Part shown: one piece after another, positions 1 through 64,000 of the stretch
How the letters are laid out: each line of letters opens with the position of its first letter
Numbering within the stretch: the first letter of the stretch is position 1
Assembly: GCA_040367435.1 (NCBI GenBank)
Contig: BAABWY010000003.1
Coordinates: 186,001 to 250,000 of the forward strand
Origin: Hyphomicrobiales bacterium 4NK60-0047b
Lineage (GTDB): Bacteria > Pseudomonadota > Alphaproteobacteria > Rhizobiales > HXMU1428-3
DNA: 64,000 bases
Direction: 5' to 3'
Position numbers and translations under genes: made by a program
The notes under the pieces: model-generated
Databases searched by the model: none
Told to the model about the DNA's origin: nothing
What the model saw: the letters and a program-made list of their open reading frames with translations, nothing else

Positions 1-842
1 TGTGCCAAGGACGCATTATAAAGTAGGATGCATCCCATAATTAAAAACAAAAGACCTAAGAAATCTAAAACTTTAGTTTTGATAGCAAAATAACCGTAAA
101 ATTTAGCAAGAGCGATTAGCCCACCAGCTAAGAATTGAACTAGCCTAAACGGCATCAAATAAAACAAAGCTGTTTCAACATTTTCAGGATTTTTGAATAA
201 CCCGAACATGTCATTTGAGTTAAGAACTGACCAATAACTAATGAATAATAGTATCAACCCAAGTACGCTAAGAACCAGACATATAACCGTAAAATTTAGT
301 CGGTTTCCCAGGATTAATAAGCCCCCAAATAATAGATAATACTGCTCCTCTACCGAAAGTGACCAGGTATGAAGTAAGGGTCTAACTATATTTTCTGGCG
401 CAAAATATCCCGCTTGCTCATAAAATAAAAAATTTGAAAGAAATATTTGAGAGTAAAACCCCTCCTTTGCATGGTCTTTTAAATGTTCCGGAGACATCAT
501 AATTATTGCAATTATGCCCGTAACAAAAATAGTTATTGTCAATGAGGGAATAAGCCTTTGAAAGCGCCGAATGAAAAACGGAATAATTCTGAAAACACCA
601 TATTTTTGCCTGTCGATAAGCATTGTGTATGTCATCAAAAATCCACTAAGCATAAAAAACAAATCAACACCAAGATACCCAAATTGAAAGCCAGGTACTT
701 CCAAATGGAAAAGCAATACAATTATGATTGCTATTGCCCTTAGTGCATCCAAATGTGGAAAACGAATGCCATCTTCCAATGAATGATCTATTTGGTTTTT
801 TGAAGTGTTGAAGGAAGGATAAAATTTATCGTTATTGTTCAT
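1..842 (-). CDS. Acyltransferase 3 family membrane protein (OafA/YrhL type), partial at 3' end
   Basis: The reading frame opens at an ATG at 842 on the minus strand and stays open to the window edge, giving about 280 residues without a stop. Family hallmarks are visible: residues 30-46 (HLDALRAIAIIIVLLFH) with the conserved His, the segment GYLGVDLFFMLSGFLM near residues 55-70, and HTWSLSVEEQYYLLF further on. These are typical of integral-membrane acyltransferases that O-acetylate or otherwise acylate lipopolysaccharide, exopolysaccharide or peptidoglycan sugars. Several hydrophobic segments follow. The C-terminal part is outside the window, so the acceptor cannot be guessed. No partner gene is visible downstream in this window. 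Confidence 0.9.
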   Translation of the reverse strand, partial: MNNNDKFYPSFNTSKNQIDHSLEDGIRFPHLDALRAIAIIIVLLFHLEVPGFQFGYLGVDLFFMLSGFLMTYTMLIDRQKYGVFRIIPFFIRRFQRLIPSLTITIFVTGIIAIIMMSPEHLKDHAKEGFYSQIFLSNFLFYEQAGYFAPENIVRPLLHTWSLSVEEQYYLLFGGLLILGNRLNFTVICLVLSVLGLILLFISYWSVLNSNDMFGLFKNPENVETALFYLMPFRLVQFLAGGLIALAKFYGYFAIKTKVLDFLGLLFLIMGCILLYNASLA

Positions 843-1123
843 TTGAAAACAATCTTAGACTCAAATATTTAGCGCATATTTCATTAAATTATTAGATGAA
901 GGTTTGGTATTCATTCACTTATCATCCTCTAACAAAATATTTCTAAATTGTCTATTTTGTTTATTATCAATCAAGTCCGGTTTTAGCTATATATCCGAAG
1001 TAATTAAAGCTTCAAGGACCCCTTCTCAAGAATAAGCTAATTAACAAAAATTTTGAGGCCTTCTGGCGAAACTAGGATCATCACAACTTTCTGAGTTGGG
1101 TCAGAAGCGGAATATATATTTCA

Positions 1124-1495
1124 TCAAACATGATATGCGCCGTCATACTTACCTTTATACATATTCCATATAACCATGATGATTGGGGCAAAGCCGATGG
1201 CCATGAATGTTCCGATCATGATGTCAGTTGATTGGAACTCTCGAGCTTGCATGATGTATAGTGCGAAACTAACCAAGGCGATGTACCACAGAACAGCAAT
1301 CAGGTGAGCAAGTTTGATGATCCAGTCTGCTAACTCGCCGATTTTAAAAAACACGAGCAAAGAGAATGGCACGAGGATAATGGCTATCATGCCATATATA
1401 CCAACCCATTCTACAAGCGGGTCACTCAGAATGGCTGTTGCGCCCATAGAGCCGACACCAATGGTGAGTTTCAATGCTACATTTGACCAGTTCAT
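1124..1495 (-). CDS. Hypothetical small inner-membrane protein
   Basis: This is a 123-residue protein with about four hydrophobic segments (roughly residues 9-30, 33-53, 61-84 and 90-110) and a short hydrophilic tail, so it is very probably an integral membrane protein. I do not recognise a family. It starts with MNWSNVALKL. The only Shine-Dalgarno-like sequence is AAAAAGG about 7 bases before the ATG, and it belongs to the edge of the repeat array that begins at 1502. It has no close operon partner, because the next gene on the same strand is separated from it by the repeats. Confidence 0.6.
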   Translation of the reverse strand: MNWSNVALKLTIGVGSMGATAILSDPLVEWVGIYGMIAIILVPFSLLVFFKIGELADWIIKLAHLIAVLWYIALVSFALYIMQAREFQSTDIMIGTFMAIGFAPIIMVIWNMYKGKYDGAYHV

Positions 1496-1501
1496 CTCTC
1501 A

Positions 1502-1688
1502 GCCTTTTTAGTGCGGCTTCAGTTGCCCACTAGCAACCGCCTTTTTAGTGCGGCTTCAGTTGCCCACTAGCAACCGCCTTTTTAGTGCGGCTTCAGTTGC
1601 CCACTAGCAACCGCCTTTTTAGCGCGGCTTTAGTTGCCCACTAGCAACCGCCTTTTTTAGCGCGGCTTTAGTTGCCCACTAGCAACCG
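1502..1688 (+). repeat. Five tandem copies of a 37-bp mini-hairpin repeat
   Basis: The 37-bp unit begins GCCTTTTTAGTGCGGCTTC and continues AGTTGCCCACTAGCAACC. It is repeated head to tail at 1502, 1539, 1576, 1613 and 1650; the last copy is 38 bp. The last two copies carry AGCGCGGCTTTAG in place of AGTGCGGCTTCAG. Each unit can form a hairpin with arms GTTGC and GCAAC. Related units occur throughout the window. There are no unique spacers, so this is not a CRISPR array. Confidence 0.9.
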
Positions 1689-1691
1689 CCG

Positions 1692-2285
1692 CTATTTGCA
1701 ATAGGATATCGCGCGCTCCAGGCGATCATTGCCCCAGAAGAGTTCATTGCCAACAATGAATGTTGGTGCGCCGTAGATCTTTTTCTTCTTTGCTATTTCC
1801 ATGATCTCGCGCAAGTGAGATTTATTATCGTCACCATTTGCTTTTTCTAAAATTGCTTGCGCGCCTTCAATGTTTAAAGCCTTTAAAACATCTAATACAT
1901 TTTCTTTATTTTTTGTCACCTGGCCATCCTGGAACTGGCGCTTATAAATCGCTTTAGAAAATTCAACGCCCCACCCTTCTTTCATTCCAATAAGGGCAAC
2001 CCGCGCAGCAGCCAAACCGGGGTGTGGGAATTCATCTAAAATTTTGATGGAAGGTAGACCATAAAATTCTGCTTCACGTTCGATATCGCGGAAAAAATTC
2101 TCACCTTTTTCAGTATAAATTTTAAAGGGTGATGTCTCCCAACCAAACTCTTTAAACAATGGCCCAAGGAGAAAGGGTTGATAGTGCACTTCAACATTCG
2201 CGGCAGCTGCTAGTGCTTCAATTCTCATCATTGAAAAGTAAGAATACGGACTGGCGAACTCATACCAAAACACTAATTTGTTCAT
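1692..2285 (-). CDS. DsbA-fold oxidoreductase, 2-hydroxychromene-2-carboxylate isomerase family
   Basis: Counted from the ATG at 2285, the protein has 197 residues. I chose this start because GGAG lies five bases upstream; an in-frame ATG eight codons earlier has no such site. The N-terminus KLVFWYEFASPYSYF has Ser-Pro-Tyr where thiol oxidoreductases have CxxC, as in HCCA isomerases and kappa-class glutathione transferases, where the Ser activates glutathione. The C-terminal GAPTFIVGNELFWGNDRLE carries the cis-Pro loop of the thioredoxin fold. Family members isomerise chromene intermediates of naphthalene-type degradation using glutathione, but many have unknown substrates, and no catabolic neighbours are present here. 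Confidence 0.85.
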   Translation of the reverse strand: MNKLVFWYEFASPYSYFSMMRIEALAAAANVEVHYQPFLLGPLFKEFGWETSPFKIYTEKGENFFRDIEREAEFYGLPSIKILDEFPHPGLAAARVALIGMKEGWGVEFSKAIYKRQFQDGQVTKNKENVLDVLKALNIEGAQAILEKANGDDNKSHLREIMEIAKKKKIYGAPTFIVGNELFWGNDRLERAISYCK

Positions 2286-2301
2286 TTTATCTCCATTTTT
2301 T

Positions 2302-2418
2302 TCTCTCACGGGCTATTCCGCTGCTTCGCTGCGGGCCCTACGAGGTGCGGCGCTAATTGCCGGACGCCCCTGGCGTCATATCCTAACGCCGAAAAGGCGT
2401 TACTCCTTCTTCGTATGG
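2302..2418 (+). repeat. Large structured intergenic element, copy A
   Basis: Head TCTCTCACGGGCTATT, then a first hairpin (CCGC...GCGG), a GGCGCTAATTGCC-type region, nested arms around CCCCTGG, a hairpin with arms TAACGCC and GGCGTTA, and tail ACTCCTTCTTCGTATGG. The element lies between two minus-strand genes but is itself in plus orientation. The TAACGCC/GGCGTTA arms differ in sequence from the other copies but still pair, which supports selection for structure or a recent structural origin. Confidence 0.85.
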
Positions 2419-2467
2419 AAAGTGGTTTATGGAATCTACCTAAAAAAACGGAAGGCTCTAAACTCAC

Positions 2468-3280
2468 TTAAGCAAACACAGAAATTAAAAACCGAAACCC
2501 TACTGTGAGTAAAAAGAGAGCGAACATCAATTCAAGATGCGCTCTACTTAATCGGTGCGCGAGCTTCACCCCCCAGGGCGCTGCGATGAGACTTGCTGGC
2601 AATATTAAAACGGCACCAATGAGTGAAATGAAACCTAACGAGCCTTTTGGTAATAGTTCGTTATCAAAGCCGGCCCAGATGAAGCCAATGATAGCGGGAA
2701 GCGCTATGACTGGACCAAGCGCTGCGGCCGTTCCAACGGCTTGGTGAATGGAACGGCCAAAGCTTGTCATGTAACTTGATGAAAACGTTCCGCCGCCGAT
2801 GCCCATTAGTGTAGAGAGGCATCCCGTGAAAACACCATAAACACGTGTGACCCAATCAGCCGGCCAGGCAAAGCGGATGTTTGGATTTTGACGTGACCAA
2901 AGCAGAAAAAAAGCAACTAGCAAAACCATCACAGCATAGATTAAGCGCAATTGAGAGCCGTCTATTTCTCTGGCGATAAAAGTTCCAAGCACTACACCGA
3001 TAACGATAAAGGGAGCGATTAGCTTTACAAAGCTCCAATCAATGCTGCCTTTTTCCTGATGCCCCATTGCGGACCTTATGCCCGTTGGAAGGATCACTGC
3101 TAGGGACGTTGCAACAGCCATATGGGTTCTAATGGCCTCATCAACTCCAGCTAGCCCGAAGACTTCATAAAGTACGGGGACTAATATCGCCCCTCCGCCG
3201 ACCCCAAAAAGACCGGCCATCACGCCAGCTGTAAGCCCGCCAAAGAGCAAAAAAGCTGCAAAAAGTAGAATACTTGCCAC
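2468..3280 (-). CDS. TSUP (TauE/SafE) family sulfite/organosulfonate exporter-like permease
   Basis: This 270-residue membrane protein begins at a GTG (3280) preceded by GAGGAG at a good distance. The N-terminal half has the family signature GVMAGLFGVGGGAILVPVLY (about residues 18-37), and a second glycine-rich copy, STLMGIGGGTFSSSYM, lies near residues 156-171, as expected for the internally duplicated fold. About eight hydrophobic segments are visible. Family members move sulfite, sulfoacetate, taurine-derived or other anions across the inner membrane. Substrate cannot be assigned, because no sulfur-metabolism genes are adjacent. Confidence 0.9.
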   Translation of the reverse strand: MASILLFAAFLLFGGLTAGVMAGLFGVGGGAILVPVLYEVFGLAGVDEAIRTHMAVATSLAVILPTGIRSAMGHQEKGSIDWSFVKLIAPFIVIGVVLGTFIAREIDGSQLRLIYAVMVLLVAFFLLWSRQNPNIRFAWPADWVTRVYGVFTGCLSTLMGIGGGTFSSSYMTSFGRSIHQAVGTAAALGPVIALPAIIGFIWAGFDNELLPKGSLGFISLIGAVLILPASLIAAPWGVKLAHRLSRAHLELMFALFLLTVGFRFLISVFA

Positions 3281-3687
3281 AAATTACTCCTCAATTGGCC
3301 TGGATATTATTAAGGGCCACTAAACTTCATGATTAAATTAGGCTTAAAACCGCATGGCAAAAGGATTTAAACTCAAATTATCAGCTGAAATATAAAAAGC
3401 AATTTGGTAAGTTAGGATTATTCGCACTTTAATAGGCAGCAAAGCCGTTAAACACCAAGTAACTATTGACAAGAGCTCGTATTTGCCTATATTCGGCGCT
3501 TTCGTGGCATATTTTCTATGCCGCAACCAAAAGCGCTGTCCGAGGCCACCAACTAGTTGGATGAAACATATTCATCTTTAAACTAGCTTAGAGTAAAAGT
3601 TCACGTTGCCCCTTATGAAGGTTCATTTTACCTAAATTAAGGGCTTGTGACGCCACAGGACGCGAAACAGATAAAGGACTTTACTAT
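3281..3687. other. Intergenic region upstream of rplU
   Basis: 407 bases between the divergent TSUP gene and rplU. It must hold the rplU-rpmA promoter. AAGGA at about 3673-3677, ten bases before the ATG, is the rplU ribosome-binding site. I see no convincing protein-coding frame, riboswitch or RNA gene here. Confidence 0.6.
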
Positions 3688-3999
3688 ATGTATGCGGTAA
3701 TCAAAACCGGTGGCAAACAATATCGTGTTGAGCCAAATGATATCCTCAAAATCGAGAAACTTGATGGTGAGGCTGGTGACAAAATCGAATTTACTGAAGT
3801 TTTAATGGTTGGCGAAGATGGCGATACTGTCATTGGCGCACCGCTTGTTGAAGGTGCTAAAGTTACTGCTGAAGTACTTGAACAGGGCCGGGCTGCGAAA
3901 ATCATCGTCTTTAAAAAGAAGCGCCGCCACAATTATCGTCGGAAAAAAGGTCATCGCCAGCATCAAACTGTTGTGCGCATTTCTGACATTAAGAAATAA
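3688..3999 (+). CDS. rplU: 50S ribosomal protein L21
   Basis: 103 residues starting [18 protein letters not shown], the invariant L21 N-terminus. It ends with the basic [16 protein letters not shown] segment that contacts 23S rRNA near L20. Length fits the family (about 100-105). AAGGA lies upstream. rpmA follows 103 bases downstream in the same direction, the standard rplU-rpmA pair, and obgE is further along, as in most bacteria. Confidence 0.99.
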
Positions 4000-4102
4000 G
4001 TAATTTTAACAATTACTTACATTGATTTTAGTTTTATAATTTTAAGTTTATATGGGCCCTTTTAATAAGATATAAGCCCACTATTTTGAGAAGGAAAATC
4101 TC

Positions 4103-4360
4103 ATGGCACATAAAAAAGCAGGCGGTTCTTCCAATAACGGTCGTGACTCCGCCGGACGCCGTCTTGGTGTGAAGAAATTTGGTGGTGAACAGGTTATCGT
4201 TGGGAATATTCTTATTCGTCAACGTGGAACCAAGTGGCACCCTGGTGAGGGTGTTGGCATGGGCAAAGATCATACGATTTTTGCTATGCGTGATGGAAAT
4301 GTCTCTTTCCGTACTCGCAGAAACGGAAAAGTGTTCGTTTCTGTTGATGAAGGCAAATAA
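4103..4360 (+). CDS. rpmA: 50S ribosomal protein L27
   Basis: 85 residues starting [29 protein letters not shown], the typical proteobacterial L27 N-terminus that reaches the peptidyl-transferase centre. [20 protein letters not shown] is the family core. There is no N-terminal pre-sequence of the firmicute type that is cleaved by Prp. AAGGAAAA precedes the ATG. A factor-independent terminator follows 46 bases downstream, so rplU-rpmA is probably one transcription unit. Confidence 0.99.
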
Positions 4361-4406
4361 ATCACTTTGCGCGAATCATGTTGACGTCTAAATTTATAGA
4401 ATATCT

Positions 4407-4436
4407 AAGGGAGGCTAAATTAGTCTCCCTTTTTTA
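4407..4436 (+). terminator. Intrinsic terminator after rpmA
   Basis: Arms AAGGGAGGCTAA and TTAGTCTCCCTT (one G-T pair) enclose a very short loop and are followed by a run of T. Position and T-run fit a factor-independent terminator of the rplU-rpmA unit. Confidence 0.88.
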
Positions 4437-4572
4437 TAGGGCGTGTTGTCTATCTTTTAAGGCGTCGTTTTAAAACATCGATTTTAATGACATTGATGCC
4501 TAATGACAGATACAACGAAGATAGACGCTACGACTACAGTAATTGACTACAATATGATTTTTACTAAAAATT

Positions 4573-4614
4573 TAGAGCGCTGACTTGAACCTTCATTTAA
4601 AAGGAAATGCTCTA
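4573..4614. repeat. TAGAGC-ended palindrome, hairpin portion only
   Basis: 42 bp from TAGAGCGC to ATGCTCTA. It matches in size and ends the first hairpin of the roughly 100-bp TA-flanked elements at 10553, 11133 and 37576. The second half of that element is not evident here. It lies just upstream of the GNAT gene. Confidence 0.6.
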
Positions 4615-4636
4615 AAGACGGATTGAATTTTAACTG

Positions 4637-5167
4637 ATGATGCACCAAGCACGAGAAGATAGCCTACGGCTCAGGCCTTTAAGCCTGTTTGATGTGCCCG
4701 GAATCGTTGAATTAGCCAACGATTGGGACATTGCGTCTATGGTGTCTCGAATTAGTCATCCTTATCACCCTCATCATGCCAAAGTTTGGATTGAAGAAAT
4801 TGAGCGTGATCGCCGTGAAGATGTATGGGCGATTGAGGCTGATGGATATTTCGCTGGCTGTATTGGCTATAGCCGCGCTTCCGTTTCGCATGGTGAACTT
4901 GGTTACTGGCTTGGTAAGCCGTTTTGGGGACAAGGACTTGCTACAAGAGCCGCTTGGCAGATCTTAGCACATGGCTTTGCAACAGAGCCTTTTCGGTTCT
5001 TTAGCGCCTGTCATTTTACAGATAATGACCGCTCAAAGAAGGTTCTCACACGGTTAGGCTTTAAGCCAACAGATATTATTACTTGCCCGTCTATTGCAAG
5101 AGGGAGCCCTTCTCCTGCCCAGCGCTATGTTTTACCAAGAGCTGAGTTTGAGCGGATGACGAGTTAA
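4637..5167 (+). CDS. GNAT family N-acetyltransferase (RimJ/RimL-like)
   Basis: 176 residues. The N-terminal part LRLRPLSLFDVPGIVELAND and the acetyl-CoA-binding region ELGYWLGKPFWGQGLATRAA (about residues 90-110) are typical of the Acetyltransf_3 subgroup. NDRSKKVLTRLGF provides the usual later motif. Enzymes of this group acetylate protein N-termini or small-molecule amines; the substrate here is unknown. A GNAT gene between rpmA and obgE is common in Alphaproteobacteria. Two adjacent ATGs (4637, 4640) could start it, and no strong Shine-Dalgarno is visible, possibly because the palindrome at 4573-4614 lies close by. Confidence 0.92.
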   Translation: MMHQAREDSLRLRPLSLFDVPGIVELANDWDIASMVSRISHPYHPHHAKVWIEEIERDRREDVWAIEADGYFAGCIGYSRASVSHGELGYWLGKPFWGQGLATRAAWQILAHGFATEPFRFFSACHFTDNDRSKKVLTRLGFKPTDIITCPSIARGSPSPAQRYVLPRAEFERMTS

Positions 5168-5173
5168 CTCTCT

Positions 5174-5213
5174 CTTTTTAGTGCTCCTTCAGTTGCCCAC
5201 TATGCAACCGTCG
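5174..5213 (+). repeat. Mini-hairpin repeat, single copy
   Basis: One copy of the form TTTTTAGTGCTCCTTCAG followed by TTGCCCACTATGCAACCGTCGC. The arms TTGC and GCAA pair around the loop. It sits directly after the GNAT stop codon and a few bases before the larger element at 5220. Confidence 0.8.
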
Positions 5214-5219
5214 CTATTA

Positions 5220-5415
5220 TCTCTCACGGCTATTCTTTTTAGTAGCGCTTTAGGTTGCCCGCAAGCAACCGCGCTGCTAGCGCAGAAGGCCTCCGAGGGG
5301 CGGAGTTTTTTGCTTGTGCTTCAGTTGCCCACTTAGCAACCGCACTATCACCGGACTACGCGAAGTGCTTCGCCTTGTCTCTCAGTACGAAAAAGGCTGA
5401 GCTCCTTCTTCGTGT
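5220..5415 (+). repeat. Large structured intergenic element, copy B, with two nested mini-hairpins
   Basis: Head TCTCTCACGGCTATT at 5220, conserved core GCCTCCGAGGGGCGG, hairpin with arms CTCAG and CTGAG, and tail CTCCTTCTTCGT. The element is longer than other copies because mini-hairpin units sit inside the loops of its first stem (AGCGC...GCGCT enclosing GGTTGCCCGCAAGCAACC) and of a later stem (GTGC...GCAC enclosing GTTGCCCACTTAGCAAC). Confidence 0.85.
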
Positions 5416-5469
5416 TGCTCCTTTTGGTTGCTAATGTGCTTCAGATACTCAACAGCATCCGCTTTTTCA

Positions 5470-5568
5470 ATGAAACTCCCTAAATCAATTGACCCCGCTT
5501 TAAAAATAGCTCAGAAAGAGGGGCTTACTGCCTTGTTGGATTTTCTTAATGAATTTGACGTGGCTTGA
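5470..5568 (+). CDS. Possible 32-residue ORF between repeats and obgE
   Basis: An ATG at 5470 opens a short frame encoding MKLPKSIDPALKIAQKEG and then LTALLDFLNEFDVA. The amino-acid composition looks protein-like (amphipathic, no low complexity), unlike the surrounding repeats. There is no clear ribosome-binding site, and a mini-hairpin remnant (CTTCAGATACTCAACAGCATCCGC) abuts it. It may be the remains of a gene that the repeats invaded, or chance. I do not recognise it. Confidence 0.2.
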   Translation: MKLPKSIDPALKIAQKEGLTALLDFLNEFDVA

Positions 5569-5574
5569 ACTTAA

Positions 5575-6657
<1,083 letters not shown>

Positions 6658-6787
6658 AACAAACAAGCAATTCGTCACAGTTTGCCACTCAACCTTGAGG
6701 TACAGACTTCATATATCTATATGTTACCTTGCAAATCTGTGTGTGCAGTACAAAATTGGTTAGCGGTTTTGTGAATTTGTGGCTGCC

Positions 6788-6843
6788 GCGACGGTTGTTA
6801 TTAGGCAACCTGAAGGAGCACTAAAAAAGTAGGCATCTGAAGC
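6788..6843 (-). repeat. Mini-hairpin repeat in reverse orientation plus a second partial copy
   Basis: GCGACGGTTGTTATTAGGCA followed by ACCTGAAGGAGCACTAAAAAA is the reverse complement of the mini-hairpin seen elsewhere. GGCATCTGAAGC at 6832-6843 is the reverse of the GCTTCAGATGCC half of a second copy. The rest of the obgE-proB gap (6658-6969) shows nothing I can name; it must contain the proB promoter if proBA is transcribed separately. Confidence 0.75.
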
Positions 6844-6969
6844 AACAAAAAACAGACATAAACAAAAGACTAGAGCAGTCTCAAGAATTCAATATAAATT
6901 GACATACTCTGGACTGCCAACTTTTAAGATCTAGGGAGAAGCACTCAGTGCTTTAAATACATTAGTCTC

Positions 6970-8100
6970 ATGAGACAAGAATGGCAAAATGCGAAACGTA
7001 TCGTCATTAAAATTGGTTCCGCGCTTTTGGTTGATGAGGAGACAGGCCGACTTCGCCAAGAGTGGATTTATTCCCTCATTGAAGATATCGCCCGCTTAAA
7101 GCATGAGGGCAAGGAAGTTATTCTTGTAGCTTCTGGCTCTAAGGCACTTGGTCGTAGTGAACTTGGCCTTGTGCCTGGAACGCTTACTCTTGATCAGGCG
7201 CAAGCAGCTGCAGCAATCGGGCAAATTTCATTGGCTCATACGTTTAAAGCTTTATTTCAAAATCATGACATTAAAGCTGCCCAGGTACTGCTTACTATTA
7301 GCGACACTGAGGATCGCCGCCGTTATTTAAATGCACGGGATACCATCAACACATTGGTTGGTTTTGGCGTCATACCGGTAGTCAATGAGAATGATACTGT
7401 TGCCACCAACGAAATTCGTTATGGCGACAATGACAGGCTTTCGGCAAGAGTTGCCTCCATGGTTGACGCCGATGTTCTTTTGATTTTTTCAGACATTGAT
7501 GGGCTTTATACTGCCCCACCTCACTCCGATGCTAAAGCCGAGCATATTCCTGAAGTCACACAGATTAACCCTGAGATTGAAGCAATGGCGGGAGGGACTG
7601 GAAGCAGTTTTTCTTCTGGAGGCATGGTGACTAAAATTATGGCCGCCAAGATTGCTGTTGCCGCTGCTTGCCATATGGTTATTGCTTCAGGCAAAGGGGC
7701 TAATCCAGTTACAGCATTATTAAACAATGCTAAGGCGACCTGGTTTTTGTCGTCAGCAGACCCTTTAACGGCTCGTAAAAGTTGGATTGCCGGGTCTCTT
7801 GATGTAAAGGGTGTTTTGACCATTGACCAGGGTGCTGAACGTGCCCTCAATGACGGGAATAGTTTGTTGCCGGCTGGAGTGACGCAATCAAGTGGTGATT
7901 TTGACCGTGGTGATATCATTGCGATTAAGAATGAGGCTGGTGAGATTATTGCGCACGGGTTAAGCTCTTATGATCAGACAGATACAATCCAAATCATTGG
8001 CAAGCAAAGTTCAGAGATTAAATCTATTTTAGGCCATACCGGACGCAATGAACTGGTACACCGTGATAATATGGCTTTGACAAATTCTGGTCTGAGTTGA
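6970..8100 (+). CDS. proB: Glutamate 5-kinase
   Basis: 376 residues, the usual length for the two-domain form. It phosphorylates L-glutamate in the first step of proline synthesis. The amino-acid kinase domain starts NAKRIVIKIGSALLVDEETG, followed by VILVASGSKALGRSELGL, VIPVVNENDTVATNEIRYGDND and DADVLLIFSDIDGLYTAPP. GTGSSFSSGGMVTKIMAAKIA is the family's Thr-Gly-Met-x-Thr-Lys region. A C-terminal PUA domain runs from about residue 275 (KGVLTIDQGAERAL...). proA follows 54 bases later. Feedback inhibition by proline is known for the family and not visible here. Confidence 0.98.
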   Translation: MRQEWQNAKRIVIKIGSALLVDEETGRLRQEWIYSLIEDIARLKHEGKEVILVASGSKALGRSELGLVPGTLTLDQAQAAAAIGQISLAHTFKALFQNHDIKAAQVLLTISDTEDRRRYLNARDTINTLVGFGVIPVVNENDTVATNEIRYGDNDRLSARVASMVDADVLLIFSDIDGLYTAPPHSDAKAEHIPEVTQINPEIEAMAGGTGSSFSSGGMVTKIMAAKIAVAAACHMVIASGKGANPVTALLNNAKATWFLSSADPLTARKSWIAGSLDVKGVLTIDQGAERALNDGNSLLPAGVTQSSGDFDRGDIIAIKNEAGEIIAHGLSSYDQTDTIQIIGKQSSEIKSILGHTGRNELVHRDNMALTNSGLS

Positions 8101-8154
8101 AATAACCAGATGAAAACTCTGGTAAGAAACAGGTCTGGTAAGAGGTAGTGAAGA

Positions 8155-9450
8155 ATGAATATGGCATTAAATAATTCAGCAAACAGCACTGAGATTGAGA
8201 CCATTATGAATGATCTCGGAGCGCGTGCAAAACAAGCCGCTCGCAAACTTGCATCAGCACCAAGTGCTCAAAAAAACAAAGCCCTTGAAATTATGGCTGA
8301 AAAAATCGAAGAAACGTCTGACCATATTTTAGCTGCCAACCTTAAAGATGTCCTTGCTTCTAAAGAAGCTGGTAAAGATGCAGCTTTTATTGACCGGCTT
8401 GAACTTACCCCGGAACGTATTGCGGGCATGGCGAATGGTCTTAGAGAAATCGCCCGCTTAGATGACCCTGTTGGGAAAACGCTTGCCACCTGGGAGCGAC
8501 CGAATGGTTTGGAGATTTCACGGGTACAAGTTCCTTTGGGTGTCATCGGGATTATTTATGAAAGCCGCCCGAATGTAACGGCTGATGCTGGCGGTCTTTG
8601 CTTGAAGGCTGGCAACGCAGCTATTCTTCGGGGTGGATCTGATAGCTTTCATTCTTCGCACGCCATTGAAGATGCGTTAAAGGCAGGTTTGGTGGCAGCT
8701 GATTTACCTGAGGCTGCGATACAGTTAGTGCCGACAACGGATCGGCAAGCGGTTGGTGAAATGCTTAAGGGTTTAAATGGCACTGTTGATGTGATTGTCC
8801 CGCGCGGTGGCAAGAGCCTTGTTGGCCGAGTACAATCTGAAGCTCGTGTGCCAGTGTTTAGTCACCTTGAAGGTATCTGTCATATCTATGTTGATAAATC
8901 AGCGAAGCCTGAGATGGCAGAAGAAATTGTAGTGAATGCAAAACTGCGACGCACTGGTGTTTGCGGCGCGGCTGAAACTTTGCTTATCGACAAAGAGTTT
9001 TCTCAAGAGCATACCAAATCACTCTTGCTTGCCTTGCTCGATGCAGGAGCTCTGATAAAAGCTGATGCAAGTCTACAATCTTTTGATGATCGTATTGAAG
9101 CGGCGACGCCAGAAGACTGGGATACTGAATATCTTGATAGCATTATTTCTGCTCGCCTCGTAGAAGGTGTTGATGATGCGATTGAGCATATTGCGAGCCA
9201 TAGCTCAAACCATACAGAATCTATCATTGCAGAAGATACGTCAGCGATTGATGCCTTCTTTAATAAAGTGGATAGCGCGATTGTTATGCACAATGCGTCA
9301 ACGCAATTTGCTGATGGTGGTGAATTTGGCATGGGAGCAGAGATTGGCATTGCAACTGGTAAAATGCATGCTCGTGGCCCTGTTGGTGTCGACCAATTGA
9401 CGAGCTTTAAATATATTGTTCGTGGCTCTGGTCAGATTAGACCAGCATAG
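8155..9450 (+). CDS. proA: Gamma-glutamyl phosphate reductase
   Basis: 431 residues. It reduces gamma-glutamyl phosphate to glutamate semialdehyde with NADPH, the second proline-synthesis step. Aldehyde-dehydrogenase-fold features are visible: [52 protein letters not shown], and the catalytic Cys in [16 protein letters not shown]. The C-terminal region [21 protein letters not shown] is diagnostic. GGTAGTGAAGA lies just upstream of the ATG. It forms an operon with proB. Confidence 0.98.
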
Positions 9451-9501
9451 GTTTTAATATCATTCGGTTTATTCAGATAGCTTGGAAGAAATAATAAAAA
9501 G

Positions 9502-10152
9502 ATGTCTACCCTGCAACCTGCAAAAAATTTAGGCTCACAACCGGCAGCCAATTTTGGTAGCCTAACGGTTCGCCCACCGCAAATTGCTAGTGGCCAACGC
9601 ATTGGGATTTTGGGTGGTTCGTTTAACCCGCCACATGATGGGCATCGCAACTTGAGCCTGATGGCTTTGAAAACTTTAGAGCTGGACCGGGTTTGGTGGT
9701 TGGTCACACCTGGTAATCCGATTAAATCTCACTCTGGTCTTACTGCTTTAAATGAGCGAGTTCAAGCAGCTGAAGCTGTTAGCTCTCATCCTCGCATTGA
9801 TGTAACCGCTTTTGAAGCGTCTCTGCCGACCAATTACACGGCTGACACATTGCAGTTCTTAAAGCGGCGGTTTAGCGGTGTTGATTTTGTTTGGTTGATG
9901 GGGGCTGACAATCTTGTTTCTTTTCATAAATGGCAAAAGTGGAAAACTATTTTTCATACGATGCCAATTGCTGTCTTTGATCGGCCGGGATATATGATGA
10001 AAGCGCTCTCGAGCCCCGCTGCTCAAACCTTTGCGAAAGCCCGCATCACAAACGGCCACGCCATTCGTTTGGCGCACCAACCTCCGCCCTCATGGCAATT
10101 TATTTCGATTCCCCTTTCTCATCTCTCATCTACTGATCTTAGAAATAGCTAA
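9502..10152 (+). CDS. nadD: Nicotinate-nucleotide adenylyltransferase
   Basis: 216 residues. It transfers AMP to nicotinate mononucleotide in NAD synthesis. After about 30 extra N-terminal residues the nucleotidyltransferase motif IGILGGSFNPPHDGH (about 33-47) appears, then WWLVTPGNPIKS, FVWLMGADNLVSFHKW and the C-terminal IPLSHLSSTDLRNS with the ISST-type signature. The position after proBA and before rsfS is standard for Rhizobiales. The gene ends abruptly after SSTDLR, only slightly short of family norms. Confidence 0.96.
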   Translation: MSTLQPAKNLGSQPAANFGSLTVRPPQIASGQRIGILGGSFNPPHDGHRNLSLMALKTLELDRVWWLVTPGNPIKSHSGLTALNERVQAAEAVSSHPRIDVTAFEASLPTNYTADTLQFLKRRFSGVDFVWLMGADNLVSFHKWQKWKTIFHTMPIAVFDRPGYMMKALSSPAAQTFAKARITNGHAIRLAHQPPPSWQFISIPLSHLSSTDLRNS

Positions 10153-10552
10153 GGTCCTAAAGACAGTCGGGAACGGGGTATTTTGCTTATTTTAAGCTTA
10201 TTTCAAGCTATTCGAAGAGCTTTTTATTGAAACACTTGCTGCAAATCACTCTCTGAAGTATTATGTCTGTTATCTTAACGTCCTAAACTGACAAAAAACG
10301 CACTAAAGTCAGGTTAAGTTTGTTAAGAAGGAGATGAAAAAACGCCTTTTAAATTGCATTTTTTTCATCGCTGGTTGGATTTTTTTCGGGGATTTTTGCA
10401 CACTTGCATAGCAAACAGATTTTTTTTGAGGTTAATACCCACAGAGACACCATTTACAATCTCTTTTTGAGGCTTAAAGCTTTTGTTTCAGCCCTCAAAT
10501 TGGATGGTATTGCCCCCACACCAGATTTTATTTTATCCCACACATCAATGAA
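10153..10552. other. Intergenic region nadD-rsfS, first part
   Basis: 400 T-rich bases without a convincing coding frame. An open frame at 10404-10709 has an unlikely composition and runs through the palindromic element, so I do not call it. I see no RNA gene; the region may hold a promoter for rsfS-rlmH. Confidence 0.4.
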
Positions 10553-10656
10553 TAGCGCATGTTGCTTTTTTGGGGGTTCACTAACATGCTCTAAGTTTTT
10601 GTTTAAGCGAGTTGTTTATCGCAAAACCGGAACCCACTTTTACGCAACACGCTCTA
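10553..10656 (+). repeat. TA-flanked palindromic element (about 104 bp), copy 1
   Basis: It begins TAGCGCATGTT and ends CACGCTCTA. The first 41 bp form a hairpin (left arm AGCGCATGTT, right arm AACATGCTCT). The second part carries AAAACCGGAACCCACTTTT, a motif familiar from intergenic palindromes of Rhizobiales. Copy 2 at 11133 has exactly the same length. It ends directly before the AAGGAC sequence upstream of rsfS. Confidence 0.8.
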
Positions 10657-10665
10657 AAAGGACAT

Positions 10666-10713
10666 ATGAAACAGCATGCACACAAGCACAGAGGATGCAG
10701 TCGTTATGAATAA
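10666..10713 (+). CDS. Possible 15-residue leader peptide upstream of and overlapping rsfS
   Basis: ATG at 10666 encodes MKQHAHKHRGCSRYE and stops at TAA 10711-10713, out of frame with rsfS. AAAAGGAC sits 3-10 bases upstream, too far from the rsfS starts but well placed for this ORF. Its stop overlaps the alternative rsfS ATG at 10706, an arrangement that would allow translational coupling. It could be chance. Confidence 0.25.
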   Translation: MKQHAHKHRGCSRYE

Positions 10714-11119
10714 AACTGCGTCACCGATACCCGCTTCAAAAGAAAAAGCTACAGATCAATTGGCAATGACAATTGAAAGCCTTGAAGATGGTAAGGCTGA
10801 AGACATTATCACCATTGACCTTGAGGGAAAATCTTCTCTAGGCGACTATATGATTGTGGCTTCTGGTCGCTCACATCGTCATGTTGCCTCTATTGCAGAC
10901 AAATTGGCTAAGCAACTAAGAGAAGCTGGTTACGGCCGCCCGCGTGTTGAGGGAACTGACAATAATGATTGGGTTCTTGTTGATGCTGGCACAATTATTG
11001 TCCATGTTTTCAGACCTGAAGTGAGAGAGTTTTACAACATTGAGAAAATGTGGCTTGCCGCACGCCCTGAAGATAATTCAGGGCTTGATTTTGAAGATGG
11101 TTCAGATTCTGAGGCATAA
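10676..11119 (+). CDS. rsfS: Ribosome silencing factor RsfS
   Basis: Up to 147 residues. The domain core IESLEDGKAEDIITIDLEGKSSLGDYMIVASGRSHRHVASIADKLAKQLREAG and VEGTDNNDWVLVDAGTIIVHVFRPEVREFYNIEKMW is unmistakable RsfS (Iojap/DUF143). It binds L14 and blocks subunit joining under nutrient limitation. Two starts are possible: ATG 10676 (147 residues), and ATG 10706 (137 residues) which has GAGG 11 bases upstream. The acidic C-terminal tail EDGSDSEA is extra. It lies between nadD and rlmH, the conserved alphaproteobacterial order. Confidence 0.96.
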   Translation: MHTSTEDAVVMNKTASPIPASKEKATDQLAMTIESLEDGKAEDIITIDLEGKSSLGDYMIVASGRSHRHVASIADKLAKQLREAGYGRPRVEGTDNNDWVLVDAGTIIVHVFRPEVREFYNIEKMWLAARPEDNSGLDFEDGSDSEA

Positions 11120-11132
11120 CTCATACACCCTC

Positions 11133-11236
11133 TAGAGCATAACTTTTTCACACTGTATCAGATGAATGCTCTAGCTTTTTGTTTTGGCGCACATTTTTTT
11201 TCGATCCTCGTTTTAATCCGGTCGGATTGTGCTCTA
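11133..11236 (+). repeat. TA-flanked palindromic element (104 bp), copy 2
   Basis: From TAGAGCATAAC to TTGTGCTCTA, the same 104 bp as copy 1. The first 41 bp end in GAATGCTCTA and form the terminal hairpin. This is followed by GCTTTTTGTTTTGGCG, comparable to AGTTTTTGTTTAAGCG in copy 1, and an inner palindrome around TTTTAATCCGGTCGGATTG. It may also serve as a terminator-like hairpin after rsfS. Confidence 0.8.
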
Positions 11237-11269
11237 GCCTTTCAATAAACCTGATGCTTGGTTAAGACC

Positions 11270-11755
11270 ATGATGCAATTTGATATTTTAGCTGTTGGTC
11301 GCTTGAAACAAGAGGCTGAGCTTAAGCTTCAAACACGTTATATGGAGCGGATCAGTAAATCTGGTCCCTCACTAGGTATTAAGTCCATTCAGTTAACTGA
11401 ATTTGTTGAAGCTAAATCTCAAGATGTAAGCACCAGAAAATCTGACGAAGCAAGCCGCATGCTTGCCTCATTACCGAAAGGTGCTTTTCTCATCGCATTG
11501 GATGAAAGAGGCAAGAGCTTTTCAACCGCTGATTTTTCGAAACAACTACAACTTAAAAGAGATGAAGGACATAGCTCTTTATGTTTTGCTCTTGGTGGCC
11601 CTGATGGACATGGGGTTGAACTTTTAAACCAGGCGTCTATGAAATTCTCTCTCTCTCCAATGACTTTGCCGCACGGATTTGCACGCGTCTTTTTAATCGA
11701 ACAGCTTTATCGCGTCCTGACCATCTGGTCTGGGCATCCTTATCACAGGGAGTGA
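11270..11755 (+). CDS. rlmH: 23S rRNA pseudouridine(1915) N3-methyltransferase
   Basis: About 161 residues. A SPOUT-class enzyme that methylates m3-pseudouridine 1915 in helix 69 of 23S rRNA. Motifs: FLIALDERGKSFSTADFSKQL, FALGGPDGHG (knot) and the invariant C-terminus FARVFLIEQLYRVLTIWSGHPYHRE. Two adjacent ATGs (11270, 11273) are the likely starts. A TTG at 11258 would add four residues without a better ribosome-binding site. It follows rsfS as in most alphaproteobacteria. Confidence 0.97.
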   Translation: MMQFDILAVGRLKQEAELKLQTRYMERISKSGPSLGIKSIQLTEFVEAKSQDVSTRKSDEASRMLASLPKGAFLIALDERGKSFSTADFSKQLQLKRDEGHSSLCFALGGPDGHGVELLNQASMKFSLSPMTLPHGFARVFLIEQLYRVLTIWSGHPYHRE

Positions 11756-11769
11756 TAAGGCAGTTTTTA

Positions 11770-11884
11770 TCTCTCACGGCTATTCTGTTGCTATCGCAAC
11801 AGGCCTCCGAGGGGCGGCGCTTGCGTCGGACGCCCTTGGCGTCATGTCCTGACGCTGAAGTGGCGTCACTCCTTCTTCGTATGG
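11770..11884 (+). repeat. Large structured intergenic element, copy C
   Basis: This is the most compact and regular copy. Head TCTCTCACGGCTATT; stem 1 arms CTGTTGC and GCAACAG; core GCCTCCGAGGGGCGG; region GGCGCTTGCGTC; nested stem with arms GGACGCC and GGCGTC...GTCC; last stem arms TGACGC and GCGTCA; tail ACTCCTTCTTCGTATGG. Stem 1 here (CTGTTGC/GCAACAG) replaces AAGCGC/GCGCTT of other copies with pairing kept. Confidence 0.9.
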
Positions 11885-12140
11885 TAAGGTTTTTATTCAA
11901 AGATACGGAAGCATAAGTCGTTGTTTGATACCTATACAGAATGTGAAATAGCTTAGGTTGCTGTTTCAGATATATTTTGAGGCTAGTATCAGTGATTTTC
12001 CCCATCTGATTGGGGCTTCATGCCGTGATTTCAGCTTATTTCTATGATAGTTATTGGTTTATGTGATTTGCTTTTTGGTAAATCTTCATTGCATGTTCTT
12101 CTTTTTAATCAAACATTTCTTAAGGCCGTCCGAATTTAAT

Positions 12141-13586
12141 ATGATCAAAGCTGATTTTCTTCAGATCAAATTTAATGCCTGCAACTGGTTATCTTTGGCC
12201 GTGATGATTTGTGTCTTGGTGGGACTTTCGACAAATATTTTTCCGTCACTTGGGTTTATTCAAACAGCCAATGCCCAAAGCGATGAAGACAACGTTACCC
12301 CTCAAACTGAAACAGCCGAGCAGATGCGCAAGAGGCTGGCTGAAGAGAAACTCAAACTCAAGGCCATTCAGTCAAAAAAACTTGGCGTGAACAAACAAGT
12401 TAAGCAATTAGACTTTGAAAGAGCACGGTTGAATAAATTATTGATTGATTATGCTCAACGGATTCAAAAGAGTGAAGGCAATTTAACCAACCTCGAGTCT
12501 AAAATTTCTAATCTGCACAACAAAGAAGATAAGTTGCGCCAATCTATGCTGAAGCGCCGGGTGGCTATTGCTGATATGCTTGGACTCTTGCAAAGGATGG
12601 CACGCAACCCGCCGCCGATTATGGCCACTCACCGTGATGACAGTTTAAAAATGGTGCGCAGTGCGATGTTGATGTCCAACATTCTGCCGAAGCTTAAAAC
12701 GCAGGCTGACAGTCTCAAAGGTGAGCTGACTAACCTGATCAACTTAAAGACAACAATTACCAAGCAGACAGAACAACTGCGCATTCAAAACGCTGAGATG
12801 GAATCTGACCAATTGCGGGTCAAAGAATTATTGCAGGAAAAGAACTCTCGTATTCTTAGCCACAATAAAGAGCTGCAAGAATTTGAACAACGAGCTAAAT
12901 CTCACTCCAAATCCGTTGCCAGTCTAGGCGATCTTATTGCAAAAGTTGACCTGGAGATGAAACGCAAAACAGAACTCGGGGCTTATGAAAATCAACTGAT
13001 TGTTGATGAAAAGCTGGCCAAGGAGAAGTTCGGCAATAAGGCTGCTGTTGAACTTACGCCCGATGAAAAAAGAAAAGCCTTTATTGACCCTGGCCGCATT
13101 AAACCGGCGCTTCCATTTGGCAAAGCCAAGCATACGCTCTCCTTGCCCGTACGAGGCAAGCAATTACGCCGTTTTGGCGACAAGGATAAATATGGCAGCT
13201 CTTCAAAGGGGATTAGTATCCAGACACGAGCAAATGCCCAAATTACGTCACCATCGGATGGTTGGATAGCTTATGCTGGGAAATTTCGCTCTTATGGGCA
13301 ACTTCTCATCATTAATGCTGGAGGTGGTTATCATATTCTTCTAGCCGGCTTGGACCGTATTGATGTGAAAACCTCTCAATTTGTTTTGGCTGGTGAGCCG
13401 ATTGGTGTCATGAAAGAACCGATTGACCTCTCTGACGCAGAGAAAAAGACAAAAGGAAACAATGCTAAAAGGGGCGATAAAACGTCTTCTCAGCCGGTAT
13501 TGTATGTAGAATTTAGGAAAGATGGTCGTCCGATTGACCCTAATCCATGGTGGTCTGGTGGACAGGTTGCCAATGATCAAAACTAG
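12141..13586 (+). CDS. EnvC-like murein hydrolase activator (coiled coil plus degenerate M23/LytM domain)
   Basis: 481 residues from the ATG at 12141; an upstream in-frame TTG at 12054 is less likely. A signal peptide ends near TANAQSDED (about residue 45). A long coiled coil (about 60-300, rich in K, E, Q, L) is followed by a LytM/M23 domain (about 345-480): GISIQTRANAQITSPSDGWI, YGQLLIINAGGGYHILLAGL and PVLYVEFRKDGRPIDPNPWW. The HxxxD/HxH zinc ligands of active M23 peptidases are missing, as in EnvC, which activates amidases rather than cutting peptidoglycan. Its place before ctpA is conserved in alphaproteobacteria. Confidence 0.9.
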   Translation: MIKADFLQIKFNACNWLSLAVMICVLVGLSTNIFPSLGFIQTANAQSDEDNVTPQTETAEQMRKRLAEEKLKLKAIQSKKLGVNKQVKQLDFERARLNKLLIDYAQRIQKSEGNLTNLESKISNLHNKEDKLRQSMLKRRVAIADMLGLLQRMARNPPPIMATHRDDSLKMVRSAMLMSNILPKLKTQADSLKGELTNLINLKTTITKQTEQLRIQNAEMESDQLRVKELLQEKNSRILSHNKELQEFEQRAKSHSKSVASLGDLIAKVDLEMKRKTELGAYENQLIVDEKLAKEKFGNKAAVELTPDEKRKAFIDPGRIKPALPFGKAKHTLSLPVRGKQLRRFGDKDKYGSSSKGISIQTRANAQITSPSDGWIAYAGKFRSYGQLLIINAGGGYHILLAGLDRIDVKTSQFVLAGEPIGVMKEPIDLSDAEKKTKGNNAKRGDKTSSQPVLYVEFRKDGRPIDPNPWWSGGQVANDQN

Positions 13587-13922
13587 TGAATAGAATTGAT
13601 AGCCCGAATAAAATGGTTAACTTAATCAAGGCTGAATGTTTTGATATATTGTACAAAACTGATAAATTATGAACTTATAAACAAGCAAAAATGATTTTTA
13701 TTATCTTTTAAGGCAATGTAAAATTTTTATATAATTGGCTTTTGGGGATCTAGGTACTATTCTTCGCAGATTGCTTTTCGTGTTTTATGCTTTAAATATA
13801 CAAATTTAGGCCGCAATATCATTAGATAATGATAATATAGGCAAGCCCAACTACCCGGTAACGACTGATCGAGTTAAATTTAATAATAATAGCCACCGGT
13901 CTATATAAAGGTATCTTTGAAT
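13587..13922. other. Intergenic region upstream of ctpA
   Basis: About 336 AT-rich bases with no coding frame or repeat that I recognise. AAGG at 13908-13911 is the likely ctpA ribosome-binding site. A promoter for ctpA is expected but I cannot pinpoint it. Confidence 0.5.
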
Positions 13923-15380
13923 ATGAATTTTAAAACTTTTACATCATGTCTTGCTCTTGTTACCGCTGGCGCGATCATTGGAGGAACATTTGTTGGATCT
14001 CGAAACGAATCGTTAGCACAATCAGGAAATACCAGCATTTATCGCCATCTGGATTTATTTGGTGATGTTCTAGAGCGTGTTCGCAATGATTATGTTGAAC
14101 GGCCTGATGATAAGAAACTCATTGAAAGTGCCATTAATGGCATGCTGACCTCACTTGACCCTCACTCAGCTTATCTAAGCCCTGAAAGCCTAAGTGATAT
14201 GCAGGTGCAGACGCGCGGTGAGTTTGGTGGCCTTGGTATTGAAGTTCGCATGGAAAATAAGCTTGTGAAAGTTATTAGTCCCATTGATGGAACTCCTGCA
14301 GCCGATGCGGGTATTCTTCCCGGTGATTATATTAGCGCACTAGATGGCGAACAAGTTGAGGGACTAACCCTTAAAGAAGCTGTCGATCGCATGAGAGGAC
14401 CTGTTGGTTCTGAAATTACGATTACGATTCTTCGCAAGAATGTAAAAGAGCCTTTTGAGGTCAAATTAAAACGCGCTGTTATCCAGATCAATAAAGTTAG
14501 TCATCGTATTGAGGGCGGTGATATTGGGTATGTTCGTCTACCTTCATTCCATGAGCGTACTGCATCTGGCCTTCAAGAAGCTGTCAATGAAATTCATAAA
14601 AAGATCTCTCAGGACAAAGTCAAAGGTTATATCATTGACCTTCGGAACAATCCTGGCGGGCTTCTTGAGCAAGCGATTAAAGTTTCAGATGCATTCCTTG
14701 ATGAAGGTGCAATCGTGATTACCCGCGGACGTAATCTTGAAGAAACTCAACGAGCCAATGCACGTCGAGGTGATATTACAAATGGCAAGAAAATTATTGT
14801 GCTCATTAATGGTGGGTCTGCTTCAGCATCTGAGATTGTTGCGGGTGCCCTTCTTGATCATAAGAGAGCAACCATTGTTGGCTCGCGCTCATTTGGTAAA
14901 GGCTCAGTTCAAACGATTATTCCACTTGGACAAAATGGTGCCATTCGCCTGACAACTGCGCTTTATTACACGCCATCTGTTACATCCATTCAGGCAAAGG
15001 GGATCGTGCCTAACATCACTGTTAATCAAGAGCTTCCTGAAGAATTTAAAGGCAAGCCGATTAAAACGAAGGGTGAAGCAAGTTTACGCGGTCATATTTC
15101 AGTGAATGAGAAGAAGGAAGAAGAACACGGATCTCTTTCATATGTTCCGAAAGATGCGAAAAAAGATACGCAATTACAATATGCGATCAAGTTGCTTCAT
15201 GGTGAAGTTACACCACCTCCAATGGAGGAGAAAAAGTCTTCTGAACTGAAGAAACCTGCTGAAAAAACAGCAGCGAAAAAAGATAGCACTCCAGTTCAGC
15301 CGCCGGCTAAAGAGGATGCAAGTTCAAAAGAAAAGCCCGTTTCACCAGAAGCACCCGTTGCAAAACCTAATGAAAATTAG
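13923..15380 (+). CDS. ctpA: Carboxy-terminal processing protease (S41A)
   Basis: 485 residues from the ATG at 13923. A TTG at 13917 is closer to the AAGG site and is an alternative start. The protein has an N-terminal signal or anchor segment (about 8-28), then LDPHSAYLSPESLSDMQVQT, a PDZ domain (about 95-185: GLGIEVRMENKLVKVISPIDGTPA...) and the S41 domain with GYIIDLRNNPGGLLEQ, catalytic Ser in NGGSASASEIVAGAL and catalytic Lys in RSFGKGSVQT. The C-terminal 90 residues are a Lys/Pro/Ala/Glu-rich tail. It is a periplasmic processing protease that usually acts on cell-wall hydrolases and lipoproteins. It sits between the EnvC-like and YibQ-like genes and is followed by a strong terminator. 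Confidence 0.97.
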   Translation: MNFKTFTSCLALVTAGAIIGGTFVGSRNESLAQSGNTSIYRHLDLFGDVLERVRNDYVERPDDKKLIESAINGMLTSLDPHSAYLSPESLSDMQVQTRGEFGGLGIEVRMENKLVKVISPIDGTPAADAGILPGDYISALDGEQVEGLTLKEAVDRMRGPVGSEITITILRKNVKEPFEVKLKRAVIQINKVSHRIEGGDIGYVRLPSFHERTASGLQEAVNEIHKKISQDKVKGYIIDLRNNPGGLLEQAIKVSDAFLDEGAIVITRGRNLEETQRANARRGDITNGKKIIVLINGGSASASEIVAGALLDHKRATIVGSRSFGKGSVQTIIPLGQNGAIRLTTALYYTPSVTSIQAKGIVPNITVNQELPEEFKGKPIKTKGEASLRGHISVNEKKEEEHGSLSYVPKDAKKDTQLQYAIKLLHGEVTPPPMEEKKSSELKKPAEKTAAKKDSTPVQPPAKEDASSKEKPVSPEAPVAKPNEN

Positions 15381-15409
15381 GTAATAGGTAATATCTTATG
15401 GGTTATTTT

Positions 15410-15447
15410 AGGAGCTGATATATTATTACTTATCAGCTCCTGTTTTT
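15410..15447 (+). terminator. Intrinsic terminator after ctpA
   Basis: Arms AGGAGCTGATA and TATCAGCTCCT are perfectly complementary (11 bp), with the loop TATTATTACT and then GTTTTT. This is a textbook factor-independent terminator 30 bases after the ctpA stop. Confidence 0.93.
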
Positions 15448-15563
15448 ATGGTTACCTGATGTTTTGTTTTCATTTGAAAACTTCAATACTATAATTAATG
15501 AAACTTTATTAATATCAGTCTGTTAGATAAGTAAGGCGTATCCCTCAACAGAGGTCAATATTG

Positions 15564-16754
15564 GTGAGCCTTATGAAGACTTTATACATAACATCTTGTG
15601 CTACTGCGCTGATATTCCTCATGTTTTTCACAATCATGAGCCTTATTAATGCTCCTTTGGGCGGCCAACCCTTTACGGTAGCAAAGCTCACCGATCGCAA
15701 AAAAGCTGAATTGAAACTGGCTGACCAGCTTGCAGCTCTTGCTGCAGAAAAAAACAAAAAGCCTGTCACAAAAGAGGTTTCTAGCCAAAAAGAGCCTAGA
15801 TACTTTAACAGTGCCAGAAAAAACAGTGTTGTAAAGAGCGGTGAGAATACCGCATTAAAGCGTAAAGATGGGCCTTTTAAACATCTAAAAAACGGTATTC
15901 CTTCAGCAAACACGCTCGAACTTGTCGATATAAAAAATAATGGCTTATCTCTTGTTCCTGATAATGATCTAGTTGAAAAATCAAAATATGGCCCTTTACC
16001 TCGTATTGCTCATAATGGTAAGCGAGCACAAGATGTTTATGCACGGCCTAATTACTCAAAATATTTTAAAGACAAAAACATTAAGACCGTTTCCATATTG
16101 GTAACCAACCTTGGTCTTTCACAGCCTGTGAGTGATAATGCAATTGAAAAATTACCTCCTGAGGTAACACTTTCATTTAACCCGTATGCCAGTCAATTAA
16201 GCAGCTGGGTAAAACGCGCTCGTCGTAGTGGTCATGAGCTTATGCTACAAGTTCCCATGGAACCGTTTGATTATCCTGATAATGACCCAGGTCCTCATAC
16301 GCTTTTGAGCGGGCTTTCTGACACAGTCAATATACAAAGATTAAAATGGATCATGGCTCGGATGACGGGTTATATTGGAATGGTCAATATTAATGGCAGT
16401 AAATTTAGTTCCGATGAAGGCGCTATGCATCCTATTTTGCATGAATTAAAGGTCCGAGGTTTGACTTTTATGGATGCGCATCCGCAGGCACCTGAGGTTT
16501 CTTATCAAGTTGCTAGAGAAATTAAGCTCGACTATCTGCAAGGGGCCGTTATTCTTGATCGTGTTATGAGTAAAAAGGCAATTGATCAGTCTTTGAAAAA
16601 ACTTGAAGACCTTGCCCGAACACAAGGTTCGGCCATTGGTGTAATGTCTGGCCTCCCTTTAAGTATACAAAGGCTTACGGAGTGGTCTGCTTCATTAAAG
16701 AAAAAAGGCATTCACCTTGTACCTATTTCAACGACGCTGATTAAGCCAAGTTGA
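15564..16754 (+). CDS. Divergent polysaccharide deacetylase family protein (YibQ-like)
   Basis: 396 residues. GAGG at 15551-15554 lies 9 bases from the GTG at 15564 and 6 from a TTG at 15561; the ATG at 15573 is too far, so the gene probably starts at the GTG or TTG. An N-terminal membrane segment (about 7-28) is followed by a low-complexity linker and the domain from about 175: TVSILVTNLGLSQPVSDNAI, LPPEVTLSFNPYASQL, ELMLQVPMEPFDYPDNDPGPHTLL, MARMTGYIGMVNINGSKFSS and AIGVMSGLPLSIQRL. The family (Pfam Polysacc_deac_2) has the deacetylase fold with unusual active-site residues, and its substrate is uncertain. It lies in the conserved order ctpA-yibQ-rppH. Confidence 0.9.
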   Translation: MSLMKTLYITSCATALIFLMFFTIMSLINAPLGGQPFTVAKLTDRKKAELKLADQLAALAAEKNKKPVTKEVSSQKEPRYFNSARKNSVVKSGENTALKRKDGPFKHLKNGIPSANTLELVDIKNNGLSLVPDNDLVEKSKYGPLPRIAHNGKRAQDVYARPNYSKYFKDKNIKTVSILVTNLGLSQPVSDNAIEKLPPEVTLSFNPYASQLSSWVKRARRSGHELMLQVPMEPFDYPDNDPGPHTLLSGLSDTVNIQRLKWIMARMTGYIGMVNINGSKFSSDEGAMHPILHELKVRGLTFMDAHPQAPEVSYQVAREIKLDYLQGAVILDRVMSKKAIDQSLKKLEDLARTQGSAIGVMSGLPLSIQRLTEWSASLKKKGIHLVPISTTLIKPS

Positions 16755-16774
16755 TAAGTTGTTTTCTCTCTATT

Positions 16775-16803
16775 CACTTCAGTTTTTCCACTAGCAACCG
16801 CGT
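16775..16803 (+). repeat. Degenerate mini-hairpin repeat next to element D
   Basis: CACTTCAGTTTTTCCACTAG followed by CAACCGCG is a worn copy of the mini-hairpin; the left arm GTTGC has become TTTTT, so it no longer pairs well. It directly precedes the larger element starting at 16806. Confidence 0.6.
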
Positions 16804-16805
16804 TT

Positions 16806-16927
16806 TCTCTCACAGCTATTTCAAGCGCTTATAGCGCTTGAGCCTCCGAGGGGCGGTGCTAGGCACCGGGCAGCTCTACTGCAATGTACCTCTGCCCGAA
16901 AAGGGCTGAACTCCTTCTTCGGATAGG
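16806..16927 (+). repeat. Large structured intergenic element, copy D
   Basis: Head TCTCTCACAGCTATT; stem 1 arms AAGCGCT and AGCGCTT; core GCCTCCGAGGGGCGG; stem with arms GGTGC and GCACC; stem region GGGCAGCTCTACTGC; last stem arms GCCC and GGGC; tail CTCCTTCTTCGGATAGG. The GGTGC/GCACC pair corresponds to GGCGC/GCGCC in copy H, a compensatory change. Confidence 0.9.
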
Positions 16928-16956
16928 TAGATTTAGTTTTTTCTCAACGCTATTGC

Positions 16957-16996
16957 TTTTTTAACGGCGCTTCAGTGCCAACTATTAATCGCGCTG
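16957..16996 (+). repeat. Degenerate mini-hairpin repeat downstream of element D
   Basis: TTTTTTAACGGCGCTTCAGT followed by GCCAACTATTAATCGCGCTG resembles the mini-hairpin, with outer arms GGCGC and GCGC retained. An open frame at 16975-17172 runs out of this repeat and is not a convincing gene. Confidence 0.5.
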
Positions 16997-17184
16997 TAGA
17001 AGCTCGTAGTCTTGTGAGGGCATGGTATTTTAGTGCTCTGTTTTCTCAGGTCTTTCCTTGCATGATGTTTTTATTATTTTCTCTATTTCATTCAACAAGT
17101 AATATGGCCATATTCTATTGGTTTTATGCCTCTATTCCTTTATGGTTATGCTTGTTCAACTTAACTCAATAAAAGACCTTATCT

Positions 17185-17709
17185 ATGACTTCACTTACGG
17201 CAAATTCTTCACCTTCTAATCAACCTCTTCTTCCCTTGCGTCCGTGTGTGGGGATCATGTTGCTTAATCAGACACGAAAAGTTTGGATTGGGCGGAGGAT
17301 TTCGAAGTCTCATGATGATCCGAAAGCTTTGATTTGGCAGATGCCACAAGGTGGCATTGATGAAGGCGAAAGCCCTCAACAGGCAGCGCTTCGTGAGCTT
17401 GAGGAAGAAACCGGCGTTACCAGCGCGCGGATATTAAAAGAATCTGCCGGGTGGCATGATTATGAATTACCGAAAGATTTATGGGGTACAGCCTTAAAGG
17501 GTAAGTTTCGTGGACAAACACAAAGATGGTTTGCTATGGAATTTGATGGCTCTGAAGATGAAATCGACATTGGTGAAAAGCCTACTCAAAAGGCAGAGTT
17601 TGACCAATGGAAGTGGGAGGTTTCTGATAAACTTCCTGGCCTTATTATTCCGTTTAAACGCAAAGTTTATAAAGCAGTGATTGATGAATTTTCTGAGTTT
17701 TTAGTTTAA
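17185..17709 (+). CDS. rppH: RNA pyrophosphohydrolase (Nudix)
   Basis: 174 residues. It converts 5'-triphosphate RNA ends to monophosphate and so triggers RNase E-dependent mRNA decay. The N-terminus LPLRPCVGIMLLNQTRKVWIGRR and the Nudix box GGIDEGESPQQAALRELEEETG (about residues 56-77) are intact with the catalytic glutamates. DLWGTALKGKFRGQTQRWFA and the Lys/Trp-rich end are typical of RppH rather than of other Nudix enzymes. It is located downstream of ctpA and the YibQ-like gene, as in Rhizobiales. Confidence 0.96.
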   Translation: MTSLTANSSPSNQPLLPLRPCVGIMLLNQTRKVWIGRRISKSHDDPKALIWQMPQGGIDEGESPQQAALRELEEETGVTSARILKESAGWHDYELPKDLWGTALKGKFRGQTQRWFAMEFDGSEDEIDIGEKPTQKAEFDQWKWEVSDKLPGLIIPFKRKVYKAVIDEFSEFLV

Positions 17710-17740
17710 TATAACACTTTAGAACATTCCTCTTTTTGCT

Positions 17741-17802
17741 GAACTTCAGATGCCCACCAGCATCAGCTTTGATGCGCTTCAGATGCCCACCAGCATCCGC
17801 GC
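17741..17802 (+). repeat. Two mini-hairpin repeats of the GATGC/GCATC type
   Basis: Two copies of TTCAGATGCCCACCAGCATC lie 30 bases apart. The second is framed by GCGC on both sides. The arms GATGC/GCATC are a paired variant of GTTGC/GCAAC found in other copies. The remaining 17803-18160, upstream of the 912-residue protein gene, shows no coding frame and presumably holds its promoter. Confidence 0.8.
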
Positions 17803-18160
17803 ACTCACAAAACCAAATTCACTTTTGTTCGAAATGCTCTTAATTTCAAACAATATTGATTAAACACACCTCATCATCATTCTTCTGGGCAAGCGATAAA
17901 TTGAATTCTGCCAGTAATTATGAAGTCAGAAACCCCAGAACCGAATAAGACAATTAGTCTGAAAATTTCCCCTGCCTTGATTATTTCTTCTTGATCAGGA
18001 CATTAAACTCTTTAGCCTATAGAGCTTATTTTATTGGATTGGTGAAATATCCATTTAAGAAATTTATATATTGAATTTTAATCTATTATTTTTATGCAAT
18101 TTCCATAGGGTGGTAACAGTCTAAAATTTTGGCAAATCGTGATTAAAGGGATATAGCATT

Positions 18161-20899
18161 ATGGGTGATGAGAGATCTTTGAATAGGTTCTTGTGTCTTT
18201 TTGTTTTCGTATTTTCGTTAATTATCAATAGCGGTAACTCTAGTGCTGAGGAGCGGGTAGTTTTTAAGGTTCCGGGATTGGAGTTTGAAGAGCAGAAAGA
18301 TCAACGAGAGATATATACCAAGACCTTTAAGCGATCTGATGGAGGCACCAGCATTCAACTTGGAGCCTACCCCCTCCATTATTCAGATGAGAAAAATGGA
18401 ACGTGGCACGATATCGACCCTTCCATCCAGGTAAAAGATGGTTTTCTAAATATTAGCAATGTGTTTCAGACACATATGCCTGCAGTCCTCGGTGCCGATC
18501 AGCCTATAATTTTGCAGTTTAAGGGAAGTAAGATCCGTTGGCGCCCCAAACGTGTGATGGTTCGACTTAAAAATGGTGAAGAAGAAAGCATTGGACTTTT
18601 GCAACCAAGCGAGGGCCGGATCGTTGAAGAACGCAGAGGGCTTGTTGTTTATTCAGGGTTGTTTCCTGGAATTGATTTTTCTGTGCAAGTTTCTGCAGGC
18701 ACGTTAGCGATGTCCGTTCGGGTTGATGAAAGCATACTCGAATTTAACCAAGAAGAAATAGATGGCCTGGTGCTTGAGGCACATATTGATGCAGACCCTA
18801 ATTTGCTCTCTAGCATGAATAAAGCTGTTAATGATGGTGCTGATAAAACCCAAGTGATTTTACATTTTGGGGCACGTGATGAAAACTATGTTCTTGCCCT
18901 TTCTGGTGGACCTCTGAGTGATGAATTTTATGCGGTTAATCCCATAAAAAATTCATTAGGGGAGCGCGGCCAGACGGATGCTAAAGAGAGCAACCTGGGG
19001 GGCATTCCAAATTGGAGCCGCCGTACACATACACCTGATTTTCTCAATCAACTTATTGTACGTAGTTTTGTGAGTTACCCTCGCTTTAAGAGTTCTAAGG
19101 ATAGTGAAGACTTAGTCGGTGGTCATGGTGGCTTTGCTCTTTTAAAAAATTGGGATTTAGTTTCTCGTAAAAACATTATTAATCGTGGAAATGATTATGA
19201 GGGGCTCTTACCCTATTCAGCACTTACAATCAGGAGTTGGGCAGACCCTTGTGTAAGGACACCTCAGGTAACCGGTGGTGGTGCCAGTTGGGGAGCTTTC
19301 TCAGGTCCTTGTGAGGTTTCTTTTAATAACAATAGGATATTCCCAGGTTTTCCAGTTGGGGTTTTTCATGATGGGCCTAATTTATCCGTAAAGAATCCTC
19401 AATTTGCTGATTACCGAGCACGTATTTGGTTTAATGGGTTAGACCGCCTCAAGAGGCATATGAAGAAATATAACAACGCCATCAGACAGGTTAATTTTGG
19501 AATAAACTACAATTCAGTTCATAAGCAAGGGAGTGATTGGAATAAAGAACGATTGAACTGGATAAGACAATTTAGATTGGAACGGGTACGTTGGCCGACC
19601 ATTCGTAGTTCGCTCCCAACGCAATCTACCGGTGTATTGGACAAGTTAGCGGTTTTTGGTGTGTCAAATACCTATGCTAATTTTAAATCACGGGATTTTT
19701 ATAGTAACCATACGCTTTCGCTGAAAGGTGGTGGTCATTATGCAATTGATTGTTTTACTGAGCTTCCGGCGCATATTCCGGTTGAACTATTTGAACGCAG
19801 GATCGTGGGGTTTAAGTATCAAGGCTTTCATTGGTGTCCTCTAAATCAAAGAGGGTCTGATGGCTTTGTTGCAGCGGTCAATCGTGGTGATAGTGATTTT
19901 GGCTTTGACCTTCTTATGCGTAACACCAATTGGATTTTAATTGAGAAGGCCAGTGTTTTTGTTCATTTAACCGGACCATTAAAGCCGGTTTCTGCGTTTT
20001 TGGATGTTAAATCTATAGATAAAGATGGAGTCACTCATAAGGATCCAAATTGGATTCCGGAACTCTATCCTGGTGAGTATTTTGACTATGAATTTACACT
20101 CAAAGATATTACCCCCAAAGATTCGACCACACGGATCACATTTCAAAATATCGGCGATTTTATTTCTGATGGTGTTAATCCTATTCTCAGAAGTAAGCAG
20201 CAACGCCTAATTAGCTTTGATCTTTCAAAAGCTCAGCCTACTGCAACGCTCCGGTTTAAATGGGATAATTCCCGGGATAGATTCCAGTCCAAGACAGTTA
20301 ATAATAACCCTGAAAAATTCTCCGGTCTAAAGCATGTTGATTTGGATATCTCCATATTGACCTCAATTAAATCAACTTTTGTAGAAAGAAAAAAATTACC
20401 GGTTATCTTTAAAGGACCTAATGCGCTCTCTAAATTTATAACGAAGCCAAACCAACCCTCTTGTGCGGGGAGCTTTCCACACACAGATTTTCAATTGAAG
20501 AATTTGGGTGATTTTGGATTTGTAGCTAACTTGCAACTAAGGGGGACTTGGTCTGGGGTCCTTGAGCTTTTTGATGTCATTCCTCCAAACGGCATTTCTA
20601 CCTTGCCAGGCAATGCTTTTACTGGGGCCTATGTTTTCTCAAACAGTAATGGCAATAAATTTTCCCCCTCTTTTCAGCAGGGTGAAACGGTCACATTTAA
20701 CCTATTTCCTAGCCGCCTCTATGAGATTGCTAAAAAAAGGGCCTTGGCTGAAGGACTTTCAGAAAGCGCAGCAAAAGGGTATTATTATGTTACTCTAAGA
20801 GCCGGATACCAAACAAAGGGGAAAAAAAGCTTTATCTACTATCCACCTCGTACAAAAGTTGGAGAGAATTATTTTATCTGTCGAGTTGAGTTAAAATAG
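18161..20899 (+). CDS. Large exported protein of unknown function (912 aa)
   Basis: It starts MGDERSLNRFLCLFVFVFSL with a signal peptide cut near SSAEE (about residue 30). Near residues 45-90 the stretch TKTFKRSDGGTSIQLGAYPLHYSDEKNGTWHDIDPSI resembles the N-terminal segment that precedes DNRLRE or Rhs-type wall proteins (pattern 'PLHY-D-G-W-DID'). Another block, LVVYSGLFPGIDFSVQV, fits the same architecture. The middle part (about 330-620) is rich in aromatic residues and paired Cys (SWADPCV...SGPCEVSF; YAIDCF...FHWCPLN), suggesting disulfides. The C-terminal third looks like all-beta domains. I see no transmembrane anchor, LPxTG-type signal or beta-barrel. It is flanked by unrelated genes and has no partner toxin or export gene. 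Function unknown; a secreted or surface protein is inferred. Confidence 0.7.
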   Translation: MGDERSLNRFLCLFVFVFSLIINSGNSSAEERVVFKVPGLEFEEQKDQREIYTKTFKRSDGGTSIQLGAYPLHYSDEKNGTWHDIDPSIQVKDGFLNISNVFQTHMPAVLGADQPIILQFKGSKIRWRPKRVMVRLKNGEEESIGLLQPSEGRIVEERRGLVVYSGLFPGIDFSVQVSAGTLAMSVRVDESILEFNQEEIDGLVLEAHIDADPNLLSSMNKAVNDGADKTQVILHFGARDENYVLALSGGPLSDEFYAVNPIKNSLGERGQTDAKESNLGGIPNWSRRTHTPDFLNQLIVRSFVSYPRFKSSKDSEDLVGGHGGFALLKNWDLVSRKNIINRGNDYEGLLPYSALTIRSWADPCVRTPQVTGGGASWGAFSGPCEVSFNNNRIFPGFPVGVFHDGPNLSVKNPQFADYRARIWFNGLDRLKRHMKKYNNAIRQVNFGINYNSVHKQGSDWNKERLNWIRQFRLERVRWPTIRSSLPTQSTGVLDKLAVFGVSNTYANFKSRDFYSNHTLSLKGGGHYAIDCFTELPAHIPVELFERRIVGFKYQGFHWCPLNQRGSDGFVAAVNRGDSDFGFDLLMRNTNWILIEKASVFVHLTGPLKPVSAFLDVKSIDKDGVTHKDPNWIPELYPGEYFDYEFTLKDITPKDSTTRITFQNIGDFISDGVNPILRSKQQRLISFDLSKAQPTATLRFKWDNSRDRFQSKTVNNNPEKFSGLKHVDLDISILTSIKSTFVERKKLPVIFKGPNALSKFITKPNQPSCAGSFPHTDFQLKNLGDFGFVANLQLRGTWSGVLELFDVIPPNGISTLPGNAFTGAYVFSNSNGNKFSPSFQQGETVTFNLFPSRLYEIAKKRALAEGLSESAAKGYYYVTLRAGYQTKGKKSFIYYPPRTKVGENYFICRVELK

Positions 20900-20974
20900 T
20901 TGGTGTTATTTGAAATCTAAGAAACTTGACACCCAATTTTTAGCTCTTACTGACGCTCATCTTAGGTTTTTTAG

Positions 20975-21005
20975 TGGCGCTAGTACATGTCTCTTGCTAG
21001 CGTCA
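20975..21005 (+). terminator. Hairpin between convergent genes
   Basis: Arms TGGCGCTAG and CTAGCGTCA (8 of 9 pairs) with a 13-base loop, preceded by TTTTTTAG. It lies between the 3' ends of two convergent genes. There is no clear T-run downstream, so terminator function is tentative; the TTTTTTAGTG start also recalls the mini-hairpin family. Confidence 0.4.
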
Positions 21006-21098
21006 ACTGCCTTTTAAAGTAACCCTAGTATTTTTTAAACTTCAATTGTTCTCAGTAAAATTCGATTTTGAGATTTTTCACTCTATCGAAGACAAATA

Positions 21099-21821
21099 TC
21101 ATTTTTCATAAAAATATAGAATGCCCCATTTATAAGTTCTGCCATTTTCTTCGCACCAATCGGTGAATTTCTTTTCTTCTTTATTGCATTCTTCAGTGAA
21201 AATTTTCCAATCTTGAAACATACTTATTTGTTCGTGTAAGACTGCTTCTACATCTTTTAATTGAGACCTATCAGGGGCCGAACTAATTAGTTCTTCGGCA
21301 GACGCAATGATTTCTTCAACCTCAGATATGGGCATCAACAGACGATTGACTTGGCAGAGATGTGTCGCGTAATAAATTATGTCAAGACAATTGCGTTTGA
21401 TTAAACGTCTACGAGCAGCTATCTCGTCTGGATGAAGAGACAATAATTTATTTAGTGCTTTCGGATTTTCATTGAAGAACCCTTCCCACCTTAATGCCTC
21501 TCTTGAGTTAGGTTCATCTTTTAACCAGGCTTTAAGTCCTGTCAGGAGCAATCTTTTATTTAAGGGAGTGGCGATAAATTGGTGAACATCTGGAGCACAG
21601 AATTGAATTTGAAAAATCAGGTCTATAATTTCTCTTGATGTTTTTGTGTCCCACTTGGCGCTTTCATTTAGAAACTTATCAAGAGCCTCAAAAGCCGGTT
21701 TGCGTAGTCCTTGTTCTCGCAAGCGGCAATAGTCTGCCAAATTTTTTAGGCGAGGATCTTCATCGAGCTGTTTTGTAATATTCAGCAGACCTTCAAAATT
21801 TCTATCGTTCCAGTACCACAT
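21099..21821 (-). CDS. Hypothetical cytoplasmic alpha-helical protein
   Basis: 240 residues starting MWYWNDRNFEGLLNITKQL and predicted to be mainly helical from its Leu/Glu/Lys spacing. It has no signal peptide and no membrane segment. The sequence DEDPRLKNLADYCRLREQGLRKPAFEALDKFL could be helical-repeat-like. I do not recognise a family. It stands alone between the exported orphan and two decayed genes, in a region with no conserved synteny. Confidence 0.6.
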   Translation of the reverse strand: MWYWNDRNFEGLLNITKQLDEDPRLKNLADYCRLREQGLRKPAFEALDKFLNESAKWDTKTSREIIDLIFQIQFCAPDVHQFIATPLNKRLLLTGLKAWLKDEPNSREALRWEGFFNENPKALNKLLSLHPDEIAARRRLIKRNCLDIIYYATHLCQVNRLLMPISEVEEIIASAEELISSAPDRSQLKDVEAVLHEQISMFQDWKIFTEECNKEEKKFTDWCEENGRTYKWGILYFYEK

Positions 21822-22040
21822 TTTTTGCTCTTTTTTGCAGCTAGCTGCTTTTATACAAATTGTACCTATTTTAGTTTATATGTTTCTGTTGTGACTAATT
21901 CAGTTCATAAAGTATGATTGGCCAGTGTTTTTTATTCTTTTGAGTTTGAGACAGTTATTCATTTTCTTCGTGTAAATCCCAATTTGTTCATGAAACTCTA
22001 AGTTTTGAAATTATCAAAGGGATGGAATATAATTTTACAC

Positions 22041-22583
22041 ATGAATACAGAACAAATTTGGACTAAGTACCGAACTCGCTTGAAATCATTCTTGCATTCC
22101 AAGGTATCAAGTCCCGATGATGTTGAAGATCTATTGCAAGATATAATGATCAAAGTGTTCAATCGACTTGATACGCTGGATGGTGATGAGAAACTTCAGT
22201 CATGACTATTTCAGATTGCACATAACACCATCATTGATTTCTATAGAAAAAATAAGGCAACTACGGATTTACAACCTGAGGCCTTATGGTTCGAAGAAAA
22301 TGATCCAGAAACATTATATTCACTAGCTCAGTGTATTGAACCTTTTATTTTATCACTACCTTCACAAGATACCGAATTACTAATGGCCATAGATATTGAG
22401 GGACAATCTCAAAAAGATTATGCCATTGAACATTCTTTCTCATATTCGACACTTAAATCTCGCGTTAAGAAAGGTCGTTTGGCGCTACGCGCACTTTTTG
22501 AAAATAGTTGCTATCTGACGCTTGATGCTCAAGGGAACATATCAGATTATCAATCAAAAACAGATAATTGCAAAAAATGTTGA
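22041..22583 (+). pseudogene. SigZ-like ECF sigma factor gene broken by an in-frame TGA
   Basis: From the ATG at 22041 the frame encodes MNTEQIWTKYRTRLKSFLHS and a region-2 segment VSSPDDVEDLLQDIMIKVFN. It reaches TGA at 22203-22205, then continues in the same frame as LFQIAHNTIIDFYRKNKATT and a region-4 segment (QKDYAIEHSFSYSTLKSRVKKGRLALR) to a stop at 22583. In relatives the residue at the stop is Trp (..SWLFQIA..), so TGG to TGA explains it with one substitution. The C-terminus NCKKC is typical of SigZ-type factors. Alternatives are a sequencing error or readthrough. The gene next to it is damaged too. Confidence 0.82.
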
Positions 22584-22650
22584 ATTTTCTTTCGTCTTTT
22601 TTAGATGCACCTCGTCTTACAGGTATATCCAAAAAACAAAGGAAAGAAAA

Positions 22651-23360
22651 ATGATCAAAATAGTTAATTTATAATTTGCCCATTCGTTCAATGTGTCACA
22701 GGAATGCTTGAAGCCAAGTATATTCCTTATGAGATTGAGTATATTGACCTTAAAAATAAACCACGGTGGTTTCTAGATATTTCACCAACAGGTCAAGTTC
22801 CCCTTCTTGTGACTGAAACTGGGGACAGTCTTTTTGAATCGGACGCTATTGTTGAATATATTGATGAAGTTAGTAAACCATTGATTGCTGATTTGTCCCC
22901 TGAACAACGAGCAATAAACAAGGCATGGAGTTATCAGGCATCAAAACACTATCTTGTCCAATGCTTAACAATGCAAAGTGATAGCAAGGAAGTTCTTACT
23001 GAACGCAGTGAAAAACTTAACAAGGCATTTGAGAAGGCTGATAAATTTCTCGGAAATGGGTCATTTTTTTGTGGTGAAACAATCAGCAAGGTTGATATAG
23101 CTTGGCTTCCATTACTCCACCGTGCTCTGCTTGTAGAGAACCATTCCGGTTTTCACTTCTTGACCAACTATCCAAAGGTCAAAATTTTACAAAAGAAATT
23201 GGAAGGTACTGGCCTCTTTGACAAATCAGTACCTGATGACTTTTATGAATCTTTCTCGAACTTCTATCTGGCAGAACGTACGTTTCTTGGTCGTGGTGCT
23301 GATTTTTCGGAACCATCTGTAGAAGTTGTAACAACCACAAGCTCAAGTTGTTGTGGCTGA
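22651..23360 (+). pseudogene. Glutathione S-transferase-like gene with an N-terminal frameshift
   Basis: The intended start is ATG 22651 with AAAGGAAAG upstream, giving MIKIVNL and then a TAA. One base later in phase the sequence reads FIICPFVQCVTGMLEAKYIP, the exact N-terminal strand and Cys-Pro-Phe active-site motif of omega/Cys-type glutathione transferases. Restoring one T in the AATTTATAATTT run would rejoin them. The remaining open frame (from ATG 22704, 218 residues) has the rest of the thioredoxin-like domain (GQVPLLVTETGDSLFESDAIVEYI) and the helical domain, but as translated lacks the catalytic Cys. It ends SSSCCG. Two damaged genes side by side suggest a decaying, once-linked pair. 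Confidence 0.8.
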
Positions 23361-23394
23361 GTGTTAGGCTAAGCATCTCTCAGATTTTTCAAAC

Positions 23395-23427
23395 AAAAAA
23401 GCCCGCTCAGTTTTGAGCGGGCTTTTT
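23395..23427. terminator. Bidirectional intrinsic terminator between GST remnant and atpC
   Basis: Arms AAAAAAGCCCGCTCA and TGAGCGGGCTTTTT form a long GC-rich stem with a 4-base loop. A-run on one side and T-run on the other allow termination in both directions, closing the atp operon on the minus strand and the GST locus on the plus strand. Confidence 0.93.
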
Positions 23428-23449
23428 AAAATTATTTGTTTGGTGCTAA

Positions 23450-23836
23450 TTAATGAGCAGCTTCTAAACAATCAACTGTTTCATTACAATGACGAATTAG
23501 CAGATCATCTGTAGCATCTTCAGCTGTTGCTTTTGCTTCAGCGATTTGAGCAGCTTTGTCATCTGCAGACATATCGTCGAGTGTCACAGCTAGCTCAGCC
23601 AGGATCGTTAGGCTGTTTGAGCCGGTGTCAGCAAAGCCACCTTTGACGAAGTAACTCTTTTCACCGTCTTCACTATCTACAACCAAAATGCCAGGACGCA
23701 AGGTCGACATTAATGGTGAGTGATCAGGTAAAACGAGGTAATCCCCTTCATCACCAGGGACGCGCACTGATTTCACATCTTGTGAAACAAGGAGACGCTC
23801 TGGAGATACTAGCTCGAATTTAAATGTATCAGCCAT
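23450..23836 (-). CDS. atpC: F1 ATP synthase subunit epsilon
   Basis: 128 residues. The N-terminal beta-sandwich FKFELVSPERLLVSQDVKSVRVPGDEGDYLVLPDHSPL is diagnostic, with LRPGILVV and the two-helix C-terminal part (about 85-128) after it. It couples the central stalk to the c-ring and inhibits hydrolysis. It is the last gene of the F1 operon, 24 bases after atpD, and is followed by a strong terminator. Confidence 0.97.
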   Translation of the reverse strand: MADTFKFELVSPERLLVSQDVKSVRVPGDEGDYLVLPDHSPLMSTLRPGILVVDSEDGEKSYFVKGGFADTGSNSLTILAELAVTLDDMSADDKAAQIAEAKATAEDATDDLLIRHCNETVDCLEAAH

Positions 23837-23860
23837 ATGGCTTTACCTCATTTTTAAAAG

Positions 23861-25303
<1,443 letters not shown>

Positions 25304-25399
25304 TTAACTTTGCTTTGATCTTTTTTGAAAACCAAAACCTAAATTTTTAATTAGCATATTTTCAACTCAAGAAGGCTGGACCTTTTTAAACTAAAAATA

Positions 25400-26284
25400 T
25401 TAAAGCGCTTCAGCGCCCGAAATAATTTCAATCAACTCTTTCGTAATCTGAGCTTGACGTGAGCGGTTATATTCTTGTGTTAACCGATCAATCATGTCAC
25501 CAGCATTACGCGTTGCATTGTCCATGGCGCTCATACGAGCTCCCTGCTCAGATGCAGCATTTTCTAGAAGTCCGCGGAAAATTTGCGTTGCAATATTGCG
25601 CGGCAAAAGATCATCGAGAATTTCTTCTTCGCTTGGTTCATAATCATTTGCAACATTGTCTGATGCTGCATCATCGTCTTCATCTTCATCAAAACTTGCA
25701 GGGATTAGCTGAAGCTCTGTTGGAGTTTGGCTAATAACTGAGCCAAACTCAGAGAAGTACAATTTTACCACATCAACGCTACCTTCATCAAACATGCCGA
25801 TAACTTTTGTTGCAATTGAATGAGCGTCTGAAAACCCGAGTTTCTTCACTTCTTTAAGTGAAACCTGATCAATAATTTGATCTGCAAACTCGTTTTTTAA
25901 CGCATCATAACCTTTTGAGCCGACGCACAAGATTTTAACTTTCTTGCCTTCTTTTAAAAGACGGCGGGCCTCTAGGCGCGCCAACTTGGCAATATTTGAG
26001 TTAAAACCACCGCAAAGACCACGTTCTGCTGTTGCTACTACGAGCAACTGCACATCATCTTTACCTGTACCGATGAGATAAGGAGAGGCATTCTCGGCTG
26101 ACTTATAAGTCTTTCCAAGATTGCTCAGCACATCATCCATGCGCTCGGCATAAGGCCGTGCGGCTTCTGCTGCTTCTTGCGCACGGCGCAATTTAGCAGC
26201 AGCTACCATCTGCATAGCCTTTGTGATCTTTTGCGTAGATTTAACGCTTGAGATCCTGTTTCGTAAGTCCTTCAGGCTCGCCAT
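25400..26284 (-). CDS. atpG: F1 ATP synthase subunit gamma
   Basis: 294 residues. The N-terminal helix [36 protein letters not shown] and the C-terminal helix [47 protein letters not shown] form the rotating coiled coil; both are intact. An acidic insert ([17 protein letters not shown], about residues 198-214) is larger than in many homologues, but acidic loops occur here in other alphaproteobacteria. A gap of 114 bases separates it from atpD. Confidence 0.98.
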
Positions 26285-26346
26285 TGGGCCGTCACACTCC
26301 TTTTAAGTATCCTAGGTTTCATCTCATTGATGAATTTTAGGATATC

Positions 26347-27891
26347 CTACTCTGATGTTGATGAAGCAAAGTTATTTGTAAAAGCTTCTACTGTTGCTTT
26401 TACTTTTTCCATTGTTTCATCGCTTAGTTTCTTTTCGTTACGAATGGTATCAAGAATGTCTTTCTTCTCATCTCTGAAATGACGAAGAAGCTCTTCTTCA
26501 TAACGACCAACATCACCAACTGGTAGGTCATCAAGATAACCGTTTGTACCGGCATAGATCACTACAACCTGCTCTTCCACTTGAAGTGGAGCGTATTGAG
26601 GTTGTTTTAGCAATTCAGTAAGACGTGCACCACGGTTCAGCAGTTTTTGTGTTGCGGCGTCAAGATCTGAACCGAACTGAGCAAACGCTGCCATTTCGCG
26701 GTACTGAGCCAATTCACCTTTAATTGGACCCGCGACTTGCTTCATAGCTTTAATTTGCGCAGAAGAGCCCACACGAGACACTGACAAACCAACGTTCACA
26801 GCAGGGCGGATACCTTGATAGAAAAGATCTGTTTCTAGGAAGATCTGACCGTCCGTGATCGAAATCACGTTTGTAGGAATATAAGCAGACACGTCGTTCG
26901 CTTGCGTTTCAATAACAGGCAAAGCTGTTAGTGAGCCTGAACCATTGTCTTCGTTCAATTTAGCTGAACGCTCTAGAAGACGTGAGTGAAGATAGAATAC
27001 GTCACCTGGATAGGCTTCACGTCCTGGTGGACGACGAAGAAGAAGTGACATCTGACGATACGCAACAGCTTGTTTAGAGAGATCATCATATGTGATCAAA
27101 GCGTGCATCCCATTATCGCGGAAATACTCGCCCATTGTACAAGCTGTAAATGGTGCCAAGAATTGCATCGGAGCTGGGTCAGAAGCGGTTGCAGCTACAA
27201 CGATAGAATATTCTAGCGCGCCTTGCTCTTCCAGTGTTTTCACGAATTGTGCAACAGTTGAACGTTTTTGGCCGATAGCAACATAAATACAGTAAAGCTT
27301 TTCGCTTTCATCACCTGTTTTATTAATCGCTTTTTGGTTCAAGATCGCGTCAAGCGCTACAGCTGTTTTACCTGTTTGGCGGTCACCAATGATAAGCTCA
27401 CGCTGGCCACGGCCAATTGGGATCAAAGCGTCAACGGCTTTAATACCTGTTTGCACTGGCTCGTGCACAGATTTACGAGGAATAATGCCAGGCGCTTTCA
27501 CGTCAACCAAGCGGCGCTCAGTTGCGTCAATTGGGCCTTTGCCATCAATTGGGTTACCAAGAGCGTCAACAACGCGGCCCAGAAGGCCTTTACCTACTGG
27601 AGCGTCAACAATCGCGCCAGAACGTTTAACTGTGTCGCCTTCTTTAATGTCACGGTCATCACCGAAGATAACAACACCAACATTGTCTACTTCAAGGTTA
27701 AGAGCCATACCCCGGATACCACCAGGAAACTCAACAAGCTCACCAGCTTGCACATTGTCTAGACCATACACACGGGCAATACCGTCACCTACGGATAAAA
27801 CCTGTCCAATTTCTGAAACTTCGGCTTCCTTACCAAAATTCTCAATCTGATCCTTCAAAATGGAGGATATCTCAGCAGCTCTGATTTCCAT
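26347..27891 (-). CDS. atpA: F1 ATP synthase subunit alpha
   Basis: 514 residues. The non-catalytic nucleotide-binding subunit. The P-loop region [32 protein letters not shown], the segment [45 protein letters not shown] and [19 protein letters not shown] are the expected signatures. Its ATG overlaps the atpH stop by one base (TGATG), which suggests translational coupling. Confidence 0.99.
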
Positions 27892-28451
27892 CAGCCGACC
27901 TCTTTCATGCGCGTTTTCATATTGTTTAATTTGGTTCTAAGTGAATCATCAATTTGGCGCGATCCGATTTTTACAATCAGTCCACCAAGGATAGCTGGAT
28001 CCACTTTCGTGATTAGTTCGATATCTTGGCCGGCAATGTCTTTCAATGCGGCTCTGAGTTTGGTTTGTTGCTCTTCGTTGAGCTCAGAAGCACTTGTTGC
28101 TTCTGCTGTTACTTCACCGCGATGATCGCTTAGAAGTTTGCCAAAGTCTCTTATGATATTTGCAATTGCATCAAGCCGACGATTACCAGTTACTACACTG
28201 AAAAACTTTTCAGTGATTGGTCCAAAGTCGGCCTTTTTTAGGAGTGCTGCAATGGCTTGTTCTTGCGTTTCAGCGCTAAAAACCGGGCTTTCAACTAATC
28301 TTTGTAGATCAGTGCTTTCTTCAAGCATTGCCTTAAACTTATTCAAATCACCTGAGACTTGATCAAGCTGGTTATTTTCGCGTGCAAGTTCAAAAAGCGC
28401 TGTCGCATAGCGCCCTGCCATTCCTGCAACAATAGAGGTTTCACCTGCCAC
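27891..28451 (-). CDS. atpH: F1 ATP synthase subunit delta
   Basis: About 186 residues from a GTG at 28451 ([23 protein letters not shown]), which fits the family start; GAGG is 12 bases upstream. A TTG at 28487 would add 12 residues with no family support. The C-terminal [66 protein letters not shown] is typical. The subunit links F1 to the peripheral stalk. It is the first gene of atpHAGDC; the F0 genes are elsewhere, as usual in alphaproteobacteria. Confidence 0.95.
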
Positions 28452-28689
28452 TGAAATGCTTCGCCTCGCCAAAAGGGGCTCACACAAAAGAGTATCTTTC
28501 GTGTCGCCGGTTATTATTCTTTTCTGAACTTTGAGAAAATCTAGATCTAGCAGCTTGGCTAGTCATATCCAAAGTTCGGCTTGCTCTAGCATACGGAATT
28601 TGATAACGCAACTCTCCAGGCGCGAATTATTCGTATAAATTATCAAATTAACAGCTATATTGAGGCTTACCTGCGATTTCCCCACCTTT

Positions 28690-28750
28690 TAGAGCAGTGG
28701 AAATGCGACGTTTTTACGCCTTAAGTTCACCTTAAAAATACGAAGCTCTA
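28690..28750. repeat. TAGAGC...GCTCTA palindrome providing the LysE-family stop codon
   Basis: 61 bp from TAGAGCAGTGG to CGAAGCTCTA, with inner GCGACGTTTTTACGC. It has the same TA-plus-GAGC ends as the roughly 100-bp elements but is shorter. The terminal CTA read on the minus strand is the TAG stop of the LysE-family gene, so the element abuts or trims that reading frame. Confidence 0.65.
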
Positions 28751-29461
28751 TCTGCGGATTGTCGCTATTATTGCCGCAGACGCAAAAAGACATGCTGCGC
28801 TAAACACCCCCAAATACCCCTTATATTTTCTCAGTAGTTTTCTCATGAAACTCGCAAAAACCACCCAACAACAGTCTATTGCTGCCAAAATCAACAGGTA
28901 GAGCAAGCTCAGGATCATGAATTGTTCAAGGACAGTTTGCCCTACGCCGCTGTTGAAACCATCTGTAGTTTGGATAAATTGCGGAAGAAAGGCTGCATTA
29001 AAAAGGAAGGTTTTGGGGTTGATAAGTGCGACAAGAATTCCTTCTAAAAACCCTTGTGTAGAAAATTGCGGATTAATTATCGGCTCATCTGAGCCATCAA
29101 TTGATTTTCCACCATTTTCTATCTGCTTTGTTTTTTGATTTTTATTTCCTACTAAATTACTCGCCTCTTTTGAGCTTTCATTAATTGCAGCTTTTAGTGC
29201 TGATATGGCCAGAAAAAGCAAGTAGCCCACACCAGCCCATCTGAGAATAAAAAGAAAATTGGCGATCTGACCTGCAAGGGTGGAGGTGACAACGCTAACT
29301 ATCAGCAATTGAATGGCCAAGCCGGCGGATGTTCCCGAGACTGCCATCAAACCAGTTCGCCATCCCTTGGCGAGGCTCAAGCCAACAATGACACCAACAT
29401 TTGGACCCGGGATCAGGCCAAGCAGGATGACCGCAACTATGAATGCGTAAAGACTATCCAT
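28748..29461 (-). CDS. LysE/RhtB family amino-acid exporter
   Basis: 237 residues from the ATG at 29461 (MDSLYAFIVAVILLGLIPGP); GGTGG lies just upstream, and a longer frame to 29533 lacks support. LIPGPNVGVIVGLSLAKGWRTGLMAVSGTSAG is the family signature (about residues 15-46). About six membrane segments are visible, with an unusual hydrophilic loop of roughly 45 residues (KAAINESSKEASNLVGNKNQ onward) in the middle. Such proteins export basic or neutral amino acids or homoserine lactones; the substrate is unknown. The stop codon lies in the palindrome that ends at 28750. Confidence 0.9.
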   Translation of the reverse strand: MDSLYAFIVAVILLGLIPGPNVGVIVGLSLAKGWRTGLMAVSGTSAGLAIQLLIVSVVTSTLAGQIANFLFILRWAGVGYLLFLAISALKAAINESSKEASNLVGNKNQKTKQIENGGKSIDGSDEPIINPQFSTQGFLEGILVALINPKTFLFNAAFLPQFIQTTDGFNSGVGQTVLEQFMILSLLYLLILAAIDCCWVVFASFMRKLLRKYKGYLGVFSAACLFASAAIIATIRR

Positions 29462-29643
29462 TGTTTTACCACCGAATAAAGAAATATGACTATCTTGAGC
29501 TATTTTTGACCTTTTTTCATCAGATAAATACACATCACTTGTTATAATCTAATAAAGCTTGTCTTATACAGACTCTTTATTGAAGAGGCACTTTTGTATA
29601 ACTGAGTTATTATCTGTTCGATTTTCATTGTTATGAGGGTTTG

Positions 29644-30018
29644 ATGAATATCTATTTTGTTATTGCGGCAGTGCTTTCGCACTTTGCCTTAGTTTTACAT
29701 TTCTTTATGGGTGGGAAAGAAGTTGCACGGCCTTTACTTCGCTCGAATGAGCTTAGCAAAACCTGCCAGTTCACCAATTATTATTGTTGGCATTTGGTGA
29801 CCATATCGCTGGCGCTGATTGCTGCCGTCTTTTCCCTGCATCTCTATTCGCCGCTTTCTACTGACCTGATTTTAGCAGTTTCAACTTTGATGCTACTTTA
29901 TGGGCTTTGGAGTTTGGTGATGATTGCGGTGCACAAGCTCAATCCATTGCAATTTGGGCAATGGACCGTTTTGGTACCGATAGGGGTGCTTGGGTTTTGT
30001 GGGGTTTATTTGGGGTGA
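29644..30018 (+). CDS. Hypothetical four-helix membrane protein
   Basis: 124 residues from the ATG at 29644; GAGGG is four bases upstream, and the TTG codon immediately before is an unlikely start. Four hydrophobic segments (about 4-22, 46-66, 72-92 and 102-122) and the motif HFFMGGKEVARPLL after the first helix. I do not recognise a named family. It is divergent from the LysE-family gene and may share its promoter region (29462-29643). Confidence 0.6.
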   Translation: MNIYFVIAAVLSHFALVLHFFMGGKEVARPLLRSNELSKTCQFTNYYCWHLVTISLALIAAVFSLHLYSPLSTDLILAVSTLMLLYGLWSLVMIAVHKLNPLQFGQWTVLVPIGVLGFCGVYLG

Positions 30019-30030
30019 GGTGGTTGCTGG

Positions 30031-30087
30031 ATGGATTGAGCCCAGCGGAGAGGTGGATCCCGGTTCAAGTCCGGGATGACGCGAGCA
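30031..30087. repeat. Dispersed GC-rich palindrome of the 'HPGLEPGS' type
   Basis: The hairpin arms ATCCCGG and CCGGGAT surround TTCAAGT. Read in reverse the stretch would encode RHPGLEPGST, a peptide often seen in false gene calls that overlap a widespread bacterial intergenic palindrome. The GGTTCAAGTCC core looks like a tRNA T-arm but no tRNA can be folded around it. It lies between two convergent genes and may end transcription. Confidence 0.6.
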
Positions 30088-30088
30088 G

Positions 30089-30868
30089 TTAAATTTGTGA
30101 AATAACATTTTTCATAATATCAAAACAATATCCTAGACTAACAATAAATAGAATTAGAGCTGATATTCGTACAAAAGAATATGGCAAACTATGCACCGAA
30201 ATTAAAATAAAGAATAATATTAGAAATAGCGCATAACCAGTAAAACCAGAATAAAAAAGGGGAAACATCACACAACATAAAATTGAAAACCCAACCATAA
30301 GGTAGCCACAAAAACGTTGAGTTAAAGTATCAAATAAGCTCTTATCACGTTGCTTTGTGAATAATGATCCCAAAGGTATGCCTACTATAGCAAAAAGGGT
30401 TATTGTCGCAGGAAATAAATAATTCATATATTCCAGCAAAAACAAGTATTCTTTATGAATAAATTCTTTTTGGGGATGCACTTGCTGTCCTTCTACAAAG
30501 ACAATGCTATTAATGACTAAAATAAGGAATATCAACCAAGCTAATAATGAAGCGCCCACAATCTCATCTAGGTTTCTTTTTAAGAGATTCTTATTTCTTT
30601 TAAAAAACCTACTTAAACCTATAATACCCATTGGAGAAAAAAGCAGTAATGCAATTAATACATTTTTCTCTTTAACGGTTAATATAATTTCATAAGGTAT
30701 AAAGCCCAATGTATAATCAATAATTTTGTGGCTGAATGAACGAAAATTATTAACAACAAACTCACTAACCTCCCCAAGAGCAAATAATTCTCCCAGAGCA
30801 ACATAAATACTAGCGCTTGCTGTAACTTCTCTAAATTTTATGCCTGGGATATATTTGAATATTTCCAT
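30089..30868 (-). CDS. Hypothetical membrane protein
   Basis: 259 residues, AT-rich, with about six hydrophobic segments (e.g. VLIALLLFSPMGIIGLSRFF, LLAWLIFLILVINSIVFV, YLFPATITLFAIVGIPLGSL, ALFLILFFILISVHSL, ISALILFIVSLGYCF). I recognise no family. It starts 9 bases after the 3' end of priA on the same strand, so it may be co-transcribed with priA, but its codon use is markedly more AT-rich than priA and it is not part of the usual alphaproteobacterial order; transfer is possible. Confidence 0.6.
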   Translation of the reverse strand: MEIFKYIPGIKFREVTASASIYVALGELFALGEVSEFVVNNFRSFSHKIIDYTLGFIPYEIILTVKEKNVLIALLLFSPMGIIGLSRFFKRNKNLLKRNLDEIVGASLLAWLIFLILVINSIVFVEGQQVHPQKEFIHKEYLFLLEYMNYLFPATITLFAIVGIPLGSLFTKQRDKSLFDTLTQRFCGYLMVGFSILCCVMFPLFYSGFTGYALFLILFFILISVHSLPYSFVRISALILFIVSLGYCFDIMKNVISQI

Positions 30869-30877
30869 TTCGAAGTC

Positions 30878-33112
30878 TCACAAAAAATTATAAGGATCGA
30901 TGTCAACCGTCAGCCTTAAATCTCCCTGAGGCTTAGGGAGGACAGCTTGCCAGTGGCGGAGGTATTGTTGGATGTCGATTTCTCGCGGTGCTTTAGCAAG
31001 CAGGCGGAAGCGGTATCTCCCTCTAATCACCGCTAGCGGTGCTTCTACGGGGCCGACGACTTTGACTTTGTCGCTTCGGGGTGCTCGTTTGGCGACTTCT
31101 CGCGCATAGAGTTCTGTGATCTGCTTTTCTTTTCCTGTCACGATTAATGCAACCAACCGTCCAAAGGGTGGATAGGTCAGCATTTCTCTTGCTTGAGTTT
31201 CGCGCATGGCGAACTCGTCTCTGTCGCCTGACAAGATGGCGGCCATCACCGGGTGGTCTGGCATGTAGGTTTGGACAAAGCCTCTTCCTTCAGTGCCCAT
31301 CCGCCCAGCGCGGCCAGAGACTTGGTGGAGCAATTGAAATGTGCGCTCTGCTGCTCTTGGGTCACCGGAGCCTTGCAGGCCGATATCACCATCTACAATG
31401 CCGACGGTGGCGAGAAGCGGGAAATTGTGACCTTTGGCTACGATTTGAGTGCCGATGATAATATTGGCTTCGCCTGAATGGATGGTATCTAACACCTCTC
31501 GCAGCGCACCTATATTTGGCACCAAGTCGGAAGACAAGATTGCCTGCCGCGCTTCGGGAAAGGTTTCTCTCACTTCTTCTGCGATGCGCTCAACGCCTGG
31601 ACCGCACGGGATCAAACTGTCTTCTGCTTCGCACTTGGGACAATTCTTTGGTTTGTGGAGTTTAAAGCCGCAATGGTGGCACGACAGCGTGCCTTTATGT
31701 TTATGCTCAACCAACCAACTCGTACATTGCGGGCATTGAAGTCTATAGCCACACGAGCGACAGAGCGTTAAAGGTGCATAGCCTCGCCTGTTAAGAAAGA
31801 GCAGGCTTTGCTCGCCTTTGGCCAAAGTTTCATTTATCGCCGCGACCAGACGAGGGCTGAGCCACTTGCCGCGATCTGGCGGGTCTTTTTTCATATCTAT
31901 TGCTGTCATCTCAGGCAGCTCGGCACCATAAAAGCGGGTGCGGAGTTTAATATGAGCGTATCGCCCCTGCTCAGCGTTGACCAAGCTTTCAAGAGATGGT
32001 GTGGCGGACGCCAGGACAACGCCGCATTTGCCAATGGAACCTCTCACCACGGCCATGTCTCTGGCGTGATACATGACATTGGTTTCTTGCTTATAACCGG
32101 CGTCGTGTTCTTCATCGACCACGACGAGGCCTAAGTCTTGATAGGGGAGGAACAAAGCTGAACGCGCGCCAATAACCGCCTTTACCTCACCGTTTGCTAC
32201 GCCGCGCCAGATGCGGGCGCGCTCGCCTTCACCGATGGCCGAGTGCCAACTTGCTGGTTTGCAGCCAAAGCGCGTTTTAAAGCGCTCTAAGAATTGGTTG
32301 GTTAGAGAAATTTCGGGCAGCAAAACCAGAACCTGACGCCCTGCTTCTAAAGCTCCGGCTAGGGCTTCAAAGTAGACTTCTGTTTTACCTGAGCCGGTGA
32401 CACCATCAAGGAGCCCAACTTGAAACGCATGGGAATTACCAATTCCGCGCATTCTGTGAGCGGCTTCGATTTGCTCTTCTTTAAATTCTGGTTGCTGGAA
32501 ATTAGCACGCGGTCTTGCCATGGTCTCCGGGGCTAGTTCTGCTTGCACCAAACTGCCCGTTTTGACCAAGCCATCAATTACCGCAGTTGAGACGCCGGCC
32601 TCAGATGCCAGATTTGTTTTTGTCCAGACAAAGTCATTGGTGAGAACGCTCAAGACCTTTTCTCTGGCTGGTGTCATTTTAACTGGTTTTGAGCCGGTAA
32701 AAGAAACACCAAATCTTGGTTTTGGGGTTTGAAAGGCTTGCTTGGCGCTCATCATCATGCGGAGCACCATGCCTAATGGACTGAGAGTGTAATTTGCAAC
32801 CCATTCAGCAAACTTCATAGAGACCATTGGCAAGGGAGGCACATCGATTTTATCAATCACCGCTTTGAGTTTGGAGGGATCAATCGGCTTTGAGATGACG
32901 ACGCCATTTTCATCTATTGGCTCGATGGTTTTATGCCAGACAATGCCGATGCGCTCTTGCCGCCCAAACGGCACGCGCACAAAATCACCCGGACTTAACG
33001 ACAAATCCTGATCGAGAGCTGGGTCAGCCAATAAATCAGCTTCGCCTTTTACAAGATAGTCATATGTCTGGTTGAGTAAAACGGGCAATAATATGGGAAC
33101 GGTTTCTCCCAC
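30878..33112 (-). CDS. priA: Primosomal protein N' (replication restart helicase PriA)
   Basis: 744 residues. It reloads the replicative helicase at stalled forks. An N-terminal DNA 3'-end-binding domain (about 1-110) is followed by superfamily-2 helicase motifs: Walker A GLLDGVTGSGKTEVYFEAL (about 236-254), DEEHD, GSRSALFLPYQDL-type motif (here IGARSALFLPYQDLGLVVVDEEHD) and ASATPSLESL. The zinc-binding segment CRSCGYRLQCPQCTSW...CHHCGFKLHKPKNCPKCEA has four CxxC pairs. The C-terminal helicase part has GTQIVAKGHNFP and HQVSGRAGR. Neighbouring fsa (divergent) is conserved in the class. Confidence 0.98.
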   Translation of the reverse strand: MGETVPILLPVLLNQTYDYLVKGEADLLADPALDQDLSLSPGDFVRVPFGRQERIGIVWHKTIEPIDENGVVISKPIDPSKLKAVIDKIDVPPLPMVSMKFAEWVANYTLSPLGMVLRMMMSAKQAFQTPKPRFGVSFTGSKPVKMTPAREKVLSVLTNDFVWTKTNLASEAGVSTAVIDGLVKTGSLVQAELAPETMARPRANFQQPEFKEEQIEAAHRMRGIGNSHAFQVGLLDGVTGSGKTEVYFEALAGALEAGRQVLVLLPEISLTNQFLERFKTRFGCKPASWHSAIGEGERARIWRGVANGEVKAVIGARSALFLPYQDLGLVVVDEEHDAGYKQETNVMYHARDMAVVRGSIGKCGVVLASATPSLESLVNAEQGRYAHIKLRTRFYGAELPEMTAIDMKKDPPDRGKWLSPRLVAAINETLAKGEQSLLFLNRRGYAPLTLCRSCGYRLQCPQCTSWLVEHKHKGTLSCHHCGFKLHKPKNCPKCEAEDSLIPCGPGVERIAEEVRETFPEARQAILSSDLVPNIGALREVLDTIHSGEANIIIGTQIVAKGHNFPLLATVGIVDGDIGLQGSGDPRAAERTFQLLHQVSGRAGRMGTEGRGFVQTYMPDHPVMAAILSGDRDEFAMRETQAREMLTYPPFGRLVALIVTGKEKQITELYAREVAKRAPRSDKVKVVGPVEAPLAVIRGRYRFRLLAKAPREIDIQQYLRHWQAVLPKPQGDLRLTVDIDPYNFL

Positions 33113-33390
33113 CTATCGGCACTCCTTAAATTAGCGGCAATCTCATAAATGAGGTGGTTTAAATTAACTCTTAGGTCAACAAATCACCCGTTTTCATCAA
33201 AAAGATAATAGACGTACAGCCCAATTGACGATATTGAGAATAGTGATGAATGAGTGAAGCATCCGACTTGGGCATTGTGGGACAAAATTTATGGCTTTCC
33301 CCATCTATTTTTCCTCTCTTTGCATCCAGATGCTTTATTCATAAATTGCGACATGAAGCAAAACTGTACATTTTTGGAATGAGGTCTTTT

Positions 33391-34044
33391 ATGAAATTTT
33401 TCGTCGACAGTGCTGATATTGAAGAAATTGGCGAATTGGCTGACACGGGCCTTATTGACGGGGTCACCACGAACCCTTCACTCATTGCGAAATCTGGCAG
33501 AAACTTTCTTGATGTAATCAAAGAAATTTGCTCTGTGGTTGAAGGACCAGTGAGCGCCGAAGTGACTGCGCTTGATAGTGCGACAATGCTGAAAGAAGCT
33601 GAAGTGCTGCGCGGGCTTGCACCTAATGTGGCGATTAAAGTGCCTTTGACGATGGATGGTCTCAAGGCTTGCAAGGTGCTGACTGATGATGGCGCGAAAG
33701 TGAATGTGACGCTTTGCTTTAATGCGAACCAAGCGTTACTAGCTGCAAAAGCTGGTGCGACTTATATCTCTCCTTTTATCGGCCGGTTGGATGATATGGG
33801 CCAGGATGGCATGGAACTCATTGAAGAAATTCGCGAAATTTATGACAATTATGATTTTGACACCGAGATTTTGGCGGCGTCTATTCGTAATATCAATCAT
33901 GTGAAAAGCTGCGCACTCATTGGCGCAGATGTCGCCACCGTGCCAGGCTCTGTGATCAAACAACTGGCGAAACACCCACTTACAGACAAAGGCCTTGAAG
34001 GCTTCATGGCTGATTGGGCAAAAACTGGGCAGTCTATTTTGTGA
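33391..34044 (+). CDS. Transaldolase-like enzyme (fructose-6-phosphate aldolase/TalC family)
   Basis: 217 residues from the ATG at 33391, which has GAGG six bases upstream; a longer frame back to 33250 is not supported. [50 protein letters not shown] (Schiff-base Lys), [27 protein letters not shown] and [26 protein letters not shown] are characteristic. The short length identifies the MipB/TalC subgroup, some members of which are transaldolases and others fructose-6-phosphate aldolases; sequence alone does not decide. Divergent from priA as in other Rhizobiales. Confidence 0.95.
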
Positions 34045-34060
34045 TTGCTAAATGATTATT

Positions 34061-34678
34061 TTAAACTCTGTATTTAATCTTCACTAAATACGTTTCCCAA
34101 TTATGGGGTAAATAATTTTTCACATCGGTTCCTTTTATGGGACCGATGGACAACATAGATTTTGAATACCACTGCTTATATTCAACGTAATTGCTTTCTT
34201 CAATCCCCAGATAAAGTACTGCTGATCCATGTTTTTCTTTATAACTTCCATCTTGTCTTAAGGTAAAGGTTGTTTCAGTAGAGTAATATTCAGGTCTTAC
34301 AATTATCTCTCTTGTTCCCCTTTTCAAATCAGTTATTACAGCTAACTTTTTGACAGGGTCTTTCCATATTGTTGCAGGCATTCCTATTTCTGCTTTTGGA
34401 TCTTGGTAGTTTTTAGGTGGGAAGAGTGTTCGATCTAAAACAGACTTTATTTTTCCTTTTGGGATATACCATTTCTGCCTACTTTCATTCCAAGAAATTT
34501 CTATTTGCCTAGGTTCATCTTCGATATCTTTTGTCTGAATCTCTGTATAAACAACAAATTTTTTGGTATTTTTACTTTTCCCCTTCCTATCATTTTGTTG
34601 TTCTGCATTGTCTTGAGAAAAATAACCTATAATCATCAATAAAATTATTATAACAACTACATAAACCACTAGTTTCAC
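34061..34678 (-). CDS. Hypothetical membrane-anchored protein
   Basis: 205 residues. A single N-terminal hydrophobic helix (VVYVVVIIILLMIIGYF, about residues 4-20) is followed by a hydrophilic linker and a soluble domain of about 160 residues rich in Tyr, Lys and Trp (e.g. WNESRQKWYIPKGKIKSVLD). Probably anchored in the inner membrane with a periplasmic domain. I recognise no family. It converges with the transaldolase gene (16 bases apart). Confidence 0.6.
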   Translation of the reverse strand: MKLVVYVVVIIILLMIIGYFSQDNAEQQNDRKGKSKNTKKFVVYTEIQTKDIEDEPRQIEISWNESRQKWYIPKGKIKSVLDRTLFPPKNYQDPKAEIGMPATIWKDPVKKLAVITDLKRGTREIIVRPEYYSTETTFTLRQDGSYKEKHGSAVLYLGIEESNYVEYKQWYSKSMLSIGPIKGTDVKNYLPHNWETYLVKIKYRV

Positions 34679-34917
34679 TTCCTAAAAATAAATTTTGTAG
34701 TGATTTAATATAGGCCCCTGATGAATGTTATATCTTACACAAAATGAACTTTTCCACCGGATAGACACAGTTAAAATTTAATTGTCTCGGATCACGTATA
34801 TTTTAAGTGACCTTCATAAAAGAAAGCTATAGTTAAGGATGTACACTTATTCTGGTTATATTCTGACTGGATTTTATCAACTCATATGATTGATCTAAAG
34901 CTATGGAGCTTACTTTT

Positions 34918-35820
34918 ATGAAAAATACTGTCTTGCGTCTTTCTGATTTGAGCCTCGTTTCTAAAAGTACTCTTGTTTCTAAAAGTTCTAGGGCTCTTGG
35001 TGCTGTTTTGCTTTCATTAACTCTGATGGTTGGGGCTGGTTTTACTTCATCTGCTATAGCTTCTGACCTTACTGAGCAAGCTGGCTCTGGCGTTCGGGTT
35101 GGCGGCGGCGCTTTGATTAAGCCGAAATATGAAGGCTCTGACGAGTATGATGTTTATGGCTTTCCTGTCATCATTCCTGATTTTTCCGGCAATAGCCAAT
35201 TTTCCTTCTTTAAAAAATACGTCGAGATTAACGGTGCTGACGATGTGCGCTTTAAGCTACTCAATCAGGGCGGCCTAACTGCAGGTCCGCTTGCGGGTTA
35301 TACCTTTGGCCGTGAAGAAGATGATGGAGACAAGCTAGCTGGGCTTGGTGATGTTGATGAAGGGCTAATTGTTGGCGGTTTCGTTGCTTATAGCTTTGAT
35401 GTTAACTCAAGCAAACTTACGCTAAGCACATCTTATCATCAGCAAGTGAGCGGTGATGAAGATGGATATCTTCTTAAGTTTAGTGCTGGTGTTGAGCGCC
35501 CTCTTAACGAGCGTTTAAAAATCAAAGCCAAGGTCGGCACGACTTATGCTGATGAAGAGTATTTCCAAACGAATTTTGGTGTGACGGCTCAGCAATCTCT
35601 GAACTCTCGCGCGAATTTAGCGGCTTTTGATACTGACGCTGGTTTTAAGGATGTGTTTGTTTCTTTAGGCACAGATTTGCAATTGTCTCAGAGTTGGAAA
35701 CTATTCGCCAATGTGAAGTATTCACGCCTCTTGGGTGATGCAGAAGATAGCCCTGTTATTGAAACTGAAAATCAGTTCACTGGATTGGTTGGGCTGACTT
35801 ATAAGTTTGACTGGCGCTAG
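34918..35820 (+). CDS. MipA/OmpV family outer-membrane protein
   Basis: 300 residues from the ATG at 34918, with GGAG nine bases upstream; the ATG at 34903 overlaps that site. A long signal peptide ends near SSAIASDLTE (about residue 48). The mature part alternates as beta strands: VGGGALIKPKYEGSDEYDVYGFPVII, YVEINGADDVRFKLLNQGGLTAGPLAGYTFGREEDD, and a closing strand FTGLVGLTYKFDWR with an aromatic near the C-terminus. MipA relatives scaffold murein enzymes (E. coli MipA) or act as porin-like barrels. The signal peptide region contains two tandem copies of an 18-bp unit coding for LVSKS(T/S). Confidence 0.88.
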   Translation: MKNTVLRLSDLSLVSKSTLVSKSSRALGAVLLSLTLMVGAGFTSSAIASDLTEQAGSGVRVGGGALIKPKYEGSDEYDVYGFPVIIPDFSGNSQFSFFKKYVEINGADDVRFKLLNQGGLTAGPLAGYTFGREEDDGDKLAGLGDVDEGLIVGGFVAYSFDVNSSKLTLSTSYHQQVSGDEDGYLLKFSAGVERPLNERLKIKAKVGTTYADEEYFQTNFGVTAQQSLNSRANLAAFDTDAGFKDVFVSLGTDLQLSQSWKLFANVKYSRLLGDAEDSPVIETENQFTGLVGLTYKFDWR

Positions 35821-35892
35821 GTTAAGTTTGACCTTTTCAAATTTTTTAAGCTTTCCAGAAATAACTTTCAAACTGTGAGTTAAGTCTTTAAC

Positions 35893-36693
35893 TCACAGGA
35901 TTTTTGAAAATTGCGTCGCGGCTGATTTAATCAGCTCTGCATCATTGCTGCCGATCAATAGATATTCATACTCACCCTTTTTCCAATGGGCAGCTTTTAA
36001 GCCTTGCTGTACGTCATTGATAACTTTTGTCTGACCATTGTTGCTTGCTTTAATAATACAAAGGGCAACTGGTTTACCCTCATCAGATAAAAATGCCAGC
36101 TGGATTAAAGGTTGCCCCTTAAAGCCTAGTATTTGAGCTCTTTTGTAATTCAGGCCTTTAACATTGGTCAGTTGTGTCAGTTCTATTTTTTTGCCAAGAA
36201 CGCCTGTTACATGCTGTAATTGTTTTGAAGAAGTTTCTTCATTTTGAATAATTGTAGCAAGCGTTTCCTTGCTATATAGCGCTTGATAGGCTGCTACGTA
36301 ATTGTGCCAGTTCTGCAAGTTGTTTACAGATGAAAAAGATTTTGCGCACCAGCCAATTGCCACAGCAAGCAAAGCGACTGCCGCTATTTTTTGCCAACCT
36401 TCAAAGAGGCTTGAACTATTGCTATTTGCTGATTTCAAAACCTGGGGCTTTTGTTGTGCCACAGCTGTTTCACTCAGGAAGTCAGGCAAAGGTTTATGCT
36501 TTTTTGCATTTTCTGCAATGGTTTCCATTGAACGAGAAAGCGCTTCTTTATCAAATTTTAGATTATTCAAGCGGTTTGCCAAACTCTCATCAGTGACGAG
36601 GGCGGCTTTAATAGCATCCATTGGAGCAAACTCGGCTTCTCCATCCAAATAAGCGACAAGCTCTTCATCACTAAATTTGTCTATCTGACTCAT
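35893..36693 (-). CDS. Anti-sigma factor for the ECF sigma factor encoded upstream
   Basis: 266 residues. The N-terminal DEELVAYLDGEAEFAPMDAIKAALV (about 9-33) is the zinc-less anti-sigma type seen in many alphaproteobacterial ECF pairs. One membrane helix (KIAAVALLAVAIGWCAKSF, about 103-121) separates it from a periplasmic domain. It starts 13 bases after the sigma gene ends, on the same strand. Overall layout, length and the C-terminal motif (WKKGEYEYLLIGSNDAELI) parallel the second anti-sigma at 39810 (YWLDHDVSYVLVGNITKEAL), suggesting they are distant paralogues. Confidence 0.85.
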   Translation of the reverse strand: MSQIDKFSDEELVAYLDGEAEFAPMDAIKAALVTDESLANRLNNLKFDKEALSRSMETIAENAKKHKPLPDFLSETAVAQQKPQVLKSANSNSSSLFEGWQKIAAVALLAVAIGWCAKSFSSVNNLQNWHNYVAAYQALYSKETLATIIQNEETSSKQLQHVTGVLGKKIELTQLTNVKGLNYKRAQILGFKGQPLIQLAFLSDEGKPVALCIIKASNNGQTKVINDVQQGLKAAHWKKGEYEYLLIGSNDAELIKSAATQFSKIL

Positions 36694-36706
36694 TTATTTA
36701 GCTCAC

Positions 36707-37243
36707 TCATCTTTTTGGCTCACTCACCTTTTGATTTTCATCATCATTAAATTGGGTGGCTATTGCCTTACGGGCAACTGCCAAACGGCTCATTACTGTT
36801 CCAACTGGTATTTCAAGGGTTTCTGCTGCTTCTTTATAGCTAAATCCGTCCACATAGACCAAAATGACCGTTAGTTTTTGCGCTTCTGGCAATGCCTCTA
36901 TAGCTAATAACACGTCTTTGCCCAAAATATTCATTTCTGGGTCTAAATTATTATCAGCAAGATCATATTCTTCAATTGGGGAGCATCCCTGGCCAGTTCT
37001 GGTTGATTGTGCCCTTATTTCATTGAGCCATAGCCTTTGTGCTATGCGAAAGACCCAGCCATTAAAATTAGTGTCTGCTTTATAGAGCTCAGCTTTTTCT
37101 AAAGCCCGAAGGCAAGCAGCTTGCGCCAGATCATCTGCTGCATGGGATGATCTAGTTAGAAACAAACAATAACGCCAGAGCTTGGGAAACAGTTGCCTCA
37201 GCTCTGCTCTTACCACTTCATAAGAATTTCTGTTCTTGCTCAA
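36707..37243 (-). CDS. ECF RNA polymerase sigma factor
   Basis: 178 residues. Region 2: LRQLFPKLWRYCLFLTRSSHAADDLAQAACLRALEKAELY and GWVFRIAQRLWLNEIRA. Region 4: LPEAQKLTVILVYVDGFSYKEAAETLEIPVGTVMSRLAVARKAI. It lacks other domains. It pairs with the anti-sigma gene directly downstream and is divergent from the DUF4399 gene (start 37361), which is a plausible target. The signal sensed is unknown. Confidence 0.93.
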   Translation of the reverse strand: MSKNRNSYEVVRAELRQLFPKLWRYCLFLTRSSHAADDLAQAACLRALEKAELYKADTNFNGWVFRIAQRLWLNEIRAQSTRTGQGCSPIEEYDLADNNLDPEMNILGKDVLLAIEALPEAQKLTVILVYVDGFSYKEAAETLEIPVGTVMSRLAVARKAIATQFNDDENQKVSEPKR

Positions 37244-37360
37244 ATGAATAATCCAAAGCTTAGACGTGTTGAAAGCCTATTAACATACAACTTCAAAGGC
37301 ATTTTATCTGCGTTTTTCAATGCAAGTATCATGCATAAGTTTCTAGTGGAGATCAATTTT

Positions 37361-37926
37361 ATGAAAAAATCAATAGCTCTTAAAATGATTGTATTTCTTG
37401 GGCTTCTAACTATTGGCTTTTCTGGACTGACTAACACCTCTATGGCCGGTGAAACTCCCTCCAAGGCTGGTACCAAGCAATATTTTGTAAACCTCAAAGA
37501 TGGGGATGTTATTGCAAGTCCCTTTAAAGTTATTTTTGGATTAAGTGGAATGGGAGTGGCACCCGTTGGCGTGGCTAGAGCATTTTTTTAGATGCACTTA
37601 TTTGAATGCTCTAGTTTCTTGTATTAGCGTTCCTTTTTTCCTAAAATCGGTATCCACTTTAAGGCGGAAACTTTAAGGCGAACACCGGTCATCATCATTT
37701 GTTTATTGACCGTGTGGCGCTTGAAAAAGGTGAAGATGGTGTTGATGAATATCTGGACAATATTCCAGCAGACGAGCAACACATTCATTTTGGTGGCGGC
37801 CAGACAGAGACTATTTTAAAACTTTCTCCTGGCAAGCACACTTTGCAACTGGCCCTAGCTGATGAAAATCACATTCCTCATAATCCGCCTGTATCCTCAA
37901 AAGTGATTACGATTACTGTGAAGTAA
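37361..37926 (+). pseudogene. DUF4399 secreted protein gene interrupted by a small inserted element
   Basis: The start is ATG 37361 with GGAG nine bases before. The 5' part encodes a signal peptide (MKKSIALKMIVFLGLLTIGF ... SMAGETPS) and the domain start TKQYFVNLKDGDVIASPFKV, IFGLSGMGVAPVGVA. It then runs into foreign sequence and a TAG at 37589. The missing remainder resumes at about 37675 as KANTGHHHLFIDRVALEKGE, DEQHIHFGGGQTETILKLSP and HTLQLALADENHIPHNPPVS to a stop at 37926. Removing 98 bases with one TA restores a continuous protein of about 155 residues. The family has no assigned function; it is a periplasmic domain with conserved His residues. Confidence 0.9.
37576..37675 (+). mobile_element. 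TA-flanked palindromic element inserted in the DUF4399 gene
   Basis: 100 bp counted from TA to TA. Left part: TAGAGCATT...AATGCTCTA, a 38-bp hairpin. Right part: GTTTCTTGTATTAGCG, then AAATCGGTATCCACTTT and GGCGGAAACTTTA. These blocks match, in order, those of the intergenic elements at 10553 and 11133 (104 bp each). The host gene is continuous if the element and one copy of TA are removed, so a TA target duplication is likely, as with IS630/mariner-type non-autonomous elements. No transposase is encoded in it or elsewhere in the window. Confidence 0.85.
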
Positions 37927-37954
37927 CAATCCTACCGCGATCCATCGAACAATT

Positions 37955-37990
37955 CACTTGGGTTTGGCTTATTTGAGCCAAGCCCGAGTG
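37955..37990 (+). terminator. Hairpin downstream of the DUF4399 gene
   Basis: Arms CACTTGGGTTTGGCT and AGCCAAGCCCGAGTG (15 bp, two G-T pairs) with a short loop, 29 bases after the stop. No T-run follows, so termination efficiency is uncertain. The rest of 37991-38234 shows only AT-rich sequence and an unlikely 78-codon open frame; it should contain the promoter for the cytochrome gene. Confidence 0.6.
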
Positions 37991-38234
37991 TATCTCATTC
38001 CTTTTCTACATTATGCGTTTTTAATTCCTCTTAAATTAGCGCTGAGAAAATATTACTCATTTTTTTCTATTAGCGGGATTAAAGCCCTCCCTGTTGTGTT
38101 TTTCAATTATAGCAGACTTTCACTTTGGGCTTTATCTGGTTCTCCACAGATCGTTTTCATCCAGATACTCAAAAGGAATTTTTGCGAATATTAAATTCAC
38201 AACCCTAATTCATTTGTAGAAAATGGAGCTTTTT

Positions 38235-38753
38235 ATGAAACGTCCTGTCTTGATTGCTGGATTTCTCTTAGCTGTTTCAACCGGTCTCACTTTCACAGCT
38301 TTTGCGAAAGAAAAGGCTGTTCCACCGGCGCCAAATGGCATTGAAATTCCGAAAGACTATAAAAACTGGCGGCTGATTGCCCCGTCTTACCGTACTGACC
38401 ATGGTAGCATTCGCGCTATTCTTGGTAATGATATTGCGATTGAAGCAGCTCGTGCTGGCAAAACGAGCCCTTGGCCCGATGGCGCTATCCTTGCCAAGAT
38501 TGTTTGGAAAGAGCGCAAAGACGAGCATTGGGAACCCGCAATTGTTCCTGGCGAATTTATTCATGCGGAATTTATGATTAAAGGTGCCCAAAAATATGAA
38601 AAAACAGGTGGCTGGGGCTATGCGCGCTGGTTAGGTACTGAGCAAAAACCTTATGGCGAGGATGCTGAATTTGTCGAGGAATGCGTGGCTTGCCATACGC
38701 CCGTGAAGTCACGTGATTATGTGTTCACTACACCGGCAATTTTTCCCAAATAA
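38235..38753 (+). CDS. Cytochrome P460 family exported c-type haem protein
   Basis: 172 residues from the ATG at 38235, six bases after GGAG; the in-frame ATG at 38223 overlaps that site. A signal peptide ends near FTAFAKEKA. The domain contains WRLIAPSYRTDHGSIRAILG, WPDGAILAKIVWKER and GWGYARWLG, and the haem-binding motif CVACH near the C-terminus (residues about 152-156). Related P460 proteins oxidise hydroxylamine or detoxify NO with a Lys cross-linked haem, but many are of unknown function; I cannot assign the reaction. It lies between two ECF sigma loci and is followed by a secreted repeat protein. Confidence 0.88.
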   Translation: MKRPVLIAGFLLAVSTGLTFTAFAKEKAVPPAPNGIEIPKDYKNWRLIAPSYRTDHGSIRAILGNDIAIEAARAGKTSPWPDGAILAKIVWKERKDEHWEPAIVPGEFIHAEFMIKGAQKYEKTGGWGYARWLGTEQKPYGEDAEFVEECVACHTPVKSRDYVFTTPAIFPK

Positions 38754-38799
38754 TATCTCTCATAAAACAAAAGACTAATCGTCGCTTAAGGATGAATTT

Positions 38800-39198
38800 A
38801 TGAAACTATTGAAATATTTTCCAACTGCTTTGGTGATTTCATCACTGTTTTTCTTTGCCACAAGTGCTTTAGCTGACCATCACATGGCGAAAGCTATAAA
38901 AGTGAATTCAGCCAAGCTTAGCATTTTGACCAATGCTAAGGGCATGACCCTTTATACATTTGATAAAGACCAAAAAGGCAAATCAAATTGCTCTGGAGGA
39001 TGTGCTAAAAAATGGCCTCCTTTTTTGGCAACAAATACCTCAAAGGGGGAAGGAAAGTTCACTGTTATTAACCGCGCTGATGGGACAAAACAGTGGGCTT
39101 ATAAATCCCAGCCGTTATATTTTTGGTTTAAAGATAAAAAACAAGGTGATGTAACCGGTGATGGAGTTAAAGGTGTTTGGCATGTTGCTCGCCCTTAG
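38800..39198 (+). CDS. Secreted Lipoprotein_15/COG4315-type protein
   Basis: 132 residues. A signal peptide ends near SALADHH (about 26). Two copies of the family unit are visible: NAKGMTLYTFDKDQKGKSNCSGGCAKKWPPF (about 45-75) and WAYKSQPLYFWFKDKKQGDVTGDGVKGVWHVARP at the end. The Cys pair NCSGGCA is conserved. Function unknown; such proteins are often controlled by ECF factors in alphaproteobacteria. The gene is 46 bases after the P460 gene and likely co-transcribed with it, and upstream of an ECF sigma gene. Confidence 0.88.
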   Translation: MKLLKYFPTALVISSLFFFATSALADHHMAKAIKVNSAKLSILTNAKGMTLYTFDKDQKGKSNCSGGCAKKWPPFLATNTSKGEGKFTVINRADGTKQWAYKSQPLYFWFKDKKQGDVTGDGVKGVWHVARP

Positions 39199-39210
39199 GC
39201 ACCTTTAAAT

Positions 39211-39245
39211 TTTATGGCAAGGTGGCTCCCTCCCCTTGCCATAAA
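39211..39245 (+). terminator. Strong hairpin between secreted protein and sigma factor genes
   Basis: Arms TTTATGGCAAGG and CCTTGCCATAAA (12 perfect pairs) with the loop TGGCTCCCTCC. There is no T-run. It could attenuate transcription into the downstream sigma gene or protect the upstream mRNA end. Confidence 0.65.
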
Positions 39246-39291
39246 TGATTTGCCAGTAAAAACTACCTGGCCTTAACAGAGACTTGAAAAG

Positions 39292-39813
39292 ATGACACAG
39301 CTGCTTGATGAAATTGAAGCTTGCATACCAGCGTTAAGGCGATACGCACGCGCGCTGACGGGCAATGCTGACCTGGCTGATGATCTGGTTCAAGATTGTT
39401 TGGAACGTGCCATTCGCAAACGACATTTATGGTCTCCAACTGGCAACTTAAAAAGCTGGCTTTTCACAATGCTTATCAATATTTATCGTAATCAATTGCG
39501 TGCACTTAAAAATCGGCCGGCTTTAGCTTCAATAGATGAAATGTCAAATGAACCTTCTGTTGCAGCCTCTCAACCAGACCAGGTTGCCTTGGCAGAAACC
39601 AGGAGAGCACTTGGCACTTTGCCACTTGAGCAGCGAGAGGTTTTATTGCTCGTTACGATTGAAGGGATGCCCTATAAAGAAGCGGCGACGATACTTGGCA
39701 TTCCCATCGGCACGCTTATGTCTCGGTTAGGGCGTGGGCGAAAACGGTTACGACAACTGGTTGATTATGAGCCAAAAAAAACTGAGACAAGCAGCTTAAG
39801 GAGAGTTAAATGA
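39292..39813 (+). CDS. ECF RNA polymerase sigma factor (second pair)
   Basis: 173 residues. Region 2: CIPALRRYARALTGNADLADDLVQDCLERAI and WLFTMLINIYRNQLRA. Region 4: LPLEQREVLLLVTIEGMPYKEAATILGIPIGTLMSRLGRGRKRLR. Its stop overlaps the anti-sigma start as ATGA. It is only distantly similar to the sigma factor at 36707. Together with the P460 and Lipoprotein_15 genes it appears to be part of one envelope-stress or redox locus (inference from proximity). Confidence 0.94.
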   Translation: MTQLLDEIEACIPALRRYARALTGNADLADDLVQDCLERAIRKRHLWSPTGNLKSWLFTMLINIYRNQLRALKNRPALASIDEMSNEPSVAASQPDQVALAETRRALGTLPLEQREVLLLVTIEGMPYKEAATILGIPIGTLMSRLGRGRKRLRQLVDYEPKKTETSSLRRVK

Positions 39814-40637
39814 TCAAAGATAAAAATAACATAGATCATGATGATCTACACGCTTATGTGGATGGCCAGCTTTCTGAAGAAGAAAATATGCTTGTTGAAC
39901 GCTATTTAGACCTTCATTCTGAAGATGCTGCATTTGTTGCTGATTTGAAAACACAACGGGCGCAGTTAGAAACACTTTTTGATGACGTACTACACGAGCC
40001 TATTCCTGAGCGCCTCTCTCCTCATAGACTTGCAAAGACCATAGATGATCAGACTAAAGAAAAAGAGCTCAGAAAGCCCGCCCTATTGACAAAACTAAAT
40101 GACTTTAGATGGCAATCTGTTGCAGCTGTTCTTTCTATTTTTGTCTTTGGGAATATTTCTGGTTGGCTGGGACATCAAACCCTGATTGCCTCTCAAACAT
40201 CTACTCAGAAACGCCCAATGGTCAGACAAGCTCTTGATGCTCATACGACTTATGCTGTTGAGGTTCTTCACCCTGTGGAAGTCAGCGGGAAAGATGAAGG
40301 ACATCTTGTTGCCTGGCTTTCGAAGAGGTTACAAATTCCGGTTAAAGCTCCACAACTAAAACAAAATGGCTATCATTTGGTTGGTGGCAGGTTATTGCCT
40401 AGGAACGATGGCGTTGCCGCACAACTTATGTATGAAGATCAAACGGGCAAACGGATCACACTTTATCTCATTCGAAATAAAAAAGCAGAAACTTCAGCTT
40501 TTCGGTTTGCTTCAGAAAAAAATATGAATGCGTTTTATTGGCTGGACCATGATGTGAGTTATGTTCTAGTTGGCAACATCACAAAAGAAGCTCTTTCACC
40601 ATTGGCAAAAAACATTTACTCACAAATGGCCAGTTGA
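39810..40637 (+). CDS. Anti-sigma factor (second pair)
   Basis: 275 residues. It begins MIKDKNNIDHDDLHAYVDGQLSEEENMLVERYLDLHSEDAAFV, the typical anti-sigma N-terminus (ANTAR-like helical fold without zinc ligands). One membrane helix lies near residues 107-127 (SVAAVLSIFVFGNISGWLG), followed by a periplasmic sensor-like domain of about 145 residues. Translationally coupled to the sigma gene by a 4-base overlap. Confidence 0.88.
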   Translation: MIKDKNNIDHDDLHAYVDGQLSEEENMLVERYLDLHSEDAAFVADLKTQRAQLETLFDDVLHEPIPERLSPHRLAKTIDDQTKEKELRKPALLTKLNDFRWQSVAAVLSIFVFGNISGWLGHQTLIASQTSTQKRPMVRQALDAHTTYAVEVLHPVEVSGKDEGHLVAWLSKRLQIPVKAPQLKQNGYHLVGGRLLPRNDGVAAQLMYEDQTGKRITLYLIRNKKAETSAFRFASEKNMNAFYWLDHDVSYVLVGNITKEALSPLAKNIYSQMAS

Positions 40638-40658
40638 ATTTAGAGGAAAGTTAATTTT

Positions 40659-41378
40659 TCACTTGTCCTTAATTGATAGGCGCCACGTATTTCCTACTCT
40701 AATCCAACCAGGAAAGAAACTTGCAACTTTGCCTGAAACAGCTGTAAATTTTATAGGCTTACTTTCTTTTTTCCAGAAGTTGCCCAGAAAACTGTTTTGT
40801 TCATCTGCTGATGATTTTAAAGTGAGCACAAAGTCATACTCGCCTTCGCCTGGCATGAAGGATTTCTTGCTTGGCTTTTCTGGATAGAACAGTATGTTGC
40901 CGCCAAAGGCACTATAGCCTGCGACAGGTATCGGAGAATACGGTTCTTTTGGCCGTTGAACTATTCCTGTTTGGGCATTTGAATTTGGGGTCATAAAATA
41001 TTCAGCTTTAACAAAATAGCTTGCTTTAAAAATAAGTTTTTTGCCGGTTTGGTTATTTGTACCGACTAACTTTAAAGATGAAACAACCCCGTCTTGAGCC
41101 CCGCTATTGGTTATGGTGAGAGGAAGTATAAATACTTCATAATTTCCTTCTGCATCTCTGGTGTAAGAAATGGTTTCAGGTACAAATAATTTTAAATTCG
41201 CCTGTTTTAAAACGGTTTGATAGAGGCTAACAGCTGATATCAGCAATGCAGAAAGAGACAATATAACGCTTGTCCATTCGGTCCGGCCTTTTCGTTTTTT
41301 GCTTTCAGTTTGATCATGTGCGACTTCGCCAGCATCATTGGTAATTTCATTACCAATCAGTCTTTTAGACTTAAACAT
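40659..41378 (-). CDS. Hypothetical membrane-anchored protein with a beta-sandwich-like domain
   Basis: 239 residues from the ATG at 41378, which has GGAGG six bases upstream; the frame extends to 41402 without a better start. A basic cytoplasmic N-terminus (about 1-38) and one membrane helix (SVILSLSALLISAVSLYQTV) precede a soluble part with FILPLTITNSGAQDGVVSSLKLV and FMPGEGEYDFVLTLKSSADEQ. The 'NSG-x-x-DGVV' stretch recalls extracellular immunoglobulin-like domains. I do not recognise a family. Convergent with the anti-sigma gene (21 bases). Confidence 0.55.
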   Translation of the reverse strand: MFKSKRLIGNEITNDAGEVAHDQTESKKRKGRTEWTSVILSLSALLISAVSLYQTVLKQANLKLFVPETISYTRDAEGNYEVFILPLTITNSGAQDGVVSSLKLVGTNNQTGKKLIFKASYFVKAEYFMTPNSNAQTGIVQRPKEPYSPIPVAGYSAFGGNILFYPEKPSKKSFMPGEGEYDFVLTLKSSADEQNSFLGNFWKKESKPIKFTAVSGKVASFFPGWIRVGNTWRLSIKDK

Positions 41379-41417
41379 TGTTCCCTCCAAATTCCCAATC
41401 AATAGTGCATCTTATTC

Positions 41418-41538
41418 TCTCTCACGGCTATTTCAAGCGCTTATGGCGCTTGAGCCTCCGAGGGGCGATGCTAGGCACCGGGCAGCTCTCGCTGCCATGT
41501 ACGTGCTCTAAAGAAGAGCACTCCCTTCTTCGTATGGC
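41418..41538 (+). repeat. Large structured intergenic element, copy E
   Basis: Head TCTCTCACGGCTATT; stem 1 arms AAGCGC and GCGCTT; core GCCTCCGAGGGGCG; GGGCAGCTCTCGCTGCC region; last stem arms GTGCTC and GAGCAC; tail ACTCCCTTCTTCGTATGG. It is nearly identical to copy F, 134 bp further on. Confidence 0.9.
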
Positions 41539-41551
41539 TAGTTTTTGTTTT

Positions 41552-41670
41552 CTCTCACGGCTATATCAAGCGCTTATGGCGCTTGAGCCTCCGAGGGGCG
41601 GTACTAGGCACCGGGCAGCTCTTGCTGCCATGTACGCGCTCTAAAGAAGAGCACTCCCTTCTTCGTATGG
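41552..41670 (+). repeat. Large structured intergenic element, copy F, tandem to E
   Basis: It differs from E at about five positions over some 130 bp, including the linker CTAGTTTTTGTTT, so the pair arose by a tandem duplication. Two of the differences fall in the stem after the core and one in the last stem (GCGCTC opposite GAGCAC), slightly weakening pairing. Confidence 0.9.
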
Positions 41671-41683
41671 CTAGTTTTTGTTT

Positions 41684-41740
41684 TCTCTCACGGCTATTCC
41701 AAGTGCTTTTTGTGGCACTTCAGTTGCCTACCGGCAACCA
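41684..41740 (+). repeat. Partial large element (head and stem 1) carrying a mini-hairpin
   Basis: Head TCTCTCACGGCTATTCC and a stem 1 of arms AAGTGC and GCACTT are present, then the mini-hairpin CTTCAGTTGCCTACCGGCAA. The core and tail are missing; the gshB 3' end follows at 41746. It looks like a third copy truncated next to the gene. Confidence 0.75.
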
Positions 41741-41745
41741 TTTTA

Positions 41746-42702
41746 TTACGAGGCTCTTTTTTCTTCAATTGCATCCCATAAGAGCGCTGCGATGTCGGCG
41801 CCGCCGAATTTTAGGACTTCGCGCACGCCTGTTGGTGAAGTGACGTTAATTTCTGTCAGCACATTGCCTATTACATCTATGCCGACAAATATGAGTCCAC
41901 GTTTTTTTAATTCAGGGCCAATAGCCGTGCAGATTTCTTTGTCACGTTCGGAGAGGTCAATTTGTTCTGGCCTACCGCCGACATGCATGTTTGAGCGGGT
42001 TTCATTTGCTGCTGGTACGCGGTTGATGGCACCAACAGGTTCTCCGTCGATTAGGATAATGCGTTTGTCCCCTGCTCTCACGGCTGGTAAATATTCCTGA
42101 ACAATGAAAGGTTCTGAGGATTGCTCTTTCAGCATCTCCATCAGAGATGAGAGATTTGTATCATCTTCCTTGATACGAAAGACACCAGCTCCGCCATTAC
42201 CGTAAAGAGGTTTTACAATGATATCTTTCTTTTCTGCTCTGAAGGCTTGCACCGCTTTTTCATCTCGAGTGATCAGAGTAGAGGCTGTTAGCTCTGGGAA
42301 ATTGAGAACAAAGAACTTCTCAGGTGCGTTTCTTACTTCTCTTGGGTTATTCACGACGAGTGTCTTTGGGTGGATTTGTTCCAGAATATGAGTGGTTGTG
42401 ATGTACCCCATATCGAAGGGTGGGTCTTGGCGCAAATGCACAACGTCATAGGTTGAAAGGTCCACTGTTTTCGCTTCATCTAATTTATAATGGTCACCCT
42501 CGACATCCTTAACCTCAACATTAAAACCGCTTGCGGTCACAACACCGTCTTTCAGGCTAAGTGCATCTGGCATGTAGTAAAACAGCTCATGGCCTCTTTT
42601 CTGTGCCTCAAGCATCATGGCAAAGGTGGTGTCACCTTCTATGTGTAGGCTTGAGATTTCATCCATTTGAAAGGCAATTTTAAGAGGCTTGTTAGGAGAC
42701 AT
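41746..42702 (-). CDS. gshB: Glutathione synthetase
   Basis: 318 residues. It joins gamma-glutamylcysteine and glycine with ATP. The ATP-grasp features include [64 protein letters not shown] and the C-terminal [27 protein letters not shown]. The N-terminus [37 protein letters not shown] is typical. It is downstream of yraN and rsmI in the conserved alphaproteobacterial order rsmI-yraN-gshB. Confidence 0.98.
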
Positions 42703-42790
42703 GTGAGCTCGCTCTGCTTTTATTCTTAAGTGATTATTTTACGATATAATCTTTATATTCAATTTGTGAAGGGTATGAAACCAAGGTTAT

Positions 42791-43174
42791 CTATAACTCT
42801 TCAAATGCATTTTTCATATGACTTGGAAATTTCCAGGGGGCAAATAAGATCACATCAAATGAGAGACTGTCATAACGCAAGTTACTCTGCTTTGACAACC
42901 AGATTAATGCGGCTTTATTTATTCGTTTTTTCTGATGATCCGATAAGGAAAAAGCTGCTTCTTCCAATGTTTTTCTATATTTAACTTCAACAAAGGAGAT
43001 ATGCGCACCCCGCTTTGCTATGAGATCTATTTCTCCTGCCCTTGTTTTGTAGCGTTGTTCCAGGAGGCTATACCCCTTTAGGCGGAGTATAATCTTCGCC
43101 CAGAATTCTGCAAAAAGGCCTGCTTCATAAGTTTGTTTTCTCTTCTTAGCTGAGGGTGTTTTTTTCTCAGTCAT
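42791..43174 (-). CDS. yraN: YraN family protein (UPF0102), nuclease-like
   Basis: 127 residues. EAGLFAEFWAKIILRLKGYSLLEQRYKTRAGEIDLIAKRGAHISFVEVKYRK contains the family's restriction-endonuclease-like core (E...GEIDLI...VEVK). The biochemical role is unsettled. It lies 49 bases after rsmI and 88 before gshB. The C-terminus (WKFPSHMKNAFEEL) matches the alphaproteobacterial form. Confidence 0.95.
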   Translation of the reverse strand: MTEKKTPSAKKRKQTYEAGLFAEFWAKIILRLKGYSLLEQRYKTRAGEIDLIAKRGAHISFVEVKYRKTLEEAAFSLSDHQKKRINKAALIWLSKQSNLRYDSLSFDVILFAPWKFPSHMKNAFEEL

Positions 43175-43223
43175 AAAACTCCCCTCCTTCTCACAAATAT
43201 CGTTTACAAGTATAAACGCTCGC

Positions 43224-44177
43224 TCAATCCAGCTCTTTTTTAAGCTTTAAGGCAAGGTCATAAACTCTTTTTTTCGGTAAGTTCATGCCTGTCATCACTT
43301 CCGAGACGCTATCTCTTACACTTGCTCCTTCAGATAAATGATTTTTTAGAGCTTCATTGATGTCTTCATCTGTGATTTCAGCTTCGAGCGGGGGACCGAT
43401 GATGAAAACTATTTCTCCCTTAAGATCTCTTGTCTCTAATTGAGATTTTAAGTCACTTAACTTGCCTTCAATGACTTCTTCATGAACTTTGGTTAGCTCA
43501 CGCAGAACACTTGCATCTCGATCCCCTAAACATGCAAGGGCATCTTTAACTACGGCTTCAATCCTCTTGGCAGTTTCAAAAAACACCAGGCTTCCCTGAA
43601 TTGTTTTTAGTGTTTCTAAGCGTTTGGTTCTGGCGACTTGTTTGGCTGGGAGAAAGCCTTCAAACAAAAAAGTGTCCGTTGGTAAGCCAGATAGGCAAAG
43701 GCCTGCAATAACCGAACTGGCGCCTGGGGCTACCTCTACTCTTAAGCCCGCCTCTCGCACTACCTTTGCTAATTTATACCCAGGATCAGAAATCAAAGGA
43801 GTGCCGGCATCGGATATTAAGGCCACAGAGCGCCCTTCTTTGATCATCTTTATGATCTTTGGCCGCATTTGATCACCATTATGATCATGATAGCTGATCA
43901 TTTCAGATGAAATCCCATAATTTTGCAGGAGTTTTCTTGAGTGACGCGTGTCTTCTGCTGCTACAAAATCAGCTTTGGCAAGAATGGCCAATGCTCGCAG
44001 ACTAATATCGGCTAAATGACCTATTGGGGTTGCAACCAAGTAAAGCGCCGGAAGTAAAGGCTGGTTTAAAAGGTCTTCCATAACATCAGAAACGCGCGCC
44101 GCCGGTCTGGCTTTTTGTGCATTCACTTTTTGAGCCTCTGTTAGCGCGATTTCTTTTTTATCGTCTTCTTGGTTCAT
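43224..44177 (-). CDS. rsmI: 16S rRNA (cytidine(1402)-2'-O)-methyltransferase
   Basis: 317 residues. Tetrapyrrole-methylase fold. LPALYLVATPIGHLADISLRALAILAKADFVAAEDTRHSRKLLQNY and VALISDAGTPLISDPGYKLAKVVREAGLRVEVAPGASSVIAGLCLSGLPTD are signatures. It has about 40 extra N-terminal residues and a C-terminal HTH-like helical part (EGASVRDSVSEVMTGMNLPKKRVYDLALKLK). It modifies C1402 in the ribosomal decoding centre together with RsmH. Divergent from the LpoA-like gene. Confidence 0.97.
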   Translation of the reverse strand: MNQEDDKKEIALTEAQKVNAQKARPAARVSDVMEDLLNQPLLPALYLVATPIGHLADISLRALAILAKADFVAAEDTRHSRKLLQNYGISSEMISYHDHNGDQMRPKIIKMIKEGRSVALISDAGTPLISDPGYKLAKVVREAGLRVEVAPGASSVIAGLCLSGLPTDTFLFEGFLPAKQVARTKRLETLKTIQGSLVFFETAKRIEAVVKDALACLGDRDASVLRELTKVHEEVIEGKLSDLKSQLETRDLKGEIVFIIGPPLEAEITDEDINEALKNHLSEGASVRDSVSEVMTGMNLPKKRVYDLALKLKKELD

Positions 44178-44602
44178 ATTCTAATGGAATGCCCTGATTT
44201 ACTTATGTTTTTGTTTGCGACATCGACTTTCGAACTAATTCTAATTGATAAAAATACACAGATATTCAGGTTCTTATGGTATTTTTTCAACATTTCACTT
44301 CAAGTTCTTTTTTAGAATATCGAATAAGAAGTGGATAAATTAACTTTCCTCACCAAAACTTCATAGATTTTTTGACGAATCTGTCTTGTGGGCTCATTAT
44401 TGTGATGTAATGAAACATGACAGAAATAGTGTTACTACCATTAAAGGGTCATAGTCTATATATATTCCTGTCATGAAAGAGCTTTTATAGACCTAAATTT
44501 TTTTATCTTTTGCATTTTGTATGAAATTGCTCTTTTTTGTATGAGATTGCTATTTGTCATATATTTTAAAGCTTTATCTTGTTTTATATCTGAGGTGATA
44601 CG
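44178..44602. other. Divergent promoter region rsmI / LpoA-like gene
   Basis: 425 AT-rich bases with no coding frame, repeat or hairpin I can support. It must contain promoters for both divergent genes. TGAGGTGAT just before the GTG at 44603 is the ribosome-binding site of the lipoprotein gene. Confidence 0.5.
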
Positions 44603-45823
44603 GTGAAATTTTCTTTTCTAAATTTAAATTTATTTACTGTTTTTAGAAAAAAAACCTCCTTTTCTGTATTCACATCTCTTTTTGCTTTATGCGCCGTTGT
44701 TTTTGCACTCAACGCCTGTTCAACTGGTGGTGGAAGCCTAACTGACACAGCGCTTAATACGCCAGCTGCACAACCTGGCGATGAAAAAGTCAGAATTGCC
44801 CTATTACTCCCCCTCACTGCTGAGGGACGCTCAGCGCAAATTGCCAAACAAATTAAACAAGCTGGTGAACTTGCGCTTTTTGAAGCTGATAATCCTAATA
44901 TTGAATTGATAACGAAAGATACAAAAGGCACCCCAGGCGGAGCTCGCCAGGCTGCATCAGCTGCTGTTGCTGAAGGTGCTGAAATTGTTCTTGGGCCTCT
45001 ATTTGCTGCTTCCGTTCGAGCAGCCACGCCGATTGTTCAACAATCCAATGTTCCAATGATTGCGTTTTCATCTGATGAATCTGTTGCGGGAAATGGGGTT
45101 TATCTTCTTAGTTTTCTTGCCGGCCATGATGTGAGCAGCATTGTTTCTTATGCTGTGAGCCAAGGGAAACGCCGCTTTTCAGCTTATCTCCCTCAAGACC
45201 AATATGGTAAGGTTGCTGAGATTGCTTTCAGAAATGCTGTGGCATCTCATGGTGGTGAAGTGGTGGCGCTCGCTACATATCCAAAAGACCCAACAGGGTT
45301 GGTGAAAGCTGCGGAACCATTTGCTGAACAATTAAAAACAAGACAGGCTGACACGTTGTTCATACCAGCCGGGCAACAATATTTACCTCAGCTTGCTACA
45401 CTTATTCCCTATTATGAAATTGACGCAAAAACTGTTCAGATTTTAGGGTCCTCTCGTTGGGACTTTGCCTCTGTTGGTACACAGAAACCTCTTGTTGGTG
45501 GTTGGTTCCCAGCAGCGGAGCCTAGAGGTTGGAATCAGTTCAAGCAGCGTTACACTCAAACATATGGCATTATACCAACACGCATCACAACCCTATCTTA
45601 TGATGCCGTAAGTCTTGCAGTATCACTTGCCAACCAACCAAAGGGACAACGTTTTTCTGTTGCTAACCTTACACAACCAGGTGGTTTTGCTGGTGTTGAT
45701 GGCCTCTTTCGTTTGAACCAAAATGGTTTATCAGAACGCCGTTTTGCAATTTTGCAAGTTCAGAAATTTAGCAATAAGATTATCCAACCATCTCCTAAAA
45801 CATTTGGACGTGAAGCATTTTAG
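44603..45823 (+). CDS. Penicillin-binding protein activator (LpoA-like lipoprotein)
   Basis: 406 residues, GTG start after TGAGGTGAT. The signal peptide ends in a lipobox (VFALNAC, Cys at about residue 39). The rest is a periplasmic-binding-protein fold: KVRIALLLPLTAEGRSAQIAKQIKQAGELALFEADN, AAVAEGAEIVLGPLFAASVRAATPIVQQSNVPMIAFSSD and YQ-rich C-terminal parts. The N-terminal TPR domain of enterobacterial LpoA is missing, as is usual in alphaproteobacteria. It is predicted to activate PBP1a from the outer membrane. Divergent neighbour of rsmI in many proteobacteria. Confidence 0.92.
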   Translation: MKFSFLNLNLFTVFRKKTSFSVFTSLFALCAVVFALNACSTGGGSLTDTALNTPAAQPGDEKVRIALLLPLTAEGRSAQIAKQIKQAGELALFEADNPNIELITKDTKGTPGGARQAASAAVAEGAEIVLGPLFAASVRAATPIVQQSNVPMIAFSSDESVAGNGVYLLSFLAGHDVSSIVSYAVSQGKRRFSAYLPQDQYGKVAEIAFRNAVASHGGEVVALATYPKDPTGLVKAAEPFAEQLKTRQADTLFIPAGQQYLPQLATLIPYYEIDAKTVQILGSSRWDFASVGTQKPLVGGWFPAAEPRGWNQFKQRYTQTYGIIPTRITTLSYDAVSLAVSLANQPKGQRFSVANLTQPGGFAGVDGLFRLNQNGLSERRFAILQVQKFSNKIIQPSPKTFGREAF

Positions 45824-45830
45824 CGAAGTC

Positions 45831-45943
45831 TTTTTTAGTGCTCCTTCAGGTTGCCCACAAGCAACCGTCGCGTGAGTGCTCCTTCAGGTTGGCAGTTCTT
45901 TGCTTCAGATGCCCACAAAGCATCCGCAATATTCAACCGTCGC
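45831..45943 (+). repeat. Mini-hairpin cluster with one copy nested inside another
   Basis: The first copy, 45831-45871, is TTTTTTAGTGCTCCTTCAGG plus TTGCCCACAAGCAACCGTCGC. A second copy starts AGTGCTCCTTCAGGTTG, is interrupted by a complete mini-hairpin of the other type (GCTTCAGATGCCCACAAAGC then ATCCGC), and resumes CAACCGTCGC. The inner copy therefore sits in the loop of the outer one. The cluster lies directly after the LpoA-like stop codon. Confidence 0.85.
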
Positions 45944-45947
45944 TTTT

Positions 45948-46230
45948 TCTCTCACGGCTATTTCAAGCGCTTTTGGTGACACTTCAGATGCCCACTGGCA
46001 ACCGTGCTGAAGCGGCAGGTCTCCGAGGGGCGGTGCTTTTTTTTGCGATCAGATTATCCGCACTCGCATTTTCCTGGCGCTTTAGGTTTCCCTATGTCAA
46101 AACTGCGCTACTCCGTTCGGGCTGATCTTTTGCGCCGGGCAGCTATTATCTGTGCTTTAGGTTGCCCAAAAGCAACCGCACTGCTGCCATGTACGTGCTC
46201 TTAAGTCGAGCACTCCCTTCTTCATATAGT
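45948..46230 (+). repeat. Large structured intergenic element, copy G, expanded by mini-hairpins
   Basis: Head TCTCTCACGGCTATTTC at 45948; core TCTCCGAGGGGCGG at about 46020; last stem arms GTGCTC and GAGCAC; tail CACTCCCTTCTTCATAT. The stem 1 loop contains a mini-hairpin (CACTTCAGATGCCCACTGGC...ACCGTG), and another (GCTTTAGGTTGCCCAAAAGC...AACCGC) lies in the loop after the GGGCAGC arm. The whole is about 283 bp, more than twice the compact form. Confidence 0.8.
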
Positions 46231-46262
46231 GAAGCATTTGTTGTTTCTCTAAGTGTTTTTTA

Positions 46263-47507
46263 TTACGCTTCAGATACTTCAATCAACCCTTCGACGAGCT
46301 GTCCGGCCATGTAATTTAGGAGCTGAGTGCCTTTTGCTGTTGGTACGAGTTTACGTGCGTTGTCACCTCTTTGACTTGGCTTTAATAGTTTATCTTCTTG
46401 TAATTTTTCAATTGAAGCTGCATCAATTTGATGACCAGTTCGTTCAACAAGATCGATCAGTGAGATGCCTGTTTTTAATCTCATACCCATCAGAACAATC
46501 TCAATGGCTTGCGTTTCTTTTGAAACTTCTTCTTGCTCTATAGCACCGTGGCCTTTTAACTCCACGGCTTCTAGCCATTTACTTGGAATTTTTGCCGTGC
46601 TTGTTGCTAACCTTTTATCTCCGATGACCACTCTGCCGTGTGCGCCGGCACCTAGCCCTAAGAATTCTCCATATTGCCAATAGAGAAGGTTATGACGAGC
46701 TTCCTCTCCTTTTACAGCATGGTTTGATACTTCATATTGATGAAGCCCATGACGATGACAAAGTTGCTGCGTTAGCTCATAAAAATCAACCGCAAGTTCT
46801 TCACTTGGCATGATGAGTTTACCGGCATCATATAACTTTTTATAAGGTGTGTTTGGCTCGATCGTTAGCTGGTAAAGAGAAAGATGGGTTGTCCCATGAG
46901 AGATGGCTTCATTGAGCTCTGCCTCCCACTCAGCCAGCGTTTGTTTCGGACGGCCATAGATTAAATCAAATGAAAAACGGTCGAAATGGTTTTGCGCAAT
47001 TTCAATCGCTTGTTTGGCTTGCTTTACATCATGCAGTCGCCCAAGTGTTTTTAAGTCTTCGTTCTTGAATGACTGCACACCAATAGAGAGACGATTAACG
47101 CCTACACTTTTTAAATCTTTAAACTTTAACGCATCAACGCTTTGCGGGTTTGCTTCAAGGCTAATTTCTATTCCCTCAGCAAAGCCAAATGTTCCTTCTA
47201 GCTCTTTCAATATGCCTTCAACAAGTGATGGGCTCATGAGAGATGGTGTGCCGCCACCGAAAAATATCGAGGAGATCTTTTTAAAACTGCCCTTTTGGCG
47301 TATTTGTTTTGCCCAATGAGATATTTCAGATTTATAAGCCTTTAAAAAACGGGGCTCGTCTATTGTCTGTTTTGCGACGTGTGAATTGAAATCACAATAA
47401 GGGCATTTGGCCGCGCAAAATGGCCAATGGACATAGACGCCAAACCCATTAATGGGATTGTAGATAACAGGGTTTATTGTTTCTTGCTTATTGTGTAATT
47501 GGGTCAT
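46263..47507 (-). CDS. hemW: Haem chaperone HemW (radical SAM, coproporphyrinogen-oxidase-like)
   Basis: 414 residues. The radical SAM cluster motif is WPFCAAKCPYCDFNSH (Cys at about 32, 36, 39 from the start). SSIFFGGGTPSLMSPSLVEGILKEL, EISLEANPQSVDALKFKDLKSVGVNRLSIGVQSF and DLIYGRPKQTLAEWEAEL follow. The fourth Cys typical of true HemN (CxxxCxxCxC) is absent, pointing to HemW, a haem-binding protein, and not oxygen-independent coproporphyrinogen oxidase. rdgB and rph lie upstream in the same direction, the conserved order. Confidence 0.95.
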   Translation of the reverse strand: MTQLHNKQETINPVIYNPINGFGVYVHWPFCAAKCPYCDFNSHVAKQTIDEPRFLKAYKSEISHWAKQIRQKGSFKKISSIFFGGGTPSLMSPSLVEGILKELEGTFGFAEGIEISLEANPQSVDALKFKDLKSVGVNRLSIGVQSFKNEDLKTLGRLHDVKQAKQAIEIAQNHFDRFSFDLIYGRPKQTLAEWEAELNEAISHGTTHLSLYQLTIEPNTPYKKLYDAGKLIMPSEELAVDFYELTQQLCHRHGLHQYEVSNHAVKGEEARHNLLYWQYGEFLGLGAGAHGRVVIGDKRLATSTAKIPSKWLEAVELKGHGAIEQEEVSKETQAIEIVLMGMRLKTGISLIDLVERTGHQIDAASIEKLQEDKLLKPSQRGDNARKLVPTAKGTQLLNYMAGQLVEGLIEVSEA

Positions 47508-47551
47508 GTGGTACTGCCTTAAACAAGGAACGTTTGTTCCGGTTAGCCCAG

Positions 47552-48172
47552 TTAGCTAAGGCAAGCCTTTTTAAATAAGGCAAAGGCATTTGCTCTATGA
47601 GACATTTGATGTTTGCGCGTTTGATCCATTTCCCCAAAAGTGAGCGTCTCACCTGTCGCTACAAACATTGGATCATAGCCAAACCCATACTCCCCTCTGA
47701 GGGGCCAGACAAGCGAGCCAAAAACTTTTCCTTCAAAAACAAGAGGCTCTGTTTTTTCTTGCACTTGCGGAAATGCAAGAGCTAATGCACAAGTGAAATT
47801 TGCTGTGCGTTGCTCTGTTTCTGTCAGGCCTTTTGCTACCAATTCATCATGTACACGGTTCATGGCCAAGTTAAAGTCGCCCTGCTCACCACCCCAGCGC
47901 GCGGAGAAAATTCCAGGTGCGCCATCAAGCCCGTGAACTTCAAGGCCGGAATCATCTGCCAAAGCTGGAATGCCAGCAGCGTTTGCAGCTGCTTCCGCTT
48001 TTATAATTGCGTTAGCTGCAAAACTATCCCCATCTTCTATTGGTTCGGGCAACCCAAGTTCACCTGCAGAAACTGCGTTTAAACCATAAGGGTTTATAAG
48101 CTCGTTGATCTCACGTACTTTGCCTTTGTTATGGCTAGCGACGACGAGTTTTTGGCCTGATTGTAATTTCAC
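47552..48172 (-). CDS. rdgB: XTP/dITP diphosphatase (non-canonical purine NTP pyrophosphatase)
   Basis: 206 residues from a GTG at 48172. [44 protein letters not shown] and the C-terminal [12 protein letters not shown]...[23 protein letters not shown] are signatures. It removes dITP/XTP from the nucleotide pool. The ribosome-binding sequence AAGGAG, about nine bases before the GTG, lies inside a mini-hairpin repeat read in reverse. Upstream rph is separated by repeats. Confidence 0.96.
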
Positions 48173-48326
48173 TTTTTAGTGCTCCTTCAGGTTGCCTACA
48201 CGCAACCGTCGCATTAGTGCTCCTTCAGGTTGCCCACTTGCAACCGTCGCATTAGTGCTCCTTCAGGTTGCCCACTTGCAACCGTTGCATTAGCGCTCCT
48301 TCAGTTGCCCACTTGCAACCGTTGCA
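48173..48326 (+). repeat. Four tandem mini-hairpin repeats
   Basis: Units of about 38 bp: TTAGTGCTCCTTCAGGTTG, then CCTACACGCAACCGTCGCA or CCCACTTGCAACCGTCGCA. Units two and three are almost identical. The last is TTAGCGCTCCTTCAGTTGCC type and runs straight into the head of element H at 48327. Read on the minus strand the first unit supplies AAGGAG upstream of the rdgB GTG. Confidence 0.88.
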
Positions 48327-48476
48327 TCTCTCACGGCTATTCCAAGCGCTTATGGCGCTTGGGCCTCCGAGGGGCGGCGCTTGCGCCGGACAGCTCTGCT
48401 GCCATGTCCCTCAGCCTTAGTCCGGTTGCTGGTGGGCAACTGAAGGACAAAAAAGGCTGGGTTCCTTCTTCGTAGA
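48327..48476 (+). repeat. Large structured intergenic element, copy H, with a reversed mini-hairpin in its last loop
   Basis: Head TCTCTCACGGCTATTCC; stem 1 arms AAGCGC and GCGCTT; core GCCTCCGAGGGGCGG; arms GGCGC and GCGCC; nested arms GGACAGC and GCTGCC...GTCC; last stem arms CAGCC and GGCTG; tail TTCCTTCTTCGTAG. The loop of the last stem holds GTCCGGTTGCTGGTGGGCAA and CTGAAGGAC, the reverse complement of a mini-hairpin. Confidence 0.9.
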
Positions 48477-48491
48477 GTGTTTTTATAAGCT

Positions 48492-48558
48492 GCGCTTCAG
48501 ATGCCCGCTCTTGATGGACCTTCAGATTGCCTACTAACAACCGGTCCAGCATCCGCGC
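48492..48558 (+). repeat. Mini-hairpin nested inside another mini-hairpin
   Basis: The outer unit is GCGCTTCAGATGC ... GCATCCGCGC. Its loop contains a complete second unit, TGGACCTTCAGATTGCC and TACTAACAACCGGTCCA, whose own outer arms TGGACC and GGTCCA pair. The last base touches the rph stop codon (TAG, 48560-48558). Confidence 0.88.
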
Positions 48559-49271
48559 TAGCTAACGGTTAATTTTTGCAAATTGGCTAATTCACCGATG
48601 CCTTTTTTGGCTAAGCGCATCAGTTCGGTGAACTGCTCTTCAGAGAATGGGTCAGCCTCTGCTGTGCCTTGAATTTCGACAATGCCTTGCTTGTCTGTCA
48701 TGACAAAGTTTGCATCTGCTTCTGCGTCACTATCTTCAGGGTAATCAAGATCAAGAACTTCCTGGCCTTTATAAATGCCGCATGAAATGGCTGCAACTTG
48801 CCCTGTTAACACATCACCTGTGACCATGTCTCTTGCGCGCATCCATTCGATGCAATCATAAAGAGCCACCCATGCACCTGTAATTGAGGCTGTTCTTGTG
48901 CCGCCATCCGCTTGGATTACATCACAATCAACTGAAATTTGACGCTCTCCCAATTCTTTCATATCGACTACAGCTCTAAGGGATCTACCGATGAGGCGCT
49001 GGATTTCTTGTGTGCGGCCAGATTGTTTGCCGGCACTTGCTTCCCGGCGCATTCTGTCTGACGTTGAACGTGGCAGCATGCCGTATTCTGCCGTTACCCA
49101 GCCTTGGCCCTTGCCTTTTAACCAAGGGGGGATCCGCTCTTCTAGAGACGCTGTGCATAAAACATGCGTATTTCCAAATTTAATCATGCAGGACCCTTCA
49201 GCGTGAAGGGAAACCGCGCGTTCTATTGATACACGGCGCATTTCATCATTTTGACGTTTACTTGGACGCAT
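48558..49271 (-). CDS. rph: Ribonuclease PH
   Basis: 237 residues from the ATG at 49271, preceded by GAGG at six bases; the open frame continues upstream to 49367 without support. [42 protein letters not shown] is the usual start; [51 protein letters not shown] and [26 protein letters not shown] are signatures. It is a phosphorolytic 3'-5' exonuclease that trims tRNA and other RNA 3' ends. Divergent from hrcA, as in Rhizobiales. Confidence 0.98.
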
Positions 49272-49464
49272 TTTTACCTCTTTAGACCCAATAATGTATG
49301 ATTTAAGACCATAACTTATGGCAGCCTGTGATTTAGCACAAGACACTTTTGAGCTTTTTGTTATCATAGGGGTTAAGACCTAGCTATTTTAACGCAGTCT
49401 TATGTTGACGAAGCTCGACCCTCTTATTAATTTATATGAAACCTCATGAAAACTTGAAAGATAT

Positions 49465-50532
49465 ATGGCCAACCTACCTCCTCATAATCCTCTGGATCTA
49501 AACAATAGGTCGCTTGAGATATTTCGAACGATTGTTGAAAGTTTTCTTGAAACCGGTGAGCCTGTTGGCTCACGCAATATTAGTCGTCATTTGCCAATGA
49601 CGCTCTCACCGGCCTCAGTTCGCAATGTTATGTCTGACCTGGAAGAGGCCGGACTTATTGTACAGCCTCATACATCGGCCGGGCGGCTACCTACTGAGGT
49701 TGGGCTTCGTATGTTTGTTGACGGGTTATTGCAAGTTGGTGATTTATCAAAAGAAGAACGCCATTCAATCGAACAACAAATATCTACCGATGTGCAGAAT
49801 AAGCCTGTTGAAGATATGCTCACCGAAGCTGGCGAGCTTTTATCTGGGCTTTCTCAGTGTGCAGGAATTGTTCTTACTGAAAAACAAATCAGCAAGCTCA
49901 AACAAATTGAATTTGTTCGTCTTGAAGCAGGCAAAGCTCTGGTAGTTCTGGTTGGTGAAGAAAATAATATTGAAAACCGGATTATTGATATTCCGAAAGA
50001 TTTGCCACAATCAGCTTTGGTAGAAGCGTCGAACTATCTTAGCACTCGCTTACAAGGGCGAACAATTGATGAGGCTAAACTCTTTATCGAAGAGGAACTA
50101 CGCACCCAATCAGCTGAACTGGATAGTTTAACAACGAAACTCATTCAATCTGGTGTGGCGCTCTGGTCTGGTGAAGACAATGGTAAAAAAAGCCTGATTG
50201 TCAGAGGACGCTCGAAACTCATTGAAGATATTAATGCTGCGGAAGAATTAGAGCGCGTTCGTAAATTATTTGATGATTTAGAGACGAAAAATGAGCTTGT
50301 TAAATTGTTAAGTGCTTCTGAAGAGGCGAATGGAGTTCGCATCTTTATTGGTTCTGAAAATAAGCTCTTCTCACTTTCAGGCTCTTCTATTGTGGCGGCT
50401 CCTTTTAAGGATAGTGAGCGTAACATCGTTGGTGTTATGGGGATTATTGGCCCAACACGCCTCAATTATGCCCGAATAATCCCGATGGTAGACTACACGG
50501 CGAAATTAATGAGCCGGTTGATAAGTTCGTAA
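49465..50532 (+). CDS. hrcA: Heat-inducible transcription repressor HrcA
   Basis: 355 residues. The N-terminal winged helix ([80 protein letters not shown]) recognises CIRCE operators, normally upstream of groES. The remaining domain includes [22 protein letters not shown] and [30 protein letters not shown]. No CIRCE inverted repeat (TTAGCACTC...GAGTGCTAA) is visible in the rph-hrcA gap, so the gene is probably not autoregulated from there. Confidence 0.98.
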
Positions 50533-50768
50533 TGAACATTATTTTAATGAAGACTTGATGCTTGGATTATTTCATCTTTATTTTTACCCAGGAAATCAAT
50601 TTTTAAGTGGTAAATGACTTGATTTTTTTAGCTAAACCGCCAATATCCATCTCGAAACTTGATTATTCAACGACAAGCCAAGAAAATTGTGACCTGACAT
50701 CTGTCTGTGCATCAGTATTTTGGCTTTAGAATTAGTGACTTAAACTGTTGAGGCAAAACGTAAAACTT

Positions 50769-51542
50769 ATGAGCGAAACACCAGATCCTAAAGAAACAAA
50801 AAAACAAGAAGCCCCTATGGATGATGCTGTAGATGGTGCTGGTGACACTGAGACTTCAGCGCCTAAATCAAGTGATAAAGCGTCCTCTAACAACCAAAGC
50901 GAAGAAAAAATGGAAACTGAAACGTCTGATACAGACGCCCATTTAGAAGATATTGATGCAGCTGTTGAACCTGATCCAGTTGAAATTCTTGAAGCTGAAG
51001 TTGCTGAGCTGAAAGATAAGCTGCTGCGCCAGGCTGCAGATATGGAAAATTTGCGTCGCCGTACTGAACGCGAAAAGCAAGATATGGCCAAATTTGCTAT
51101 TACCAATTTTGCCAAAGACATTGTGACCCTTGATGACAATTTAACTCGCACTCTGTCAGCTGTTCCAGAGGGAGCTGTTGATGAAGACCCTGCGCTTAAG
51201 GCTCTTGTTGAAGGTGTTGAAATGACTGGCCGCGAGCTGACAAATGTTCTAGAACGCCATGGCATTAAAAGAATAGACCCTAAAGGGGAAATTTTTGATC
51301 CGAATTCTCATCAGGCTCTTTTTGAAATTCCAAACCCTGAAATTACTGCGGGTACGATTTTAGAAGTGGTAGCTCCCGGATTTACTATTGATAAAAGAGT
51401 TTTACGTCCAGCTATGGTTGGTATTGCTAAGGGGGGGAAAAAACCCTCAAAAGAACCTAAAGTTGAGGAAGAGACAAATACTACTTCTAAAGCTGATAGT
51501 GAAAAGCAAACAAATGAAGAGAAGGTTGATAAATCCGTTTAG
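50769..51542 (+). CDS. grpE: Nucleotide exchange factor GrpE
   Basis: 257 residues from the ATG at 50769; a TTG at 50748 is an unlikely start. An acidic, low-complexity N-terminus of about 80 residues and a Lys/Glu/Thr-rich C-terminal tail of about 40 make it longer than usual. The core EILEAEVAELKDKLLRQAADMENLRRRTEREKQDMAKFAITNFAKDIVTLDDNL (dimer helix) and RHGIKRIDPKGEIFDPNSHQALFEI...TILEVVAPGFTIDKRVLRPAMVGIAKG are typical. It releases ADP from DnaK. hrcA-grpE is conserved; dnaK is not adjacent, and a terminator follows. Confidence 0.97.
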   Translation: MSETPDPKETKKQEAPMDDAVDGAGDTETSAPKSSDKASSNNQSEEKMETETSDTDAHLEDIDAAVEPDPVEILEAEVAELKDKLLRQAADMENLRRRTEREKQDMAKFAITNFAKDIVTLDDNLTRTLSAVPEGAVDEDPALKALVEGVEMTGRELTNVLERHGIKRIDPKGEIFDPNSHQALFEIPNPEITAGTILEVVAPGFTIDKRVLRPAMVGIAKGGKKPSKEPKVEEETNTTSKADSEKQTNEEKVDKSV

Positions 51543-51615
51543 GATCATTCTCATCTTAGTAACTAACTAGTTCTTGCTTAAATAAGAAAATTATAGAATT
51601 TAAGTTTTTCAAATT

Positions 51616-51651
51616 AAAAGGCCTCCTTAAAATATTTTAAGGAGGCCTTTT
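51616..51651. terminator. Intrinsic terminator after grpE
   Basis: A perfect 36-bp palindrome: AAAAGGCCTCCTTAAAAT and its mirror ATTTTAAGGAGGCCTTTT. It is symmetrical, with A- and T-runs at the ends, so it could end transcription from both strands. Confidence 0.9.
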
Positions 51652-51971
51652 ACGCAAAAACAGGTACGCAGAAAACTCTTTAACGCGTGACAAATTCAGT
51701 TCATGTACGCGTGACAAAATCAATATATGCTATGCGATACCAAAACATAGTTGGGGGAACGCATTACTTGATAATAAAAGGTCGGTTCAACACTTAATCA
51801 AACAATGATGAAGCATAAGCGTCAAAATAAACTAATGTGAATGCCCGAAAGAATGGTTATAACTTGGACTGATTCGGTTAATAATCCGTAGACTTGGCTT
51901 TCATACTTTTTAAAGGTTTTCCAGGCGGTTCTGTCAATCCATTAAACGAGTTATCTCACAAATCCAAAAAT
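51652..51971. other. Intergenic region between grpE and glpK
   Basis: 320 bases between convergent genes. I see no coding frame, RNA gene or member of the repeat families. It includes two partly similar stretches, AACGCGTGACAAATTCA and TACGCGTGACAAAATCA, 31 bases apart near 51680-51725, whose significance is unknown. Confidence 0.4.
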
Positions 51972-53455
51972 TCAATGAATTAAAGTTTCTATGGTCCTTT
52001 GCCAGATTTGATATTTTTCTTTTCTCCAGCTATCACCCTCTGATGGTTGGAATTTTTTCGAATATTTCCATTGCTTAGAAAACTCGGCAAAACTCCCATA
52101 AAGGCCACATTCAGCGCCTGCAAGATACGCAACTCCAAGTGCTGTAGCTTCTGAGGTTTTGCTCACTTTTACTTTGCAATTTAAGATATTTGCCAAAAAC
52201 TGCATGGTCCAATTTGAGTTAGTCAGCCCGCCATCAACTCTTAAAGTTGAGGGAAGTGAATTGTTCATTGCGTTAAATAAATCTCGCGTTTGAAAGCCAA
52301 CGGCCTCTAAAGTTGCACGGGTGATTTCAGCTTTTCCTGTTCCTCTTGTCAGGTTTAACAAGGCGCCTCTTACATCTGCTTGCCAATAAGGGGCCCCTAG
52401 ACCTGTAAAGGCTGGGACCAAACACACTGGGTCTTCCTGGTTTGAGTTTTTTGCCAACTCATCACACTCTGAAGCTTCTTTTATTAACTCAACTTCGTCT
52501 CTCAACCATTGGACCCCAGCGCCTGCAATGAAAATAGACCCTTCAATTGCATAAGTTGGTTTTCCCTTGATTTGATAAGCTATGGTGGTCAGTAAACCAG
52601 AGTTTGAATATGTGATTTCCTCTCCGATATTTTGAAGGGCAAAACACCCAGTCCCATAGGTAGACTTAATATCTCCTTTTGCAAAACAAGCCTGACCGAT
52701 AAGAGCTGAATGCTGATCCCCCGCCATTGCTTTAATAGGGATTGCTGTTCCAAATAGTTTTGATGACGTTTGGCCAAACTCATCAACTGTATTCATCACT
52801 TCTGGTAAAAGCTCTCTGGGGACTTCAAATAGATCTAGTAAGTCTTCATCCCACTTCCCGGTCACAATGTTATAAAGCATTGTTCTTGAGGCATTTGTTG
52901 CATCCGTCTTATGTTCTTTGCCCTTTGTTAAATTCCAGAGGAGCCAACTATCTATCGTGCCAAAACAAAGCTCACCGTTTGCAGCTCTTTCTCTTAGCAG
53001 CGTTCCTTTATCTTCAGCATTATCCAATAGCCATTTTAGCTTTGTTGCGCTGAAATATGGATCTAATAAGAGGCCCGTTTTTTCTCTCACCAACGCTTCT
53101 TTTCCGGCAGCTTTTAGCTCTCTGCAGAAATCACTTGTTCGCCTGTCTTGCCAAACGATTGCGTTACTAACAGGAGTCCTGTTGCTTTTTCCCAAAGGAC
53201 TGTTGTTTCTCTTTGATTGGTGATTGCAAGGCTTGCGATTTCATTCGCATTGATTTTTGCATTTGAAATAGCTGTTTTTGCGGCGTTTAATGTGGTTTGC
53301 CATATTTCAATTGGATCATGTTCTACACATCCAGTTTGTGGGTAAATTTGCTTGAAAGGGATTTGACCTAAGCCAACAATATGCTGATTGCGATCAAAAA
53401 TGAGAGCTCTACTTGACGTGGTTCCTTGGTCAAGGCTGAGGATATAGTTCTTCAC
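51972..53455 (-). pseudogene. glpK: Glycerol kinase gene with a single-base frameshift
   Basis: The first part starts at GTG 53455 ([29 protein letters not shown] upstream) and runs to [19 protein letters not shown]. There the frame changes: [20 protein letters not shown] continues in another frame from about 53178 down to 51972. One missing base in the AACAGGACTCCT stretch (53174-53185) explains it. The second part is otherwise complete: GTIDSWLLWNLTKG, ATNASRTMLYNI, GDQHSALIGQACF, GTGCFALQNIG and the C-terminal DGGLTNSNWTMQFLANIL. Total would be about 494 residues, the normal length. It is a pseudogene or an assembly error; glpD beside it is intact. Confidence 0.9.
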
Positions 53456-53500
53456 GTCTCTCTTCCTTTTCAAAATCCATTTTTATTTTATGCCGTAGAC

Positions 53501-55024
53501 TCATAATTGGTACAGATCGGACCGCTCTTGTTGTTCATGCATCCAGTTCTTTAAGGTCTCACTTTGTGAGCTTGTCATATGCAATCCGAGTTTGGTGCGC
53601 CGCCACAAGACATCTTCTGGCGTTGTTGCCCACTCGTGGGTCATTAAATATCTGACTTCTCGTTCAAACAGCCCAGCGCCAAATTCTTTGCCCAATTCTT
53701 TTTTCGATTTCACACCTTTTAAGAACCAATCGCTGCGCCGCCCATAAGAATTTAGCCAGCGGTTTCTTAATGAGAGAGGTAATAATACATATTGTTCATG
53801 AAACTCTTTTAGCCACTCCTCATGACCAACCGGTTCAAACGCTGCGTAAGGGACCTCTTTTGTGCGACTGCTACCCAGGCCAGAAAAAAATGGTTTTAAA
53901 AGGTCAACTGTATCAACGGCTAATTTTCTAAAGGTCGTGATTTTTCCGCCATATACATGAATAACCGGCAGGTCCGCGGCTTTATCTACTGCTAGCTCAT
54001 AGTCACGGCTCACCTTATGTGCAGCCTTTTTTTCTTTTGCCCTATTTTCAAAAAGAGGTCTTACACCGGAGAATGTCCAACTAACATCAGAGCGTTTTAG
54101 ATGTTTTCTGAAATCTCGATTAACTGCGTTTAGCAGATAGGTAATTTCTTCTTCGCTTGCCTCTATTTTTCTTAATGGGGAGACATGGCTCGCTTCTGTT
54201 GTGCCGACAAGAGTGAAATATTTTTCATATGGAATGGTAAAAATGATACGTCCATCATCTTGTTGTAGAATAAAGGCTTGCTCTAAATCATAGAGCTTTG
54301 GCACTACGATGTGACTGCCTCGAACAAGCCTGACCGAGCGAAGTGGTTCTGATCTCTCAGCTTCTTTGATGAATTGATTTACAAACGGGCCGGTTGCGTT
54401 CACCAACGCTTTTGCTTTTATGCTTTCCCCAGAAGAGAGAGCGATGAGCCAATGGCCGTCCTCTCTTTTGGCTGACGTGACTTTACAATTTGGCCTTATA
54501 TCAGCTCCTATTTGAGCAGCTTCTAAGGCGTTAAAAATAACCAGCCTTGCATCATCGACCCAGCCGTCTGAATATTCTAGCCCTTCTATAAAATGATCTT
54601 TCAAGACGGGGCTAAATTCATTATTTTGAAATGATCTCTTTGCCGTTGGGAGTAGGCCCCCTAAAGGGCCGAGATGATCATAGACCCACAAGCCTAACCG
54701 TAAAAGCCAAAGGGGGCGCATGCCTTTTTTAAAGGGCAGGACGAAGCGAAGAGGTTTGATGAAGCCAGGCAGTAAGCTCATTAATAATTTGCGCTCTAAC
54801 AGAGCCGAGCGAACCAGTTTGAAATCACCGAATTCAAGGTAGCGCAAGCCGCCATGTATTAGTTTTGTGCTGGCCGAAGATGTCTCTGAGGCTAGGTCCC
54901 CTTGTTCGCAAAGACAGACTTTTAACCCACGTAGCGTTGCATCGCGCGCAATGCCCGTCCCGTTGATACCACCACCAACGATAAGCAAATCATACGTTTT
55001 TGCGGATTTGTTTGTCTGCTCCAT
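53501..55024 (-). CDS. glpD: Aerobic glycerol-3-phosphate dehydrogenase
   Basis: 507 residues. N-terminal FAD-binding motif TYDLLIVGGGINGTGIARDATLRGLKVCLCEQGDLASETSSASTKLIHGGLRYLEFGDF; then SVRLVRGSHIVVPKLYDLEQAFILQQDDGRIIFTIPYE and VIHVYGGKITTFRKLA (C-terminal FAD contact). It oxidises glycerol 3-phosphate to dihydroxyacetone phosphate at the membrane, passing electrons to quinone. The glpK gene follows on the same strand 46 bases later, so both are one operon for glycerol use. No glpF or regulator is adjacent. Confidence 0.97.
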   Translation of the reverse strand: MEQTNKSAKTYDLLIVGGGINGTGIARDATLRGLKVCLCEQGDLASETSSASTKLIHGGLRYLEFGDFKLVRSALLERKLLMSLLPGFIKPLRFVLPFKKGMRPLWLLRLGLWVYDHLGPLGGLLPTAKRSFQNNEFSPVLKDHFIEGLEYSDGWVDDARLVIFNALEAAQIGADIRPNCKVTSAKREDGHWLIALSSGESIKAKALVNATGPFVNQFIKEAERSEPLRSVRLVRGSHIVVPKLYDLEQAFILQQDDGRIIFTIPYEKYFTLVGTTEASHVSPLRKIEASEEEITYLLNAVNRDFRKHLKRSDVSWTFSGVRPLFENRAKEKKAAHKVSRDYELAVDKAADLPVIHVYGGKITTFRKLAVDTVDLLKPFFSGLGSSRTKEVPYAAFEPVGHEEWLKEFHEQYVLLPLSLRNRWLNSYGRRSDWFLKGVKSKKELGKEFGAGLFEREVRYLMTHEWATTPEDVLWRRTKLGLHMTSSQSETLKNWMHEQQERSDLYQL

Positions 55025-55160
55025 AGCGGGAGGCCCATTTTCAGTTAATTCTCCTTATTTAAGGAAACAGAGAATGGGCTAAAAAGCAAATTAGAATGCG
55101 TAGGGATACACTGGAATTTTGTGTCTACTCCTGCCGCATTGCCCTACTTCAGAGCGTGCT

Positions 55161-55238
55161 GCACTTTTTTACTTTAGTGTCATCGCACTTTCTCATTTCA
55201 GTGCCTGTCGCACATTTTTACTTCAGTGCCTGTCGCAC
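55161..55238. repeat. Three tandem copies of a 24-25 bp repeat at the 3' end of the protease gene
   Basis: Units begin at 55161, 55185 and 55210, each of the form GCAC-T/A-rich-TTCAGTGCCTGTC (first copy more diverged: TTTAGTGTCATC). Read on the minus strand the unit contains the last codons of the S8 peptidase (coding VRQALK and stop), so the two further copies lie downstream of the stop as duplicates of the gene's 3' end. Confidence 0.8.
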
Positions 55239-56684
55239 TAGGGCCTCAGCTCTAATCAGGCCGTTTCCAAAAACAGGGTCACGCCCTGGGGCGCCTAAAT
55301 CGGTTGAACTCAATTCAATGGCTTTACGGAATTCTTTTAGTTTAATCCGTTTATTGCTCTTTCCGCCACTTTTGCCTGTTCGTTTGCTCTCTAACGCCAA
55401 TGCACAGATACCACTGAAAATAGCCGCTCCATAAGATGTACCGCTTCTTAGCTGTATGTCACCGCTGCCATTTGCGACCAGCACATCAACACCGGGGGCA
55501 GCTATATAGACATAAGGCCCTCTGTTGGCTTTTGTATATATACGGTTCTTGGCGTCTGTAGCTGTGACAGCAAATACTCCTGGCTGGGCCGCTGGAAAAG
55601 CGAAAGGTGCCTTTTTTCCATTATTGCCAGCAGCTGCGACCAGCACTACATCCAAACTTAAAAGATTGGTGAGACTGTCCCTAATGTATCTGTTTTCAGG
55701 GCCGGCAAAACTCATATTGATGATGTCGACATTTTGTTGAAAGGCCCAATCGAGACTTGAGAGAATGGCTTCAGCTGAATTTAGGTGCGCGCCTTCTTTT
55801 GTTGTATCAAAGGCTCTGGCAACATAGAGCTCTGCTTCGGGCGCTGCTCCCTTGAAGCTATCGTCGCCGCCCCCTATAAGAAGGGCAACTGCGGTGCCAT
55901 GAGCTGTTTCGTTTACGGGAGCTTTATCGAGGGCGTCAAATTTTCCTCTGATTGCGCCGAGTAATGCCGGGTGATCTTCATCGACACCGCTATCAATTAC
56001 AGCTATTTTTACAGCTCGACCAGAAGCGAGTTTATGTGCTTTGTTTATTTCTGCTGCGGTTTGAGAAAAGCGTTTTATCACCGCTTTGTTAGCATCTCCA
56101 TTAAGCTCATAGATATGATTTGGCTCAGCGCCCAAAACATCTTGCTCTGTTAATAGTTGAGCGCGAACTACGGCAACCGGTCTTCCATCTGGGATGCCGA
56201 ATTTGACAAGAACACTTCCAAGGAGTGAGAGTGTTTTTTGTGATCTGACTGTTAGTCCATACTGGCTTGCCAAACGCGCTACAACTCCGCCATCAGCGTT
56301 GATGGTGACTAGCACTTCATCAGGAACATGTGCCCCGTGAATGGCCTGTATTGGGCCTTTAAAGTTTTTGGGTTTGTTATTGATTGGGGCAACATCGGGT
56401 GTTTTTGAGGTTGCTTCTTTTTCAGGGGCTTTGCAGGCCCCCTCACTATTAGAGTTATTACTATCATTTTGATTGGTGATTAACTCTGATAATTCAGCTG
56501 GTAGCTCACTAATGGCTGCCCCTTCATTTCCTGTGCAGCTTGCTGCAGAAACAAGTTGGATAGGCATTAGAAATATGGTGGCACACAGCAGACAAGCTTG
56601 CAGCAGGTATATTTTTGAAGTTTTAGCTAACACTTTGTTTGCCCTTCTTAAAAATCTTAAAAGCCTAAAATCTTTCTTCAGCAT
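55218..56684 (-). CDS. Exported subtilisin-like serine protease (S8)
   Basis: 488 residues. A basic n-region of about 26 residues and a hydrophobic stretch ending LVSAASC (about 43-50) form the signal peptide. A linker and a prodomain-like part (HVPDEVLVTINADGGVVARLASQYGLTV) precede the catalytic domain with Asp in KIAVIDSGVDEDHPA, His in NETAHGTAVALLIGG and Ser in RSGTSYGAAIFSGICAL; AAAGNNG is the oxyanion Asn motif. Seven bases after the anti-sigma gene, so sigma, anti-sigma and protease form one operon. Its last codons lie in the tandem repeat at 55210. Substrates are unknown; the divergent secreted proteins are candidates. Confidence 0.92.
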   Translation of the reverse strand: MLKKDFRLLRFLRRANKVLAKTSKIYLLQACLLCATIFLMPIQLVSAASCTGNEGAAISELPAELSELITNQNDSNNSNSEGACKAPEKEATSKTPDVAPINNKPKNFKGPIQAIHGAHVPDEVLVTINADGGVVARLASQYGLTVRSQKTLSLLGSVLVKFGIPDGRPVAVVRAQLLTEQDVLGAEPNHIYELNGDANKAVIKRFSQTAAEINKAHKLASGRAVKIAVIDSGVDEDHPALLGAIRGKFDALDKAPVNETAHGTAVALLIGGGDDSFKGAAPEAELYVARAFDTTKEGAHLNSAEAILSSLDWAFQQNVDIINMSFAGPENRYIRDSLTNLLSLDVVLVAAAGNNGKKAPFAFPAAQPGVFAVTATDAKNRIYTKANRGPYVYIAAPGVDVLVANGSGDIQLRSGTSYGAAIFSGICALALESKRTGKSGGKSNKRIKLKEFRKAIELSSTDLGAPGRDPVFGNGLIRAEALVRQALK

Positions 56685-56691
56685 ACATTGT

Positions 56692-57396
56692 TTATTTGTT
56701 TGCTTTCAGGATGAATTGAGAGATCAAGTTTGAATTTTCTTTAAATTGTTCATGTCTGTCTTTCAGGGTAGGCAGATCTTCTCTTTCAATAAAACCAAGC
56801 ACAAACAAGCCACTTGCGGTCGGTCCATCAATTATGATTGCGCCTGTGTCATCGAGATATTCAGCTACTTTTTCCATTTGGGCGTTATCGGCAAATTTGA
56901 CGATCGCCGTTGAAAGGATCGTATATTTTTCACCGCTTGCCAGATTATACTCTGTTGATTGAGATTGGCCTGCACCTTGATAAAGCAAGGCTGATTGACT
57001 GAGGCTGATCACCATCATTATGGCGCATGCGCCCCAGGCCAACTCAGCAGGTGCTGCTGAAAGAGGGGCCAGAATTTTCTCTTTCAACCAAGACAACACA
57101 CTGGTGCTACTGTTTTTGAACGATTTTTCTTGCTGCGTGCCTGCTACATCTTGCATAAGACGTTTCAGGCCATCTGCTGGGGCTTGCAGAGTTTCATTGG
57201 CTGTGATTGTCGCCATGCGCTCAGCTTCTACTTTTTCAAGAATAAAAGACGCATCCGGGTCATTATTCAGCCACTGTATTACTGCGTCTCTATCTTGCCT
57301 TTCAATTTTTCCTGAAAGGTAGAAAGGTAATAGACTTACGAGATCTTCGTGAGAATATTTATCTGTTTGATATTGGTCTGTCATTTTTACGGCCAT
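56692..57396 (-). CDS. Anti-sigma factor associated with the S8 protease operon
   Basis: 234 residues (or 230 from the second Met at 57384). The N-terminal segment SHEDLVSLLPFYLSGKIERQDRDAVIQWLNNDPDASFILEKVEAER is a typical anti-sigma domain without zinc ligands. A membrane helix (ELAWGACAIMMVISLSQSALLY, about 118-139) follows, and the C-terminal domain (about 95 residues, with KFADNAQMEKVAEYLDDTGAIIIDGPTASGLFVLGF) is predicted to be periplasmic. The latter has the pattern of a small sensor-like alpha/beta domain also seen in other proteobacterial anti-sigma factors. Overlaps the sigma gene by 10 bases. Confidence 0.85.
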   Translation of the reverse strand: MAVKMTDQYQTDKYSHEDLVSLLPFYLSGKIERQDRDAVIQWLNNDPDASFILEKVEAERMATITANETLQAPADGLKRLMQDVAGTQQEKSFKNSSTSVLSWLKEKILAPLSAAPAELAWGACAIMMVISLSQSALLYQGAGQSQSTEYNLASGEKYTILSTAIVKFADNAQMEKVAEYLDDTGAIIIDGPTASGLFVLGFIEREDLPTLKDRHEQFKENSNLISQFILKANK

Positions 57397-57968
57397 CCTC
57401 TATCCACTCCTGCATCGCACAAAATTTCATGTAGATTTTTGCGCGCGTGAAACAGGCGGGTTTTAATTGTGTTGGCAGGGACATCAAGGACTTCAGCAAT
57501 CTCATTTATGCTCATTTCATGATAGTAAGCGAGATCAATCACAGCTGCGTGTGTTTCGCTTAATTTAGAAATGGCATATCGGAGCTGATCTCCTTTATCA
57601 CCCTTCATTAGCTCAATTTGCGGACTATCCGCATCGTCGACCATGGCTTCCGCCTGGCCGTCGCCCATTTGAGCTTCTCGTCTTTTACGTAAGTAAGAAA
57701 TGGACTTATTATAGCTAATGGCAGTTAGCCAGGTTGTGACAGAAGAGCGACCTTCAAATTTGCCAGCAGAGCGCCAACAATCCAGAAACACTTCATTTAC
57801 AATATCTTCAGCCATGGTCTCATCTTTAATTTGACGTAAAATAAAACGGTAAATTCTCTGATAATGACGGGCATATAGCACTTGCATGGCGCTTTGATCG
57901 CCATTTTTAAGACGCTCCATTAAATCAACGTCTCTATCTTTACTATTTTGTTCGTTCATATCATCCAC
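57387..57968 (-). CDS. ECF RNA polymerase sigma factor (third pair)
   Basis: 193 residues; GTG at 57968 or ATG at 57959 could start it. Region 2: LKNGDQSAMQVLYARHYQRIYRFILRQIKDETMAEDIVNEVFLDCWRSAGKFEGRSSVTTWLTAISYNKSISYLRKRR. Region 4: LSETHAAVIDLAYYHEMSINEIAEVLDVPANTIKTRLFHARKNL. This is a standard ECF factor. It heads an operon with the anti-sigma factor and the S8 protease and is divergent, across 192 bases, from the two large secreted-protein genes. Confidence 0.94.
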   Translation of the reverse strand: MDDMNEQNSKDRDVDLMERLKNGDQSAMQVLYARHYQRIYRFILRQIKDETMAEDIVNEVFLDCWRSAGKFEGRSSVTTWLTAISYNKSISYLRKRREAQMGDGQAEAMVDDADSPQIELMKGDKGDQLRYAISKLSETHAAVIDLAYYHEMSINEIAEVLDVPANTIKTRLFHARKNLHEILCDAGVDRGWP

Positions 57969-58160
57969 TTTACCTGACCATACGTCGTTTCAATGAGGCA
58001 TTTGGTTCATCAGTTGTTCATCAAAAGCTGAATTTACTTAAAATTACTCATAAAAAAAGGCATAATCTATAAAAATTTCAAATCTTTGTGAACCTAATGG
58101 CACTTTACTACGACCAATGAGGCACAGAAACCTAGTCATATAAACTTTGGAGCAATAATT

Positions 58161-60245
58161 ATGAGCACCTTTCGTGAATTAGGTCATAGTCAAATGACCA
58201 ATCTAGGCCTCTTTTCTTGTCGTATACCTCGTTCCTCCTGTAGGTCACCTGGTAGTGCACCCTTGAGAGAGAGCCCCCCACCCTTGATTAAACAAAGTAA
58301 ATTAAAACAAACAACAAGCCCTATTGCTCTTGCTATGGCGCTTGTTTTTCCGCTTTTATGCCTCTCTTTTTCACCAACCTCAGCCCAATCAACAGAGCAA
58401 ATCATTAATAAAGGTGATATTGCGATCACGGGTTTTTCCGGCCTTAAATTTCCCGATGGAGGGCTTCCACCTGGTGTTGACCCGCTGGATGAGACATTTA
58501 TTGACCCTGAAGGGGCTAGTCTGCGCATCTTTAAGGCGCAAAATATGGGTGGTCCAGCGCAAGGGCAACTTGTGAATTTACCCGCTCCTTTTGAAGTGAA
58601 GGCTGACAAAATCGGCCAAGTTTTTGGTCTTGCCTATGATGATGGCGACAGAGGCGAGGGTTTACCTAAAGTCCCTAATCTTTATGTGACCTCTTCTGTT
58701 TTACACGGCCTTCAAATTGTTGGCCCTGACAGTGATGGTGACGGGCGCAAGGAACGTTTGAAGCAAGGCCAGGCGGACGCTGAATTTATGGATGGCCAGT
58801 TTGGCACCAAAAATGGTGGTACGCCGGGCGCGATCTGGAAGGTTGATGGATTAACTGGCGAGGTGTCCCTCTTTGCGAATGTTAGTTTAAATGGAGAAGA
58901 TAATTCTGGCCCCGGTCTTGGTAACATTGCTTTTGACAAGAGAACAAAACAACTCTTTGTAACAGACCTTGATACAGGGATGATCCACCGTTTTGACATG
59001 CAGGGCCAGGACCTTGGCACCTATGATCATGGCACCACTGGCCGCACAGCTAAAGGCCAGGCGCCGAAAGCTCATGATGCGTCTAATCGTATGGATATTA
59101 CTAGTGGTTCATTTAAAGCTGATACCCCCTCTACATGGGGCTTTGCAGCGCAAGAGCGGTTGGTTTACGGCCTGCAAGTGCGTGGCAAACGGCTTTATTA
59201 TTATGCCGCTGACGGGCATATGATCATGTCGGTTGGGATTAATCCTGATGGTAGTTTTGGAGCCGCTAACTGGGAACTTGATGTCTCAAGTGAGAATGCT
59301 CATCCTGTGACCGACATTGCCTTTGATAATAAGGGGCATATGTTCCTCTCACAGCGTGGTGAACTGCAAAATCCATATGATTATGCAAGCTTTGCAAAAT
59401 CTAAACAGTCTGACGTGCTACGTTATCATCCAGAAACTCCGGATGACCCGGCAACGCCGAGCCGCTGGGTGGAAACACCAGCGAATTATGCAGTTGGGTT
59501 TGAACCGGATCATAAATTAGCTTTGGGCGGCATTGACCTGCAATATGGCTATAATCCAGATGGTACGATGAATTTTGGCGCTTGTGATGCGACATTGGTG
59601 AAAACTGGTGATAATCTTCGCTACAATGAAGATCTGAAAGATCAGTTAGCAAGCGGTGGACCATTTAACGTTCACGGTGTGCAGCTCACTGATAAATCTC
59701 TCACAAGACCAGAGAACACTCCCCCTTGGGCGAGTTACTTCCTTGATTTTGATGGCCTTTTTGATGACCCTGAAGTGAAAGGTTATGTGGGGGATACCGA
59801 AGTTTACCGCCCTTGTGAAGGTCAAGTGGGTTATAATGATTATTACCCTTACCCTTGGGATTTACCTGAGCCTGAAGATTACCCTGGTGACGATATACCG
59901 CCAGGTGGAAAAGGCCGCTGTGTGACTGTTAAAGCGATAGATTATTTCTGTAGCTTTGCGGGTGAATTACAAATTGATCTTTACTTAAAAGAAACGGCTG
60001 GCATTGGTGCCAATAGCATGAAAGCGAAGTCTTTCACGCCTGGAATTGATGTTACGCCAAAAATGCAGACCATCCCTGGTCCCCTTTCTCCTTACACGCT
60101 TGATGTATTAGGTGTGCTCCCCAATGAGAATTATGACCTTGGTGTTTGTCTCTACAACAAAGCCGACGCTGATGCTGGCGGAGAGTTTCCATGCTGTAAA
60201 GCTGTACTCCCTCTGAAGGCCCCTGCGTTTAGCTGTGCACCATAG
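58161..60245 (+). CDS. Exported beta-propeller-like protein of unknown function
   Basis: 694 residues; GGAG eight bases before the ATG supports the long start. The n-region is unusually long (about 54 residues, Ser/Pro/Arg-rich) before a hydrophobic segment (ALAMALVFPLLCLSFSP) and SAQS cleavage site. The mature part shows repeated blade-like segments (QVFGLAYDDGD, GNIAFDKRTKQLFVTDLDTGMIHRFD, YGLQVRGKRLYYYAADGHMIMSVGI, VTDIAFDNKGHMFLSQRGE), pointing to an NHL/SMP-30-type propeller. A calcium-loop-like DSDGDGR lies near residue 190. The C-terminal 115 residues form a separate Cys-rich domain (CVTVKAIDYFCSF...CLYNKADADAGGEFPCCKA). It ends nine bases before the next gene, so the pair is one operon. 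Confidence 0.75.
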   Translation: MSTFRELGHSQMTNLGLFSCRIPRSSCRSPGSAPLRESPPPLIKQSKLKQTTSPIALAMALVFPLLCLSFSPTSAQSTEQIINKGDIAITGFSGLKFPDGGLPPGVDPLDETFIDPEGASLRIFKAQNMGGPAQGQLVNLPAPFEVKADKIGQVFGLAYDDGDRGEGLPKVPNLYVTSSVLHGLQIVGPDSDGDGRKERLKQGQADAEFMDGQFGTKNGGTPGAIWKVDGLTGEVSLFANVSLNGEDNSGPGLGNIAFDKRTKQLFVTDLDTGMIHRFDMQGQDLGTYDHGTTGRTAKGQAPKAHDASNRMDITSGSFKADTPSTWGFAAQERLVYGLQVRGKRLYYYAADGHMIMSVGINPDGSFGAANWELDVSSENAHPVTDIAFDNKGHMFLSQRGELQNPYDYASFAKSKQSDVLRYHPETPDDPATPSRWVETPANYAVGFEPDHKLALGGIDLQYGYNPDGTMNFGACDATLVKTGDNLRYNEDLKDQLASGGPFNVHGVQLTDKSLTRPENTPPWASYFLDFDGLFDDPEVKGYVGDTEVYRPCEGQVGYNDYYPYPWDLPEPEDYPGDDIPPGGKGRCVTVKAIDYFCSFAGELQIDLYLKETAGIGANSMKAKSFTPGIDVTPKMQTIPGPLSPYTLDVLGVLPNENYDLGVCLYNKADADAGGEFPCCKAVLPLKAPAFSCAP

Positions 60246-60254
60246 GAGGCTGAA

Positions 60255-63200
60255 ATGAACTTTTTCACGCCCTTTGGCGACAGATATAGAGATAAACCTA
60301 AAAAGGCCTCTTCTAAGGCTTGGGAGAAAGACATGTTACCTCAAAAAAACAAAGGATCCACATTACGCTGGATTAGTGCCATTGGGCTAGGTCTCAGCCT
60401 CTCCCTTGGTGCGATACTTCCTGTGGCGGCCAAATCGCCCGCTCAGAAACCCAGCCAATGGCTGCAGAAGAAACTGCCTGGCGGCCCTCCTGTCCCTAAA
60501 GGGCCTGGAGACAAAGTCCAACCAGGTGGCCAACCACCGCAACCAGAAACGAAGCTTTCTTTCACGAAGACAGCTGAGCAACTGGGCTGTAAGCATGTGC
60601 GATTTAAAATTAAATTACATGTGCAGGGCACACCTGGATTTTGGGATGACCCGAATGCGTTTCACGTAAAAGAATTCACGCATGCTTCGCAAAAAGTAAC
60701 TGACAAACTTCCAAAAGGGTTATCCTGGGTATCTGCCTCAATTAAAGGCGATATTCTGGGCGCGACCCCATTTGCATTTTCAACCGTCACCAACCCTAAT
60801 GATAAATTCATGACAGCAGGGATTAAATTTTCTGCTGATAAAAAAGATGGTGATGGCGGATTGGATGATCGCTCATGGACGATTACGGCGATTGCTAAAA
60901 TTGATGAAGCTGAATTCCCAGCACCTAAAGTGAAGGCTAACCAAGCCAAGCTAAAGGTAACGACTGATTTTGGTATCACCAATGCAAAAAGCCATGATCC
61001 TTCATTACCTGACCCAGCCAATTGGAAAGATGGAAAGAAAACTAAATTCACCATCGATCTGACTGACTGTGACAAGCCCGATGATGGCGGCGGTGACCCA
61101 GGTGATGGGCCGTGTATCAAGTTAGAAAAAGGTGAAGTTGAATGTGAAGGTGGCCCTATTGGCAACCTGACTTACAAAATGCCGGTTGGCCCTGAGCTTG
61201 CTGGCACAACCATTGAGCTAACGTCACTTACACCTGGTGTTGTTGTGAACCCAGCTTTTCAAGTTGTTCCTCCTGGAGGCGGTGTTCTTGAGTGGGACCT
61301 AATAGGTGCTACAAAAGGCATGACCGTTCATCTTCTTACAAACAATGTGAAACAAGTTGGCCCAGCTGATTTTGATGGGTTGGCGACATGTTGTACGGAG
61401 GAAATCATCATTGATATTCCTGAGGACATTCCTTGCGATGATGAAAAAGAGCCTGATTTGGAAGTGACCAAAAAGGCGCTTGTTACTGAATGTGATAAAA
61501 CGTCTGGTGATTGTAAATTCCGCATCCGCGTTAAGAATGTGGGAGATAAAAAATATACTGGTAAGCTTGCTCTTTATGAGTGGCAAATTCCTCATCGCGC
61601 CGCCATTACTAGTGGCCCGAACCCGGCTTGGTCTTGTGCTTATAACCTTGGGCTTGCCATGTATATTTGTAAGCACCCCAACATCACGCTAAATCCTGGT
61701 GAATTTAAAGACCTGAAATTAGGCTTTACACCTGGCAATGCGTGGCCGAGTGACAAAATCAAAAATTGTGCAAAATTGAACTATGGAAAAATGGGCGTTG
61801 ATCCGTTTGGCGACCTTTCCAATGATAAAGATTGCGCAGAAATTTGCATCAAAGGCAGCCCCGAATGCCCAGATGAAAATGATGAGAAAGAGCCTGAGCT
61901 TAAAATTGAAAAAACTTATAAGCTTAGACATTGTAGTGCCAGCTTGCCTTCTGGTAAGTATAACTGGTGTACACTCGATTATGAAATCATTGTCAAAAAC
62001 ATTGGCGATGGTGACTATAATGGTCCATTGGAAGTGAAAGATAGTTTTTCTGACAAACCAGATAATGTTACTTTCACACCTATTCCACCATGGAACTGCG
62101 CGACGGTTGATGGTCAGAACTTTACTTGTACTCATCCTCCGTTGAACTTGCCTTCGGGTAGTCAGACTATTCTAAAAGTTCGTGCAAAATTCAATTACCC
62201 AACTGAACATCAAGGTAAAGAAATTGAAAACTGTGCCACTTTGAAAGACGCCAAACCTGGCAATGACAAAGCTTGTGCTACAGGTAACTTACCTGAAGAT
62301 CCTGAACCTGGTACAGACCCAGAAGATGACAAGAAACCAGACCTTTCTATTGATAAACAATGTAAGCCTGGTGTTCTTGGTGGTAAAATTTCTTGCCGGA
62401 TTATGGTTCGCAATAATGGAGATGGTACACCAACTGGTATTATCCGCATCTATGATGTTGCGCGTATCATTGGCACAAATGCACCTTTATCTTCTGAGGA
62501 TGTAACTCCTGATGGACCTGAATGGTCTTGTGAAGGGGAGCCGGTTCCTGATTTGGTTTGCGCAATTAATGGCGAGCACCTCACTCCTGGAACAACGAGA
62601 TATTTTGATGCGAAAATCAGACTATCTGGAAAGGGACGTGAGCGTTATAGAAACTGTGCAACTGGTCATTATGAACCTAAAGGCACTGAGGAAGATCGCT
62701 CGATCATTGGCAAGAAATGTGTTGAAGGCGGAGTTGATATCCGCGTTGAGAAAACAGGTCCTGCTCAATGTATTAAAGGAGAGGCTTGTACGTTTGATGT
62801 GACCATCAAAAATACTGGCACTTCTGACTTTAACGGTTCTGTTCAAGTTGCCGATGCGCTTGGTCTTGCTGGTAGTGGATTGACTGTAGCTATTCAATCA
62901 ATCTCACCGCCCCTACCATGTGATGCGCAACCAACAGCGGTTCCGTTTGTTTGCCAAGGCACACTAGATTTAGCTGCTGGCGAAAGTCAGACACATAAAA
63001 TCAGTCTCTTGTTTGAAGAGAGTGTAAAAGTTGATGGAACTCTGCGCAATTGCGCCATGGTTACTGACTCAGCACTTGGCAATGGCGGCGCGAAAGCTGC
63101 TCAGGGTAGCACTGGTAACAAAGGTAATGGTGAAATTGTTGGGTGTCATACCTTCACGCTTGATCCACCTAAAGAAGACCAATGCCGTGCACCACTTGTG

Positions 63201-64000
63201 ATGAACGACAATGGTGCTTGTGTCTGCCCATCTGGCACAAAATGGAATGGTCGTCGCTGTGTTGGTGATACGAGCCTACCTCCAGTTATCCCGCCCGTAG
63301 ATCTAGAGCCACTTTGTAAAGTTGGCAAAGGTGAAATGCGGACAAGTGATAACCGTTGCATTTGCCGCCCAGGATTTGTTCGCAAAGGTCCAAAACTTTG
63401 TGTACCACCTTCACGCGGCTGTACACCTGGACAAGGCGAGTATAAAAACCGCAAGGGCCAATGTGTCTGCCTTCGAGGCTACCGCCGTGGCTCAGATGGC
63501 ATCTGCCGCAAACCGGATACATGTAAGCCTGGTCGCAATGAGATTAAAGACCAATATGGCCGCTGTGTTTGTAAGCCTGGCTTTAACCGCACACAACGTG
63601 GCTATTGCGTGAAATTGCCTCCGATTTGTAAACTTGGTCCAAACGAGTTCCGCAATTCACAAGGTCAATGTGTTTGTAAACTTGGGTATACCAAGAACAA
63701 ACGTGGCATCTGTGTTAAACCACAGAGTTGTAAGCCTGGCCGGAATGAATTCAAAGACAAGTATGGTCGTTGTGTTTGTAAGCCCGGTTTCTCACGTAGC
63801 AAAAACGGTTATTGCGTGAAGCTACCTCCGATTTGCAAACTCGGTCCAAATGAGTTCCGCAATTCACAAGGTCAATGTGTATGTAAATCTGGATTTACTA
63901 AAAACAGATATGGCATTTGTCAGAAGATTCCAACCGGCTGTAAACCTGGCCGTAACGAATATAAAGACAAAAATGGTCGTTGTGTCTGTATCTCAGGATA
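60255..64000 (+). CDS. Giant exported multidomain Cys-rich repeat protein, partial (3' end outside window)
   Basis: AGGAGG lies five bases before the ATG at 60255; the ATG at 60333 with GGGAG is an alternative start. At least 1,248 residues are open to the window end. A long n-region and hydrophobic helix (WISAIGLGLSLSLGAILPVAA) form the signal peptide. An N-terminal region (about 95-390) carries several Cys. Then four DUF11/CARDB-like beta-sandwich units begin near residues 400 (PDLEVTKKAL), 547 (PELKIEKTYK), 694 (PDLSIDKQCK) and 829 (VDIRVEKTGP), each with '[KR]N-x-G' and closing 'NCA'. From about residue 977 Cys-rich repeats start. It resembles a surface adhesin or matrix protein. Partner of the propeller gene. 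Confidence 0.82.
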   Translation, partial: MNFFTPFGDRYRDKPKKASSKAWEKDMLPQKNKGSTLRWISAIGLGLSLSLGAILPVAAKSPAQKPSQWLQKKLPGGPPVPKGPGDKVQPGGQPPQPETKLSFTKTAEQLGCKHVRFKIKLHVQGTPGFWDDPNAFHVKEFTHASQKVTDKLPKGLSWVSASIKGDILGATPFAFSTVTNPNDKFMTAGIKFSADKKDGDGGLDDRSWTITAIAKIDEAEFPAPKVKANQAKLKVTTDFGITNAKSHDPSLPDPANWKDGKKTKFTIDLTDCDKPDDGGGDPGDGPCIKLEKGEVECEGGPIGNLTYKMPVGPELAGTTIELTSLTPGVVVNPAFQVVPPGGGVLEWDLIGATKGMTVHLLTNNVKQVGPADFDGLATCCTEEIIIDIPEDIPCDDEKEPDLEVTKKALVTECDKTSGDCKFRIRVKNVGDKKYTGKLALYEWQIPHRAAITSGPNPAWSCAYNLGLAMYICKHPNITLNPGEFKDLKLGFTPGNAWPSDKIKNCAKLNYGKMGVDPFGDLSNDKDCAEICIKGSPECPDENDEKEPELKIEKTYKLRHCSASLPSGKYNWCTLDYEIIVKNIGDGDYNGPLEVKDSFSDKPDNVTFTPIPPWNCATVDGQNFTCTHPPLNLPSGSQTILKVRAKFNYPTEHQGKEIENCATLKDAKPGNDKACATGNLPEDPEPGTDPEDDKKPDLSIDKQCKPGVLGGKISCRIMVRNNGDGTPTGIIRIYDVARIIGTNAPLSSEDVTPDGPEWSCEGEPVPDLVCAINGEHLTPGTTRYFDAKIRLSGKGRERYRNCATGHYEPKGTEEDRSIIGKKCVEGGVDIRVEKTGPAQCIKGEACTFDVTIKNTGTSDFNGSVQVADALGLAGSGLTVAIQSISPPLPCDAQPTAVPFVCQGTLDLAAGESQTHKISLLFEESVKVDGTLRNCAMVTDSALGNGGAKAAQGSTGNKGNGEIVGCHTFTLDPPKEDQCRAPLVMNDNGACVCPSGTKWNGRRCVGDTSLPPVIPPVDLEPLCKVGKGEMRTSDNRCICRPGFVRKGPKLCVPPSRGCTPGQGEYKNRKGQCVCLRGYRRGSDGICRKPDTCKPGRNEIKDQYGRCVCKPGFNRTQRGYCVKLPPICKLGPNEFRNSQGQCVCKLGYTKNKRGICVKPQSCKPGRNEFKDKYGRCVCKPGFSRSKNGYCVKLPPICKLGPNEFRNSQGQCVCKSGFTKNRYGICQKIPTGCKPGRNEYKDKNGRCVCISG
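63183..64000 (+). repeat. Coding tandem array of Cys-rich 34-35 residue repeats
   Basis: Eight visible units of pattern C-x13-C-x-C-x11-C, e.g. CKPGRNEIKDQYGRCVCKPG. The last five alternate between type A (CKPGRNE.KD.YGRCVCKPGF) and type B (CKLGPNEFRNSQGQCVCK), giving a higher-order unit of 207-210 bp (A starts at 63522, 63729 and 63939). Neighbouring A or B units are nearly identical in DNA, so the array is expanding or being homogenised. It continues beyond the window. Confidence 0.88.

Follow-up and report, generated by a model that had tools for sequence, protein, structure and literature searches.

The window analysed here, a 64,000-nucleotide stretch from the genome of Hyphomicrobiales bacterium 4NK60-0047b (G000), contains between positions 35893 and 40637 two ECF σ factor genes (36707-37243 on the minus strand and 39292-39813 on the plus strand), each followed by a gene without a Pfam match that may be an anti-σ gene. 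Between the two ECF σ genes lie genes for a DUF4399 protein, a cytochrome P460 and a Lipoprotein_15 protein. The DUF4399 gene is broken (Table 1). Its 5′ portion, MKKSIALKMIVFLGL...GLSGMGVAPVGVA, is read from an ATG at 37361 to ...GMGVAPVGVA and then meets a TAG codon (37589-37591) within an inserted sequence; after 98 bp, the frame picks up at KANTGHHHLFIDR and continues to ...ITITVK. When the flanks were joined in a script, with 98 bp taken out and a single TA left in place, an open frame of 155 aa was obtained (GVAPVGVA-KANTGHHH...), bearing out the split gene and its repair by excision that the first-pass annotation had described. The Pfam match to DUF4399 (PF14347) covers the second half only, ending at the last of the 91 profile positions, and the listed 3′ frame offers its first start codon only at 37699, a TTG, which corrects the earlier reading of this frame. 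A search of G000 with the 155-residue query returned the two halves as sole matches. With these 98 bp, the reading frame is shifted and ends after 76 codons; the sole DUF4399 copy found in G000 is thus a pseudogene, and we infer that the protein has been lost. The further suggestion that a likely member of an ECF σ regulon was thereby lost is not supported, its one basis being the adjacency of DUF4399 to an ECF σ gene.

Table 1. Features of the interrupted DUF4399 gene and related copies of the insert, in window coordinates
Feature	Position	Strand	Remarks
DUF4399 5′ fragment, 76 codons	37361..37591	+	Stop is the TAG within the insert
Two-hairpin palindromic insert, 100 bp with both TA (net 98 bp)	37576..37675	+	Model R1, 94.3 bits; the copy is itself in the model
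Left TA of putative target duplication	37576..37577	+	C before it (YTAR)
Hairpin 1, TAGAGCATT ... AATGCTCTA	37576..37613	+	Folding; covariation over 71 copies
Hairpin 2, AGCGTTCC ..., right end degenerate	37625..37675	+	Alignment, folding, covariation
Right TA of putative target duplication	37674..37675	+	A after it (YTAR)
DUF4399 3′ fragment	37676..37926	+	Pfam PF14347, profile positions 32-91
Related copy, 104 bp	10553..10656	+	Covariance-model score 98.9 bits
Related copy, 104 bp	11133..11236	+	68.1 bits; also present in G002

Intact orthologues in related genomes

The nearest relative, G002, carries an intact DUF4399 gene (94% aa identity over 155/155 residues), from which, by BLAST coordinates, 98 bp are missing at the position of the insert. 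Orthologues with the same spacer, or without the KANTG segment, had been named in advance as observations that would speak against an insertion; instead, the segment before GHHH is joined directly, with no spacer, in 7/7 other genus genomes searched and in 16/16 named loci fetched, at least three of which are apparently identical records to genus genomes. Because of these spacer-free orthologues, the insertion in DUF4399 appears to be derived, and is less likely to be older and lost again in G002. In a further genome of the genus, G004, the DUF4399 match (L011; G004:C51:9899-10357) shows two internal stops, by reading in the signal-peptide part, and this gene may be decaying independently.

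Two explanations without any transposition were weighed against these comparisons. G000 and G002 share about 90% identity in the aligned blocks of the contigs compared (blocks range from 77 to 97%), and collinearity with G002 extends for more than 300 kb through the block that holds both flanks of the insert. It is true that the G000 assembly consists of 26 contigs and that repeats can break assemblies; however, a repeat misjoined into the gene by the assembler agrees poorly with this collinearity and with an addition of only 98 bp, and since the element’s best other match in G000 is 91% over 64 bp, the element is not a copied neighbor. We therefore regard an assembly artefact as very improbable. 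Hardly credible is the view that the palindrome was recruited as a spacer and that the two frames are real genes or parts of a programmed fusion. The gene halves are still near G002 in DNA (97.4% and 96.0% identity), indicating that decay is not far advanced, but the insert both stops and shifts the frame, the split falls inside the DUF4399 domain, the 3′ frame lacks a start upstream of its TTG, and the relatives examined read as one continuous segment over the junction.

Structure of the inserted element

Alignment, folding and covariation give the family to which the insert belongs a common layout, in which a first hairpin (TAGAGCAT...ATGCTCTA) and a linker resembling TTTCTTGTTTT are followed by a second hairpin, AGCGTTCC...CCCAAAA..TTTTGGG...GGAACGCTCTA. 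Changes on both sides were seen at 23 of the 24 base pairs over 71 copies, in an alignment that was fitted to the model and is biased towards it. The window copy is degenerate at its right end, with GGAA-ACTTTA where the family has GGAACGCTCTA and with ACTTTA as its last letters instead of GCTCTA, which amends the earlier description of this end. The minimum-energy fold of its hairpin 2 half pairs differently from the family consensus, and for the copy as a whole the fold is scarcely more stable than those of its shuffles (z = −0.97); six other copies gave z values from −1.5 to −3.8 against shuffles. An Rfam scan of the window returned zero families at the gathering score.

That the insert belongs to the same family as the elements at 10553 and 11133, as first proposed from their shared block order, agrees with the scores of all three under covariance model R1 (Table 1). 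This model was built partly from the three window copies themselves, and independent support therefore comes from the copies found genome-wide and from the empty sites described below. At the G002 site corresponding to the 10553 copy (196553), only a shortened remnant is seen, by reading.

Filled and empty sites in two genomes

To see whether the family is, or was, mobile, as the first-pass annotation held, we traced 25 other G000 copies into G002 by one search and fetched the regions; excluded from the 25 are L105, L106, L107, and L110, whose flanks were seen to be common with G002 copies. Ten of the sites are cleanly empty in G002, nine are shared (eight strong model matches and one weak), and six are uncalled (L108, L111, L113, L121, L125, and L127, the last two of which are possibly false matches). 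At 7/10 clean empty sites, the TA-element-TA of G000 corresponds to precisely one TA in G002; the other three read TG (L112), T then C (L118), and CTAG (L129). In the reciprocal direction, a G002 copy at G002:C1:118213-118345 faces a bare TA in G000. Target duplication, one of the hallmarks of miniature inverted-repeat elements (MITEs), is thus seen at seven of the ten empty sites and in one reciprocal case. A direct comparison of contig G000:C3 with G002:C1 covers six copies, two of them shared, one empty (the DUF4399 insert), one a remnant by reading, and two uncalled. From this filled/empty polymorphism it follows that the family either moved after the split of G000 and G002 or was lost very precisely; outgroups give the polarity at the DUF4399 site only, and elsewhere a gain is not distinguished from a precise loss. 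The proposed duplication of a TA on insertion accordingly holds well at the empty sites, but at the DUF4399 site it is consistent rather than clean, because the right-flank letters differ between the genomes (TAAGGCG in G000, TAGAGCG in G002).

A preferred YTAR target

We then looked at the flanking bases, which lie outside model R1 and had no part in building it. For this purpose, 67 of the 71 model matches were used (dropped were L114 3211 and 3294, L132 1602, and L125 1792), together with 17 of 18 matches from other families (L175 981 was dropped). TA stands at the left terminus of 61/67 and at the right terminus of 56/67 genus copies. Once copies with the same left flank are left out, TA stands at both ends in 47/61 genus copies, and among these 47, a C or T precedes in 44, an A or G follows in 42, and both hold in 40, giving a YTAR frequency of 40/47 compared with 29.8% of the TA dinucleotides in the same loci (p = 5e-15). 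The preference recurs in the copies from other families, with YTAR at 14/15 against a background of 16.1% (p = 1e-10). CTC precedes the left TA in 9/47 genus copies (1.3% expected), and GAG follows the right TA in only 1/47. Given its copy number, the single-TA empty sites and the YTAR preference, the behavior of the family is that of a miniature transposable element that duplicates a TA.

The G002 allele

The letters of the intact G002 gene invite a different order of events. G002 reads GGC-TA-GAGCGAAC at the junction, whereas this codon is AAA in the two next relatives and AAG in G000, and the TAGAGC of the G002 allele corresponds to the letters of the element’s left end. It is tempting to speculate that the insertion predates the G000/G002 split and that an imprecise deletion in G002 restored the frame, leaving a TAGAGC scar and turning a lysine into an arginine. 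In line with this, G002 reads GGCTAGAGCGAAC (R), whereas K is the residue in most of the other alphaproteobacterial orthologues shown (Q in L026); TAGAGC is found at 2/11 G002 empty sites compared with 117/13,172 YTAR sites in G002:C1 1-400000 (nominal p = 0.004, post hoc); and besides the remnant at the 196553 site, called by reading, G002 holds another shortened or weak family remnant, L141. On the other side, a single substitution from AAA to AGA accounts for the G002 letters, the length is unchanged relative to the outgroups, and no GAGC follows the TA at 6 of 7 other single-TA empty sites. The second TAGAGC case (the L115 versus L151 site) lies within a 12-bp palindrome in G002, GGCTCTAGAGCC, that may be ancestral. 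Counts of synonymous/nonsynonymous changes on the DUF4399 branches (G000, 4/5; G002, 3/3; unpolarised, 3/1) do not decide the matter. Overall, we consider this older insertion with later loss possible, but distinctly less probable than an insertion on the G000 branch. A putative template switch with ACTTTAAGGCG, 14 bp upstream, as the copied stretch would plausibly account for the degenerate right end of the window copy as well as for the AAG codon.

Copy number, host range and gene context

Model R1 finds at least 66 copies in G000 and at least 62 in G002 (150 candidates scored out of 1792 and out of 1757, respectively), and at least 3 to at least 70 in each of the remaining six genus genomes (E up to 0.1); these counts are lower bounds since 150 candidates were scored per genome. 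Under stricter filters, with about 32 candidates scored per genome, matches (E up to 0.001) occurred in 52/121 genomes sampled from the order, including G000 and three others of the genus, and in 7/115 sampled from the class, G000 included. Plasmid searches with copies from two other families matched 296 and 344 records, mostly rhizobial and mostly over partial length, from Rhizobium, Sinorhizobium, Bradyrhizobium, Mesorhizobium, Ochrobactrum, and others; the same plasmid search with a genus copy as query gave zero matches. Most copies are 100-104 bp long, short, non-coding and multicopy, as MITEs are, and most of the 67 copies end in TAGAGC...GCTCTA or near variants, the terminal inverted repeats typical of such elements.

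When the flanks were joined across each copy, at least 30 open codons on each side were found at 10/67 genus copies. Only the window copy exceeds 80 codons on the short side, the remaining nine having 31 to 56, and it is also the only genus copy for which the gene was checked by domain or orthologue. Among copies from other families, 8/17 reach 30 or more open codons to either side and three exceed 80 (L167, L172, and L175); these three could represent additional intragenic insertions or frames open by chance, long chance frames being expected there because the copies are G+C-richer.

Several individual copies deserve mention. One (L092:17864-17977; G000:C3:177864-177977) apparently sits at the TA of a stop codon, the relative’s frame ending in TAA by reading; since the element starts with TAG, insertion at a stop-codon TA preserves the stop. 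In genome G063, tandem partial units (query 32-106) adjoin full copies on contigs C149, C322, C213, and C41, which suggests that hairpin 2 was multiplied locally, and the repeat lies at or near the start or end of several G063 and G235 contigs. Within one two-hairpin copy, a YTAR site is occupied by a second miniature element, of 164 bp, at L202:983-1146 (G065:C75:61982-62145); it likewise ends in TAGAGC...GCTCTA, has longer terminal inverted repeats and occurs in about a dozen copies in G065 at 95% identity or more. The plasmid matches of this 164-bp query were discarded as a 24-base chance match (E about 2).

Relation to known palindromic repeats

Compared by description, the family resembles the CIR and Bru-RS repeats of Caulobacter and Brucella, the latter a genus of the same order as the source organism. 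According to the passages of these papers available to us, the CIR (CcrM-associated intergenic repeats; Chen and Shapiro 2003, as cited in PMC2229807 and PMC10969869) are alike in their length of about 110 bp, two hairpin arms with a linker, TA termini and many alphaproteobacterial copies (PMC2229807). They differ in that the available text of a 2024 MITE review calls CIR strictly intergenic and its table enters their target duplication as “?” (PMC10969869), whereas the window copy lies inside DUF4399 and TA duplication is seen at empty sites of the present family. The GANTC site that defines CIR is absent from the window copy, and any GANTC occurs in 9/67 genus copies (19.7 in shuffles) compared with 11/17 copies from other families (5.3 in shuffles), in 10 of these 11 at position 22-23 in the loop of hairpin 1; the genus copies often have GAATTC in this loop in place of GANTC. 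With GANTC in only 9 of 67 copies, the genus thus carries the family largely without the CcrM site.

Bru-RS1 and Bru-RS2 (Halling and Bricker 1994, as cited), of 103 and 106 bp (PMC10800456), are likewise described in the accessible passages as related 103-106 bp palindromes that are intergenic and multicopy (PMC10800456, PMC2266754, PMC2267715), and identity of the present family with Bru-RS appears likely from these descriptions. The Brucella insertion sequence IS711, which reportedly favors Bru-RS for insertion, duplicates a TA within YTAR (PMC2266754, as far as available), which is also the target measured in the present family, but is an 842-bp IS (PMC7589603, likewise). RUP of Streptococcus pneumoniae and Correia/NEMIS of Neisseria share with the family a length of about 107 bp, non-coding nature, terminal inverted repeats and a TA target, but live in other hosts and form their stem from the two ends, in contrast to the two arms here; the proposed driver of RUP is IS630-Spn1, while none was found for the present family (PMC2229807, passages available). 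RIME and the A/B/C palindromes of Rhizobium and Sinorhizobium (Osteras 1995, as cited in the accessible part of PMC2573895) are, by description, also intergenic rhizobial palindromes. A literature search, with subscription papers mostly outside its reach, returned no paper on empty sites or target of the family.

Mechanism and candidate driver

Taken together, we favor, with a probability of roughly 90%, the view that a non-autonomous alphaproteobacterial MITE, found mainly in one order, inserted at a YTAR TA in DUF4399, duplicated the TA and broke the gene. In this scheme, the element would have targeted the TA within a YTAR sequence (C-TA-A/G) of the gene and duplicated it, probably through a DDE-type transposase acting on the TAGAGC...GCTCTA termini, and the 98 bp would then have shifted the frame and stopped it after 76 codons, in this presumed order of events.

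As to the driver, the first-pass annotation had pointed to the IS630/mariner type, a proposal that found no support: domain searches for PF13358 (DDE_3, IS630/mariner-type) and for PF13340 (IS5-type OrfA) each gave 0/8 genus genomes. IS711 belongs to the IS5 family. The YTAR target recalls IS711 and points to a candidate IS711-like driver rather than an IS630/mariner one, and because neither PF13340 nor PF13358 was found in the eight genus genomes, the family’s driver may be gone. PF01609 was found in 2/8 genus genomes, with one match each in G001 and G002. The G002 gene has PF13751/PF01609 domains and an upstream frame with an in-frame TAG, by reading; its locus (L186) was rejected as a parent, there being no TAGAGC or GCTCTA there, and the G001 locus (L187) has TAGAGC/GCTCTA hexamers at three places. 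No autonomous copy was seen in the half-element loci read, three half elements of G063 lying at contig ends, and by eye no transposase-like neighbor was seen at L199 and L200. Seven stretches read for the 164-bp family of G065/G018 likewise showed, by eye, no longer relative carrying a transposase.

Movement by a single-strand mechanism (REP/RAYT, HUH) or by homologous exchange, instead of a DDE transposase, would suit a family that is rich in hairpins, includes single-hairpin copies (L006), and lives in a genus where the two TA-type transposase domains searched for both failed to appear. However, a TA at YTAR combined with inverted ends TAGAGC/GCTCTA suits DDE elements, and the second, 164-bp family of G065 unites the same six-letter ends with longer inverted repeats and a YTAR site inside a copy, and we judge this alternative unlikely.

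Implications

Reports of similar palindromes from Brucella, rhizobia and Caulobacter go back a long time, and the review passages available leave both the target duplication and the mobility mechanism of CIR open while placing them strictly between genes. The gene disruption with outgroups, the single-TA empty sites and the cross-family YTAR target described here show how such elements insert, and the question of the driving transposase thereby becomes directly testable. More speculatively, and with more doubt than confidence on our part, alphaproteobacterial palindromes of the CIR/Bru-RS type might all be one old, class-wide, TA-duplicating YTAR family, probably served by IS711-like transposases, that can enter genes and leave them again with the frame repaired and a TAGAGC scar. 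If this were true, the intact DUF4399 gene of G002 would be a healed gene.
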